This document shows, one piece after another, positions 1-57,586 of a stretch of DNA of 57,586 bases (positions within the stretch are counted from its first letter, which is position 1; each line of letters begins with the position of its first letter). The stretch is taken from positions 1-57,586 of the forward strand of contig CACBDG010000015.1 of assembly GCA_902537945.1 (NCBI GenBank). The letters run 5' to 3'. A program made the translations under genes and the position numbers. Below the pieces are notes generated by a model. It ran no database searches, was not told the DNA's origin, and worked only from the letters and a program-made list of their open reading frames with translations. The stretch is from an uncultured SAR116 cluster alpha proteobacterium. Its GTDB lineage: Bacteria; Pseudomonadota; Alphaproteobacteria; Puniceispirillales; Marisalimonadaceae.

Positions 1-194
1 ACATAGTGGAACATTTAGATAAAAAACATAGAACTGCACTATTTTTAGAGGTGTGTAGACATAATGCTCAATCTTGGTTTACAAGCACAACTAAAGATGA
101 TTTTTCAGAATATCCCAATTTTATAAATAAAATAAACCTTCCAAAGATTAACGATAGTTTTGACGGTAATTATTTTAGATATGGAGATTTTTAA
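1..194 (+). CDS. recF: DNA replication/repair protein RecF, C-terminal end (partial)
   Basis: The window opens inside this gene; the reading frame is already open at base 3 and ends with TAA at 192-194. The visible residues (IVEHLDKKHRTALF, then SWFTSTT) match the RecF C-terminus, where the Walker B/D-loop region of the SMC-like ATPase is followed by the 'A-W-x-T-x-T' segment. RecF helps load RecA at gapped DNA. The gyrB start codon follows the stop with no gap, as in the common dnaN-recF-gyrB order. Only the last 60 or so codons are present. Confidence 0.85.
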   Translation, partial: IVEHLDKKHRTALFLEVCRHNAQSWFTSTTKDDFSEYPNFINKINLPKINDSFDGNYFRYGDF

Positions 195-2630
<2,436 letters not shown>

Positions 2631-3863
2631 TCAGACCAACACATTATCCTTTCTCATTATATGGTCTGAAATTTGTTGAGATGTAAAGGCACTAAGTGTC
2701 CAGCCAAGATGTCCGTGACCAGTATTGTAAAATACTCCAGGCAACTTTCCACTACCAACTCTTGGCACCATACTAGGTGTCATAGGTCTTAATCCTGCCC
2801 ATGGTACAGCGTGTTCTGTGGATACTTTTGGAAAAAGCTCATTACACCACTTTATAAGAGGGTTAATTCGATCTGCTCTTATATCTTTGTTATATCCATT
2901 AAACTCAGCTGTTCCTGCGACTCTAAATCTATCTTTTCCTAATCTACTTGATACAATTTTAGCTTTGTCATCTAGTAAAGAAACATAAGGAGCATTTTTT
3001 ACACTTTCTTTGTCGCTAAGTAATATTGTAATTGAATAACCCTTAACAGGATATATATTAATGTTATCACCTAAGTCTTTTGCAATAAATTTACTATTCA
3101 CACCAGCACAAACTACAATTCCATCAAAATTTTGTTTTTGAATATTGTTGGAATGATTAAATGAAAGTATTGGTTGTTTTTTGTTGTGATGAACTTTAAT
3201 AATTTCTGTTTCAAAAAAGAATTTCACACCCTTTCTCTCACAAGCGTCAGCGAGCAATTTTGTAAACTTATGAATGTCTCCAGACATATCACTTTTTGTA
3301 TAAAATCCACCAATAAAATTTTTAAGATTCAAAGTGGGCTCAATAGATAACATCTCATCTTTAGAAATTTCTCTTCTATCCAATCCTGCTTCCAAAAGCC
3401 ATTTATTAACCTCTCTACCATGTTCTAATGAAGCATCACACTCACATAAATGCATGATTCCCTTCTCTTCAAGATCTAGTTCTATATTTTCTTTTATTAA
3501 AATTCTTTTGAACTCATCTCTACTATTTATAGCCATTTTAGCTGTTAAAATTGTATTTTGTTTGTGGTTTGGAATATTACTTATAAAATCTATTATCCAG
3601 CTAAGTTTATGAAAGTTTAGTTTGGGACTAAATAGCAATGGTGCATCTTTTTTTAACATCCATTGGATGCCTTTGCCTATTGTTGACCAACTATTCCAAA
3701 CTTCAGCATTGCAAGCAGACAATTGCCCACCATTTGCAAAACTTGTTTCCATAGCAGCATATCGATTTTTATCAAAAACAGATACAGTATAACCTCTTTC
3801 TAAAAGTTGGTAAGCAGTGGTTATCCCAGTTATACCTGCACCTATTATTGCTATATTTTTCAT
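2631..3863 (-). CDS. DadA-family FAD-dependent amino-acid dehydrogenase/oxidase under glycine riboswitch control
   Basis: 410 residues. The N-terminal dinucleotide-binding motif is GAGITG at residues 8-13, followed by an acidic-end beta strand (VFDKN). The C-terminus has WAGLRPMTPSMVPRVG and NTGHGHLGWTLSA, characteristic of the D-amino acid dehydrogenase (DadA) group of DAO flavoproteins, which oxidatively deaminate small amino acids and pass electrons on. No alanine racemase gene (dadX) is adjacent. The gene has its own promoter and a tandem glycine riboswitch in its leader, with Shine-Dalgarno GGAG (3870-3873) six bases before ATG. The family assignment is firm. The true substrate (D-alanine, glycine, sarcosine or another) is not fixed by sequence; the riboswitch argues for glycine or a compound linked to it. 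Symbol withheld for that reason. Confidence 0.88.
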   Translation of the reverse strand: MKNIAIIGAGITGITTAYQLLERGYTVSVFDKNRYAAMETSFANGGQLSACNAEVWNSWSTIGKGIQWMLKKDAPLLFSPKLNFHKLSWIIDFISNIPNHKQNTILTAKMAINSRDEFKRILIKENIELDLEEKGIMHLCECDASLEHGREVNKWLLEAGLDRREISKDEMLSIEPTLNLKNFIGGFYTKSDMSGDIHKFTKLLADACERKGVKFFFETEIIKVHHNKKQPILSFNHSNNIQKQNFDGIVVCAGVNSKFIAKDLGDNINIYPVKGYSITILLSDKESVKNAPYVSLLDDKAKIVSSRLGKDRFRVAGTAEFNGYNKDIRADRINPLIKWCNELFPKVSTEHAVPWAGLRPMTPSMVPRVGSGKLPGVFYNTGHGHLGWTLSAFTSQQISDHIMRKDNVLV

Positions 3864-3870
3864 AATAAAC

Positions 3871-3918
3871 TCCGTGACAAAGTTTTTATAAATTAAATAT
3901 TACCCCATCTGTCACGGA
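3871..3918 (-). promoter_or_regulatory. Predicted Shine-Dalgarno-sequestering hairpin of the glycine riboswitch
   Basis: A perfect 9-base inverted repeat joins bases 3910-3918 (RNA UCCGUGACA) and 3871-3879 (RNA UGUCACGGA), separated by about 30 bases. The downstream arm includes GGA of the GGAG ribosome-binding site (3870-3873) of the DadA-like gene. The upstream arm shares two bases with the 3' strand of aptamer 2 stem P1 (3907-3911) and includes conserved aptamer core positions. The two folds should exclude each other, so ligand-bound aptamer 2 should free the ribosome-binding site. The repeat is seen in sequence; the switching mechanism is inferred. Confidence 0.7.
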
Positions 3919-4070
3919 ACCTGAAAGATTGACCAAAACTGGCTTACCCCTTCGGTGGATGATAAAAAATCATCACTCTCCAGATTATCAACTTTTTGTG
4001 TTTCGGGTGCCTGAGAGTTTCCGGGGTGGTTGCTCCTTCGGCGGTTAAAAATAACTCTCTCACACAAAAA
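3906..4070 (-). promoter_or_regulatory. Tandem glycine riboswitch
   Basis: Read on the minus strand, the leader contains two copies of the glycine aptamer core. Aptamer 1 has GAGAG, GCCGAAGGAGCAA and CUCUCAGGCACCC, closed by a perfect 9-bp P1 (UUUUUGUGU at 4062-4070 with ACACAAAAA at 3993-4001). Aptamer 2 has GGAGAG, ACCGAAGGGGUAA and CUUUCAGGUUCCGUGACAGA, closed by a 5-bp P1 (AUCUG at 3981-3985 with CAGAU at 3907-3911). The linker is short, as in cooperative tandem glycine switches. The only gene downstream is the DadA-like flavoprotein, so the usual gcvTHP target is replaced here. Confidence 0.93.
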
Positions 4071-4084
4071 GACTATGATATTTA

Positions 4085-4113
4085 ATATTAACAATGTTTT
4101 AAAATAAAAACAA
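4085..4113 (-). promoter_or_regulatory. Promoter of the riboswitch/DadA-like transcript
   Basis: On the minus strand TTGTTT (4108-4113) and TAATAT (4085-4090) are separated by 17 bases, a good sigma-70-type pair. Transcription would start near 4078, just before stem P1 of aptamer 1. The -35 lies 14 bases past the EamA gene's stop, so the DadA-like gene can be transcribed on its own. Confidence 0.65.
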
Positions 4114-4126
4114 TAGGGTAAAATCT

Positions 4127-5011
4127 TTAAACTTTTATTTGTCTTTTTGAAACCATAAACACCCCAAGACAAGAAAGAAACAAACCAAAAAAGTCAAAAG
4201 AAGTGAGTGTTTCTTGTAATATTAAAAAAGCAAGTAAAGCAGAGATAGGAGGAATCAAAAAAAATAAAGTAGATGTTTCATTTGCTTTATTTTTTGATAG
4301 TAACCACATTAAAATTAAAAAGGCACCGAGTGAAACAGCAAATATTTGCCACGACATCGCTAAAATAAAATCGTTGGAAAAATTTATAAAAAACTCCTCA
4401 AAACAAAGTGCTAAAAAAAGATGAAAAATTGATGCACTTAATGCTTGTAAAAAGTTATTTCCAGATAGAGACAAATCGGACCCTACTTTTTTTTGCCAAA
4501 TAATACCAAGTGAAGAAGAAACTAATCCAACTATTCCAGCAAAAAACGCAACTGCGGTTAGACCATTAATTAGATCAGAAATTACTATTATAATTGCACC
4601 ACTAAATCCTAAAAGGATTCCCAGCAACTGCAATTTAGTTAAAGTTTCGTTCAAATAAATCTTTGCTAGAAAAGATGTTAGAATAGGTTGTAATGAGACA
4701 ATTAAAGCTATTAGGGTAGCTGATATACCTTTAGATAAAGCAAAAAAAACACCACCTAAATATAAACCATGAAATAATAACCCGCTAATGGATGCATTTC
4801 CGATAGCTTTTAGAGAAATATATTTGTTTTTTGAAAAAAAAATAAAAAACAAGAAAAACAAGAAGGCAACTATCCCAAATCGTATCGAAAGTGACAGAAA
4901 AGGTGGAGCATTATCAACTATTATTTTACTAGTGATAAATGCTGATGACCATAGTATTACAAAAATTATAGGTATTGTATTATAAATATTAACAACTTTC
5001 TCATTTGGCAA
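4127..5011 (-). CDS. EamA/DMT-family transporter
   Basis: 294 residues of strongly hydrophobic sequence that can be read as about ten membrane helices in two EamA repeats (about 13-137 and 150-290). Typical features are WSSAFITSK in helix 1, RFGIVAFLF, and the end of each half (IYLNETLTKLQLLGILLGFSGA and the weaker LQETLTSFDFFGLFLSCLGV). The family exports or exchanges amino acids, nucleosides and other metabolites in the inner membrane; the substrate is not predictable. The start is TTG at 5009-5011 without a clear Shine-Dalgarno site, so the start is uncertain. It follows the rhodanese gene by 14 bases on the same strand. Confidence 0.85.
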   Translation of the reverse strand: MPNEKVVNIYNTIPIIFVILWSSAFITSKIIVDNAPPFLSLSIRFGIVAFLFFLFFIFFSKNKYISLKAIGNASISGLLFHGLYLGGVFFALSKGISATLIALIVSLQPILTSFLAKIYLNETLTKLQLLGILLGFSGAIIIVISDLINGLTAVAFFAGIVGLVSSSLGIIWQKKVGSDLSLSGNNFLQALSASIFHLFLALCFEEFFINFSNDFILAMSWQIFAVSLGAFLILMWLLSKNKANETSTLFFLIPPISALLAFLILQETLTSFDFFGLFLSCLGVFMVSKRQIKV

Positions 5012-5025
5012 ACTATTATGACAAA

Positions 5026-5421
5026 TTATCTTGGTTCTTCAATTGGTCCTTTTTCCTCTAGCCATTTGTTGAAACCTCCAACTAGATAAGTGGTATTTAA
5101 AAGTCCAATTTCGTTTGCTGAAAGTGTAGCAAGTGCAGAACGCCAGTCAGATGCACAATAAAAAATAAAATGATAATTATCATTGAAAAAATGTTTATGA
5201 TAGGGACTTTCAGGGTCTATCCAAAACTCTAACATACATCTAGGAACATGTTTTGCTCCTAATATTCTTCCAGATTTCTGGATTTCTCTTATATCCCTTA
5301 TGTCAATAAATAAGTTAGTTTTGTTAGAATGCATTTTAATAGCATCACAAACTTCTATATCATCAATCTGGTTTTTAGCATTTTCTACAAGTTTCATGAC
5401 GGAGGTTTTTACTTTAATCAT
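5026..5421 (-). CDS. Rhodanese-like domain protein
   Basis: 131 residues, a single rhodanese domain. FIDIRDIRE (38-46) is the conserved strand and loop ahead of the active site. The predicted catalytic Cys89 starts a six-residue loop, CASDWR, followed by SALATL; GGFNKWL is near the C-terminus. This resembles single-domain sulfurtransferases that hold a persulfide on cysteine. There is no signal peptide, so it should be cytoplasmic. It lies between the renalase-like FAD gene and the EamA gene in a likely three-gene run. The sulfur acceptor is unknown. Confidence 0.88.
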   Translation of the reverse strand: MIKVKTSVMKLVENAKNQIDDIEVCDAIKMHSNKTNLFIDIRDIREIQKSGRILGAKHVPRCMLEFWIDPESPYHKHFFNDNYHFIFYCASDWRSALATLSANEIGLLNTTYLVGGFNKWLEEKGPIEEPR

Positions 5422-5460
5422 TTTATACTTTCTTTAAATAATACAAAAGGCCAATCAAAT

Positions 5461-6393
5461 TTAATTTAGTCTATCAAAAATTAAATCAGCAGCTTTATTT
5501 CCAGAAATAAATGCATCTTCAACATTTGGACCTTCTAAAAAATCTCCTGCAATTGCAATTGGATACTTAGGATCAATCTGACATCCAAAACACTTATTTG
5601 CTACCTTAGCATATTTCCAAACATGTAAACTATGAAATTTTATTTTGGAATTAATAAAAAACTGTTTTATTGAGGATAATATTTCTTCTTTTAGGAATTC
5701 TTTATCTTTATTATAATTTGAACTTGAAAATTCTTCATTAGTATGAGCAGTCCAAACATTCTGATTACTTCCTGCAGCCATCCAACTCAATATTCCTGGT
5801 TTTTTATAAAAATCATAATGAGTTTTTAGATCGAATGGAATTTTATCAAAAGTAAACATTAAAGCTATGCATGCATGATATGATCCTGTTTTGAGAGTTT
5901 TTTGTAATGAAGGAAATTTATACAATAATTGGTGGTTTTGAGGTGCTGGAAGTGTTGAAATCACCCCATCAAAACTTTTCCATTCTTTTATTTTATCGTC
6001 AAGAACATTAATTTTATTATTTTTTGGTTCAATTTTGGTAATTTTCACTTTTTGTTGGATGTGTAATCCTTTTGATAAATTTACCAAAAAATCTCTCATT
6101 GTTTTATTACCCCTATATCGTTTAGGGTCAAATTTTCCAAATTCTCTTATGTATTTCTCTTTAATTCCTGTACGAATAATTTTTTTAAATATATTTGTTT
6201 TAGCAGTAAAAAATTGGGCACCATGAAAAAAAAAACTTGACCTTGAATCTTTGTTTACTCCTCTAGTACTTATTCTTCCACCAATAAAATTTCCTTTATC
6301 TACAATGATTGAATTTATCCCATAAGATTTTAACTTTAATGATGAAGAAATTCCTGCTATGCCTGAACCAATTATTATTACTTTTTTTGACAT
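5461..6393 (-). CDS. FAD/NAD(P)-binding amine-oxidase-like (renalase-type) protein
   Basis: 310 residues. The N-terminus has GSGIAGISSSLKL followed by VDKGNFIGGRIST, the dinucleotide-binding fold plus the GG-R-x-[ST] motif of amine oxidases. HGAQFF at about residue 57 and the C-terminal AIAGDFLEGPNVEDAFISG segment (second FAD contact) are typical of short bacterial renalase-like proteins. These are NAD(P)H-linked flavoproteins whose bacterial roles are poorly defined. A Shine-Dalgarno AAAGGAT precedes the ATG. It is divergent from the HAD gene across a 46-base gap. The substrate is unknown. Confidence 0.85.
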   Translation of the reverse strand: MSKKVIIIGSGIAGISSSLKLKSYGINSIIVDKGNFIGGRISTRGVNKDSRSSFFFHGAQFFTAKTNIFKKIIRTGIKEKYIREFGKFDPKRYRGNKTMRDFLVNLSKGLHIQQKVKITKIEPKNNKINVLDDKIKEWKSFDGVISTLPAPQNHQLLYKFPSLQKTLKTGSYHACIALMFTFDKIPFDLKTHYDFYKKPGILSWMAAGSNQNVWTAHTNEEFSSSNYNKDKEFLKEEILSSIKQFFINSKIKFHSLHVWKYAKVANKCFGCQIDPKYPIAIAGDFLEGPNVEDAFISGNKAADLIFDRLN

Positions 6394-6439
6394 TTTTATC
6401 CTTTAAAAATAGTTTTAATCTAGAGGATTTTAAAAAAAT

Positions 6440-7435
6440 ATGGAAAATTTTAATATAAAATCTGAATTTTTATTAGAAAAGTTTCAGTTTGATGAAAATT
6501 TTATAATTCCACCAGTTAAAAATATGAATGCAGATTCAGTCATTAATATTTATGAAAGCATGCGAGAATTTTTTCCAAAATATCTAGAAAAGAATCGAGA
6601 GATTACTTTAGCCCCTAGATTAGAGAATATTTTAGATAATTTTGATGCTTTATTATTGGATTCATTCGGCGTGTTAAATGTTGGCTCTTCCTTAATTCCA
6701 GGAATTATTAAAACAATTGAAAAAGCAAGACAAAAAAATATTACACTTCTAGTTGTAACCAATGGTGCAAGTAATAATTTCTTTAAAAAAAGGGATCAAC
6801 TTGCCTCATTAGGACTAGAATTTTCAAATGATGAGATTATTTCAAGCAGAGAAACAGCTGAAATATTTTTGTCATTTAATCAACCTAAAGGTCCTTTGGG
6901 TGTTTTAGGTAATGTTGGTAACAATTTCAATATACCCAATATTAGCTGTTTTGAACTTGAACAAGACATTGAAATGTTTGATGAAATGAATTCATTTATA
7001 TTGTTAGGAACACTCCAATGGGACACTGTATGGCAAGAAATTTTGTTCAATTCTTTAAAAGCAAATCCAAGACCTTTATTTGTAGCAAACCCTGATTTAG
7101 TAGCTCCACACGAAAAATATTTTAGTATGGAGCCTGCATATTATGTATCACATCTAATAAAAAATGGTATTCATCTACCTTTTTGGTTAGGAAAACCTTT
7201 CCCAACAATTTTTGAGTTGGCTATATGTAGACTAAATGAACTATCAGGAAGACATATTCCTTTGTCTAGAATAGGCATGGTTGGAGATACACTTCATACA
7301 GATATTTTAGGTGCCAATAGTTTTGGGTTAAAATCTATTTTAATGACAAAACATGGTTTACTTAAAAATACAAATGTAGGAGGTGTTATTAGAAAAACTA
7401 AAATTTCTCCAGATTATATTGTAGAAAGTCCATAA
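6440..7435 (+). CDS. HAD superfamily subfamily IIA hydrolase (NagD-like)
   Basis: 331 residues. After a 70-residue N-terminal extension, motif I is LLLDSFGVLN with the nucleophile Asp74. The second Asp usual in motif I is replaced by Phe76, as in one alphaproteobacterial IIA group where this position is aromatic. Motif II is VVTNGAS. A C2-type cap spans the middle, and the late motif is VGDTLHTDILGAN with the metal-binding Asp. It probably removes phosphate from a small sugar- or nucleotide-type substrate. GAGGAT provides the ribosome-binding site. The ABC ATPase gene follows after 3 bases, implying co-transcription. Confidence 0.85.
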   Translation: MENFNIKSEFLLEKFQFDENFIIPPVKNMNADSVINIYESMREFFPKYLEKNREITLAPRLENILDNFDALLLDSFGVLNVGSSLIPGIIKTIEKARQKNITLLVVTNGASNNFFKKRDQLASLGLEFSNDEIISSRETAEIFLSFNQPKGPLGVLGNVGNNFNIPNISCFELEQDIEMFDEMNSFILLGTLQWDTVWQEILFNSLKANPRPLFVANPDLVAPHEKYFSMEPAYYVSHLIKNGIHLPFWLGKPFPTIFELAICRLNELSGRHIPLSRIGMVGDTLHTDILGANSFGLKSILMTKHGLLKNTNVGGVIRKTKISPDYIVESP

Positions 7436-7438
7436 TAC

Positions 7439-8236
7439 ATGAAAAAAGATCAAATAAATGATTTAATATTAAAGGACATATGTTTCTCATATTATGAAAA
7501 AAATAATAAGAAAATTATTTTGGATAATTTTAACTGTAAAATTAAAAAAGGTAAATTTACAAGTATTATAGGTCCTTCAGGTACTGGGAAAACAAGCTTA
7601 TTAAAGTTAATAGCTGGGTTAATTAAACCAGAAAGAGGTGAAATTAAATTTGAGAATAAGATTATAAATCATGTAATTAATCAAATAACACTAATTCAAC
7701 AAAATCCTTCATTAATGCCCTGGTTAAATGTTTATGACAATATTACATTAGCCAAATTGAATAACAAAAAAATAAACTATAAAAATATAGATAAACTAAT
7801 TAAAGATATAGGTTTAGAAGAATTTTCTTCATACTTTCCACATAAATTATCAGGAGGATTACTACAAAGGGTTGCAATCGCAAGAGCCTTACTTTTTTAT
7901 CCTAGCTTATTATTGTTAGATGAACCATTTGCGGCTTTAGATAACCTAAGTAGAGAGATTATTTCCACTGAGCTTGTTTCAATAATAAAAAAAGAATCCC
8001 TTACTGTTTTAATGGTTACGCATTCTATTGAAGAAGCAGCATTATTAAGTGATGAAGTTTTGGTAACTGGGATAGCACCTATAAGAGTGATAAAAAAATT
8101 TACTCCTCCTAAAAGAGTAAATAATCAATCTTGGCAAAAATTAGGTCTTAGAAAATCATTGCAAGACAAATCTTTTAATGGATATTTAAAATCAATAAGA
8201 GATACTTCATATATAGTTTTTGAAAAGGAAAAATAA
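7439..8236 (+). CDS. ABC transporter ATP-binding protein, NitT/TauT type (no adjacent permease)
   Basis: 265 residues. Walker A is GPSGTGKT (45-52). The Q-loop region reads QQNPSLMPWLNVYDNI, in the style of SsuB/TauB/ThiZ. The signature is LSGGLLQRV, Walker B is LLLLDEPFAALD, and the switch His is in VTHSIEEA. The C-terminal stretch after the ATPase domain is short. In this family the ATPase normally lies beside a binding protein and a permease; here the neighbours are a HAD hydrolase and a pterin-type SDR. A YnjBC-like pair 14 kb downstream lacks an ATPase but is of a different ABC subgroup, so pairing is possible, not shown. Confidence 0.9.
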   Translation: MKKDQINDLILKDICFSYYEKNNKKIILDNFNCKIKKGKFTSIIGPSGTGKTSLLKLIAGLIKPERGEIKFENKIINHVINQITLIQQNPSLMPWLNVYDNITLAKLNNKKINYKNIDKLIKDIGLEEFSSYFPHKLSGGLLQRVAIARALLFYPSLLLLDEPFAALDNLSREIISTELVSIIKKESLTVLMVTHSIEEAALLSDEVLVTGIAPIRVIKKFTPPKRVNNQSWQKLGLRKSLQDKSFNGYLKSIRDTSYIVFEKEK

Positions 8237-8238
8237 GT

Positions 8239-9015
8239 TTGGAATTTAAAAATAAAACAATACTGGTTACAGCTTCAGCAAAAAGATTAGGAAAATTTAT
8301 AGCTACTGATTTAATAAAAAAAGGTTGGAAAGTAGCTATTCATTATAATAAGTCGAAAACATCAGCCGAAGAAACAGCTGAATATTTATTTAAAATTGGT
8401 GGACAGGTAAGCACGCATCAAGCTGATCTAACTTCTAACACAGATATAGAAAAATTAGTCAATGAAATTAAAGCTCAAGACTCAACATGGGCTGGACTTA
8501 TAAATAATGCCGGTTATTTTAACTATGACAATGGATCGAGTTTTAGTGTGGAAGAGCTTCATCGTCATATGTCAGTAAATTTTATTGCTCCTACGCTTTT
8601 AACTAAAGCATTAGCTAAATACAGTATGAATATAAAAAAACAAAAAAATATTTCTCAAGCCTTTGTTATAAATATACTTGATGCAAAAATTTTTGGATTG
8701 AATCCAGATTACTATACATACACATTATCAAAACAAGCTATGTATGGTCTTACAAAAATGTCAGCTCTTACGTATGCCTCTTGTTTAAGAGTAAATGGTA
8801 TAGCACCTGGAATAACATTGTTAGCACCTGGTCAAGATCAAAAAGCTTTTGAAAAATCACACAAAAAAAACTTGTTAAAGTCATCTTCTACAGTTGAGGA
8901 AATTTTAAATGCAATTCAACTCATTATAAATTCTAAATCTATGACTGGCCATGTAACAGTTCTTGATGGTGGAGCGCATCTTGCGCCTCCAAGAAGAGAT
9001 GTTGGGTTATCATAA
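8239..9015 (+). CDS. SDR-family oxidoreductase, pteridine/dihydromonapterin reductase-like
   Basis: 258 residues. The cofactor loop reads VTASAKRLGKFIA, the basic version (KRLG) seen in pteridine reductase-type SDRs that use NADPH. INNAG is conserved, and the catalytic YxxxK is YTLSK. The C-terminus ends with VLDGGAHLAPPRRDVG. Start codon TTG at 8239 with AAGGA ten bases upstream; no better ATG is near. folB follows after 13 bases, and this pairing supports a role in reducing dihydropterins (FolM-like), but substrate specificity is inferred from context. Confidence 0.8.
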   Translation: MEFKNKTILVTASAKRLGKFIATDLIKKGWKVAIHYNKSKTSAEETAEYLFKIGGQVSTHQADLTSNTDIEKLVNEIKAQDSTWAGLINNAGYFNYDNGSSFSVEELHRHMSVNFIAPTLLTKALAKYSMNIKKQKNISQAFVINILDAKIFGLNPDYYTYTLSKQAMYGLTKMSALTYASCLRVNGIAPGITLLAPGQDQKAFEKSHKKNLLKSSSTVEEILNAIQLIINSKSMTGHVTVLDGGAHLAPPRRDVGLS

Positions 9016-9028
9016 GGATATTAGCACG

Positions 9029-9382
9029 ATGTTAAGATATAGAAAAATTCTCATAAATAATTTAATTATACAAGCATCAATAGGTGTTTATGAACAAGAA
9101 AAACAAAATAAACAAAAAATAATAGTAAATGTAGAATTACTTCTTTCAAACGACTCTGAACCAAAACATGACAATTTAGAATCAACGCAAGATTATAGTA
9201 AATTTAGGAAATCTCTAATTGACATTACACAAAGTCAACATTTTCAGTTATTAGAAGTACTCGTAGAAAGGATACATTCAACATTGATGATAAATAATGA
9301 TGTAATTGGTGCAAAAGTAAAGATCTCTAAACCTGATATTTTCAACGATTGTGAGGTTGCTTACGAATTATCCAACATTTAA
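9029..9382 (+). CDS. folB: Dihydroneopterin aldolase-like protein
   Basis: 117 residues with the start at ATG 9029 (AAGGA at 9014-9018), giving the usual N-terminus MLRYRKILINN. An ATG further upstream in frame (8963) lies inside the SDR gene and is not needed. IGVYEQEKQNKQKIIVNVEL is the FolB/tunnelling-fold signature, with DYSKFRKSL and HFQLLEVLVERI later. FolB splits dihydroneopterin to 6-hydroxymethyl-dihydropterin in folate synthesis. The 3' end overlaps the convergent gloB by 4 bases. Confidence 0.85.
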   Translation: MLRYRKILINNLIIQASIGVYEQEKQNKQKIIVNVELLLSNDSEPKHDNLESTQDYSKFRKSLIDITQSQHFQLLEVLVERIHSTLMINNDVIGAKVKISKPDIFNDCEVAYELSNI

Positions 9383-10143
9383 AAACTATCCTTTTTAAGC
9401 CTAATTTCCCCAAATGACACAGGGGCCTCATTACTACTTAAACCAATTGACTCAATAAAACTATTATCATCTGCTCTAAAGAATGGGTTAATTTTCTTTT
9501 CTATTCCTAAATTAAATGGAACAGTCGGTAATCCCTTCTTTCTTTTTTCTTTAATATCGGAACTAACTTTATTTAATAAAGTATTTGAAGAATCAATATA
9601 ATTAACAAATTTCATATTAGATAATGTATACTCATGACCACAAAAGACAGTTGTATCATCTGGCAAAGATCTAAGTTTAACTAAACTTGACCACATTTGA
9701 TCCATTGTACCTTCAAAAACTCGGCCACAACCTAAATAAAATAAAGTATCTCCTGAAAACAGACATTTTTCTTCTGGCATATAAAAACAAACATGACCTA
9801 ATGTATGACCAGGTGTATGTATAACTTTTGAAAACACTCCTGCAATATTAAGAGTTTCATTATCAGAAACAAACATATCAACGTTAGATATTCGCTTCTT
9901 ATCATAATAAGGAGCAATTAATTTCGATTTGTAAACATTTAAAAGTTTATTGTTACCTCCAATATGATCATGATGGTGGTGAGTATTTATTATTTCATCT
10001 AAATGCCAATTTTTACTCTTCAAAAACTTTATTACGGGCTCTGCTTCTCCTGGGTCTATTACGCTTGTTAAATTTTTTTGTTCATTTCTTAATAAATAAA
10101 CATAATTATCAGACAAAGCATTTATTATAGAAATCTCAAGCAT
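9379..10143 (-). CDS. gloB: Hydroxyacylglutathione hydrolase (glyoxalase II)
   Basis: 254 residues, the usual length for GloB. The metallo-beta-lactamase metal motif is THHHHDHIGG, followed by HTPGHTLGHVC (third metal-binding region), GDTLFYLGCGR and FCGHEYT. The C-terminal helical domain ends with FFRADD, the usual glutathione-site segment. It hydrolyses S-lactoylglutathione in methylglyoxal detoxification. AAAGGAT precedes the ATG. It is divergent from the chorismate mutase gene. Confidence 0.95.
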   Translation of the reverse strand: MLEISIINALSDNYVYLLRNEQKNLTSVIDPGEAEPVIKFLKSKNWHLDEIINTHHHHDHIGGNNKLLNVYKSKLIAPYYDKKRISNVDMFVSDNETLNIAGVFSKVIHTPGHTLGHVCFYMPEEKCLFSGDTLFYLGCGRVFEGTMDQMWSSLVKLRSLPDDTTVFCGHEYTLSNMKFVNYIDSSNTLLNKVSSDIKEKRKKGLPTVPFNLGIEKKINPFFRADDNSFIESIGLSSNEAPVSFGEIRLKKDSF

Positions 10144-10272
10144 TTTAATCCTTTAAAATTGAAAAATTGTTAAGCAACTTATAAAAATTATCGTATTATA
10201 TAAATTAATATAATCAAAAAGTTTATTTTATTTAATTAAAGTATATATATGTATGTATGATAGAGGCAAAAC

Positions 10273-10806
10273 ATGAATAATATTGAATTAGATAAACTTA
10301 GAATTAAAGTAGATGAAATTGACAAAAACTTGTGTCAATTAATCATGGAGAGACAATCTTTGGCCTCTAGGATTATGGATGCGAAAAAGGGTGAATTTCC
10401 TTTTGACCCTAAAAGAGAAGAAGATTTAATAAAAAAACTGGTTAATCTTGGTTTAGACAAGTTTTTAGTTGAAAAAGTTTGGCGTCAAATTATTTCCTCT
10501 AATTTGTCGATGCAAAAAATTATTAAAATTGGTGTAGCAGGAAATGATGATGAAATTAAATCAGCTTATTTGTCTCATTTTGGAAACTATTTTAAAACTA
10601 AATATTTCTCCAGTGTTGTAAGTTTGCTTGCCTCACTCGAAAAAAAAGACATAGAAATTGGTTTTATCGATAGTGAAAGTATTAATAAATTAAAAAAAGA
10701 GACAGAAATCAAAGTAAACTTTGTTGTGATTGCAAATGTACCCCTATACAAAAATATTAATCAAAAAGATTATAGTATTGTCAAATTAAAAAAAGAAGAA
10801 ATATAG
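10273..10806 (+). CDS. Chorismate mutase (AroQ type) with uncharacterised C-terminal domain
   Basis: 177 residues. Residues 1-80 form the all-helical AroQ chorismate mutase: LDKLRIKVDEID, then LIMERQSLASRI, FDPKREEDLIKKL, and VEKVWRQIISSNLSMQ with the family's basic and acidic active-site residues. It converts chorismate to prephenate. Residues about 85-177 are not needed for AroQ activity; IKIGVAGNDDEI and IEIGFIDSESI loosely resemble a worn-down periplasmic-binding-like (prephenate dehydratase-type) fold. Followed by the aminotransferase after 8 bases and by prephenate dehydrogenase, so the cluster makes tyrosine and probably feeds phenylalanine. GAGGC precedes the ATG. Confidence 0.88.
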   Translation: MNNIELDKLRIKVDEIDKNLCQLIMERQSLASRIMDAKKGEFPFDPKREEDLIKKLVNLGLDKFLVEKVWRQIISSNLSMQKIIKIGVAGNDDEIKSAYLSHFGNYFKTKYFSSVVSLLASLEKKDIEIGFIDSESINKLKKETEIKVNFVVIANVPLYKNINQKDYSIVKLKKEEI

Positions 10807-10814
10807 GTTCCATA

Positions 10815-11903
10815 ATGGATTTTCCCTCTCCAAGATCAAATCTTGTAAAATTGCAAACCTACAAACCAAACTTTGGTAAAAGTAAAACAAATAATTTAAT
10901 TAGATTGTCAGCAAATGAAAGTGCTTTAGGCGCATCCTTGGATGCTATTGAGGCGCTTAAGTCTTTCTCTAAAGATCTTAATAGATATCCACCACAGGTA
11001 AGTGATGAATTGGTAAACGCCATATCTAAAAGATATTCAATTGAAAAGAAAAAAATTATTTTAGGTAATGGTTCAGATGAGTTGATATCAATTCTTGCTC
11101 AAACTTTTTTGAATACCAACGATGAAGCAATTTACACAGAATTTGGGTTCCTTCAATTTCCTCAAGCAATTTCTATAGCAGGTGCGAAGGGAGTTGTTGC
11201 AAATGATGTTAACTTTACAGCTAATGTTGACAACATTCTATCAAAGATTAACAAAAATACTAAAATGATATTTCTTGCAAACCCTAATAACCCAACTGGC
11301 ACGTTTATTCCAAAGAAAGAAATGATGAGATTACATGAATCAATACCTTCAAATATCCTATTAGTTTATGACGCGGCATACTCGGAATATGTAGTTAATA
11401 ATGATTATTCAGACGGGAGTGAATTGGCAGGCGAAAATGAAAATGTGATTATGTTAAGAACATTTTCAAAATTACATGGCTTAGCTTCTTTAAGGCTAGG
11501 ATGGGGTTATGCTTCTGAAAAAATAATAGATAACCTTATGAAAGTTCGTGGACCATTTAGTGTTAACACTGCTGCAATCATGGCAGGTATTGCTGCATTA
11601 GAAGATTTGGAGTTTCAAAATAAATCTGTTAAACATAATCTCAAATGGATGTCATGGTTTGAAAAAGAATTACAATCACTAAATTTAGATTTTCAATATT
11701 CCATTACAAATTTTCTACTTATAAGATTTCCTTGTAATAACAAGCACAATGCTCAAAACGCAGAAAATTTTCTAGCTTCAAAAGGAATATTAGTTAGAGG
11801 TATGAAAGTTTATGGTTTACCAAATCACCTTAGAGTCTCTATTGGTAATGAAACACAAAACCTAAGGTTTTTAGAAGAACTGAAGATATTTTTAGAAAAT
11901 TAA
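10815..11903 (+). CDS. hisC: Histidinol-phosphate/aromatic aminotransferase
   Basis: 362 residues, fold type I PLP enzyme. Key segments: NGSDELI, NPNNPTGTF (PLP-contacting Asn), VYDAAYSEY (Asp and Tyr contacts), and the PLP lysine in TFSKLHGLASLRLGWGYA. The C-terminus has FPCNN and LRVSIGNETQN. The family covers HisC and aromatic aminotransferases. Its place between chorismate mutase and prephenate dehydrogenase implies transamination of aromatic keto acids or prephenate in addition to, or instead of, histidine synthesis. Confidence 0.9.
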   Translation: MDFPSPRSNLVKLQTYKPNFGKSKTNNLIRLSANESALGASLDAIEALKSFSKDLNRYPPQVSDELVNAISKRYSIEKKKIILGNGSDELISILAQTFLNTNDEAIYTEFGFLQFPQAISIAGAKGVVANDVNFTANVDNILSKINKNTKMIFLANPNNPTGTFIPKKEMMRLHESIPSNILLVYDAAYSEYVVNNDYSDGSELAGENENVIMLRTFSKLHGLASLRLGWGYASEKIIDNLMKVRGPFSVNTAAIMAGIAALEDLEFQNKSVKHNLKWMSWFEKELQSLNLDFQYSITNFLLIRFPCNNKHNAQNAENFLASKGILVRGMKVYGLPNHLRVSIGNETQNLRFLEELKIFLEN

Positions 11904-11905
11904 CT

Positions 11906-12784
11906 ATGGATCAAAAATTTCAAAAAATTTCTATAATTGGTTTAGGTTTAATTGGAACTTCAATACTTCATGCCATAAGGGCAAAAAAAGATGAGTATAT
12001 AACAACTTATGCTTTTGATATTAACCCTGAACATAGAAATACTGTTTTGAAAATGGGTATAGCGACTTTTGTTTCTGATAATATACATGATGCTATAATG
12101 GAAGCTGATTTAGTAATACTCTCTATTCCAGTAGGCTCTATGAAAACTGTTGCAAGTTTAATTTCTTCTTCATTGAAAGATGGTGCCGTAGTTACCGATA
12201 CTGGATCTACTAAAAGTTCTGTTATAAATGATGTTAGTCCATTTATACCCAAAAATGTTTTTTTTATACCATCTCACCCTCTTGCAGGTACAGAATATTC
12301 TGGACCTGAATCGGGATTTAGTTCACTATTTGAAAATAGATACTGGTTAATAGTGAGTGATAAGAAAACAGATCAGACAAAAAGACTTACTAGTTTCTTT
12401 AATGACTTAGGTTCTATAGTTGAGACTGTAAGTGCAGAATACCACGATAAAATTCTTGCTATTACCTCTCATTTACCGCATTTAATCGCATACACTATTG
12501 TTGGTACAGCTTCTGATCTGGAGGCAGATTTAAAGAATGATGTAATAAAATTTTCTGCTTCTGGATTTAGAGATTTTACACGAATTGCTGCCTCTGATCC
12601 AATTATGTGGAGGGATGTTTTTTTAAACAACTCAGAAGCTGTTCTTGAAATGTTACAAAGATTTAATGAAGATTTGTCTGATCTTCAAAAAGCTATTCGA
12701 AAAAAAGAAGGTGAAAAGTTACACTCTTTTTTTTCTAGGACAAGATCAATACGTAAAAAAATAATTGAAGCAGGTCAGATATAA
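11906..12784 (+). CDS. tyrC: Prephenate/cyclohexadienyl dehydrogenase
   Basis: 292 residues. Rossmann motif IIGLGLIGTS near the N-terminus; SIPVGSM; DTGSTKSSV; the catalytic-region HPLAGTEYSGPE; SHLPHLIAY; and FSASGFRDFTRIAASDPIMW. These define the TyrA/TyrC family that oxidatively decarboxylates prephenate or arogenate to the tyrosine precursor. No ACT or chorismate mutase domain is fused. Start is 2 bases after the aminotransferase stop, consistent with an operon. Some genomes call this gene tyrA. Confidence 0.92.
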   Translation: MDQKFQKISIIGLGLIGTSILHAIRAKKDEYITTYAFDINPEHRNTVLKMGIATFVSDNIHDAIMEADLVILSIPVGSMKTVASLISSSLKDGAVVTDTGSTKSSVINDVSPFIPKNVFFIPSHPLAGTEYSGPESGFSSLFENRYWLIVSDKKTDQTKRLTSFFNDLGSIVETVSAEYHDKILAITSHLPHLIAYTIVGTASDLEADLKNDVIKFSASGFRDFTRIAASDPIMWRDVFLNNSEAVLEMLQRFNEDLSDLQKAIRKKEGEKLHSFFSRTRSIRKKIIEAGQI

Positions 12785-12790
12785 AAAAAT

Positions 12791-13405
12791 TTAAATGCCA
12801 AAAATTTTTATTCTTAAGCTAGCAACAATATATTTACAAAATTCTTTAAACACTAGACTAAATGTTTGATGTGAGTTAAGCCATTTGCTTATTTTATGTT
12901 TTCTAGGTGTAATAGTAAAAGTATAAATTTTAAGGTTTGGCATGCTATTATTAAACTCTAAAATAGCTCTTGGCATATGATAGTTACTAGTAACTAATAA
13001 AAATTCCTTTATATCATTTTTTTTTGTCCACTTTAAAGTCTCACTAGCATTAGTAAAAGTATTTTTAGATACACTATCTAGTTCGATACAGCATTTGATT
13101 AAATCTGAATTAAAATTTGCTCCTAACTGTTTCTTCAAACTATTTTTAGTAAAACCTTTGCCTGTTCCACTAACAAGTATTTTAAAGGAATTTTTTTTTG
13201 TTTTTTCAAAATCATTTATAATTTTTAAACCATCTTTAATTCTATTGGTTCCACCTGTTAATATAACAATGTTAGAGCTTTTCTTGCTGTTAAAATTCTG
13301 AAAAGATAAAACTTTTTCTTTGAAGATAAATAATTCAATAAAAAAAATAGTCAAAATTGAAGTTATAGTAAAAATTAAAAATATTTTTAAAATTCTGAAT
13401 AACAT
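12791..13405 (-). CDS. YdcF-like (DUF218/ElyC-SanA-type) membrane-anchored protein
   Basis: 204 residues. One N-terminal membrane helix (about 5-28) is followed by the DUF218 domain: IVILTGGTNRIKDGLKI, LVSGTGKG, and LLVTSNYHMPRAILEF. Proteins of this family sit in the cell envelope and are tied to peptidoglycan or polysaccharide metabolism in a few species; exact activity is unknown. It converges on tyrC with 6 bases between stops and is divergent from the zinc-ribbon gene. Confidence 0.82.
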   Translation of the reverse strand: MLFRILKIFLIFTITSILTIFFIELFIFKEKVLSFQNFNSKKSSNIVILTGGTNRIKDGLKIINDFEKTKKNSFKILVSGTGKGFTKNSLKKQLGANFNSDLIKCCIELDSVSKNTFTNASETLKWTKKNDIKEFLLVTSNYHMPRAILEFNNSMPNLKIYTFTITPRKHKISKWLNSHQTFSLVFKEFCKYIVASLRIKIFGI

Positions 13406-13436
13406 AAAAATTTCGTTTCAATTTGGTTCAAACATG

Positions 13437-13466
13437 TTGGCAAAAAAATTTATGTTAGTATACAAT
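13437..13466 (+). promoter_or_regulatory. Promoter of the zinc-ribbon protein gene
   Basis: TTGGCA (13437-13442) and TACAAT (13461-13466) are 18 bases apart in the divergent gap, giving a start near 13473. AAGGAA (from 13491) then precedes the ATG at 13504. Confidence 0.55.
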
Positions 13467-13503
13467 AAATGATTATTTTAATAATTTCACAAGGAATTTT
13501 TAT

Positions 13504-14346
13504 ATGCTTGAAACGTGTAAATCATGTGGAACAGTATTTGAAGTGGATGAAAATACAATCACGAACAACATTAAGTGGTTAAAATGTTGTGTTTGTAATA
13601 AAAAATGGATTTTATCGTCAAGATCCGATAAAACATCAATCCAAGAAAATTCTGAAATTAAGAGTAATTCTGAAAAAGTAAAAGAAGAATTAGCTTCTAT
13701 AAAATCAGTTGTAGAGGATAAATCTAAAATATTGGCAAAAAAACCAAATCCTGTTCTTGATCAAAAAAATAAAAGTGTTGCTGAAATAGCCTCAGAGTTG
13801 TCGATATCTAAATTAAATGAGACTGAAAATAAAATACAAAAACCGATAGGGGTTAACGATAAAAATAAAGCAAAAAGAATAAGTATATTACCATTTTTTA
13901 TAATTGCCTTTGGTTTAGCATTTTTCTTTGCAATATATTTTCGATCTACTTTAATAAGTTACAGTTTTTTATATTTTCCATCTTATACAGAAAACTACAT
14001 TAAAAAAATTAATAATTTATTAAATAAATTTCAATTACCTATTTTATCTGACATTAACAATTTAAACCTAATTGACTTTATTGCCACAGTTCAAGAAAAA
14101 CAGGTTAGATTTACTGGAGTAATAAAAAATATTTCAAAAAGACCGATGTTAGTGCCAAGGATTAATATATTAGCAATAAGGGAAGACAGAAAAATTATTC
14201 TAGAAAAAGTCTTGATTTTAGATGATAAAATTATTCCTCCGAATTCCAAAATAAGTTTTAATAAAGTAATTAAAGAAGTAATACAAAATAATAGAGAAAA
14301 TATAACTGTAAAAGCTACTTTAGTAAAAAAAGTTTTTGATTATTAA
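13504..14346 (+). CDS. MJ0042-type zinc-ribbon membrane protein
   Basis: 280 residues. The N-terminal 40 residues are a zinc ribbon with C-x2-C (CKSCGTVFEV) and CCVCNKKWIL, the MJ0042 type found at the start of many alphaproteobacterial membrane proteins. A charged low-complexity linker follows. One membrane helix (about residues 127-147, ILPFFIIAFGLAFFFAIYF) leads to a C-terminal domain of about 110 residues, presumably periplasmic, resembling DUF3426. Function unknown. The stop overlaps the convergent lysA stop by 4 bases. Confidence 0.8.
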   Translation: MLETCKSCGTVFEVDENTITNNIKWLKCCVCNKKWILSSRSDKTSIQENSEIKSNSEKVKEELASIKSVVEDKSKILAKKPNPVLDQKNKSVAEIASELSISKLNETENKIQKPIGVNDKNKAKRISILPFFIIAFGLAFFFAIYFRSTLISYSFLYFPSYTENYIKKINNLLNKFQLPILSDINNLNLIDFIATVQEKQVRFTGVIKNISKRPMLVPRINILAIREDRKIILEKVLILDDKIIPPNSKISFNKVIKEVIQNNRENITVKATLVKKVFDY

Positions 14347-15605
14347 TTAAAGTCTATTATTTTTTCTTTTAATATTGTGTCTTGAATAGTATCAATTTGT
14401 TTCAATTTATATGATTTTCCATTGTAAATCAAAATTTCTACTGCATCAACCCTAGCATTATAATTTGATTTCATTACAGAAGCATAAGCTCCTGCAGTTC
14501 TTATTGTTAAAAGATCATCACTTTTTACTTCAACTAACTCTCGATCAAGAGCAATAAAATCACCAGTCTCACAAATTGGACCAACAATATCAACTGTGTT
14601 TGATCGCCCTATTTTACTTTTTACAGGCTCTATTTTGTGGTACGCATCATATAAAGTAGGTCTAATTAAATTATTCATTGCGGCATCAATTACAATAAAT
14701 TTTTTATCCTTATTTTTTTTGTTCCTTATAACCTTCGTAATTAGAATTCCTGCTTCAGCTATTAGTATCCTACCAGGTTCAAAGCTTAATTGGTATTCAG
14801 ATTTAAGAAAAATGTCAGAAATAATTTTTTTATAAGCAATAAAATCTGGTTTCTTATTTGAATCATAATGTATTCCAATCCCTCCTCCTAAATCTAAAGT
14901 GGGTACTTTATATCCATTTTTTTTAAGATTATCAGCGATGCTTTTAAGATTAAGATAAGCTTTCATGAAAAAATTAAAATCAAATATTTGAGAACCAATA
15001 TGAACTCCTAAACCAACTGGATTAATGTAATCTAATTCATGTAGTTTTTTATAAATTGAAACTACATCTTCGTTGTCAATTCCAAACTTAGTCTCTTTTT
15101 CTCCAGTTGATATTTTCTTGTGAGTATCTGGCGCAATGTCAGGATTTATCCTTAAACAAATATTCGCTGTTATCTTAAGCTTTGATGCAATATCATAAAT
15201 GTCATAAAGTTCTTCTTCTGACTCAATATTAAACTGTAAAATTTTATTTCTTAATGCTATTTCAATTTCATTTTTATCTTTCCCAACACCAGAAAAAATT
15301 ATTTTATTTGGAGCTATTCCAGCTGCAAGACACTTGTGAAACTCACCAATAGATACAATGTCAGCCCCTGCTCCTAACTTCCCAAAAAATTTAATTATAT
15401 TCACTGAATCATTTGCCTTAACAGCATAATGAATATTTCCTTTAACATTTTTCACAGTATTTTGAAAGACTTCGTATCTTTCTTTTATTAAGCCTGTATC
15501 GTATATAAATAATGGTGTGCCGTATTTTGCTGTAAGAGTTTCTATTTTAATACCTTGAACATTAAGCTCACCATTTTCATCTCTGTAAAAACCTGAAGGA
15601 TACAT
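14343..15605 (-). CDS. lysA: Diaminopimelate decarboxylase
   Basis: 420 residues, the family's usual size. The PLP-binding Lys63 is in HYAVKAND. Later come IVSIGEF, GLGVHIGSQI, LDLGGGIGIHYD, EPGRILIAEAG and GPICETGDF with the active-site Cys contributed to the partner subunit. It makes lysine from meso-diaminopimelate. It is the third gene of an argH-lptM-lysA run on the minus strand, the usual order for the LptM lipoprotein. Confidence 0.97.
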   Translation of the reverse strand: MYPSGFYRDENGELNVQGIKIETLTAKYGTPLFIYDTGLIKERYEVFQNTVKNVKGNIHYAVKANDSVNIIKFFGKLGAGADIVSIGEFHKCLAAGIAPNKIIFSGVGKDKNEIEIALRNKILQFNIESEEELYDIYDIASKLKITANICLRINPDIAPDTHKKISTGEKETKFGIDNEDVVSIYKKLHELDYINPVGLGVHIGSQIFDFNFFMKAYLNLKSIADNLKKNGYKVPTLDLGGGIGIHYDSNKKPDFIAYKKIISDIFLKSEYQLSFEPGRILIAEAGILITKVIRNKKNKDKKFIVIDAAMNNLIRPTLYDAYHKIEPVKSKIGRSNTVDIVGPICETGDFIALDRELVEVKSDDLLTIRTAGAYASVMKSNYNARVDAVEILIYNGKSYKLKQIDTIQDTILKEKIIDFN

Positions 15606-15612
15606 AATAAAT

Positions 15613-15726
15613 CTAATTTTTAGCTATGATTTCTGAAGGTTTTATAGGTGCATCTTTTCTTCCGCAACCATAAAAAGAAACAGACGAAAATAATATAACA
15701 ACTAGAAGTATGATTTTGAAATTCAT
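15613..15726 (-). CDS. lptM: LptM-like small lipoprotein (YifL family)
   Basis: A 37-residue gene lies in the gap between argH and lysA. The protein starts MNFKIILLVVILFSSVSFYG, a lipoprotein signal, with the lipobox cysteine at residue 21 and then GRKDAPIKPSE. The C-G-x-K-x-P-x-x-P pattern right after the lipobox matches LptM, which in E. coli assists oxidative maturation of the LptD/LptE outer-membrane complex. Its position directly upstream of lysA is the typical one. AAGGG about ten bases before the ATG is a ribosome-binding site that overlaps the end of argH. Confidence 0.85.
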   Translation of the reverse strand: MNFKIILLVVILFSSVSFYGCGRKDAPIKPSEIIAKN

Positions 15727-15732
15727 TCTTTA

Positions 15733-17145
15733 TTATCCCTTTAAAAATCTTTTCTTAGCATGTTTAATTGCTTTTAAAACATTTTTTGGTGCTGTTCCAC
15801 CATAAGAGGTTCTGCTTGAAACAGAATTTTGAACCTTTAGAACTTCTAAAATTTTTAGATCTGCGTTAGGAACAACACTTTGAATATCCTCTAAAGCTAA
15901 ATCTTCTAAAGAAGACAATTTTGTTTCAGCTAACAAAACTATTCTTCCTGTTAAATGATGAGCTTCTCGGAAGGGTATATTAAGATTTTTAACAAGGTAA
16001 TCCGCCAAGTCTGTCGCAGTTGGATAACCCTTTTGAAGTGCTTCCATCATTTTTGTAGGAATAGGTTCTATTTCCTTAATAATACCATCCATGTTAAGAA
16101 GGCATAGTTCAATATGTTTAGCAGTATCAAAGACTGGCTCTTTATCTTCTTGCATATCCTTTCCATATGTCATTGGCAGTCCTTTTAGTACAGTCATTAA
16201 ACCTATCAAATTACCAAATATTCTGCCAGGTTTAGCCCTAATCAATTCAGCTGCATCAGGATTTCTTTTTTGAGGCATTATACTAGAGCCAGTTGTAAAC
16301 TTTTCTGGTAATCTAACAAAATCAAACCTGTCAGAGGACCAGAGGACTAGTTCTTCTGCTAATCTAGATAAATGTATGGCTATTAATGATGATGCAGACA
16401 TAAATTCAATAGCAAAATCTCTATCAGAAACAGCATCCATAGAATTTTCAGTAGGTTTGCTAAAGCCAAGTTTGTCTGCTACAAAATATCTGTCTATTGG
16501 GTAACTAGTCCCTGCTAAAGCGGCAGAACCCAAAGGTAACTCACTCATTCTTTTTCGACAGTCAAGTAGTCTACCCCTATCTCTACCCAACATTTCTACG
16601 TAAGCTAACAGATGATGTCCAAACGTAACTGGTTGACCAACTTGAAGATGAGTATAACCAGGCATTAAAAGATCATAATAGATTTCTGATTTTTCAATAA
16701 GTGTTCGTTGCAAATTTTTCAGACTTAATTCTATTTGATCAATTTTTTTTCTAAGCCATAATTTGATATCAGTAGCAACTTGATCATTCCTTGATCTAGC
16801 AGTATGTAATTTTTTGCCAGGCTCTCCTATTATTTCCACTAACCTATTTTCAATATTCATGTGTATATCTTCTAGTTTAGTTGAGAAATTAAATTCATTA
16901 TTAGATATTTCTTTTTTTATTTGTTCTAAACCGGACTTAATAGATAAATACTCTTTTTTAGAAATAATATTTTGTCTAGATAGCATTTCTGAATGTGCCA
17001 ATGATCCTTCAATATCTTCGACATAAAGAATCTGATCAAATTTAATTGATGAATTAAACTCCTCCATTAACTCACTGAGAGATGTGGTAAATCTTCCACC
17101 CCACATTTTATTATTATTTTGTTTATTTAAACTATTTTTTTTCAT
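15733..17145 (-). CDS. argH: Argininosuccinate lyase
   Basis: 470 residues. MWGGRFTTSLSELMEEFNSS at the N-terminus, TARSRNDQVATD, PGYTHLQVGQPVTFGHHLLA, and the fumarase-superfamily signature GSSIMPQKRNPDAAELIR are all present. It cleaves argininosuccinate to arginine and fumarate. Divergent from tlpA, an arrangement common in Alphaproteobacteria. On the minus strand TTGATT (17175-17180) and TATAGA (17153-17158) with 16 bases between could be its promoter. Confidence 0.97.
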   Translation of the reverse strand: MKKNSLNKQNNNKMWGGRFTTSLSELMEEFNSSIKFDQILYVEDIEGSLAHSEMLSRQNIISKKEYLSIKSGLEQIKKEISNNEFNFSTKLEDIHMNIENRLVEIIGEPGKKLHTARSRNDQVATDIKLWLRKKIDQIELSLKNLQRTLIEKSEIYYDLLMPGYTHLQVGQPVTFGHHLLAYVEMLGRDRGRLLDCRKRMSELPLGSAALAGTSYPIDRYFVADKLGFSKPTENSMDAVSDRDFAIEFMSASSLIAIHLSRLAEELVLWSSDRFDFVRLPEKFTTGSSIMPQKRNPDAAELIRAKPGRIFGNLIGLMTVLKGLPMTYGKDMQEDKEPVFDTAKHIELCLLNMDGIIKEIEPIPTKMMEALQKGYPTATDLADYLVKNLNIPFREAHHLTGRIVLLAETKLSSLEDLALEDIQSVVPNADLKILEVLKVQNSVSSRTSYGGTAPKNVLKAIKHAKKRFLKG

Positions 17146-17198
17146 TTTACTATCTATATTAAATATTAAGTCATAATCAACTTAAAGTATTACTTAAC

Positions 17199-17732
17199 AT
17201 GCTTATATCAAATTTTAATAAAAAAATATTATTATTATTATATCTTGCATTTTTGTCTGGAAATGCCTGTGCAGTTGAATACCTGGATAAAATAAATGAT
17301 AAAATAAAATTTCCAACTTTGGAGGTTCTGGATAGTCATGAAAAGCCTTTAATATTAAAATTTAATCAAGATTCGAAAAAAAAAGGTTTTGTAATTAATT
17401 TTTGGGCTACTTGGTGTATTCCATGTAAAAAAGAGCTACCTGATCTAAGTTTATTGAAATTTAAGATTAAAAAATACAATATTGATGTTTTGACCATATC
17501 AATAGATAAAAAAAATATTAAAGACCAACTTGAATTTTTATTCAACAATGGTGCTTCAAATTTAGATCACTTCTTTGATAAAGAAATGAAAATTTTTAGA
17601 GCATTGAAATTAAGAGGGGTTCCTACAACTATAATAGTTGATCGAAATAGTTTCATAATTTCAAAACATGAGGGCATTCTAAAATGGGGGGAAGATGAAA
17701 CTATTTATAAAATAAAAAACTTATTTAATTAG
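17199..17732 (+). CDS. tlpA: TlpA-like thiol:disulfide oxidoreductase
   Basis: 177 residues. An N-terminal signal sequence or anchor (LLLLYLAFLSGNACA) leads to a thioredoxin fold with the active-site motif WATWCIPCKKELP and cis-Pro in RGVPTTIIVD. TlpA proteins reduce periplasmic disulfides, for instance during cytochrome oxidase copper-site assembly; ctaA elsewhere in the window shows the organism makes heme A. The 3' end overlaps the convergent etfA by 12 bases. Confidence 0.88.
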   Translation: MLISNFNKKILLLLYLAFLSGNACAVEYLDKINDKIKFPTLEVLDSHEKPLILKFNQDSKKKGFVINFWATWCIPCKKELPDLSLLKFKIKKYNIDVLTISIDKKNIKDQLEFLFNNGASNLDHFFDKEMKIFRALKLRGVPTTIIVDRNSFIISKHEGILKWGEDETIYKIKNLFN

Positions 17733-18650
17733 TTTCTCCATTTCTGGCACAGTTTTAAATAAATCGTCGGCAAGCCCATAGTCTGATACAGTAAAAATAG
17801 GAGCCTCCTCGTCCTTATTAATTGCAACAATCACCTTACTATCTTTCATACCCGCTAAATGTTGAATTGCACCAGAAATACCAGCAGCTATATATAAGTT
17901 TGGTGCAACCACTTTTCCAGTCTGGCCCACTTGCCAATCATTAGGCACATAACCAGCGTCTACTGCCGCTCTACTTGCTCCCATTGCTGCTCCGAGTTTG
18001 TCAGCTAATTTTTCTAGAACTTTAAAGTTTTCGGCTGACCCAAGTCCTCTTCCACCTGACACAACAATATCAGCAGCAGTTAATTCGGGTCTTTCATTTT
18101 GTGAAAGTTCTGAATTAATATATTTTGTTAATTCAGAATTTTCTTCAGCATTAATAGATACAGCTTCAACTTGATTTTGAATAAATGAAGTTTTTTCAAA
18201 TGCTGTTGTCCTTACAGTGATAACTTTACATGAGTCTTCGCTCTTGCAAGTTGCTATAGCATTGCCAGCATAAATCGGTCTCTTAAAAGTATTTTCATCT
18301 ATAATTTCAATTATATCTGGAATAATCATTACATCTAGCAAAGCAGCTAGACGAGGAGCTATATTTTTTCCATTAGCTGTATTTGAAAATAAAATGTGAG
18401 AATAATTTTGTGCAATAGATTTAATCAGTATAGATAAGTTTTCAGCTATTGAGTTTTTATATATTTCATTATTGCAATAAAGAACTTGATTGATACCCTC
18501 AATTTTGCATGCATTATCAATGACCTCTTGGCAGTTGTGACCAACAACTAACAAGTCAGTTTCACTAATCTGTTTGGCTGCGTTTACAGTATGTAATGTA
18601 GCAGGCAAAAGTTCACGATTATTATGTTCAGCTATAGCAAGTACTTTCAT
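17721..18650 (-). CDS. etfA: Electron transfer flavoprotein subunit alpha
   Basis: 309 residues. The C-terminal FAD domain has VVSGGRGLGSAENF, GAAMGASRAAVDAGYVP, VGQTGKVVAPNLYIAAGISGAIQHLAGM and VIVAINKDEEAPIF, all canonical. With EtfB it carries electrons from acyl-CoA and other dehydrogenases to ETF-ubiquinone oxidoreductase. It lies 20 bases downstream of etfB on the same strand. Confidence 0.97.
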   Translation of the reverse strand: MKVLAIAEHNNRELLPATLHTVNAAKQISETDLLVVGHNCQEVIDNACKIEGINQVLYCNNEIYKNSIAENLSILIKSIAQNYSHILFSNTANGKNIAPRLAALLDVMIIPDIIEIIDENTFKRPIYAGNAIATCKSEDSCKVITVRTTAFEKTSFIQNQVEAVSINAEENSELTKYINSELSQNERPELTAADIVVSGGRGLGSAENFKVLEKLADKLGAAMGASRAAVDAGYVPNDWQVGQTGKVVAPNLYIAAGISGAIQHLAGMKDSKVIVAINKDEEAPIFTVSDYGLADDLFKTVPEMEKLIK

Positions 18651-18670
18651 TTTATATTCCCTTAGTTTTT

Positions 18671-19420
18671 TTATATTACTTTTGATTCATTTTTTAATTT
18701 ATCAACTAATTCATCTACAGTTTTTAACATAATCCCTGATTGACGTTTAGCAGGTTCTTCAACTTTCAAAACATTTAAATGTTTCTTTATTTCTATTTTT
18801 AGATCTTCAATCTTAATTTCATTAATTGGCTTTTTCTTAGCTTTCATAATGTTTGGGAGGCTAGCATATCTGGGTTCATTTAATCTTAAGTCAGTGCTTA
18901 TCACAGCAGGTAATGAAATTTCGATATTCTCAATTCCCCCGTCAACTTCGCGGCTAACCTTGGCTATTTTTCCTGAAATATCGACCTTGCTGGCAAAAGT
19001 AGCTTGAGGCCAGTTCAATAAGGCTGCAATCATCTGACCAGTGGCATTCATATCATCATCTATTGCTTGCTTACCTAAAATCATCAAATCAATCTCTTCT
19101 TTTTGAGCAATAGATGAAATTATTTTTGCTATGTTTAATGGTTCAAGATTATCGTTGGATTCAACAAAAATTCCTGAATCTGCTCCCATTGCAAGAGCAT
19201 TTCTTATAGTTTCTTGAACTTGAGATGCACCAATAGATATTGCTATAACCTCATTTGCTATTCCTTTTTCTTTTAATCTTAAAGCCTCTTCTACAGCTAT
19301 TTCATCAAAAGGATTCATAGACATTTTAACGTTTTCTAATTCAACACCAGAATTATCACTTTTAACTCTAACTTTTACGTTATAATCTACTACTCTTTTA
19401 ACAGGCACTAAAATTTTCAA
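18671..19420 (-). CDS. etfB: Electron transfer flavoprotein subunit beta
   Basis: 249 residues from a TTG at 19418-19420, which gives the canonical N-terminus [24 protein letters not shown] six bases upstream fixes this start, although an in-frame TTG exists six codons earlier. [19 protein letters not shown], the AMP-binding region ([20 protein letters not shown]) and [20 protein letters not shown] identify EtfB. It binds AMP and pairs with EtfA. Confidence 0.96.
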
Positions 19421-19444
19421 ACTAAACTCCCTTTCCAAAATAAA

Positions 19445-20038
19445 TTATTTTTGATTTAAACCTGGTATCCATAATACATCCTTTTGTCCATTTTCGTTTA
19501 AAACTCTACATAATACAAATAATAAATCAGACAACCTATTTAAATAAATCAAAGATTGTTTGTTTATAGCTTCTATGCTTGAAAGTAAACTTGTGTCTCT
19601 TTCAGCTCTTCTAGCTACTGTTCTTGAATGATGTAATAAAGTAGAGGCTTCTGTTCCACCTGGTAAAATGAAGGAATTTAGAGGTTTTAATGACCTATTA
19701 TAATAGTCTATTTTATTTTCTATGTTATCAATTTGTTCCTTTTTAATTCTAAGCGCTGGATACTTTTCTTTTTCTTTAGATATTGGTGTTGATAAATCTG
19801 CACCTAAGTCAAATAAATCATTTTGAATTTCTCTGATTAAATTTTTTATTTCAATATGAAGTACGTTTGAATTTTCTTTGTTTAAGCTAAGGTATACCAC
19901 TCCCAAGGAGGAATTTAATTCATCAACTGAACCATATGCTTGTGGTCTAGGAGAGTGTTTTTGAACTCTACTTCCATCAGTTAAGCCAGTTGATCCATCG
20001 TCGCCCGTTCGAGTATAAATTTTATTTAATTTAACCAT
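19445..20038 (-). CDS. Cob(I)alamin adenosyltransferase, PduO/MMAB type
   Basis: 197 residues. YTRTGDDGSTGLTDGSR and AYGSVDELNS are the N-terminal ATP-binding signature; the helical bundle has FILPGGTEASTLLHHSRTVARRAER and YLNRLSDLLFVLCR. It makes adenosylcobalamin from cob(I)alamin and ATP, supplying enzymes such as methylmalonyl-CoA mutase. Its place after the HIG1-type protein and before etfBA is common in Alphaproteobacteria. It shows that the cell uses adenosylcobalamin but not that it makes B12 de novo. Confidence 0.94.
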   Translation of the reverse strand: MVKLNKIYTRTGDDGSTGLTDGSRVQKHSPRPQAYGSVDELNSSLGVVYLSLNKENSNVLHIEIKNLIREIQNDLFDLGADLSTPISKEKEKYPALRIKKEQIDNIENKIDYYNRSLKPLNSFILPGGTEASTLLHHSRTVARRAERDTSLLSSIEAINKQSLIYLNRLSDLLFVLCRVLNENGQKDVLWIPGLNQK

Positions 20039-20234
20039 TGTAATATCTTTTATATGTTAATAAGCATATGAAAATTAAAATTGCTATAGCTTGAAAAATT
20101 ATTCTATATCTCATCAAAATATTGCTATGTGACTTGTTATAGTCTCCACCTCTAGCCATCGTTATCAAGCCCCATGCAAGTATAAGAACCACCAACGTCA
20201 TTGAAAGAAATAAAGTAATATTAAGCCAATCCAT
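20031..20234 (-). CDS. HIG1-domain/twin-transmembrane protein
   Basis: 67 residues with two membrane helices (about 6-28 and 45-62) flanking a basic loop with GGDYNKSHSN and LMRYRI. This pattern matches the short HIG1-type proteins found next to PduO-type adenosyltransferases in Alphaproteobacteria; in mitochondria, HIG1 relatives associate with respiratory supercomplexes. It overlaps the adenosyltransferase start by 8 bases, and its first base is shared with the end of folD, indicating tight co-translation. Function here is inferred from the family only. Confidence 0.8.
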   Translation of the reverse strand: MDWLNITLFLSMTLVVLILAWGLITMARGGDYNKSHSNILMRYRIIFQAIAILIFICLLTYKRYYNG

Positions 20235-21154
20235 TATAAAATTCCTTCCAAGATATTAATAAAATCATGTTTTTTGTTAATATAGGCGGCTTTAACAGTA
20301 TTATGCATTAAGCACGCAATAGTCATTGGCCCAACTCCACCAGGAACAGGAGTGATTTTTTTGGCAGTGTTTAAAACGTTTTCAAATTTGACATCACCAA
20401 CAAGTATTCCCTTATCACTAGCATTATGTTTGGTTTTTGATTTTAATCTATTAATTCCAACATCTATCACAATCGCACCTGGTTTAATAAATGTTTCATC
20501 AATCATTTCAGGAATACCCACTGCTACGATTAAAATATCTGCTTTTCTGGTATGTTCTTGAATGTTTTTGGTTCTTGAATGAGTAATCGTCACTGAGCAG
20601 TCTGAAGAAAGTAACAGTGACGCCATTGGTTTTCCTACAATGTTTGATCTCCCTATTATAACAGCATTTTTTCCCTTAATATCTTCAATTTCATGTTTCA
20701 ACATATAAAGACAGCCTAAGGGTGTACATGGAATAAATTTTGAGTCGCCCATGAAAAGTTTACCAAAATTAGTTGGGTGAAACCCATCAACATCTTTTGA
20801 TGGATTTATTATATTAATTATCTTTTTTTCTGAAATGTGTTTTGGTAGTGGAAGTTGAACAAGAATTCCATCTACATTTTCATCTCTATTAAGTGTTGAG
20901 ATATGTTTAATCAATTTGTCTTCTGAAACATCAGAAGCAAGTATAATTTCCTTGGAATCTATTCCATATTTATTGGCTATTAGGATTTTATTTTTAACAT
21001 ATATTTTACTAGCGGGATTGTCTCCAACTATTATGACAGTAAGGCTTGGCTTACGATTAAAATTATCAAAAAATCCTTTGCTTAGAGGATAAATTTCTTC
21101 TAACAGTTTCCCAGCATACATCTTTCCATCAATAATTTTACTTACAATTGCCAT
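20234..21154 (-). CDS. folD: Bifunctional methylenetetrahydrofolate dehydrogenase/cyclohydrolase
   Basis: 306 residues. YVKNKILIANKYGI contains the catalytic Lys; GILVQLPLPKHI, DVDGFHPTNFGKL, PCTPLGC, GRSNIVGKPMASLLL (NADP site), VIDVGINR and PVPGGVGPMTIACLM are diagnostic. It interconverts 5,10-methylene-, methenyl- and 10-formyl-tetrahydrofolate in one-carbon metabolism. It is 8 bases downstream of yggT. Confidence 0.97.
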   Translation of the reverse strand: MAIVSKIIDGKMYAGKLLEEIYPLSKGFFDNFNRKPSLTVIIVGDNPASKIYVKNKILIANKYGIDSKEIILASDVSEDKLIKHISTLNRDENVDGILVQLPLPKHISEKKIINIINPSKDVDGFHPTNFGKLFMGDSKFIPCTPLGCLYMLKHEIEDIKGKNAVIIGRSNIVGKPMASLLLSSDCSVTITHSRTKNIQEHTRKADILIVAVGIPEMIDETFIKPGAIVIDVGINRLKSKTKHNASDKGILVGDVKFENVLNTAKKITPVPGGVGPMTIACLMHNTVKAAYINKKHDFINILEGIL

Positions 21155-21162
21155 TAATAAAT

Positions 21163-21447
21163 TTATAACCCCAATCTATAATCTTGAATTAAGTTTTTTA
21201 AAAAACTCAATAAAAGAATTACTATTACAGGTGATAAGTCTATTCCCGAGAGAGATGGTATATACCGTCTAATTTTTTCTAACAAAGGTTCATGCAAAGA
21301 TATTAGTGCTCGAAAAATTGTATTAATAATTTTGTTATAGCTATTAATCATTTGAAATTGGATTAGAAGGCTCATTATAACATATACAAATAATGTATAT
21401 AAATAGAGTGTTATAATTTCATTTATCAGTATTAAGATAGCATTCAT
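21163..21447 (-). CDS. YggT-family membrane protein
   Basis: 94 residues with two hydrophobic segments (about 3-32 and 68-88) and the YggT-type linker IFRALISLHEPLLEKIRRYIPSLSGIDLSPVIVILLL. YggT proteins are small inner-membrane proteins of uncertain function, linked to cell division or osmotic stress in a few species. Probably first gene of the yggT-folD-HIG1-adenosyltransferase-etfBA run; divergent from the ABC binding protein. Confidence 0.87.
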   Translation of the reverse strand: MNAILILINEIITLYLYTLFVYVIMSLLIQFQMINSYNKIINTIFRALISLHEPLLEKIRRYIPSLSGIDLSPVIVILLLSFLKNLIQDYRLGL

Positions 21448-21560
21448 AATTATATAACTATTTCTGAGTTGTGTATTTTGCGGATAGTCATTATCATCAA
21501 CATTAATATATCTAATATCAATATTTGTCTATTCAAGAACAAACTTTGAGGTAAATCTAT

Positions 21561-22805
21561 ATGTTTTTAAAATCGGCCAATAATTTATCTAAAATTGTTT
21601 TAAAATATTTTTTTATTTGTAATTTTTTTATAATTAGTCCTTACTCCAATGCCTCAGAAAAAAAGAAGGACTGGGAGATAAAAGCTAGCAAAGTTTCTGG
21701 GCAAACTATTTTTTTTCATGCTTGGGGTGGGGCTAAGAATATTAATTCATACATCAAATGGGCTTCAGACGCAGTCAAAAAAAAATATAACTTAACAGTT
21801 AAACATGTCAAAGTATCTGACACTGCTAATGTAGTAGCAAGAATTTTATCAGAAAAAAATGTTAAAAAAAATAATAATGGGGCTGTCGATTTGGTATGGA
21901 TTAATGGAGAAAATTTTTCAGTGATGAAGAAAAATAATATGCTTCTTTCTGAAAATTGGATTAAAAACTTGCCAAACTCTAAGTATTTAGATTTTGAAAA
22001 CAATCTAAGTTTGTTAAATGATTTTGGGGTTCCTACGGAAGGTATGGAAATGCCTTGGGGTGTATCACAATTAAATTTTTATTATGATAGCAAATACATT
22101 AAATCTCCTCCACAATCAGCATCTGAATTAAAAAACTATATTATAAAAAATAAAGGAAGGTTTACTTTTCCTCAACCACCAGATTTTACGGGTACTAGTT
22201 TTTTAAAACAAATTTTAATTGAGTTGATAGATGATAAAAGCTCGTTGAAATCAGAGTATGTTGATCATAAACATAAAAATGCTTTGAGCCCATTATGGAA
22301 ATGGTTAAGTGAGACAACTCCATATTTTTGGAGAGAGGGCAAAAATTACCCTCCCAACTATTTGGCTCTAACAGAATTAGTTGCTGAAAGAGAAATTGAT
22401 ATTGCAATGGCGTTTAATATAGCACATGCTTCAAATGCTATATCCGAAGGAAAGTTACCTAACACTGTAAGAAGTTACATACATAAAGATGGAACTCTTG
22501 CTAATGTTCATTTTTTAGCAATTCCATATAATTCAGGTAAAAAAACTGCTGCTAAAATTTTTGTTAATTTCTTAATATCTCCAGAAGCTCAATTAAAGAA
22601 ACAAGACAAAAATTTTTGGGGTGATCCAAGTGTAATTTCAGTGACAAAATTAGACAAAGAGTGGAAAAATAAATTTTCTATTCTTCCAAGAGGTATTGCG
22701 ACGCTTTCTAATGAGGAGTTGACAATGAAGCTAGAGGAGCCACATCCTTCGTGGGTTAAAGCTATTGAAGAAGGATGGATAGAAAAATATGGTTCTAAAA
22801 ATTAG
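21561..22805 (+). CDS. ABC transporter substrate-binding protein, YnjB-like
   Basis: 414 residues. An N-terminal signal peptide (about 1-31, FFICNFFIISPYSNAS) precedes IFFHAWGGAKNINSYIKWAS and YNLTVKHVKVSDTANVVARIL, which match E. coli YnjB-type family 1 extracellular solute-binding proteins. MPWGVSQLNFYYDS, FTFPQPPDFTGTSFLKQ and HPSWVKAIEEGWIEKYG continue the match. The ligand is not established for this family. The permease follows after 7 bases. Confidence 0.88.
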   Translation: MFLKSANNLSKIVLKYFFICNFFIISPYSNASEKKKDWEIKASKVSGQTIFFHAWGGAKNINSYIKWASDAVKKKYNLTVKHVKVSDTANVVARILSEKNVKKNNNGAVDLVWINGENFSVMKKNNMLLSENWIKNLPNSKYLDFENNLSLLNDFGVPTEGMEMPWGVSQLNFYYDSKYIKSPPQSASELKNYIIKNKGRFTFPQPPDFTGTSFLKQILIELIDDKSSLKSEYVDHKHKNALSPLWKWLSETTPYFWREGKNYPPNYLALTELVAEREIDIAMAFNIAHASNAISEGKLPNTVRSYIHKDGTLANVHFLAIPYNSGKKTAAKIFVNFLISPEAQLKKQDKNFWGDPSVISVTKLDKEWKNKFSILPRGIATLSNEELTMKLEEPHPSWVKAIEEGWIEKYGSKN

Positions 22806-22812
22806 GTCATAA

Positions 22813-24507
22813 ATGATAAATAGTTTCTGTCGTCCTCTTTCTAAGGCTTCTTTCGTATTTATTGGAATAATTATCATTATACCGATAACGTGCGGTTTCT
22901 TAGGTTTTTTTTTACCGTCATTTAATTATCTACCAATTTTAGGAAAAGGTGAATTCAGCTTAAATTATTTTTATATATCAATGAATATACCAGGGATATA
23001 TAAGTCAATAATATTATCAACTTTTACCGGTTTTGTATCAACTGTTTTAGCATTGTTTTTTTCTCAAGTAATTCTTTTATATTTTTTTAAAACTAAATTT
23101 TTTAATTATATAAAAATTATTATATCACCTCTAATCGCTTTGCCACACATCACAATGGCTATTGGTCTAATCTTTCTCTTATCTCCAAGTGGATTACTAT
23201 TAAGATCTGTTTCACCCTGGTTGTCGGGCTTTGAAAGACCTCCAAACAGCTATATATTCCCAGACGAATATGGTTTTTTTTTAATATTAGGCATTATGTT
23301 AAAAGAAATACCATTTCTCATCTTAGTTTCATTATCAGCTTTGAGAGAGTTTTCTTCAAAAAAATTTTTTGATTTGGGAAAATCGTTTCAGCATTCAAGT
23401 TTTTCTTCTTGGTTTATACTAATATTTCCTATCATATACAAAAAAATTAGACTTGTTATCTTTATAATTATTGCATTTTCATCATCTGTAGTTGATATGT
23501 CTTTACTTTTAGCGCCATCAACTCCCTCAACTCTATCAGTTCGAATTTTACAAATCTTTCAATCTTCAGACATGGATTCATTTTTTATAGCTTCAAATTT
23601 ATCTTTAATCCAATTATTAATAATTATAATTTTATTAATTTTTTGGATTTTTTTAGAGAAAATTGTTAAACAAAAATATTTTTATATTTTTTTTATAAAA
23701 ATCACTTCATTTAAATCAGAGTTTTTGAAATTTGTTATATTATGTTTTGGCATTATTTTATTTCTATTATCTTTTATGGGTATAATTAGTTCGATGTTGT
23801 GGGGGGTCAGTGAAAATTGGTATTTTCCAAATTTTTTTCCAAATGACTTAAACATAAATGGTTTTTTAAGTTTTTATGATCAAAATAAATCTTTAATATT
23901 TATTTCTATATATATACCACTTATAGTTTCATTATTATCCATTTCTTTAACAATCATATGGGTTGAATTAATAGACTATTTAAACATAAAAAAAACTCAA
24001 TTTGAATGGATTATATTCATTCCATTATTTATTCCTCAAATTTCTTTTTTAATTGGATTACAAAGCTTTATAATATTTTTAAATTTAAATAGTTTTTTAA
24101 CGCCGCTCATAATTGTTCAATTATTTTATGTGATACCATATTCTTTTATTATACTTGCACCAGCAATAAGAGAAGTTAAATCTGATTATATAAAAGTAGC
24201 TTCTAGCTTAGGAAAAAATAGAATAGCAAGATTATTTAAGATTAAAATCCCATTAGTTTTACCGTCCCTTTTGACTTCATTTGCAATAGGCATGATAGTT
24301 TCGTTTTCTTTATATTTGCCAGTTTATTTTATAGGAGCGGGTAGAGTGACAACCTTGACAGTTGAGGCCCTTAATCTAGCTTTGAGTGGTTCTAAACAAG
24401 ATCTAGGAATTGCAACATTTTTCCAAATATTATTTCCGATCTTATTGTTAATCACAATTGCCTTTATTATCAAAAAAACGATAAAATGGAAATTTAATTT
24501 TAACTAG
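22813..24507 (+). CDS. ABC transporter permease, two fused membrane domains, YnjC-like
   Basis: 564 residues and about twelve membrane helices, made of two BPD-type permease halves. Each half carries an EAA-type coupling loop: FFDLGKSFQHSSFSSWFIL in the first and YIKVASSLGKNRIARLFKI in the second. This fused layout fits YnjC and similar iron/thiamine/polyamine-type permeases. It is partner to the YnjB-like protein. No ATPase gene follows; the next gene is DJ-1-like. The cell must supply an ATPase from elsewhere. Confidence 0.88.
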   Translation: MINSFCRPLSKASFVFIGIIIIIPITCGFLGFFLPSFNYLPILGKGEFSLNYFYISMNIPGIYKSIILSTFTGFVSTVLALFFSQVILLYFFKTKFFNYIKIIISPLIALPHITMAIGLIFLLSPSGLLLRSVSPWLSGFERPPNSYIFPDEYGFFLILGIMLKEIPFLILVSLSALREFSSKKFFDLGKSFQHSSFSSWFILIFPIIYKKIRLVIFIIIAFSSSVVDMSLLLAPSTPSTLSVRILQIFQSSDMDSFFIASNLSLIQLLIIIILLIFWIFLEKIVKQKYFYIFFIKITSFKSEFLKFVILCFGIILFLLSFMGIISSMLWGVSENWYFPNFFPNDLNINGFLSFYDQNKSLIFISIYIPLIVSLLSISLTIIWVELIDYLNIKKTQFEWIIFIPLFIPQISFLIGLQSFIIFLNLNSFLTPLIIVQLFYVIPYSFIILAPAIREVKSDYIKVASSLGKNRIARLFKIKIPLVLPSLLTSFAIGMIVSFSLYLPVYFIGAGRVTTLTVEALNLALSGSKQDLGIATFFQILFPILLLITIAFIIKKTIKWKFNFN

Positions 24508-24512
24508 TTTAC

Positions 24513-24541
24513 TTGATAAGATAAACTAAATCTTTTATAGA
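24513..24541 (+). promoter_or_regulatory. Possible promoter of the DJ-1-like gene
   Basis: TTGATA (24513-24518) and TATAGA (24536-24541) are 17 bases apart in the 62-base gap after the permease gene. The match is moderate and the background is AT-rich. Confidence 0.35.
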
Positions 24542-24569
24542 ACTTAAAAACAAATCTTAGGAGTATATT

Positions 24570-25130
24570 TTGTCTGATACATCAGCTTTTAAAGGTAAAA
24601 AAATTGCTGTGATGGTTGCAAGTGGTTTTAATGAAGAACAATTTTTAATAATACAGAAAACAATTTTAGCTGCTGAAGGTTCTTATACTATAATTTCTCG
24701 AGATATTGGTACAACCAATGGTTGGGCATCAGAGAAATGGGGATTATCTTATCCTGTAGATCAACCAGTTTCAGATACACTAGCTATAGATTTTGATGCT
24801 CTAATAGTACCAGGTGGAGCAAATCAAATTGAAACTTTGAGTAATGACCTTCATGTAAGGAGAGTTTTAAGAGCTTTTTTAAGAGAAAATGAACCAGTTG
24901 CTTTGGCAGGTGTTTCTTCTATGTTATTAACAACCATAGATGCTGCTAAGGGTAGAAAAGTTGCTGCATCTGATGCTGATAGTGCTCTTTTAATTGCAGC
25001 TGGTGCAGAAATTATTGATAAACCAACGGTGAGAGATAAAAATTTAATAAGTGCAACCAGTGGAGAAACTGGTATTTCTGATCTTTTAGTCATGCTTGCG
25101 CAAGCTATCAAAGACAATAATAAGCAATAG
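24570..25130 (+). CDS. DJ-1/PfpI-like protein resembling the catalase C-terminal domain, nucleophile lost
   Basis: 186 residues from a TTG start with AGGAG upstream. IAVMVASGFNEEQFLIIQKT, then FDALIVPGGANQIETLSND and the nucleophile-elbow region VALAGVSSMLL place it in the DJ-1/PfpI (class I glutamine amidotransferase-like) fold. Aligning that elbow with human DJ-1 (AICAG) puts Ala where the reactive Cys should be. The sequence is closest in style to the C-terminal domain of large-subunit catalases, which also lacks the Cys, but no catalase domain is attached. Probably not a protease or deglycase. Followed by a DUF1289 protein after 10 bases. Confidence 0.8.
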   Translation: MSDTSAFKGKKIAVMVASGFNEEQFLIIQKTILAAEGSYTIISRDIGTTNGWASEKWGLSYPVDQPVSDTLAIDFDALIVPGGANQIETLSNDLHVRRVLRAFLRENEPVALAGVSSMLLTTIDAAKGRKVAASDADSALLIAAGAEIIDKPTVRDKNLISATSGETGISDLLVMLAQAIKDNNKQ

Positions 25131-25140
25131 AGGATATGAA

Positions 25141-25332
25141 ATGGGGCAAATAAATAAAATTAGTCCTTGTGTAGGAGTTTGCTCAATTGATTCTAAAAGT
25201 AAGTTATGTCTAGGATGTCTTCGTTCGACTGATGAAATTGCTATTTGGTCACAGATAGATAATAAAAAAGCCCTAGAGATTATGAAAGATATCAAAAATA
25301 GGTCTCTTACGAAATTTAATTCTAATTTATAG
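25141..25332 (+). CDS. DUF1289-family small cysteine-rich protein
   Basis: 63 residues from ATG 25141 (AGAGGAT just upstream). ISPCVGVCSID and LCLGCLRSTDEIAIW give the four-cysteine C-x3-C...C-x2-C pattern of DUF1289, a family of short probable metal-binding proteins with no settled function. An in-frame ATG 15 codons earlier overlaps the previous gene and is not needed. aspS starts 10 bases after the stop. Confidence 0.85.
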   Translation: MGQINKISPCVGVCSIDSKSKLCLGCLRSTDEIAIWSQIDNKKALEIMKDIKNRSLTKFNSNL

Positions 25333-25342
25333 GAATTTTTAA

Positions 25343-27112
25343 ATGCATAAATATAGAACACATAAATGTAATGAGTTGAGAATTGAAAACGTGAATGATC
25401 AGGTAAAGTTATCGGGTTGGGTTCATAGAAAAAGAGACCATGGTCAATTAATATTTATAGATTTAAGAGACCATTATGGATTGACTCAGGTGGTTGTTGA
25501 TTCATCAAACAAAAATTTTTCTATATTTGAGACGTTACCTTTAGAGAGTGTAATAACTGTATTAGGAACAGTTATAGAAAGGTCTGAGGACACAATTAAT
25601 GATAATTTACCAACAGGTAGAATTGAAATAAACTTGTTTGAATTAGAAATTATATCCCAATCAAAAGCATTACCATTGCAAGTAAATTCAGATGAGGATT
25701 ATGGCGAAGAAACCAGATTAAAATTTAGATATTTGGATTTGAGAAGAAGTAGGCCTCATGACAACATCGTATTAAGATCTAAAGTTATCCAAACTATTAG
25801 AAATAAAATGATAGAATTAGGTTTTTTAGAATTTCAAACACCAATTTTAACTGCATCTAGTCCAGAAGGTGCTAGAGACTTTTTAGTTCCTTCTAGACTC
25901 AACAAAGGGAAATTTTATGCTTTGCCCCAAGCTCCTCAACAGTTCAAACAACTTATAATGGTATCTGGTTTTGATAAATATTTTCAAATAGCACCATGTT
26001 TTAGGGATGAAGATAGTAGAGCTGACAGATCGCCAGGTGAATTTTATCAGCTTGATTTAGAAATGTCGTATGTTGAACAAGACGATGTTTTTCAAGCTGT
26101 AGAACCTGTAATTAAAGAAGTTTTTAAAAAATATTCAGATAAAAGCATTAATGAGAACTTCCCAAAAATTACTTATAAAGACTCAATGTTAAAATATGGA
26201 AATGACAAACCTGACTTGAGATTTGCTCTTGAGATTCAAGATGTAACCAATTTTTTTAGAAATTCTGGTTTTACTATCTTCGCAAAATCAATTGAAAATG
26301 GATCTGTTGTGAGAGCTATTCCTGGTCCGAATTGTGGGTCACGTTCAGTTGCCGATAGAATGAATAATTGGGCTCAAGGAGAAGGTGCTCCTGGAATGGG
26401 ATATATTATTTTTAGTGAAAATACCGCTAAAGGACCAATTTCCAATGGATTAGGAATTGAAAAAGCTCTTAAGATGAAGAATTTATTCAACCTTGATGAT
26501 GGAGATGCTTTATTCTTTTCTTGTGCTTTAGAAAGTGAAGCAGCAAATTTAGCAGGTAAAGCAAGAGTTAAGATTGCAACAGATAGAGGACTAATTGAAA
26601 AGAATACATTTAAATTTTGTTGGATAGTAGATTATCCAATGTTTGAAAAAGATGAAAACACAGGCAAAATAGAATTTTCTCATAACCCTTTTTCTATGCC
26701 ACAAGGTGGAATGGAAGCATTACTGAACCAAAATCCATTAGATATCCTCGCACACCAGTATGACTTAGTTTGTAATGGAATTGAACTTTCATCTGGTGCA
26801 ATAAGAAATCATGTTCCAGAAATAATGTATAAAGCCTTTGAAATAGCAGGTCACAAATCTGAAGTTGTTGATAATAAATTCCCGGCTATGATAAATGCAT
26901 TTAAATTCGGAGCACCTCCACATGGAGGTATTGCTCCAGGAATTGATCGTATTGTAATGTTATTAGCTGATGAACCTAATATTAGAGAAGTTATTTTATT
27001 TCCAATGACTGGCAAAGCAGAGGATTTAATGATGAACGCCCCAAACGAAATAAATGAACTTCAATTAAAAGAATTAGGTATAAAGTTAGACAAAAAAACT
27101 AAACTTAACTAA
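25343..27112 (+). CDS. aspS: Aspartyl-tRNA synthetase
   Basis: 589 residues, bacterial-type AspRS. The N-terminal OB-fold anticodon domain has [26 protein letters not shown]. Class II motif 2 includes [23 protein letters not shown]; the GAD insertion lies at about 290-400; motif 3 is [20 protein letters not shown]. It charges tRNA-Asp and, in bacteria with GatCAB and no AsnRS, also tRNA-Asn; this window cannot decide which. The 3' end overlaps the convergent ctaA by 8 bases. Confidence 0.97.
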
Positions 27113-28118
27113 TTTTTATTACATTCAATTTATGCATTATGATTGTAAGAAATATGAATAGAATCACAGCCCCAGTTTGATGAAGAGCTCCTAAGTATAC
27201 TGGTACCATATTAATCAAAGTAAATATACCTAAGGAAAATTGAAAACATAATATTGCACTCATAAATATGGAGAATTTCTTAACAACTTTGTCACTACTT
27301 TGAGTATAGTTTCTATAACAATAAATCAGTATACAAACTGTAGTAAATAAAGCTATATGCCTATGATGAAATTGAGCTGAAGCGGGGTTTTCAAATGGAT
27401 CTAAAAAGCCGTATTCACCATAGTTTTCTGGAATTAATCTATATCCCATCAAAGGATATTCGTTGTACATTAAACCTGCATCCATTCCAGCAACAAATGC
27501 ACCTGCAATAATCGTTATAAATAAAAAACTAAAAACTAACAAACTGAAATCTAATTTAATTTTAGAAGGACCATTTCTAAATTCCAAAACGGTCCATAAT
27601 AAAAGAAATAGTATTAATAAAGCATTAGATAAATGAACTGCCAAACGATATTGTGAAACTGTAGGGTCATTTACAAGGCCAGATTTCACCATCCACCAAC
27701 CAATAATTGCTTGTAAACTTCCTAAAAACAAAATAGTTAATAACTTTATTAATATTGAATTGGGAATTTTGTTAGATAAGCAAAAAACAATTAAGGGTAT
27801 GATAAAAACAATTCCAATTAATCTTCCCCATAATCTGTGAAAGTATTCCCAAAAAAATATTTCTTTAAATTCTGTAACGCTCATTCCTTGATTTTTAAAA
27901 ATATATTCTGGGGAACTCATGTAAAGCGAGAACACTCTATTCCATTCTTCATTTGAAATTGGAGGTAAAAGCCCCCATATCGGTCTCCATTCAACCATTG
28001 ACAAGCCTGAATCTGTTAATCTAGTTATGCCACCAATTAGGATCATAATTACTACCATGAAGATGGTAGTATAAAGCCATGCGTACATATATTTTGAATT
28101 TAGGGGTTGTATCATCAT
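27105..28118 (-). CDS. ctaA: Heme A synthase
   Basis: 337 residues with about eight membrane helices. [25 protein letters not shown] near the N-terminus, [15 protein letters not shown] (heme-ligand His), [20 protein letters not shown] and [11 protein letters not shown] are the CtaA/COX15 motifs of the alphaproteobacterial and mitochondrial type. It oxidises heme O to heme A for aa3-type cytochrome c oxidase. Transcribed away from groES. Confidence 0.95.
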
Positions 28119-28192
28119 ATCTAGTGTTTTTGTTTATTTATATGTGGTGTTTCTTATTAAAAGCAACATTTTAAATATTTTTTTTATTTTAT

Positions 28193-28222
28193 CTTGAAAG
28201 TTTTCTACAAGTACACTATTTA
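28193..28222 (+). promoter_or_regulatory. RpoH (sigma-32)-type heat-shock promoter of groESL
   Basis: CTTGAAA (28193-28199) is followed after 14 bases by CACTATTTA (28214-28222). This matches the sigma-32 consensus CTTGAAA...CCCCATNTA at all of the -35 and 7 of the 9 -10 positions. The same bases also read as a sigma-70 pair (TTGAAA, 17 bases, TATTTA). No CIRCE inverted repeat is present in the leader, so RpoH control is more likely than HrcA control. Confidence 0.65.
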
Positions 28223-28282
28223 AGCTCCATCAATAATGTATTTATTGTTTAACTTTAACATTTTTAATAAGGGAGAAAAGGC

Positions 28283-28570
28283 ATGAAGTTTAGGCCACTT
28301 CACGACAGAGTTGTTGTTGAGCGTCTCGAAGCAGAGGAAAAAACAGCTAGTGGAATAATTATTCCAGATTCAGCTCAAGAAAAGCCAATGCAAGGTAAAA
28401 TTATTGCAGCGGGTTCTGGAGCACGCGACGAGACTGGAAAGATTCAACCTTTGGATGTCAAAGAAGGTGATGTAGTACTTTTCGGAAAATGGTCGGGTAC
28501 GGAAGTAAAGCTTGATGGTAAAGATCTTTTGATCATGAAAGAAAGCGATATCATGGGAATAATGGGTTAA
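28283..28570 (+). CDS. groES: Co-chaperonin GroES
   Basis: 95 residues. [35 protein letters not shown] contains the mobile loop; [34 protein letters not shown] and [12 protein letters not shown] complete the fold. It caps GroEL during ATP-driven folding. GGGAGAA precedes the ATG. groEL follows after 50 bases. Confidence 0.98.
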
Positions 28571-28608
28571 TTATTCTCTTAACAAATAATAATTACTTTA
28601 TAATTTGA

Positions 28609-30297
<1,689 letters not shown>

Positions 30298-30320
30298 CTC
30301 TGTTCTATCTTATCATTTTA

Positions 30321-30358
30321 ACACCTCTAGCTTAGCCAAGTTGGAGGTGTTTTTTTTT
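30321..30358 (+). terminator. Rho-independent terminator of groESL
   Basis: A 13-bp stem (30321-30333 with 30338-30350, two G-U wobbles) and four-base loop AGCC are followed by an unbroken run of T through 30358. It is 24 bases past the groEL stop and is the clearest terminator in the window. Confidence 0.93.
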
Positions 30359-30434
30359 GACTAATAATTTGATTATTTGTTGCCTACTTTTATTAACTCA
30401 TATAGCAATTATAGTAATAATTTAAGGTTAAGTT

Positions 30435-32036
30435 ATGGAAAAATCAGAAATTAAAAAATTTGCAGAAAAATCCAATGCCTGGCCTTTTGTTGAAGCTAGA
30501 AATCTAAGGGATAGATTGGATAAGGTTGAGAATTCTGCCAATAAAAATAATAATATTCCAGTTTTATTTGAAACTGGGTATGGACCCTCAGGACTTCCAC
30601 ATATTGGAACGTTTGGTGAAGTTGCGAGGACTAACATTGTACGCAACGCATTTGAAGTCTTAACTGAAAGAAACACAAAGTTAATATGTTTTTCAGACGA
30701 CATGGATGGCTTTCGTAAAATTCCAGACAACGTCCCTAATAAAGAACTACTTCAAAAATTTATTGATCATCCCTTAACTAATGTTCCAGATCCTTTTGGA
30801 AAATTTGGTAGTTTTGGAGATCACAATAACTATAAATTACAGGAATTTTTAGACCATTTTAATTTTGAGTACGAATTTCTCTCAGCTACAGAGTGTTATA
30901 AAAGCGGAAAATTTGACGAGGCACTAAAAAAAATTTTATTAAATTACGAAAAAATAAAAAATATAATTTTGCCTACTTTAGGCGAAGATCGAAAAAAAAC
31001 TTATAGCCCATTTCTTCCAGTCTGCCCAAAATCTGGAAGAGTTTTACAAGTTGACATTACAACTATCGACACCAAAAACAATACTGTAAGTTTTGTTGAT
31101 GAGGATTCTAATGAAATAGTTACTGTCTCTATTCTTGGTGGTTCATGCAAGTTACAGTGGAAGTGTGATTGGGCAATGCGTTGGTATGCACTAGGTGTAG
31201 ATTATGAGATGTCAGGCAAAGACTTATCTGAAAGCGTAATTTTATCTAGCAAAATATTGAAAGCTCTTGGAGGTACACCTCCATCAGGTTTTTCATACGA
31301 ACTTTTTTTAGATAATAATGGTGAAAAGATTTCAAAATCCAAAGGTAATGGTTTATCAATAGAAGAGTGGTTGAGATATGGCTCATCTGAATCCTTAAGT
31401 CTGTTTATGTATACAAATCCCAAAAGAGCTAAGAGACTTTTTTTTGATGTTATACCAAAAACCACTGACGAGTATTTTTCACATTTGAGAAGATATACTG
31501 AGCAGGAAACTCTTCAAAAAATTGATAATCCAGTATGGCATTTACATAAAGGCTTACCAAAGCCTAATGATCTGCCAGTTACATATACTTTATTGCTAAA
31601 TTTAGTGTCTGTATGTTATGCAAGTGATCCAGATATAGTTTGGGGATATGTCAAAACCTACTCACCCAATTCAAAAAGAACTAAAGAATTAGATGATTTA
31701 ATTAACTTAGCTGTTAATTATTATAAAGAGAAAATAGAGCCTAAAAAGAAGTATAGGCTTCCAAATGAAAAAGAGAAAAAAGGCATCACTGAATTAATAA
31801 ATACTCTATCAACATTAAATAATGAAGCCTCATCTGATGATATTCAATCTATAGTTTTTGCAATTGGAAAAAAACTCGAATATGAAAACTTACGTGAATG
31901 GTTTAAAGGTTTGTATGAGACTGTTCTAGGACAATCTGAAGGACCTAGAATGGGAAGTTTCATAAAACTCTATGGTATTGCACCAACTATAAAATTATTA
32001 GAAAACGTGATTTTAGGTAACTTAGTTAAAGAATAG
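30435..32036 (+). CDS. lysK: Lysyl-tRNA synthetase, class I
   Basis: 533 residues. The class I signature GPSGLPHIGTFGEVART (HIGH-type) and KISKSKGNG (KMSKS-type) are clear, with CKLQWKCDWAMRWYALGVDYEMSGKDL in the catalytic domain and a helical anticodon-binding C-terminus. It charges tRNA-Lys; class I LysRS replaces the class II enzyme in archaea and many Alphaproteobacteria. It follows the groESL terminator, so it should have its own promoter. pyrD follows after 5 bases. Confidence 0.95.
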   Translation: MEKSEIKKFAEKSNAWPFVEARNLRDRLDKVENSANKNNNIPVLFETGYGPSGLPHIGTFGEVARTNIVRNAFEVLTERNTKLICFSDDMDGFRKIPDNVPNKELLQKFIDHPLTNVPDPFGKFGSFGDHNNYKLQEFLDHFNFEYEFLSATECYKSGKFDEALKKILLNYEKIKNIILPTLGEDRKKTYSPFLPVCPKSGRVLQVDITTIDTKNNTVSFVDEDSNEIVTVSILGGSCKLQWKCDWAMRWYALGVDYEMSGKDLSESVILSSKILKALGGTPPSGFSYELFLDNNGEKISKSKGNGLSIEEWLRYGSSESLSLFMYTNPKRAKRLFFDVIPKTTDEYFSHLRRYTEQETLQKIDNPVWHLHKGLPKPNDLPVTYTLLLNLVSVCYASDPDIVWGYVKTYSPNSKRTKELDDLINLAVNYYKEKIEPKKKYRLPNEKEKKGITELINTLSTLNNEASSDDIQSIVFAIGKKLEYENLREWFKGLYETVLGQSEGPRMGSFIKLYGIAPTIKLLENVILGNLVKE

Positions 32037-32041
32037 ATTAA

Positions 32042-33160
32042 ATGATTTGGAAATTTATTACCTTTTTTGTAAGAAAGCTTGATCCCGAAATTGCTCATAA
32101 ATTAACTATAAAATTTTTGAAACTTGGTTTTCATCCAAGATTAAATCAAAGTGTAGTTCCAATTAAAATTGGTAATTTGATTTTTAAAAATTTACTTGGT
32201 GTTGCTGCTGGTTTTGATAAAAATGCAGAAGTAATAAACAAAATTCATTTTTTGAATTTTGGTTTCACAGAAGTTGGCACTATTACACCTGTGCCTCAAT
32301 ATGGCAATCCAAAACCAAGAATCTTTAGGTTAGAAAAAGATAAAGCTATAATAAATAGAAATGGATTTAACAATCTTGGAATGTTAGAAGCAAAAAAAAG
32401 ATTAGAGGATTATAGAAAAAGTTACCCCGTTGGAAGTGATTTTCTTGTTGGAATAAATATTGGCCCTAACAAAAATAGTAAAGATAGGTTTAACGATTAT
32501 AAAGTTCTTGCTAAAAATTTATCAGTGTTTGCTGATTATATTTCCATAAATGTGTCTTCACCTAACACACCAAAATTAAGAGATTTTCAAAAAAAAGAAA
32601 ATTTAGAAAAAGTTATAAATTTTGTTAAAGACGGTATAGCTGCATCCAAAACTATAAAAAATAAATTGCCCATTTTTTTGAAAATTGCCCCAGATATAAA
32701 TAAGCAAACATTGAATTCAATTATTGAAATAGCCCATTCCCAAAAAATTTTTGGGTTGATCATCTCTAATACTACATTGGATAGAGACAAAAATTTAAAA
32801 TCAAAAAGATCTATTGAATCAGGAGGACTTTCAGGTAAGCCATTATTTAAAAAATCGACAGATATTTTGTCACAAGCGAATAAAATAATTAAAAATAACA
32901 ATTATAAATTATTTTTAATTGCAGCTGGTGGTGTATCAGATAGTAAGTCTGCATATGTTAAAATTTTGTGTGGAGCACATTTAGTTCAATTATATTCTTC
33001 TTTAACATTTGAAGGACCTTTAGTTGCAAATAAAATAATTGGTGGCATGTTGAAATTAATGAAAAGAGATAATATAGAAAATATTTTTGATATAGTAGGT
33101 ATTACTGATAATCCTATAGAAGCCATGAATATTGCAATTAATGGTTTTAAAAATCCATAA
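32042..33160 (+). CDS. pyrD: Dihydroorotate dehydrogenase (quinone), class 2
   Basis: 372 residues. An N-terminal membrane-associating helix region precedes the FMN barrel. LLGVAAGFDKNAEVI, FGFTEVGTITPVPQYGNPKPRIFRL, INRNGFNNLG, SINVSSPNTPKLRDFQ (class 2 catalytic Ser region), GLIISNTTLDR, SGGLSGKPLF and AAGGVSDSKSA are diagnostic. It oxidises dihydroorotate to orotate and reduces ubiquinone at the inner membrane in pyrimidine synthesis. Confidence 0.96.
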   Translation: MIWKFITFFVRKLDPEIAHKLTIKFLKLGFHPRLNQSVVPIKIGNLIFKNLLGVAAGFDKNAEVINKIHFLNFGFTEVGTITPVPQYGNPKPRIFRLEKDKAIINRNGFNNLGMLEAKKRLEDYRKSYPVGSDFLVGINIGPNKNSKDRFNDYKVLAKNLSVFADYISINVSSPNTPKLRDFQKKENLEKVINFVKDGIAASKTIKNKLPIFLKIAPDINKQTLNSIIEIAHSQKIFGLIISNTTLDRDKNLKSKRSIESGGLSGKPLFKKSTDILSQANKIIKNNNYKLFLIAAGGVSDSKSAYVKILCGAHLVQLYSSLTFEGPLVANKIIGGMLKLMKRDNIENIFDIVGITDNPIEAMNIAINGFKNP

Positions 33161-33185
33161 AGACCAGATTCTTTTACCATTTAAC

Positions 33186-33214
33186 TTGACCTTTTAGGTC
33201 CACTATCATATAAA
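33186..33214 (+). promoter_or_regulatory. Strong promoter of rpmB
   Basis: TTGACC (33186-33191) and TATAAA (33209-33214) are exactly 17 bases apart, one of the best sigma-70 matches in the window. Transcription would begin near 33221 and GAGG (33231-33234) precedes the rpmB ATG at 33240. A small palindrome, GACCT-TTT-AGGTC (33188-33200), overlaps the -35 element. Confidence 0.72.
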
Positions 33215-33239
33215 TCGCATTAACTATTTTGAGGTTATA

Positions 33240-33539
33240 ATGTCCAGAGCATGTGAAATTTCGGGTAAAAACGTTATGAGTGGCAATAATGTCAGTCATG
33301 CTAAAAATAAAACAAAAAGAAAATTTTTACCAAATCTTCAAAATGTTAAATTTTTTAGTAAATCGTTAGATAAATTTATTAGTATGAAGGTGTCTGTGAG
33401 AGCTTTAAAATCTGTTGAAAAAAATGGTGGTTTAGATGATTATTTATCTAAGACTAGTAACAGAGTTTTAGCACCAAAAGCTATTGAAATTAAGAAAACT
33501 ATTCAAAAAAATTTAAAAAAAGAAGTTAGTTCTTCTTAA
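33240..33539 (+). CDS. rpmB: 50S ribosomal protein L28
   Basis: 99 residues, the alphaproteobacterial length. SRACEISGKNVMSGNNVSHAKNKTKRKFLPNLQNV is the L28 signature, followed by the VSVRALKSVEKNGGLDDYL segment. It converges on cobT with 2 bases between stops. rpmB beside cobT-cobS is a conserved alphaproteobacterial order. Confidence 0.96.
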   Translation: MSRACEISGKNVMSGNNVSHAKNKTKRKFLPNLQNVKFFSKSLDKFISMKVSVRALKSVEKNGGLDDYLSKTSNRVLAPKAIEIKKTIQKNLKKEVSSS

Positions 33540-33541
33540 TT

Positions 33542-35365
33542 CTATTCTTCATTAAATAAGTCAGCCAACTGTTCAGTTACCGCCCCACCCAATTGCTCGG
33601 CGTCGGTGAGAGTTACTGCCTTATCATAGTAACGGGTAACATCGTGACCAATGCCAATTGCGACTAATTCTATAGGTGATTTATTTTCTATAAATGAGAT
33701 TACCTGTTTAAGATGAAGTTCCAAATAGTTACCATTATTAGAAGAAAGTGTGGTATCATCAACGGGCGCGCCATCACTTATGACCATAAGGATTTTTCTA
33801 TCTTCCACTCTACCTAACAATCGTTCATGTGCCCAGATTAATGCCTCACCATCTATGTTTTCTTTTAAAATTCCTTCTCTGAGCATTAATCCAAGTGAGT
33901 TTTTTGCTCTTCTCCATGGTACGTCTGCTGGCTTATAAATAATATGTCTTAAGTCATTTAATCTACCAGGGTAAGCTGGTTTACCTTCATTTATCCATTG
34001 TTCCCTGGATTGACCACCCTTCCATGCTTTTGTTGTAAAACCCAAGATTTCAACTTTGACTCCACATCTTTCAAGTGTTCTAGCCATAATGTCAGCACAA
34101 ATTGCAGCAATGGTGATAGGCCTTCCTCTCATTGACCCAGAATTATCTATAAGCAAAGTCACGATGGTATCTCTAAAATTCATATCTTTTTCTTGCTTAT
34201 ATGAGAGTGGAAATAATGGTTGAGTAATTACTCTAGCTAATTTTGATGCATCTAACATTCCTTCTTCAAGATCAAAGTTCCAAGATCTGTTCTGTTTAGC
34301 TTGTAATTTTCTTTGAAGTTTGTTAGCCAATCTAGCTATAGCACCTTGAAGACTTTCAAGTTGTTTATCAAGTGTTCCTCTAAGTCTGCTAAGTTCATCT
34401 TCTTCACATAAGTCAGTAGCATTGATGATTTCGTCGTATTTTGTAGAAAAGACTTGATAATTATAATTAATATTATTTTTACCTAAGTTATGTCCTGATA
34501 AAGGATTAGGAACAATTTCACCCTCACTCTCTTCATCTTCATTATCAGCGTCAGCATCTTGAGTTTCACCCTGTATTTCTTGATCATTTTCTTGGGTATC
34601 GCTACTACTGTCTAATCCAGCATCTTCATCATTGTCACTCTCACTTTCGGCAGATGATTCGTTTTCTTCATTCTCATCAGGGTTGTTTTCTTCAGTGTCT
34701 TCGTTTTCACCATCATTATTAGGATCTCTTTCTCCAATATCTGCATGCAAAACAGATAACATTTCTTTTGTGTACTTAGCGAAAATTTCTTGATTATTTT
34801 TATTTTCTGCAAGTTGGTTTAGAAGATTACCAATCTTGTTATTAATCCAAGGTCGCCATTTCTCTAGAGAAACAGATGTGTTTGGAGGAGAGTTAGATCC
34901 AGTAATCTTTTCTCTTATTACTAAGTGTAAAGCATTAACTAAAGCTTCCTTATCTTCTCCACCTGGTACAGGTAAAATTGTTTCTTTAAATTTTTCAACA
35001 ACTAGGTTTTGTAAATTTTTCTTTATACCTACAAGATTCTTAGACCCAACTGCTTCAATTCTAGATTCTTCTGCTAATTGAAAAATTTGTGATGATAAAT
35101 CTGAAGATGGTATATATTTATTATGCAAAATAGGATCATGGTACTTAATCTTGAGAGCAATTTTATCCGCTTCTCCTCTTACTTTGTATAATTCTGAATT
35201 ATCCAATTCTTTTGATATGATTGGTAATCTAACCTCTTTAGATGATAAATAGCTTGTAGATCCAGAAAATTTTATTTCCCTTTCTTCAATCATATTTCCA
35301 GAAATTGCTTTTAAAGTTGAGGCAGTGGCATTTTGGAATTGGGTATTTTCTGAATTCTTACTCAT
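33542..35365 (-). CDS. cobT: CobT-like cobaltochelatase subunit (VWA domain)
   Basis: 607 residues. Residues 1-215 form the helical CobT N-terminal domain; about 215-290 is a highly acidic low-complexity region rich in D, E, N and S; the C-terminal third is a von Willebrand A domain with the MIDAS motif [14 protein letters not shown] and later [10 protein letters not shown]. With CobS it forms an AAA+/VWA chaperone-like pair that, with CobN, inserts cobalt into hydrogenobyrinate diamide in aerobic B12 synthesis. No cobN or other B12-synthesis gene is in the window, so a different client is possible. It is 8 bases downstream of cobS. Confidence 0.92.
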
Positions 35366-35373
35366 TTTAAATT

Positions 35374-36384
35374 TTAAGCATCAATACTTTTTTCAGTTAT
35401 GATTAACTCTCTTCCAAAACATCTTTGATAATATTCTGACAAAATTGGCCTTTCCATTTCATCACATTTATTAAAAAAAGTTAGCTTAAAGGCCAAATCA
35501 ATATCTTCAATTATATTTGTATTTTCTGCCCATGTGATAACAGTTCTAGGGGACATGACTGTAGAAAGGTCGCCATTAATAAACCCATTTCTTGTTAAAT
35601 TAGCAATATTCACCATAGATTTAATTGTCTCTTTACCATCTTTATTTTTAAAATTAGGAACTTTTGACAAAATAATCTCTTCTTCTGCTTCAATTGGTAA
35701 ATAATTCAAAGTTGAAACTATTGACCATCTATCCATTTGACCTTGGTTAATCTGTTGCGTTCCATGATAAAGTCCCGTAGTATCACCTAAACCTACGGTA
35801 TTTGCAGTAGCAAATAATCTAAAATTTTGATGTGGGTTTATAACCCTATTGTTATCAAGTAAAGTAAGCTTTCCTGAAACCTCTAAAACTCTTTGAATTA
35901 CAAACATTACATCTGCTCTTCCAGCGTCATATTCGTCAAATACAATTGCAACAGGATTCTGGAGAGCCCAGGGAAGAACACCTTCTCTAAATTGTGTTAC
36001 CTGTTTACCATCCTCCAAAACAATGGCATCTTTGCCAACTAGATCTAAACGACTTATATGACTGTCTAAATTCACTCGTACACAAGGCCAATTTAATCTT
36101 GCGGCAACCTGTTCAATGTGTGTTGATTTGCCAGTACCATGATAACCTTGAATCATAACTCTTCTATTATAGCAAAATCCAGCAAGAATTGCTTTTGTAG
36201 TCGTTTCATCAAATAAATAAGACTCATCAATTTCAGGTACAAATTTAGTCTTTTCATTAAATCCAGTAATTTTCATGTTTGTTTTAAAACCAAAGACTTT
36301 TTCACAATCAATTACTAAAGTTTGTGAAACAGGAAAAGTCTCAGAGTTAAAGTCCATGTTGTTAGTTAAACTAACCTCGTTCAT
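35374..36384 (-). CDS. cobS: CobS-like AAA+ ATPase (MoxR type)
   Basis: 336 residues. Walker A is [18 protein letters not shown], Walker [12 protein letters not shown], sensor-type [24 protein letters not shown], and [14 protein letters not shown]; these match CobS closely. It is the ATPase partner of CobT. GGAGACTAAATT precedes the ATG. A J-domain protein gene lies just upstream on the same strand, fitting a chaperone-like remodelling function. Confidence 0.94.
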
Positions 36385-36409
36385 AATTTAGTCTCCAAAA
36401 ATATTTTTA

Positions 36410-36946
36410 TTATTTTTTTGTTGGCTTTGTTAATAACTCTAAAATTATTTTGTAGGCGTTTGTTATATTAATGAATTTATCCTCATTATCTTTTGATTTG
36501 TTTTCATTTTGTACATCTGGGTGCCATTTTTTTGCTAAAGATTTGTATTTGGTTTTAACTTCATTAATATTAGTATCAGTACCTAAACCTAATGTTTTAA
36601 AAGCATTTTCCAACTTTTTGTCCATTACTATTTTGTTATTAGAATTTTTGTGATTTTCAAATGCTTGGAAAGCTTTTTCAAAATCATGATTTAAACTTTT
36701 TGTTCCAAATTTCCAACTTGGTCTATTCCAGGTAACTGATTTACGAATTTCAATCTCTAATTCATGTTCATTTAATCCTTCAAAATAATTCCAAGATTTA
36801 TTAAAATCTCTAATACAATTTATACAAAAATATAAATATTCCCTAAGTTTGTCTCTTGACTTAGGTGCTGGATATACACCTAATTCTAAACACTCTGGAT
36901 TTGAACAAAGTCTTTCTGTATTTTTTTTTTGTTTAGTATGTAACAT
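36410..36946 (-). CDS. J-domain protein with N-terminal cysteine motif
   Basis: 178 residues from ATG 36946; an in-frame TTG at 36997 would add 17 residues and neither start has a clear Shine-Dalgarno site. The N-terminal half has CSNPEC and, after APKSRDKLREYLYF, CINC, a C-x4-C...C-x2-C pattern that could bind zinc. The C-terminal 65 residues are a J domain with the HPD motif in LAKKWHPDV, which stimulates DnaK-type ATPases. Its place beside cobST is conserved in Alphaproteobacteria and suggests a joint role in protein remodelling; the client is unknown. Confidence 0.87.
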   Translation of the reverse strand: MLHTKQKKNTERLCSNPECLELGVYPAPKSRDKLREYLYFCINCIRDFNKSWNYFEGLNEHELEIEIRKSVTWNRPSWKFGTKSLNHDFEKAFQAFENHKNSNNKIVMDKKLENAFKTLGLGTDTNINEVKTKYKSLAKKWHPDVQNENKSKDNEDKFINITNAYKIILELLTKPTKK

Positions 36947-37045
36947 TCTATTTTTATTTTTTATTTTAATTATAGAATTATGTAGTAATCCATGCAAGGT
37001 TGGATTTGTGTTTTTAAAAATTTTTTTATCAATAAGGAATTAATT

Positions 37046-37324
37046 GTGAAAAGAAAATTGAGAATTGAAAAAATAATTTTAGAAAATTATGAACCATATT
37101 TTTATTCTGTTTTAGATATTTCAGAACAACATAGAGGTCATCAGAACTTTAAGGAGAATGTTGAAAGTCATTTTGAAATTATAATAGTTTCAGAAAAATT
37201 TAAAAATATTGCAAGGATAGATAGACATAGAATGGTAAATCGAAGTTTAAAAGAAGAATTTTTTTCAGATCTTCATTCAATTATTATAAAAACATTCACA
37301 ATCAAAGAATATAAAAATATTTAG
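37046..37324 (+). CDS. bolA: BolA-family protein
   Basis: 92 residues from GTG 37046, chosen because AAGGAA lies 7-8 bases upstream; an in-frame ATG at 36992 is 18 codons earlier and adds sequence foreign to the family. LDISEQHRGHQNFKENVESHFEIIIVSEKF and DRHRMVNRSLKEEF are the BolA signature with the conserved helix-turn-helix-like class II KH fold and His. BolA proteins work with monothiol glutaredoxins in Fe-S cluster and iron handling. Divergent from the J-domain gene; overlaps the CorC-like gene by 4 bases. Confidence 0.9.
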   Translation: MKRKLRIEKIILENYEPYFYSVLDISEQHRGHQNFKENVESHFEIIIVSEKFKNIARIDRHRMVNRSLKEEFFSDLHSIIIKTFTIKEYKNI

Positions 37325-38586
37325 TTATCGTTTTTCATACCTAATTCATTCCACAAACGTAGTTGAGAAATAAAATTAGATTTTTTTTGAAGAATTCTGA
37401 ATCTTATATCAAAAAATCTAAATTCTTGTCCAGGTTCTGGAATGGTTTTAGATTCATGCAATATTAAACCAGCTATAGTATTAGCATTTTGATCTGGAAG
37501 AGACCAACCAAGGGAACGGTTAAGATCTCTAATTGTTACAGATCCATCTATAATAAAAGAACCATCTGGTTGAGGTTTTACCCCTTTTACTTTTAAATCA
37601 GTTTCATCATCAATTTCCCCTACAATCTCTTCTAAGATATCTTCAAGTGTTACTATTCCTCTAAAATCACCATATTCATCAACAACAACTGCAAAATGTT
37701 CTCTTCTTGTTTTAAAAATTTCGAGTTGGTCAAATAACAATGTAGTTTCAGGAGCAAAGTATGGTTGTATCATTAATTCAGATAGATTAATTGTGTTGAT
37801 ATTCTTAAAATTCCTTCTTCTTAAATTTCTAAATAATTCTTTTGCATGTAAAATTCCAATAATATTATCGGGGTTTCCAGAATAAATTGGTATTCTTGTA
37901 AATGGACTTTCTCCAACAACTTTGAAAATTAATTCTGGGTCTTCCTCAGCATCTATCATTGTGACCGCTCCCCTATGTGTCATAACAGCTTCAATCGTCA
38001 CATCATCCATGTCCAACATGCTAGACATCATTTTACCACGTTCTTTTCCGCGACTTTCATTTCCTGCATGAAGTCTAATCATACCTCTAAGTTCTTCAGT
38101 TTTTGCTTCTTCGTCTTCAATAACTGGTCCAGAAACAATTTTTGCAAATTTCTCTGTAATCAAAGTTGCAGGAGTTAAAATAAATATAAAAAAATTGATT
38201 ATTGGAGCAACCGCTAAAGCAACTTGGTCAGCATGACTAAAAGCATATGTTTTTGGGATAACTTCTGCAAAAATTACTAGAAAAATAGTTAATAATATTG
38301 TCACAAATATAAGGTCAAATTCTCCAAAATAGATTATAGCAAAACTTGTTGCGTACACTGAGGCTACAATATTTACCAAATTATTACCTATTAAAATGGT
38401 ACTAATCATTTTTTCTTTTTTTGCTAATATTTTTTCTATGGTAATAGCCCTTTTGTTTCCTTGGAGTGCTAACTCATGTATCCTTGCTTCTGAAACAGCA
38501 GTCAAGGCGGTTTCAGAGCTTGAAAAAAAACCTGATAAAATAATTAGTAAGATAATGTTGCTTAAAAATATAAGTAAGTCTTGCAT
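37321..38586 (-). CDS. HlyC/CorC-family (CNNM plus CBS) membrane protein
   Basis: 421 residues. An N-terminal CNNM/DUF21 domain with 3-4 membrane helices includes FFSSSETALTAVSEARIHELA. Two CBS domains follow (about 205-330, MTHRGAVTMIDAEEDPE and FAVVVDEYGDFRGIVTLEDILEEIVGEI), then the CorC_HlyC domain from about residue 340 (IDGSVTIRDLNRSLGWSLPD). Family members are involved in magnesium or cobalt ion export and resistance; specific ion unknown. Its start shares one base with the aroB stop region, indicating translational coupling. Confidence 0.9.
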   Translation of the reverse strand: MQDLLIFLSNIILLIILSGFFSSSETALTAVSEARIHELALQGNKRAITIEKILAKKEKMISTILIGNNLVNIVASVYATSFAIIYFGEFDLIFVTILLTIFLVIFAEVIPKTYAFSHADQVALAVAPIINFFIFILTPATLITEKFAKIVSGPVIEDEEAKTEELRGMIRLHAGNESRGKERGKMMSSMLDMDDVTIEAVMTHRGAVTMIDAEEDPELIFKVVGESPFTRIPIYSGNPDNIIGILHAKELFRNLRRRNFKNINTINLSELMIQPYFAPETTLLFDQLEIFKTRREHFAVVVDEYGDFRGIVTLEDILEEIVGEIDDETDLKVKGVKPQPDGSFIIDGSVTIRDLNRSLGWSLPDQNANTIAGLILHESKTIPEPGQEFRFFDIRFRILQKKSNFISQLRLWNELGMKNDN

Positions 38587-39719
38587 TATATTTCTTCATT
38601 TAAGAATTTAGTTAAAATATCAATATCCATATCATTTTTAATAAAAGACTCTCCAATCTTTTTGTTTAGGATAAATGTTAATTGATTATTTCTATTTTTT
38701 TTGTCATATTTAAACTTCTCCAAAATTTTAGATGCAGTTATCGAAAAATTTTTAATATGTTTAAATGAGGTAGGTAATTTCAATTTTTCAAAAAAATTAA
38801 TTACTCGTTCTGTTTCAGATTGGTCGCAAAATCCCATTTTAAGAGATAATTTAAATGCTAAGCAAATACCTATTGAAACAGCTTCGCCATGAATAATTGT
38901 TCCATCATATTTACCAAATGACTCAATGGCATGACCAAAAGTATGTCCAAGATTTAAAATAGCTCTTTGTCCATTTTCTTTTTCATCATTTTTAATAATT
39001 TCAGATTTAATCTCACATGACTTACTTATTATTTTTTTTAATTTTAATTGATTATAATTTAAAATTTCCTTGTAATTTTCTTCTAAATAATCAAAAAAAC
39101 TTTTGTCTTTAATTAAGCCATATTTAATTACTTCAACCAAACCTGCCAGAAACTCTCTTTTAGGAAGTGAATCCATAATATCTATATCAGCTATTACAGC
39201 AATTGGCTGATGAAAAGAACCAATAAGATTTTTGCCTTTTCTAGAATTAATACCAGTTTTCCCTCCTACCGAGCTATCTACTTGGGATAAAAGAGTTGTA
39301 GGTATTTGAATATAATTTATCCCCCTTAATAGCACTGAAGACGCAAATCCTGCTATGTCTCCGATTACGCCTCCACCAAAAGCAATGATTAGACTATCTC
39401 TGTCTATTTCATATGATAAAGATTTTTCTAGAACACGATTTAATTCGAAAATATTCTTGGTTTTGTCACCCCCTGAAATACTTATTAGTTTGACATTCAT
39501 TGTTGATTTTTTTATGGCTTCCACAAAGTTAATAAAATTTTTGTTCCCACCTTTTTCTAAAGAAAAAAATGTATCATGAATTAAAATAACTTTTTTGTTC
39601 TTTAGAAACTTCCCTAGAATTTTATCACAATTAGATAATATACCAGTCCCAATAAATATTTGATAAGATGAATTTTCGAAATTATTATTGAACGAAACAT
39701 TAATAATTTTTGATTTCAT
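38586..39719 (-). CDS. aroB: 3-dehydroquinate synthase
   Basis: 377 residues. ISGGDKTKNIFELNRVLE, FGGGVIGDIAGFASSVLLRGINYIQIPTTLLSQVDSSVGGKTGIN, and the zinc-binding GHTFGHAIE plus HGEAVSIG are canonical. It converts DAHP to 3-dehydroquinate, the second step of the shikimate pathway. The gene overlaps aroK by 4 bases (aroK upstream), the usual alphaproteobacterial aroKB pair. Confidence 0.97.
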   Translation of the reverse strand: MKSKIINVSFNNNFENSSYQIFIGTGILSNCDKILGKFLKNKKVILIHDTFFSLEKGGNKNFINFVEAIKKSTMNVKLISISGGDKTKNIFELNRVLEKSLSYEIDRDSLIIAFGGGVIGDIAGFASSVLLRGINYIQIPTTLLSQVDSSVGGKTGINSRKGKNLIGSFHQPIAVIADIDIMDSLPKREFLAGLVEVIKYGLIKDKSFFDYLEENYKEILNYNQLKLKKIISKSCEIKSEIIKNDEKENGQRAILNLGHTFGHAIESFGKYDGTIIHGEAVSIGICLAFKLSLKMGFCDQSETERVINFFEKLKLPTSFKHIKNFSITASKILEKFKYDKKNRNNQLTFILNKKIGESFIKNDMDIDILTKFLNEEI

Positions 39720-40282
39720 TTTTTTGCTTTATTATTTTTATGTGATATGAAAGAAATTATTTTTTCAACAATCTGATTTTGGTTAAGTTTATCTGTATTT
39801 AACTCATAGTGACAAAGGTTGTAAAAAATTTTCCTTTTTTGTAGAAGTTTATAAATAGCTTCTCTTGCATCTCCTTTTATCATTGGTCTTTTTGATCCAT
39901 CTCCAATTCTTTCAACTAAATTATCAATTGGGGTGTTGAGCCAAATCACATTTGTGTTATTGAATAATAGTACTCTAGTTTCTTTATCGTCATACGCGCC
40001 ACCACCTATACTAATAATTACCTTTTCGTTATTATCGTTAATTTGATAAACTAAATTTTTTATAGTTTCTTTCTCGATATTTCTAAAAAACAACTCGCCG
40101 TGTTTTTGAAACAATATTTTAATTGATGCTTTAAATTTTTTTTCAATAATGTTGTCTATATCATAAAAGTTGTATTTTAGATTATTTGCAACTAAACGCC
40201 CAAATTTTGATTTTCCTGTACCCATCATGCCAATCAATGTTATCTTGTCATAATAAGAATTTGTTTCTTTAATATTAAACAT
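39716..40282 (-). CDS. aroK: Shikimate kinase
   Basis: 188 residues. Walker A is GMMGTGKSKFGR; the shikimate-binding Asp is in FYDIDNIIE with RNIEKETI (Arg) after it, GGGAYDD follows, and KRPMIKGD is the lid region. It phosphorylates shikimate with ATP. It is followed by aroB and is divergent from the small membrane protein gene. Confidence 0.95.
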   Translation of the reverse strand: MFNIKETNSYYDKITLIGMMGTGKSKFGRLVANNLKYNFYDIDNIIEKKFKASIKILFQKHGELFFRNIEKETIKNLVYQINDNNEKVIISIGGGAYDDKETRVLLFNNTNVIWLNTPIDNLVERIGDGSKRPMIKGDAREAIYKLLQKRKIFYNLCHYELNTDKLNQNQIVEKIISFISHKNNKAKK

Positions 40283-40334
40283 TAATATAAATTATCACAT
40301 TAATTTTTTATATACATCATATTTTTAGAAACTT

Positions 40335-40363
40335 TTGAAAATTTATGCTAAATAAATTATTAA
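40335..40363 (+). promoter_or_regulatory. Possible promoter of the small-protein/xerD/accA run
   Basis: TTGAAA (40335-40340) and TATTAA (40358-40363) are 17 bases apart in the 138-base divergent gap, about 55 bases before the first ATG (40421). Confidence 0.42.
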
Positions 40364-40420
40364 AAAAATAGTCTTAAACTCGCCATATTTTTTAATTAAT
40401 AATGATTTGTAAGGATTGAG

Positions 40421-40561
40421 ATGAAAAATTATAAATTTTATTTAATTATATTAAGTTTATCTTTGTTAGTTGGATTTTTATTGGTGACTTATTTAGACAT
40501 GCCAGCCCCAGATAAATTAGAAACTAAGATTTTAGATGTTAATGATGATCAAGTTAAATAA
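40421..40561 (+). CDS. Small single-span membrane protein (46 residues)
   Basis: ATG 40421 is preceded by AAGGATTGAG, a good ribosome-binding site. The protein has a basic start, one membrane helix (residues 6-25, FYLIILSLSLLVGFLLVTYL), then DMPAPDKLETKILDVNDDQVK. The helix followed by D-x-P-x-P is a pattern I recall from short uncharacterised proteins upstream of recombinase genes in other Alphaproteobacteria. Its end overlaps the next gene's start by 26 bases. Function unknown; it may be a small periplasmic-facing accessory of the protein that follows. Confidence 0.72.
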   Translation: MKNYKFYLIILSLSLLVGFLLVTYLDMPAPDKLETKILDVNDDQVK

Positions 40562-42230
40562 TTACAATTTTTTAAAGAAATTAATTATCCAAATATTTTT
40601 AAAAAATATTTGTTTTTTCTTTTTGTTTTGTCAAAACTTTGCTTACTCACAAATTAATGAAAATCATAAAGAAACTTTATCAAACAAAAAAACTATTAAT
40701 GTTGAGGTGAGTCAATTAGCAAAACCATCTTTAGGGTCTCTTGGGGTAAATACACAAGTAAATACTCTAATGGGTCTTAACATTTGGGAAAACATGAAAG
40801 CAGAAGAAATTATTGAACATTTAAATTATCTTCCCGATATTTTAGCTAGTAAAAATTTGCAATTTTTTTTAAATGATCTTTACCTCAGCACCTCTATACC
40901 ACCAAGAGGTAAATCAAATGAAATTTTAAAATTTTTAGAAACTAGACTGTTTAAAATTAAGAATAGTGGGCAAAGCAAAAATTTATATAAATTAGTTTCT
41001 CAACTCCCAAACGGTGAAAGGTGGGAAATATGGAGAAGATGGCAGGTCGAGTATGAGTTAATTACTCGTAAAGATAAAAAAGCTTGTGAGTTTATAAATG
41101 AAAAATCAAAAATTAATTTTCAAAATTTTTGGCAAATGGCACGTATTTTTTGTCTATCTATAGAAGGAAAAAGAGATCAATCAGAATTCATTCTAGATTT
41201 AGTAAAATCCAGAGGTTTCACAGATAATATTTTTGAAGATTTGTTTCATCTAATTTACAATTCAAATCGCAACTTAAATTTTGAAAATAAAAAAAACCAA
41301 ATACAACCTTTGCATTTAGTAATGATGGATACCCTAAAAATTCCTATAAAAGCTAATTATGTTGCTCATCTTGGGAGTGAATATACAGATGCTTTATTGT
41401 CCCTTAATTATTTAACATCAAAGGCTAGATCTTTTCTTCTTGATAAAAAAATAAATTATAGTTTTGTCTCCGTTGATCAAATAATTGAGAATTACAAATC
41501 TGTAGCAGATGGTGTTATTGACTTTGAAAAAGCTTATTCAAATTTTATTAGTGAAGCTAATGGATACAACAGAGCTAATGTTTGGCTAAGCATAATAAAT
41601 ATAAAAGATGAGATAAAAAAAGCTAATTCGATATTAAATATAATAAAATCTGAGACAAATAACGGAAGATTTAATGATGTTATTGATTTATATTTGTCTA
41701 TTCTAAAATCTATTGACAATTCGTCCCTTACTCAAGAATTAAATGAAACTATTGAAAAATTAAAAGTATTATCCAATCCTGGATTGTACCCTAATAATAA
41801 TTTCGCAAATATTATTTTATTAGTAGAAGGTAAACCGTGGGACTTGAATTTAATCTTGAAAGAAAAAGCGTGGCCTTTAATACCAATTATTGAAAAAGCT
41901 GGCATGGTTGAACCAAGTTCAATAAGTTGGTTAAATCAATTAAATAATTTAAAAGAAGATGATTTGAAAGAAGGCAATTATTTGAAATGGGAAAGTAGTT
42001 ATAGCTTGAAAAGATTTCTACTAATTAACTCTATTAAAGAAGCAGCAAACAGTAAAAACAAAGCACTAACCGTTTTATTGACTGCTCGATTAATAGGAGA
42101 TAATCCATTAGTAGACTTTGATTTGAATAGTTTAATTATAATCAGGTCTGCTTTAAAGCAAATTGGCTTAGTAAATTTAGCTAATAGAATTACACAAGAA
42201 ATAATGACTTCCAAACTTATAAATTTGTAA
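40536..42230 (+). CDS. Uncharacterised exported protein, 564 residues
   Basis: I do not recognise a named domain. The start at ATG 40536 (or 40542/40545) overlaps the preceding small gene, implying coupling. A signal peptide is likely within the first 38 residues (FLKNICFFFLFCQNFAYSQ). The rest is helical in character, with patterns suggesting helical repeats (many L/I-x2-L/I spacings), such as LNYLPDILASKNLQFFLNDLY, GERWEIWRRWQVE and later NKALTVLLTARLIGD. It lies directly before xerD and accA. Probably periplasmic or outer-membrane associated. Confidence 0.75.
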   Translation: MLMMIKLNNYNFLKKLIIQIFLKNICFFFLFCQNFAYSQINENHKETLSNKKTINVEVSQLAKPSLGSLGVNTQVNTLMGLNIWENMKAEEIIEHLNYLPDILASKNLQFFLNDLYLSTSIPPRGKSNEILKFLETRLFKIKNSGQSKNLYKLVSQLPNGERWEIWRRWQVEYELITRKDKKACEFINEKSKINFQNFWQMARIFCLSIEGKRDQSEFILDLVKSRGFTDNIFEDLFHLIYNSNRNLNFENKKNQIQPLHLVMMDTLKIPIKANYVAHLGSEYTDALLSLNYLTSKARSFLLDKKINYSFVSVDQIIENYKSVADGVIDFEKAYSNFISEANGYNRANVWLSIINIKDEIKKANSILNIIKSETNNGRFNDVIDLYLSILKSIDNSSLTQELNETIEKLKVLSNPGLYPNNNFANIILLVEGKPWDLNLILKEKAWPLIPIIEKAGMVEPSSISWLNQLNNLKEDDLKEGNYLKWESSYSLKRFLLINSIKEAANSKNKALTVLLTARLIGDNPLVDFDLNSLIIIRSALKQIGLVNLANRITQEIMTSKLINL

Positions 42231-42239
42231 AGTTTATCC

Positions 42240-43217
42240 ATGAAAAAAATTAACGAAAAAATTACTATATTTATTGATAGAATGATAGAAATTATAAGCT
42301 TAGAAAAAGGATTATCTCAAAATACTAAAATTGCTTATAAAAAAGATATAAAAATTGCTTTTTATTGGTTAAAAAAAAATAAAATAGATATTTTAACTGC
42401 AAGTGAACAAAACTTTCGAGACTTATTCTCATTTATGCAAAGAAAAAATTATAAAACTAGTACTTTAAGTAGGAAGTTGTCGTCTTTAAAGCAATTTTAT
42501 CAAATTCTTAAAGAAGAAAATTACATTGAGATTAACCCACTAAACAATCTAGAAAGAATCAAACAGATAAAAAATTTACCTAAATCATTATCAGAAGAAT
42601 ATTTAATTCTTCTGTTAAAAAAAGCAAAAACTAATTTTGAAAATGCAGATAAAAATAATACAATAAAAAAAATGAAAAGCTTACGGATTTTTACTATTTT
42701 AGAAATTTTGTACTCTACAGGAATGAGAATCTCGGAGCTTATTAGCCTTCCTTTATCAGATTTCATTAAGATTAATGACCTTTTGCAGATAAAAGGTAAA
42801 GGTGGTGTTTACAGGTATGTTGCATTTAATAAAGAAGCCAAAAATGTTATAGAAAATTGGTTGTCATATAGATCTTCCATTGAAAGATTTATTAATAATA
42901 AACATTTGTTCCCTGGTAACAGAGGTATTGGGTATATTTCTCGTCAATCAATTAATAATGATTTAAATGAATTATCTAAAAGTTTGAATATCGGTGATAT
43001 AAAAGTATCTCCACATCAAATTAGGCACAGTTTTGCCACTCACTTACTTAATCGAGGAGCTGATTTAAGATCTCTTCAAAAATTTTTAGGTCATGCTGAT
43101 ATTAGCACTACTGAAATATATACTGAAGTTCAATCTAAAAGGTTATCTGGATTAATTAAAGATATTCATCCCTTAAATAAAATTGATATTAATAACAAAG
43201 AGAGTCTTAAAACATGA
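42240..43217 (+). CDS. xerD: Tyrosine recombinase XerD
   Basis: 325 residues. The N-terminal SAM-like core-binding domain includes [13 protein letters not shown] and [15 protein letters not shown]. The catalytic domain has Arg in STGMRISEL, Lys in [44 protein letters not shown] and the nucleophilic Tyr in EIYTEV. It resolves chromosome dimers at dif with XerC. Position before accA fits alphaproteobacterial xerD; distinguishing XerC from XerD rests on context. It overlaps accA by 4 bases. Confidence 0.9.
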
Positions 43218-44158
43218 TAAAACATTTTCTAGCATTTGAAAAACAAATTGCAGATCTTGAAGGAAAAATAGAAGAGTTACGACATTTGTCATCTAATACT
43301 GACATAAATATTGCTGAAGAAATTGGCAAATTACAAGTATCTGTTTCTGAAAAATTAAAGTCAACTTACTCACAACTTAATGCTTGGCAAAAAGTTTTAG
43401 TTTCCAGGCATCCTGAAAGACCTCATTTTCAAGATATTGTTAAAACTTTATTTGATAATTATATCCCTTTGTCAGGGGATAGAAATTTTTCTGATGATAA
43501 TGCGCTTACTGGAGGTATAGCTTTTTTTAGAGGTAATAGTATTTTTGCGATAGGCATTGATAAAGGAAAAAATACTGAGGATAGAGTTGTTAAAAATTTT
43601 GGTATGGCTAGACCTGAAGGTTATAGAAAAGCTGAAAGATTAATGGAATTGGCAAATAAGTTTTCTATTCCAGTAATTATGTTTGTTGATACCGCAGGTG
43701 CATATCCTGGAAAAGGTGCTGAACAAAGAGGTCAAGCTGAAGCTATTGCAAGATGTATTCAGAAGAGTCTAGAAATCACAGTTCCCTCTATTTCAGTAAT
43801 TACGGGTGAGGGTGGTTCAGGAGGTGCCGTGGCTTTAGCTATTGCTAATTACACATTAATGTTAGAGCATGCAGTTTATTCTGTAATATCTCCAGAGGGC
43901 TGTTCATCAATTTTGTGGAGAAGTAAGGAGAATGCAGAGCAAGCTGCTGAGGCTTTAAAATTAACTGCACAAGATATGGAGAAATTTAAAATTATCGATG
44001 AGATAATTCCAGAGCCTATAGGAGGTGCTCATAGGGATCCAACTATTGCTATTAATAGCATTGGGGATGTTTTAGAGAAAAAACTCAAAGAACTATCAAC
44101 ACTTAGTAAAGAAGAATTAGTTCGATTAAAAGAAAAAAAATATTTAGAAATTGGTTGA
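43214..44158 (+). CDS. accA: Acetyl-CoA carboxylase carboxyltransferase subunit alpha
   Basis: 314 residues. An N-terminal coiled region ([18 protein letters not shown]), [55 protein letters not shown] and the oxyanion-forming [14 protein letters not shown] are diagnostic. It moves the carboxyl group from biotin to acetyl-CoA with AccD. Its end overlaps the convergent nitrilase gene by 15 bases. Confidence 0.97.
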
Positions 44159-44974
44159 ATACATTTTTTTTGAATTCAAAGCAGGTATTGCTTTTCTAGC
44201 AATAACCACTTCATTTAGGTTAATTTTAGCATAAATTATACCAACTTTCTTTTTAGCATCTCTCAAAATTTCTCCCCATGGTGAAATAATTAAAGAATGT
44301 CCATAACTTATCCTTCCACATTGATGAATGCCAGTTTGAGCTGGAGCTATAATGTACGATCCAGTTTCTATGGCTCTTGCCTTTAACAATGTATGCCAAT
44401 GAAATGGGCCAGTAACATTTGAAAATGCAGAAGGAACAACTATTATTTCAGCACCGTTTAATGCTAAGTCGTGATATAAATTTGGAAATCTAACATCATA
44501 GCATATTGTCATACCAATATTGATTTTATTTTTTTTAATTGTCGCAATTACTGCTTTATCACCACATAAGTATGTTTCAGATTCTCTATAAATATCCCCA
44601 TTTGGAAGATTTACATCATAAAGATGAATTTTATCATATTTATATAAAACATCCCCTTTAGGACCAACTAAAAAAGACCTGTTTACTAATTTATTCCCTG
44701 ATTTTATTGGCAATGAACCAATCAAAACGAAAATAGAATTAGATTTTGCTACCTCTTTTAAAGATTGAAGGCTTATATTTTCATCTTCATGTTTTGCCAA
44801 TTTTTTTGTTAAAAAAGGATTTTCCTGAAGAGAAGTAGCACATTCTGGAAGGGCTATTACTTCAACTCCTGCTTCTAAAGCTTTTTCAATTAACCTCTTT
44901 ATTTTTTTTAATGTAATCAATTCATCTTTTGTTGATGTATATTGAAGGCATGCAATTGAAAGGTAACGATCCAT
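44144..44974 (-). CDS. Carbon-nitrogen hydrolase (Nit/nitrilase superfamily)
   Basis: 276 residues. The Glu-Lys-Cys triad is visible: Glu in VIALPECATSL, Lys in YDKIHLYDV, Cys in GMTICYDVRFPNLY. RARAIETGSYIIAPAQTG follows. This matches the Nit1/deaminated-glutathione amidase branch often next to grxC in Alphaproteobacteria, a metabolite-repair enzyme; substrate assignment is by similarity. It follows grxC with one base between. Confidence 0.9.
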   Translation of the reverse strand: MDRYLSIACLQYTSTKDELITLKKIKRLIEKALEAGVEVIALPECATSLQENPFLTKKLAKHEDENISLQSLKEVAKSNSIFVLIGSLPIKSGNKLVNRSFLVGPKGDVLYKYDKIHLYDVNLPNGDIYRESETYLCGDKAVIATIKKNKINIGMTICYDVRFPNLYHDLALNGAEIIVVPSAFSNVTGPFHWHTLLKARAIETGSYIIAPAQTGIHQCGRISYGHSLIISPWGEILRDAKKKVGIIYAKINLNEVVIARKAIPALNSKKMYSTNF

Positions 44975-44975
44975 A

Positions 44976-45233
44976 TTAGTTTTTGAAAATTTCTAAGCCG
45001 TTTTCTTCTTCTAATTTAAATAAATCATCACATCCACCAACATGATTATTTTTATAGAATATTTGTGGGACGGTATTGGCTCCATTTGATTTTTTTATCA
45101 TTTCTTTTCTCTTTTCAAAATCTAAATCAATATCTATTTCTCTAAATGGAATGTTTTTTCTTTTTAATAGAGATTTAGCACTATGACAAAAACCACATAA
45201 GGAACTAGTATATATAACAATATTTACACTCAT
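44976..45233 (-). CDS. grxC: Glutaredoxin 3
   Basis: 85 residues. The active-site motif is SLCGFCHSAK (C-G-F-C, dithiol type), then cis-Pro in ANTVPQIFYKNNHVGGCDDL. It reduces disulfides and glutathione mixed disulfides with glutathione. Part of an argJ-mutT-grxC-nitrilase run. Confidence 0.95.
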   Translation of the reverse strand: MSVNIVIYTSSLCGFCHSAKSLLKRKNIPFREIDIDLDFEKRKEMIKKSNGANTVPQIFYKNNHVGGCDDLFKLEEENGLEIFKN

Positions 45234-45252
45234 TAATACCTCTTTGAATTAA

Positions 45253-45669
45253 TTATAATAAGTCTTGAATACAATAAATCAATGAATTATCAGCTGGAGG
45301 CATTTTATATTTTCTAAGCATATTTGGCTTGACCCACTTAAGCTCATTTTTCTCCATAGATTTTGGTTCTCCTTCCCATCTTCTACAAACATATAAAAGT
45401 AATAATAATTGAAATTCTTTGTAATTAAATTCACTAAAAGATAAAGGGGCAATACATTTATTATTTATATCAATGTTAAGTTCTTCTTTGATTTCCCTCA
45501 CAAGAGCATTTTGTGGTGTTTCTCCAGTTTCAATTTTCCCCCCTGGAAATTCCCAAAAGCCACCCAAATGTTTGTTCATTGGCCTTTTTGATAATAAAAT
45601 TTCATTAAAATTATTGATTAACGCAATTGAAACAACTATCTTCAAATTTTTAGGATCTATAATCGGCAT
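45253..45669 (-). CDS. mutT: MutT-type Nudix hydrolase (8-oxo-dGTP diphosphatase)
   Basis: 138 residues. The Nudix box reads GGKIETGETPQNALVREIKE followed by EL, fitting GX5EX7REUXEE. KRPMNKHLGGFWEFPGGK is typical of MutT. It clears oxidised nucleotides such as 8-oxo-dGTP. Its start overlaps the end of argJ by 20 bases. Confidence 0.92.
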   Translation of the reverse strand: MPIIDPKNLKIVVSIALINNFNEILLSKRPMNKHLGGFWEFPGGKIETGETPQNALVREIKEELNIDINNKCIAPLSFSEFNYKEFQLLLLLYVCRRWEGEPKSMEKNELKWVKPNMLRKYKMPPADNSLIYCIQDLL

Positions 45670-46870
45670 TTATTTCTATATATTTATGAGTTAAGTCACA
45701 TGTATATACAGTTGCATTTGATTTACCTACCCCTACGTCAATACCAAGAAAAATATTGGTTTTTTTTAAATGTTCTGTTGCACGTGTTTCTGAATAATTT
45801 TCATAGACCATGCCGTTTTTTGTTACAAGTTCATTGCCTATATAAATTCTAATTTTATCTCTCTCAGCTCGTTGACCTGATTTTCCAATTGCCATGATAA
45901 TTCTGCCCCAATTAGCATCTTCTCCAGCAATTGCAGTTTTAACTAAGGGTGAATTAGCGATAGAAAATGCTATAATTTTTGCTGATTTTTTTGAAGTGGC
46001 CCCCGTTACTTTTATAGTAATAAATTTTGATGCACCCTCTCCATCTTGAACAATCAATTTAGCAAGTTCTAACATAAGGCTAGTTAAATTTGTTTTAAAC
46101 TCACTTAAACGGGGATCAGTATACTGATTAATAGGTTTATGTTTTGCTTTTTTTGTAGAAACTAACAAAACAGTATCACTTGTAGATGTGTCACTATCTA
46201 CAGTAATTGAATTAAAACTTTGTTCATTGCTAGACAAGATTAGTTTTTGAAGTATTTGTGATGATAAATTCGCGTTAGTAAAAATAAAACCTAACATTGT
46301 AGACATATTTGGAGCAATCATTCCTGACCCTTTAGCAATTCCTACAATTTCAATTTCAGCATTATCAATTTTACAAATTCTTCTACTAACTTTTGTAAAT
46401 GTATCAGTCGTTTTTATAGCAGTTGCGGCTCTTTCCCAATCTGGAATATTAAATGGAGACATCATATTAATGCTTTTTATAATTGTCTCAGCTTCTAATT
46501 GCTCCCCAATAACACCAGTAGAGGCAGTATATATCTGATTAATATTACAATTTAATTTTGTTGAAAGATATTTTGAAATCTTTAACACTGTTTGCTCCCC
46601 TAACTTACCGGTAAATGCATTTGCGTTACCTGAATTCACTAAGATTGCTCTAGCAGTTGGCTCTTTCGAGGCTTTAATATTTTGTTTACATTGATTTACA
46701 GAAGCACTTGAGGTTAAGGATTGAGTAAAAACTCCAGCAATAGAAGAGTTTTTTTCGAGTTCTATCAAGAGTAGATCTTCTTCGTTACCTTTGGTCTTTT
46801 TTATACCTGAAAATATTGTTGAAATCTTAATATCTTCAAGCAATGAATTTTTGATTAAACTTTTGTTCAT
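45650..46870 (-). CDS. argJ: Glutamate N-acetyltransferase/amino-acid acetyltransferase
   Basis: 406 residues. GIAKGSGMIAPNMSTMLGFIFTNA contains the self-cleavage Thr that splits the precursor into alpha and beta chains (Ser rather than the common Ala precedes it). VDSDTSTSDT, VQDGEGASKFITI, GEDANWGRIIMAIG and the C-terminal YTCDLTHKYIEINADYRS are typical. It recycles the acetyl group from acetylornithine to glutamate in arginine synthesis, complementing argH in this window. Confidence 0.96.
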   Translation of the reverse strand: MNKSLIKNSLLEDIKISTIFSGIKKTKGNEEDLLLIELEKNSSIAGVFTQSLTSSASVNQCKQNIKASKEPTARAILVNSGNANAFTGKLGEQTVLKISKYLSTKLNCNINQIYTASTGVIGEQLEAETIIKSINMMSPFNIPDWERAATAIKTTDTFTKVSRRICKIDNAEIEIVGIAKGSGMIAPNMSTMLGFIFTNANLSSQILQKLILSSNEQSFNSITVDSDTSTSDTVLLVSTKKAKHKPINQYTDPRLSEFKTNLTSLMLELAKLIVQDGEGASKFITIKVTGATSKKSAKIIAFSIANSPLVKTAIAGEDANWGRIIMAIGKSGQRAERDKIRIYIGNELVTKNGMVYENYSETRATEHLKKTNIFLGIDVGVGKSNATVYTCDLTHKYIEINADYRS

Positions 46871-46889
46871 GACTCAATTATAATTGACA

Positions 46890-47729
46890 TTAATTATTAA
46901 TTTCTTCTGCAACTTTTTCAAAGTCAAAAATTATTATTTTTTGATTATTTCTTATTTCTTTTTCAAGATTAGACAAAGAGTTTTGCTTTATCTTTTCAAT
47001 AATTTTTTTCTTTATTTCGTTTAATCTTTTAGGTTTAGAATCTCTGGTATCATTTAACATTATGATATGATATCCAAATCGAGTTTTAACAGGCTTTTTT
47101 GTAACCATTCCTTTTTTTAATTTAAATGTTGCTTTTTCAAACTCTTTTACCATTTGTCCAGATCTAAACCACCCTAAATTACCTCCATTTTGTTTTGTGG
47201 GCCCAATAGAATAAGTTTTTGCAAATTTTGAAAATTGAGACTTATCTTTTATTTTTTTTATAATCTGTAATGCTTCATCTTCTTTCTTTACTAAAATGTG
47301 GCTGGCATTATATTCTTTGGAAGATTTGAAATTTTCAAGATACTTGTTATAAAAATTTTGAATATTTTTTTCAGTTGTTTTTTTATCAAGAAAATTTTTT
47401 AGCCAGTATTTTGCCATTATTTGATTTTTGTTTTTTTTCAAAAGCTCAATAATTTTTTTGTTTTGATCTAACTTTTCTTTGTAAGCAAGTTCAGTAACTA
47501 AATGTTGATTAATCAGTTCATTCACAATATTTGGATAAATTTCAGAAAGAGACTTTTCTTTTATATTTTTTGGTAAATTATTCGCTGCATTTAGTACATC
47601 TTGTGCTGTTATAATATGATCGTTAATTTTTGCTACAATAACTTTATTAGGTTCTTTCGCAGTAGCATAAGTAAAATTAAATATTAATATAAGGTTGATA
47701 AAAATAAAAAATATTTTAAAACAAGACAT
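46890..47729 (-). CDS. Parvulin-type peptidyl-prolyl isomerase (PpiC/SurA-like)
   Basis: 279 residues from ATG 47729 (a TTGGAAT Shine-Dalgarno lies 8 or so bases upstream). A signal peptide (residues 1-23 or so, FFIFINLILIFNFTYA) is followed by a SurA-like N-terminal helical region (VIVAKINDHIITAQDVLNAA) and one parvulin domain at about 140-235: ASHILVKKEDEALQII, FAKTYSIGPTKQNGGNLGWF, VKTRFGYHIIMLND. It should be a periplasmic folding helper. Divergent from secA, a common alphaproteobacterial arrangement. Confidence 0.9.
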   Translation of the reverse strand: MSCFKIFFIFINLILIFNFTYATAKEPNKVIVAKINDHIITAQDVLNAANNLPKNIKEKSLSEIYPNIVNELINQHLVTELAYKEKLDQNKKIIELLKKNKNQIMAKYWLKNFLDKKTTEKNIQNFYNKYLENFKSSKEYNASHILVKKEDEALQIIKKIKDKSQFSKFAKTYSIGPTKQNGGNLGWFRSGQMVKEFEKATFKLKKGMVTKKPVKTRFGYHIIMLNDTRDSKPKRLNEIKKKIIEKIKQNSLSNLEKEIRNNQKIIIFDFEKVAEEINN

Positions 47730-47855
47730 TTTGGTATATTCCAATTATAATTCTATTTTTTACAGTTTTTTTTTAATCAATACAAGGTATGATCTTTTAT
47801 ATTTATTTTTCATAGATTTTTAGAGTATTTCTGTGAATAGATGGAGCGCTTTTTT

Positions 47856-50450
47856 ATGTTAAACAAACTTACCTCTAAGTTTTTTGGGACGTCTAATGAG
47901 AGACAAATAAAAAAATATAAACCTATAATTGAACATATTAATAAGTTAGAAAATGATTTCAGTCGTCTGTCAGATGAACAATTAAAATTAAAAACAAAAA
48001 ATTTTAGAGAAAGATTATCAAAAGATGAAAATTTAAAAAGTATTTTACCAGAAGCATTTGCAACTGTAAGAGAGGCATCAAAAAGAACTCTCAAACAAAG
48101 ACATTTTGATGTTCAATTGATGGGTGGTTTAGTTCTTCATGAAGGTAAGATAGCTGAGATGAAAACTGGTGAAGGTAAAACTTTAGTTGCAACTTTGGCA
48201 TGTTATTTAAATGCTTTAGAAGAAAAAGGTGTTCATGTAGTTACTGTGAATGATTATTTAGCTAAAAGAGATTCAGAATGGATGGGGCAAATATATCATT
48301 TTTTGGGGATGACAGTTGGCTGTGTTGTCTCAGAAATGAATGACGACCAAAGAAGAATTGCTTATAATAATGACATCACTTATGGGACGAATAATGAATT
48401 TGGATTTGATTATCTTCGTGACAATATGAAATATAATTTAGATGACATGGTTCAGCGTCCATTTAATTTTGCAATTGTCGATGAAGTTGATTCCATATTA
48501 ATTGATGAAGCTAGAACCCCTCTTATTATCTCCGGCCAATCTGAAGATTCTTCGATTTTGTACAAATCTATTGATAAATTTATCCCATTATTAAATGAGG
48601 AAGATTATGAACTAGATGAAAAGCAGAGGACTTGTAATCTTACTGATAGTGGAATCATGAATATAGAAAAGGCACTGCAAGAAGATCATATTATTAAGGA
48701 TGGAAATTTATTTGATGTTAAAAATATCTCATTATTACATCATATTAATCAAGCTTTGAGAGCCCACAAATTATTTAAAAAGAATACGCATTATATGGTC
48801 AAAAACGATAATGTTATAATCATTGATGAGTTTACTGGACGCGCAATGGAAGGTAGACGGTTTGGAGAAGGTCAACATCAAGCTATTGAGGCAAAAGAGA
48901 GGGTTTCTATACAGCCAGAAAATCAAACCTTAGCTAGTGTAACTTTTCAAAATTATTTTAGAATGTATCCTAAACTAGCTGGGATGACAGGTACAGCTCT
49001 AACGGAAGAAGGAGAATTTTCAGAAATTTATAACCTTGAAGTAATAGAAATTCCTACAAATTTAAAAATTGCTAGGGTAGACAATAATGATGAAATCTTC
49101 AAAACGAATGAAGAAAGAGATGAGGCAGTAATAAAATTAATAGATGATTGCCAAATAAATAATCAACCGGTTTTGGTTGGAACAGTTTCAATTGAAAAAT
49201 CAGAAATTTTATCGAAGTTATTAAAAGAAAAAAAAATTAAACATGAAGTTTTAAACGCAAAATTTCATCAACAAGAGGCTCAAATTATTGGATATGCAGG
49301 ATTACCTGGAGCAGTTACAATTGCTACTAATATGGCTGGTAGAGGTACTGACATTCAATTGGGTGGAAATTTTGAAATAAGACAAGAAAATGAAATAAAA
49401 AGTTCTTCCAATGATGAAAAAGCAGTGCGTGATTTAAAATTTGATATTGAGGAGAAGAAAAAAATAGCCCTTGCTGCTGGTGGTTTATACGTCATAGGAA
49501 CTGAGCGTCATGAAAGTAGAAGAATTGATAATCAACTTAGGGGAAGGACAGGAAGACAAGGGGATCCTGGAAGATCTAAGTTTTTACTATCTCTTCAAGA
49601 TGATTTAATGAGAATATTTGGATCAGACAGGTTAGAAACAATGTTAGGTAAACTTGGATTGGAAAAAGGTGAGGCTATAGTACACCCATGGATTAACAAG
49701 GCAGTTGAAAAAGCTCAAGCAAAAGTTGAGGCTCATAATTTTGAAATTAGAAAACAACTTTTAAAATTTGATGACGTTATGAACGATCAAAGAAAAGTAA
49801 TTTTTGATCAACGAAAAGAAATAATGAGATCTAATGACATTAGTGAAATGATTACAGATATGCGTCATGAAGTAATTGAATCAATAGTTTATAAATCTAT
49901 ACCTGATCAAAGCTATCATGATGAATGGGATACAGAAACGTTATCTACAGATGTAAAAAATTATCTAGGCATTACTGTACCAATTAAGCAATGGTTTAAA
50001 GAAGATGGTATTATTGAAAAAGAAATCATAAGCCGACTTACTGAGTTATCTAATAAACATATGGCAGAGCGAGCAGTTAATTTTGGTATTGATGTTTTTA
50101 GACATGCAGAAAAAACTTTACTGCTACAGGTTTTAGATCAAGGTTGGAAAGATCATTTACTTATGTTAGATCAAATGAGGCAATCCATAGGTTTGAGAGC
50201 TTATGCCCAAAAGGACCCATTAAATGAATATAAAAGAGAATCTTTTGAGCTTTTTGAAGGAATGCTTGATAAATTAAGAAAAACAATTACATCAGTGTTA
50301 GCCTTTATAGAAATACAACAAGAGGAAAAACTGCCAAAAGAAACTTACAATGAACTAAAACAGGTCCCAAATAAGAAAATTCCAAGAAACGCAATATGTC
50401 CTTTATGCGACTCTGGGAAAAAATATAAGCATTGCTGTGGTAAATATTAG
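47856..50450 (+). CDS. secA: Protein translocase ATPase SecA
   Basis: 864 residues from ATG 47856; GGAG (47843-47846) sits within the earlier in-frame ATG region at 47841, so the later ATG is the better start and gives the standard [11 protein letters not shown] opening. Walker A is [13 protein letters not shown], the DEAD-type motif is [20 protein letters not shown], with [12 protein letters not shown] and [23 protein letters not shown] in the second helicase half. The C-terminal zinc motif [15 protein letters not shown], which binds SecB and lipid, is intact. It drives preproteins through SecYEG. Confidence 0.98.
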
Positions 50451-50454
50451 GTAA

Positions 50455-50934
50455 ATGATTAAATACAAATTAAAATGTAAATCTTCATATTGTTTAAATG
50501 AAAAAGAATTTGACGGCTGGTTTCAAAATATAGAAGCATTTGAAAAGCAAAAAAATCAAGGCCTTATTAATTGTCCAATTTGTGGCAGTGACAAAGTTTT
50601 AAAATCGTTAGCCACACCCAATGTTAAAACTAGTAAAATTAAAAATACAGAAGATATAAGAGATAAAATCAATACAACCGCACCAACAGAAGATAACCTT
50701 TTAATTAATAAAAACTCAAAAAATATTTCAACTATTCTAAGAACAATAAAAAAAGAGATCGAAAAAAACTCTACTTTTGTAGGTGATAAATTTGTCTCCC
50801 AGGTTAAGTCTATGAGAGATGGAAAAATCAAAGAAAAGCCAATTCATGGTCATGGTACAAACAAAGAAATACAAGAATTACGTAATGAAGGAATTGATGT
50901 TGTGAATGTTCCTTGGATATCTGATGATCATTAG
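50455..50934 (+). CDS. DUF1178-family protein
   Basis: 159 residues. The N-terminus KYKLKCKSSYCLNEKEFDGWFQNIEAFEKQ and CPICGS...KSLATPNVKT give the family's pattern of cysteine pairs. The C-terminus has FVGDKFVSQVKSMRDGKIKEKPIHG. Related to FmdB-type zinc ribbons by the first half; function unknown. Starts 4 bases after secA and converges on ubiG with 1 base between stops. Confidence 0.88.
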   Translation: MIKYKLKCKSSYCLNEKEFDGWFQNIEAFEKQKNQGLINCPICGSDKVLKSLATPNVKTSKIKNTEDIRDKINTTAPTEDNLLINKNSKNISTILRTIKKEIEKNSTFVGDKFVSQVKSMRDGKIKEKPIHGHGTNKEIQELRNEGIDVVNVPWISDDH

Positions 50935-50935
50935 A

Positions 50936-51706
50936 TTAAATTTTAATACCAGCCGCACCATAATTTACATTTAGATTAGGTACTAATTTGAAATTCCCAA
51001 AGTTTCTGTTCATTATGTCATTAACATTAAATGTAGGTGCAAAACCTATGAAATTGTCCAATATTATATTATGGTCTGCTGCTTCTCTAGTCAAAGTTTC
51101 CGGAGATATCAATTTATCAACATTATGAGTGCCAACGGGTAGAATTTTTAAGATATTTTCAGCAATATATTTTCCAAATAATATTCCTAAAAAAGATCTA
51201 TTAATTGTAGTGAATACTACCATACCCCCTGAACGACACAAATTTGCAATATCTGATAAAAATAATTTTCTATCATTTACGTGTTCAATTACTTCAGAAG
51301 CTATAACCAAATCAAATTTATTTAAAACTTTATTTTTTTCTACCTCAAGAAGTTCACTGGTCGTAATGCATTTATAATTTATTTCTAATCTACTTTTTTT
51401 AGCATGCTCTCTTGCAACTTCTATTGAGCTTTCTGATGCGTCAATTCCAGTTACAGTCGCTCCTAACCTGTTTAATTTTTCAGATAAAATTCCCCCTCCA
51501 CAACCAACATCTAAACAATTAATGCCATTTAGAACATTAATTTCAATCTTATTCTTATTAATAATTCTAATTGCATTTTGGGTTATAAACTCAATTCTCG
51601 CGTTAGACATTTTGTGCAATGCTGAAAAAGCGCCAGACTTTTCCCACCATTTGTTGCTTAATGAAGAAAATTGTTCTATTTCTTTTTTGTCTACGGTATT
51701 AGTCAT
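50936..51706 (-). CDS. ubiG: Ubiquinone biosynthesis O-methyltransferase UbiG
   Basis: 256 residues. The N-terminus KEIEQFSSLSNKWWEKSGAFSALHKMSNARI is the family's, and the S-adenosylmethionine site is CLDVGCGGGILSEKLNRLGATVTGID. VIASEVIEHVNDRKLFL and FTTINRSFLGILFGKYIAENILKILPVGTH complete the match. It performs both O-methylations of ubiquinone. Divergent from lysC. Confidence 0.96.
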   Translation of the reverse strand: MTNTVDKKEIEQFSSLSNKWWEKSGAFSALHKMSNARIEFITQNAIRIINKNKIEINVLNGINCLDVGCGGGILSEKLNRLGATVTGIDASESSIEVAREHAKKSRLEINYKCITTSELLEVEKNKVLNKFDLVIASEVIEHVNDRKLFLSDIANLCRSGGMVVFTTINRSFLGILFGKYIAENILKILPVGTHNVDKLISPETLTREAADHNIILDNFIGFAPTFNVNDIMNRNFGNFKLVPNLNVNYGAAGIKI

Positions 51707-51757
51707 TATAGTTTTTTTGTTTTGATTAATGGATGTATTTTAAAGGATAACAGAATA

Positions 51758-52975
51758 TTGAAACTTGTGGTATTGAAATTTGGAGGTACATCTGTTGCAA
51801 ATGTTCCTCAAATAAAAAAGATTGCTTTAAAAATTAAACAAGAAATTAGTCAAGGTAATAAGGTTATTGTTGTAGTCTCTGCGATGGCTGGTGTTACTAA
51901 TAATTTAGTGGATTTAGTAAAAAGCACATCAGATACCCCTGCCTTCTCAGAATATGATGTTGTTTTATCCACGGGTGAACAAGTTACTTCAGCACTTTTA
52001 ACAATTGCTTTAGATAACTTAAATATCAAAGCTCGTTCTTGGCTGGGTTGGCAGGTGCCAATAATATCTGACAAATCATATGGGAAAGCTATTATTGAGG
52101 AAATTAAAACAAACCATATACTTGAGTTTTTAAAGACAAATCAAGTGGCAGTCATTTCTGGATTTCAAGGAATATCAAAAGAAAATAGAATAACAACTTT
52201 AGGAAGGGGAGGGTCAGATACGTCAGCCGTTGCAATAGCAGCGGCATTTTCAGCTGAACGTTGCGATATTTATACTGATGTAGATGGAGTTTATACTACA
52301 GATCCTAGAATAGTAAAAAGTGCAAAAAAACTTGATCAAATAACATATGAAGAAATGCTAGAATTAGCCTCTCAGGGTGCTAAGGTTCTTCAAACTAGAT
52401 CTGTTGCTTTAGCTATGAAATATAATGTAAAACTGAGAGTTCTTAGTAGCTTTGAAGATTTACCTGGAACTTACATAATTAAAGAGGAAAGAAAAATGGA
52501 AAAATCTGAAATAAGTGGCATTGCTCATAGTTTAAATGAAGCTAAAATAACATTATCAGGTGTTCCAGACGAACCAGGCCAGGCAGCCGAAATTTTTGGC
52601 GCTTTAGCTAAATATTCAATTAATGTTGATATGATTGTACAGTCTTCATCCATTAACCATGAAGCTACTGATATTACCTTTACTATTCCAGAAAGTGATT
52701 TAATGACAGCAGAAAGTACAATTAAAAAAATACAAAAAAAGATTGGTTTTAGGAAATTTATAACTGAGACGAATGTAGTCAAAATTTCAGTAATAGGAAA
52801 CTCAATGAGAACTCAGTCAGGAGTCGCTAAAACTATGTTTGAAACTTTAGCTAATAATCAAATTAATATTCATGTTATTTCAACTAGTGAAATAAAAATT
52901 TCAGTTTTAATTTCTTCAGATTATTACGAACTTGCGATGCGATCATTACATTCTGCTTTTGGATTAGATGTATAG
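51758..52975 (+). CDS. lysC: Aspartate kinase
   Basis: 405 residues from TTG 51758; AAAGGA (51742-51747) and the canonical start KLVVLKFGGTSVAN support this over the in-frame upstream start at 51671. The kinase domain includes VVVSAMAGVTNNLVDL, STGEQVTSALL, TLGRGGSDTSAVAIAAAF and DVDGVYTTDPRIV. Two ACT domains at the C-terminus (about 265-400) mediate feedback by lysine/threonine. It phosphorylates aspartate at the start of the lysine, threonine and methionine pathways. Confidence 0.96.
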   Translation: MKLVVLKFGGTSVANVPQIKKIALKIKQEISQGNKVIVVVSAMAGVTNNLVDLVKSTSDTPAFSEYDVVLSTGEQVTSALLTIALDNLNIKARSWLGWQVPIISDKSYGKAIIEEIKTNHILEFLKTNQVAVISGFQGISKENRITTLGRGGSDTSAVAIAAAFSAERCDIYTDVDGVYTTDPRIVKSAKKLDQITYEEMLELASQGAKVLQTRSVALAMKYNVKLRVLSSFEDLPGTYIIKEERKMEKSEISGIAHSLNEAKITLSGVPDEPGQAAEIFGALAKYSINVDMIVQSSSINHEATDITFTIPESDLMTAESTIKKIQKKIGFRKFITETNVVKISVIGNSMRTQSGVAKTMFETLANNQINIHVISTSEIKISVLISSDYYELAMRSLHSAFGLDV

Positions 52976-53021
52976 TTATCATGAAGTAAAATTTATAATA
53001 TTTGTGCCGTTAAAACAAATG

Positions 53022-53050
53022 TTGATTTAAAAAGTAACTCAATATAAAAT
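53022..53050 (+). promoter_or_regulatory. Promoter of the rodZ-like gene
   Basis: TTGATT (53022-53027) and TAAAAT (53045-53050) are 17 bases apart. AAGGAG (53061-53066), a near-perfect ribosome-binding site, follows before the ATG at 53072, giving a very short leader. Confidence 0.55.
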
Positions 53051-53071
53051 ATTTCCTCGTAAGGAGAAGAC

Positions 53072-54127
53072 ATGACTGTTGGAAGTAAAAAAAATAATAC
53101 CAACTCATTATTAAAAGAAGAACTAGCTGGTGATAAAACAGTTTCAGATGCTATTAATGATGCATTTGATAATGCCGAGCTTTCCACTGTTGGCAAGTTA
53201 TGTTTAGACGCAAGGGTGAATAAGGGTTTAACTCAAGAGCAGGCTGGCTCTTTATTAAAGGTTAGAGTTAAAATTATCAAAGATTTTGAAAATGGAGATC
53301 AAATTGATTTACCTGGTCTAGCTTATAAAGTTGGGTTTGTTAGATCTTATGCACGCTTATTAGACCTAGATAGTGATTTATTAGTTCAAGAATTTAAAGA
53401 AAGTTTAGAACTAAATACATTTAAAGAAGAATACAAGTTTCTTACTCCAGAAATAAATAAAAACAATTTTTTACCGATAGGTGCTATAGTATCCGTTTTT
53501 ATAGCTATTTTGTCATATACAGGTTGGTATTATAGTGATAGGAGCAATAATATTGTTCAAATTTCAGATGATAAAACTGAAGATAAAGTTTATAAAAAAG
53601 CTGAAATTGAAAATAATAGTTATGTAATTATAGAAGAAAACCTTAACTCACCATCTACTTCAAATATCAATATTGTTGAACAACAAGTTCAAGATACAAA
53701 TGTCAAAACTAAGTTAAATAATAAAATTGAATCAAAGGTTTATCAAACTACCGAGATTACTAACAGTGAAATAGTTAACCAAAATAATGTAATTGATCCT
53801 ACATTGAACGAAAATCAAACTAGTGAAATGTCTGCCACAGCTAACGAAAGAGATCCAAGTACAGAGATGGTTTTAAAAGCCACAGGGAATAGTTGGGTAG
53901 AAATTGAAGACTTGGATGGTAATGTTCTTATGACAAGGCTAATGAGGCCTAATGAGACTTATGTTGTACCAAATATTAACGGATTAACAATTAACACTGG
54001 AAATGCTGGCGCCTTATCTTTATCACAAGGTGATATAATAGTTCCAAAATTAGGTCAGATTGGTGAAATAATTACTGCTCGACCCTTAAACATTAAAACT
54101 TTTGCAAAACCCAATTTACTAGATTAA
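53072..54127 (+). CDS. RodZ-like helix-turn-helix membrane protein
   Basis: 351 residues. A cytoplasmic HTH domain (about 40-115: VGKLCLDARVNKGLTQEQAG, YKVGFVRSYARLLDLD), one membrane helix (about 132-152, FLPIGAIVSVFIAILSYTGWYY), a polar asparagine- and glutamate-rich linker, and a C-terminal DUF4115-type domain (ATGNSWVEIEDLDGNVLM, ETYVVPNINGLTINTGNAGAL). This is the RodZ layout; RodZ links MreB to the wall-synthesis machinery. The gene order rodZ-like-ispG-hisS-prfA is common in Alphaproteobacteria. Confidence 0.87.
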   Translation: MTVGSKKNNTNSLLKEELAGDKTVSDAINDAFDNAELSTVGKLCLDARVNKGLTQEQAGSLLKVRVKIIKDFENGDQIDLPGLAYKVGFVRSYARLLDLDSDLLVQEFKESLELNTFKEEYKFLTPEINKNNFLPIGAIVSVFIAILSYTGWYYSDRSNNIVQISDDKTEDKVYKKAEIENNSYVIIEENLNSPSTSNINIVEQQVQDTNVKTKLNNKIESKVYQTTEITNSEIVNQNNVIDPTLNENQTSEMSATANERDPSTEMVLKATGNSWVEIEDLDGNVLMTRLMRPNETYVVPNINGLTINTGNAGALSLSQGDIIVPKLGQIGEIITARPLNIKTFAKPNLLD

Positions 54128-54182
54128 TTTCATTTTTAAAATCAAATTAACTTCTTAAAATTTAAAGTTATAGGATGTAATA

Positions 54183-55289
54183 ATGAACATTAGGCCTTAC
54201 AGGCAAATAACACGAAGAAAATCAAGGAAAATTAAATTAGGAAATATTTTTGTCGGAGGTGATGCCCCTATCACAGTTCAAACAATGACAAATACATTAA
54301 CTACTGATATAAAAGCAACATTAGATCAAATTAATTCGACTGTTGAAGCAGGCGCAGACATTATTAGGATTTCTTGTCCTAACAAAGAATCTACCTTGGC
54401 TCTAAAACAAATAGTAAAATTGTCACCTATCCCAATAGTAGCTGATATACATTTTCATCACCTCAGAGCAATAGAAGCTGCAGATGCAGGGGCTGCTTGT
54501 TTGAGAATAAATCCAGGAAACATTGGTAATTTAAATAAAATTAGAGAGGTAATTAATGCAGCAAAACAAAATGAAGCTTCTATAAGAATTGGAGTTAATG
54601 CAGGTTCTTTAGAAAAAAGTATTTTAGATAAATATGGTGAGCCTACTCCAGAAGCGCTTGTGGAGTCTGCATTAAATCATGTTCGAGTTCTAAAAGATCA
54701 TGATTTTCACGAATATAAAATTAGTGTAAAGGCCTCTGATGTTTTCCTTGCAGTTGCAGCTTACAGTCAACTAGCAGAAATAGAGGATTGTCCTTTACAC
54801 ATAGGGATTACGGAGGCAGGAAGCCTAAGATCTGGAACTGTAAAATCATCAATTGGATTGGGAAATTTATTATGGTCGGGTATAGGGGATACTATAAGGG
54901 TTTCATTATCTGCTCACCCTTCTGAAGAAATAAAAGTTGGTTACGAATTGTTAAAATCATTAGGCCTTAGAAGAAGAGGTGTAACAGTCATTTCTTGTCC
55001 TTCATGCGCAAGACAGCAATTTGATGTAATTAAAACTGTTCAAGAAGTTGAAGAGAGACTTGAGCATATTTCTGAATCAATTACAGTTTCGATAATTGGA
55101 TGTGTTGTAAATGGCCCTGGAGAAGCAAAAGAAACTGATGTTGGCATTACTGGTGGTGGAAGAGGCACCCACCAAATTTATGTCAATGGTATAACAGATC
55201 ATATAATTAGAAATGAAAATGTTGCTGATTATATAGTTAATTTTGTTCAAAAAGAAATTGAACATAGAAAAAATAATCAATTAAAGTAA
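54183..55289 (+). CDS. ispG: 4-hydroxy-3-methylbut-2-en-1-yl diphosphate synthase
   Basis: 368 residues. The TIM-barrel part has [17 protein letters not shown] and [30 protein letters not shown]. The 4Fe-4S part has its cysteines in [13 protein letters not shown] and [21 protein letters not shown], with the catalytic Glu after them. It makes HMBPP in the methylerythritol phosphate isoprenoid pathway. AGGA precedes the ATG. Confidence 0.97.
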
Positions 55290-55311
55290 TTTTTTATTTT
55301 ATAGGCACATA

Positions 55312-56550
55312 ATGGAAAAATTAAGAACAGTAAGAGGTGTACATGATTTGTTGCCCCAAGAATTATATAAACATCAGCAAGTAATTAATGCAGGATTAAA
55401 AATATCCGATAAATACAATTATTCTCAAGTTGAAACCCCAATATTTGAGTTTGCTGAGGTCTTCACAAAACCACTTGGAAATTCAAGTGATATAGTGACA
55501 AAAGAAAATTATATTTTCAAAGATAGAAGTCAAGATGAATTAATGTTAAGACCTGAAGGGACTTCTGGTGTAGTTAGGGCATTTTTAAATGCAGGGTTGG
55601 TTCAAGATATACCCCAAAGGTTTTCATATTATGGACCGATGTTTAGGTATGAAAGGCCGCAAAAAGGTAGGCTTAGGCAATTTAAACAACTTGGAGTTGA
55701 ATGCTTAGGTTTAAGTAGTTGGATGGCTGATATTGAGGTTATTTCTTTAGGGCATGATTTTTTGGAGCAATTAGGAATTATAGAGAACATTAACGTAAAC
55801 ATTAATACGCTAGGTGATATAGCTAGTAGGAAAAAATATAGAGATGTTCTTGTAAATTATTTAAATGATTTTCAATACAAATTATCAAAAGATAGTTTAA
55901 AAAGATTATCTATAAATCCTTTAAGAATACTAGATTCTAAAAACGTAGAAGATCAAAAAATTATCAAAAATGCACCAAGTATTCTGGAGTACCTTAATCT
56001 TGAGTCAAGGACAAGGTTTGAAAATATATGTAAAGGCCTAGATCATTTAAATATAAAATACAATATTGATAAAAATCTTGTAAGAGGGTTAGATTATTAT
56101 TGTCATACCGCATTTGAATTTACTACAAATGAATTAGGTTCTCAAGGAACAGTGCTTGCTGGAGGTAGATATGATGGCCTATCAAAAATGTTAGGTGGAT
56201 CTGATATACCTGGAGTTGGATGGGCTGCGGGTGTTGAAAGATTGGCATTAATGATCAAAAGTGAATTTACAAATAAAATAGATGTAGTTCTAATTGGTCA
56301 GTCTGAAAATTTTAATTACTTATTACTTCCAATTATGAAAAAATTAATCCAAAACGGTATTAAATCAGAAATTATTTATACTGGGAATTTGTCAAAAAAG
56401 TTTAAGAGAGCCAACAAAATCAAAGCCTCATACGCAATAATTTTAGGTGAAGAAGAGGTCAGTAAACAAGTATTTAAATTTAAAGATTTAAAGTCAGGTA
56501 TTGAAAAGTTAATTAATTTGAAACAAGCCATAAAAATAATGACAAAATAA
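55312..56550 (+). CDS. hisS: Histidyl-tRNA synthetase
   Basis: 412 residues. The N-terminus RTVRGVHDLLPQELYKHQQV, motif 2 (PQRFSYYGPMFRYERPQKGRLRQFKQLGVE), histidine-A loops LVRGLDYYCHTAFEF and the glycine-rich GTVLAGGRYDGLSKMLGG, and motif 3 (PGVGWAAGVERLALM) are clear. A C-terminal anticodon domain follows at about residue 325. It charges tRNA-His. Confidence 0.97.
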   Translation: MEKLRTVRGVHDLLPQELYKHQQVINAGLKISDKYNYSQVETPIFEFAEVFTKPLGNSSDIVTKENYIFKDRSQDELMLRPEGTSGVVRAFLNAGLVQDIPQRFSYYGPMFRYERPQKGRLRQFKQLGVECLGLSSWMADIEVISLGHDFLEQLGIIENINVNINTLGDIASRKKYRDVLVNYLNDFQYKLSKDSLKRLSINPLRILDSKNVEDQKIIKNAPSILEYLNLESRTRFENICKGLDHLNIKYNIDKNLVRGLDYYCHTAFEFTTNELGSQGTVLAGGRYDGLSKMLGGSDIPGVGWAAGVERLALMIKSEFTNKIDVVLIGQSENFNYLLLPIMKKLIQNGIKSEIIYTGNLSKKFKRANKIKASYAIILGEEEVSKQVFKFKDLKSGIEKLINLKQAIKIMTK

Positions 56551-56570
56551 TTAAATAAATGAGGCAAACT

Positions 56571-57586
56571 TTGAGTTTAGAAGAAAATATAGATAAAATC
56601 ATTAAAAGAGAAAAAGAAATTGAAAATTTACTTGTTAATTCTTTGAAGCTAAAACCGGTTGAGCTTGCTGATTTGTCAAAAGAACTATCTGACATTAAGT
56701 CAATTACAGATCTTGTTAATAGAAAAGATGGCTTAGTTAGAGAGATATTAGACTTAAGTGAAATTTTAAATGATAAAAAGTCAGATGCAGATATTAAGGA
56801 AGTAGCTACTAACGAGTTCAATGCTTTAAAAGAAGATATTCGAAAATTAGAAACAGAAATTCAATTTGCATTACTACCTAAGGATAAAGATGATACTAGA
56901 AATGTCATTTTAGAAGTTCGTGCAGGCACAGGAGGTGATGAAGCAGGTTTGTTTGCGTCAGATCTTTTTTCCATGTATGAAAAGTTGTCTGTAAAGAATA
57001 AATGGAAATTTGAAGTTATGGAGGTATCAGAAACGAGTGTTGGTGGATATAAAGAAGCACAAGCAAATATTTTAGGAAATGGAGTTTTTGGTAGATTAAA
57101 ATTTGAGTCTGGGGTCCATAGAGTTCAAAGAGTTCCATCAACAGAAACTAGTGGAAGAATTCACACTTCTGCCGCAACTGTTGCAGTTCTTCCTGAAGCA
57201 CAGGATTTAGAAATCTTTATAGAGGAAAAGGATTTAAGGGTAGATGTTTTTAGGTCTAGTGGACCCGGAGGGCAATCTGTTAATACTACAGATTCAGCAG
57301 TTAGAATTACTCATATTCCATCAGGAGTTGTTGTCAGTCAACAAGATGAAAAATCTCAACATAAAAATAGAGCAAAAGCTATGAAAATTCTTCAATCTCG
57401 CTTGTATGAAGCTGAGAGACAAAAGCAGCAAGATGAGCGATCTTCAAAAAGGAAGGATCAAGTTGGTTCTGGGGATAGATCAGAAAGAATAAGAACCTAT
57501 AACTTTCCTCAGGGAAGGGTAACAGATCACAGAATTAATCTAACTTTGCATAAATTAGAAAAAATCTTAAGTGGAGAGGCTTTAGA
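56571..57586 (+). CDS. prfA: Peptide chain release factor 1 (3' end beyond the window)
   Basis: About 338 of the usual 355-360 residues are present; the window ends before the stop. TTG 56571 with GAGG (56561-56564) upstream gives [18 protein letters not shown]; an ATG four codons earlier (56559) is possible but has no ribosome-binding site. The peptidyl-tRNA hydrolysis motif GGQ lies in [20 protein letters not shown], and the [14 protein letters not shown] segment precedes it. RF1 reads UAA and UAG. It is 20 bases downstream of hisS, in the hisS-prfA order often followed by prmC. Confidence 0.95.

What the first reader, a model, noticed from the sequence alone, without database searches (positions are those of the whole stretch)
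3864..4113. Tandem glycine riboswitch with a built-in ribosome-binding-site switch driving a DadA-type flavoenzyme
The leader has a promoter, two aptamers with intact closing stems and a 9-base inverted repeat. One arm of the repeat lies at the 3' end of aptamer 2 and shares bases with its P1 stem; the other covers the Shine-Dalgarno GGA. When glycine folds aptamer 2, the upstream arm is occupied and the ribosome-binding site is free, so this should be a translational ON switch. The target is unusual: glycine riboswitches classically control gcvTHP, and here the only gene is a D-amino-acid-dehydrogenase-like flavoprotein. That points to glycine (or a closely tied amine) as inducer and perhaps substrate, a route for burning glycine in a streamlined genome.
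Basis: partly seen in the sequence, partly recalled or inferred. Interest (0 to 1): 0.82.

Follow-up and report, generated by a model that had tools for sequence, protein, structure and literature searches.

The report
Glycine riboswitch controlling a dadA flavoenzyme
An ordinary two-part glycine-sensing RNA sits in front of a gene for an amino-acid-oxidising enzyme in a marine bacterium whose whole family seems to have lost the usual glycine-breakdown machinery, so the enzyme may be its replacement.

Summary
Window 4074-3899 (-) carries two RF00504 glycine aptamers (62 and 56 bits), the genome's only ones. The exact 9-bp repeat 3910-3918/3871-3879 pairs the 3' end of aptamer 2 with the Shine-Dalgarno. 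Geometry, conservation and moderate covariation support a translational ON switch for a single dadA gene (PRK12409, 631 bits). No promoter beyond chance was found.

The "unusual" target is a widespread pairing: 53 of 53 dadA-bearing genomes of this SAR116 family and 31 of 32 examined loci from other Alpha- and Betaproteobacteria. I found no text naming it, but the likeliest supplement could not be read.

The context is the interesting part. None of 58 family genomes has a convincing GcvP or GcvH of the glycine cleavage system. Across 136 genomes of the order, dadA and gcvP are nearly exclusive (both 3, gcvP only 39, dadA only 70, neither 24). In 39 sister-family riboswitch loci the riboswitch sits on gcvT (26) or dadA (13). 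Best reading: a glycine-induced flavin dehydrogenase turning surplus glycine into glyoxylate. The substrate is inferred.

The parts
3989..4074 (-). glycine riboswitch aptamer 1 (RF00504)
   Evidence: 62.2 bits, gathering 32
3899..3993 (-). glycine riboswitch aptamer 2 (RF00504)
   Evidence: 56.4 bits, gathering 32
4076..4080 (-). leader segment UAUCA, 5' strand of the leader-linker helix
   Evidence: 92% of cells paired in A1; A-U to G-C change on both sides in 10 sequences at one pair
3986..3990 (-). linker segment UGAUA, 3' strand of the leader-linker helix
   Evidence: position counted back from the P1 start
3976..3985 (-). 5' strand of P1 of aptamer 2 (AUCUG) and the GAGAG that follows
   Evidence: P1 pairs invariant in 45 of 45 leaders; position
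3907..3911 (-). 3' strand of P1 of aptamer 2 (CAGAU)
   Evidence: invariant in 45 of 45 leaders; position
3910..3918 (-). upstream arm of the inverted repeat (anti-Shine-Dalgarno), sharing 3910-3911 with P1
3871..3879 (-). downstream arm of the inverted repeat, covering GGA of the Shine-Dalgarno
3870..3873 (-). Shine-Dalgarno GGAG, 6 nt before the ATG
2631..3863 (-). dadA-type FAD dehydrogenase, 410 aa, NCBIfam NF009074/PRK12409
   Evidence: 631 bits, curated cut-off 494; PF01266 215 bits

Best explanation
A canonical tandem glycine riboswitch acts as a translational ON switch for a single dadA-type (PRK12409) flavin dehydrogenase. Without glycine, the 3' end of aptamer 2 pairs with the Shine-Dalgarno and closes it. 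When glycine folds aptamer 2, P1 takes the shared bases, the hairpin cannot form fully, and dadA is translated. In this SAR116 family, in which no convincing GcvP or GcvH was found, the enzyme most likely oxidises surplus glycine to glyoxylate and ammonia, and malate synthase G can take up the glyoxylate. Shown by sequence: aptamers, repeat, SD overlap, conservation, target, missing GcvP and GcvH. Inferred: glycine as ligand in vivo, switching, and glycine as substrate.
For: Aptamers. Repeat over the SD; all 9 pairs kept in 32 of 45 leaders, 8 in 9, 7 in 3, 6 in 1; 95.6% of cells paired against 27-49% when slid, covariation score reached by 0 of 500 shuffles. Arm-SD duplex matched by at most 5 of 500 shuffles in 41 of 47 testable SAR116 leaders and 7 of 13 of the sister families. 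The ligand-free fold keeps the SD closed (unpaired probability 0.000-0.084 for GGA). Target: dadA and riboswitch occur in the same 53 of 58 family genomes, on one contig and strand, the riboswitch ending about 20-40 bases before dadA in each (places read). GcvP: no match above 29 bits in 58 genomes, against 477-589 bits where it is real; GcvH: no match above 22 bits. Order level, tabulated by hand: both 3, gcvP only 39, dadA only 70, neither 24. Malate synthase G in 111 of 136 genomes at E <= 0.001, 103 over the cut-off. The closest solved structures by sequence and fold are glycine oxidases. No alanine racemase among 10 neighbouring proteins scanned with Pfam, of which 4 had no match at all.
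Against: Forcing P1 in the nearest-neighbour model costs about 8 kcal/mol and does not by itself free the SD, which re-pairs elsewhere, so switching would have to be co-transcriptional and helped by aptamer tertiary structure that the model lacks. RNAalifold on the 45 leaders does not show P1 of aptamer 2: it pairs AUCUG with CAGGU instead. Only one of the nine SD pairs has changes on both sides (11 sequences), and shuffles reach that count of pairs too; the other changes are wobbles, one-sided or unpaired cells. P1 never varies, so it gives no covariation. L034 and L036 have lost most inner pairs. Outside the order only 1 of 31 testable leaders passes the same strict test, so the platform is not general to dadA riboswitches. 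In the family, 9 of 58 genomes have a PF02347 match over the curated cut-off of 26 bits and 1 of 58 a PF01597 match just at its cut-off; I judge these to be other enzymes by score, coverage and frame length. Glycine oxidases match at only 17-20% identity and the DAO superfamily as a whole resembles them. Malate synthase G was not found in G000 itself (75% complete). 7 of 39 gcvP-only genomes gave no RF00504 match.
Confidence: 0.72

Rival explanations
1. The riboswitch senses glycine, but the enzyme's main substrate is another compound tied to glycine, such as D-alanine or another D-amino acid, sarcosine or other N-substituted glycines; glycine is only a signal of amino acid or peptidoglycan-precursor plenty.
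For: The NCBIfam name is D-amino acid dehydrogenase; the fold neighbours include sarcosine oxidases and D-arginine dehydrogenase.
Against: Riboswitch-target logic usually ties ligand to pathway (general knowledge); dadA and gcvP nearly exclude one another in the order; no alanine racemase among the 10 neighbours scanned.
Confidence: 0.35
2. The expression platform is not translational but works by Rho-dependent or other transcriptional control, or RNA decay, with the SD hairpin secondary.
For: P1 formation does not free the SD in the folding model; outside the order the arm-SD pairing mostly fails the test while the riboswitch stays.
Against: No intrinsic terminator was found; arm-SD pairing is kept in most SAR116 leaders.
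Confidence: 0.15
3. The near exclusion of dadA and gcvP reflects shared ancestry of a few large clades and not functional replacement.
For: Most of the count comes from one family (53 of 70 dadA-only genomes); three genomes hold both; 24 genomes hold neither, so glycine disposal by either route may be dispensable.
Against: The pattern recurs in separate genera of two other families, e.g. G093 (100% complete), G137 (98%) and G156 (99%) have dadA and no strong GcvP.
Confidence: 0.35

Closest known systems
Tandem glycine riboswitch RF00504 upstream of gcvT (glycine cleavage operon)
   Same: Two aptamers, leader-linker helix, single platform; in sister families of the same order it precedes gcvT in 26 of 39 loci examined
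   Different: Here the target is dadA, and no convincing GcvP or GcvH was found in the family
SAR11 (Pelagibacter) glycine riboswitches on glcB (malate synthase) and gcvT
   Same: Marine alphaproteobacterium; glycine sensing tied to the glyoxylate-malate step (passages of PMC5069720, PMC2211319, PMC2704228)
   Different: SAR11 regulates the glyoxylate-consuming step; here the riboswitch is on a putative glyoxylate-producing step
glycine-GGAnGA RF03166
   Same: Same clan, tandem layout; it was the listed clan hit of the permissive scan (66.5 bits)
   Different: Far below its gathering score of 110; both aptamers pass RF00504 instead
Glycine oxidase ThiO (PDB 7cyx, 4ysh, 1ng3)
   Same: Same DAO fold; best solved matches by sequence and fold
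   Different: 17-20% identity in the structural alignment; TIGR02352 137.8 bits, below its cut-off of 250.8
D-amino acid dehydrogenase PRK00711 (NF001933)
   Same: 316 bits
   Different: Below its cut-off of 383; the protein passes PRK12409 instead (631 against 494)

Membership tests
Glycine riboswitch RF00504 | covariance model score over gathering for each aptamer | tested here: met
   62.2 and 56.4 bits, gathering 32
Glycine riboswitch RF00504 | tandem aptamers with leader-linker helix | tested here: met
   UAUCA/UGAUA; 92% of cells paired, A-U to G-C change in 10 sequences
Glycine riboswitch RF00504 | binds glycine | not testable with these tools
   needs in-line probing or similar
Glycine riboswitch RF00504 | expression platform that overlaps aptamer 2 (anatomy only) | tested here: met
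   arm shares 2 bases with P1 and covers the SD; kept in most leaders; functional coupling not tested
glycine-GGAnGA RF03166 | score over gathering 110 | tested here: not met
   66.5 bits
PRK12409 D-amino acid dehydrogenase (NF009074) | score over curated cut-off | tested here: met
   631.4 bits, cut-off 494
PRK12409 D-amino acid dehydrogenase (NF009074) | oxidises D-amino acids | not testable with these tools
   family name only; no assay
Glycine oxidase ThiO (TIGR02352) | score over curated cut-off | tested here: not met
   137.8 bits, cut-off 250.8

The most novel reading that the evidence does not exclude
PRK12409 'D-amino acid dehydrogenase' is a misnamed glycine dehydrogenase feeding electrons to respiration, and it stands in for the glycine cleavage system in a whole marine family: the glycine riboswitch marks whichever glycine-disposal enzyme a SAR116 lineage has kept, gcvT or dadA.
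Probability: 0.45. Interest if true: 0.7.

Novelty: new member of a known kind. Interest (0 to 1): 0.5.

Why it matters
The riboswitch itself is standard, but its consistent pairing with one flavoenzyme for which I found no assay gives a strong clue to that enzyme's substrate. If right, a family of ocean bacteria oxidises glycine to glyoxylate instead of cleaving it to one-carbon units, which would change how their one-carbon and nitrogen budgets are modelled. SAR11 would then regulate the next step of the same route.

Tried and rejected
Unusual one-off target: rejected, the pairing is widespread. Variant specificity class GGAnGA: rejected on score. Promoter: not above chance. A riboswitch that simply moves to dadA when the cleavage system is lost: weakened, because G096 and G097 hold GcvP with no RF00504 in the fetched 8-9 kb around it while their riboswitch is at dadA, and many of the outside genomes have four or more aptamer matches, i.e. 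more than one riboswitch; differential retention fits better. DadX-DadA operon: no alanine racemase among 10 neighbouring proteins scanned at E <= 1e-8, 4 of which had no match; one Asp/Glu racemase-like neighbour in L069. Strong covariation claim: toned down, since only one pair changes on both sides. P1 as covariation evidence: useless, invariant. The cross-lineage ranking of arms against foreign SD regions was mixed (own SD ranked first for 5 of 31 arms) because arms are alike between relatives; not used as support. In one search the anchor was misplaced for L156; one search corrects it. The Fisher values ignore ancestry and are not used. Paper searches.

Rows dropped: alignment A1 has 45 rows, the window and 44 of 48 SAR116 loci; left out were L013 (leader cut short), L031 and L052 (N in the leader), L035 (identical to L028). 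Of 40 regions fetched, L151 was a placeholder and is not counted, leaving 39 loci in 38 of the 51 riboswitch genomes outside the own family (chosen from the places that one search listed); L158 holds only part of gcvT. L169 was likewise a placeholder and unused. The dadA count of 73 includes two fragments below the cut-off (G027, G138).

Full report
What is there. The - strand leader of window gene 3863-2631 holds two glycine riboswitch aptamers, 4074-3989 (62.2 bits) and 3993-3899 (56.4 bits), both over the gathering score of 32 and the only two in the 1.93 Mb, 75% complete genome (the whole-window scan listed only the first). In a permissive scan the listed clan hit was RF03166 glycine-GGAnGA at 66.5 bits, well under its gathering score of 110, so it does not qualify as that variant. 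A leader-linker helix UAUCA/UGAUA, known from tandem glycine riboswitches (recalled, and seen as reference titles), is present and covaries: 92% of cells paired, with an A-U to G-C change on both sides in 10 sequences at one pair.

The switch. The repeat TCCGTGACA (3918-3910) and TGTCACGGA (3879-3871) is exact; the second arm covers GGA of the SD GGAG at 3873-3870, six bases before the ATG. The first arm shares 2 bases with the 3' strand of P1 of aptamer 2 (3911-3907). In 45 leaders (window plus 44 of 48 SAR116 loci; the four left out are named in Tried and rejected), 32 keep all nine pairs, 9 keep eight, 3 keep seven and 1 keeps six. Cells paired are 95.6%, against 27-49% when the partner is slid; the covariation score is not reached by any of 500 shuffles, but only one of nine pairs has changes on both sides (11 sequences), a count of pairs that shuffles reach as well. 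RNAalifold, unguided, finds the same stem (8 of the 9 pairs plus one more), the helices of aptamer 1 and P2 of aptamer 2, with 13 of 49 pairs having double changes; it does not show P1 of aptamer 2 but pairs AUCUG with CAGGU, as in a closed state. P1 of aptamer 2 is invariant in 45 of 45 and so adds nothing by covariation.

A duplex test against 500 shuffles of the SD region gives at most 5 of 500 in 41 of 47 testable SAR116 leaders (49 given, two with N), in 7 of 13 dadA leaders of the sister families, and in 1 of 31 testable dadA leaders outside the order (32 given). The exceptions among the SAR116 leaders include L034 and L036, where most inner pairs are gone. So the SD-closing platform is a feature of SAR116 dadA leaders and not of dadA riboswitches in general. 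The one outside leader that passes, Acetobacteraceae L054, has the same layout with the stem changed on both sides (read by eye; -19.4 kcal/mol).

Energetics. The ligand-free ensemble (-62.8 kcal/mol) is essentially the ensemble with the SD hairpin (-62.7); forcing P1 of aptamer 2 gives -54.6, and in that state the model re-pairs the SD elsewhere. The OFF state is thus well supported. The ON state must rely on co-transcriptional folding and tertiary aptamer structure that the model does not hold. No intrinsic terminator was found, and promoter-like sites are at chance level.

The target. The gene is NCBIfam PRK12409 (631 bits, cut-off 494); it is below the cut-offs of PRK00711 DadA and of ThiO glycine oxidase. 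The two solved sequences matched at E <= 1e-10 are glycine oxidases. By fold, glycine oxidases rank first at 17-20% identity, followed by sarcosine oxidases and other DAO enzymes (AlphaFold model, mean pLDDT 80.9). The gene is followed by a convergent gene on the + strand and preceded by EamA, rhodanese and a second flavoprotein.

How wide the pairing is. In the own family (58 genomes) 53 have RF00504, 52 of them two matches and one (G035) a single match at a contig start. The same 53 have PRK12409 dadA, one of them (G027) only as a fragment below the cut-off; in each the riboswitch ends about 20-40 bases before dadA on the same strand (places read). The five without either are 57-78% complete. 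Of the 51 riboswitch genomes in the other families of the order I took 39 loci from 38; the gene found downstream is gcvT in 26 (one partial) and dadA in 13. Outside the order, 31 of 32 PRK12409 loci in the search for related loci set carry RF00504 within about 350 bases upstream; L063 does not. This set was chosen by similarity to the window protein, so it is not a random sample. In G157, a dadA genome of the same order, no RF00504 was found; in G138 the dadA fragment starts at a contig end.

The cleavage system. A strong GcvP (477-589 bits, PF02347) is found in 42 of 136 genomes of the order and in 0 of 58 of the own family. In the family 19 of 58 genomes have a weak match (20-29 bits), 9 of them over Pfam's cut-off of 26; these cover one stretch of the profile in ORFs of 523-620 aa, and similar ones occur in genomes that also hold a strong GcvP (e.g. 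G120), so I judge them another enzyme. GcvH (PF01597) gives weak matches (19-21 bits) in 4 of 58 genomes, in 400-677 aa frames, one of them (G050) reaching the cut-off of 22.2 with its neighbours in the frame; I judge these to be lipoyl-type domains of other proteins. GcvT was not tested in this family, and many genomes are incomplete, though 0 of 6 with at least 90% completeness has a strong GcvP. Tabulated by hand from the listings: both 3 (G096, G097, G153), gcvP only 39, dadA only 70, neither 24; 103 of 104 riboswitch genomes have one or the other, while 7 of 39 gcvP-only and 2 of 70 dadA-only genomes gave no riboswitch match. Malate synthase G is present in 111 of 136 genomes, 103 over the cut-off, though not found in G000; glycine hydroxymethyltransferase is present in G000.

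Interpretation. Making one-carbon units from serine yields glycine; without the cleavage system that glycine has to go elsewhere (established biochemistry). A glycine-induced flavin dehydrogenase giving glyoxylate, with malate synthase as sink, fits. SAR11 regulates malate synthase by a glycine riboswitch (passages of PMC5069720 and PMC2211319), so the two marine groups may control neighbouring steps. The substrate is not shown.

Literature. Searches for glycine riboswitch with D-amino acid dehydrogenase (0 papers), with dadA (3 papers; passages of two seen, unrelated; the third seen only in the listing) and with FAD-dependent oxidoreductase (1 paper, one of the two just named) found no mention of the pairing; riboswitch with D-amino acid dehydrogenase and glycine gave 5 papers, of which I saw passages of one, unrelated, and the listing of the rest. 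Passages of PMC2211319, PMC6944388, PMC12452182 and PMC3766115 do not name it, but PMC3766115 lists twelve glycine-metabolism orthologs in a supplement that could not be read, so it may already be tabulated there. SAR116 with glycine cleavage: 4 papers, seen in the listing only. Subscription papers are mostly not held.

Verdict. An ordinary tandem glycine riboswitch with a well-supported translational ON layout, on a target that is conserved and apparently little noticed, in a lineage in which I found no convincing GcvP or GcvH. New member of a known kind; the biochemical consequence is the interesting part.

Noticed in passing
G159-G165 (genus g20): Seven genomes of a sister family lack a strong GcvP, PRK12409 dadA over the cut-off and RF00504 alike, so they would have to dispose of glycine in another way.
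   Followed up: no
L166 (G157:C226): PRK12409 dadA gene with no RF00504 match on the fetched stretch, against the rule in the order.
   Followed up: partly
L034, L036: A sub-branch keeps both aptamers but has lost most inner pairs of the SD hairpin.
   Followed up: partly
L167 (G096), L168 (G097): GcvP with no RF00504 within the fetched 8-9 kb around it, while the riboswitch of the same genomes sits on dadA.
   Followed up: partly
L065:5559-5622, L079:5559-5622, L078:7094-7157: nhaA-I RNA motif (RF03057) downstream of dadA in Comamonas loci.
   Followed up: no
window 5461-6393 (-): A second flavoprotein with weak amine-oxidoreductase matches, next to a rhodanese-domain gene.
   Followed up: no
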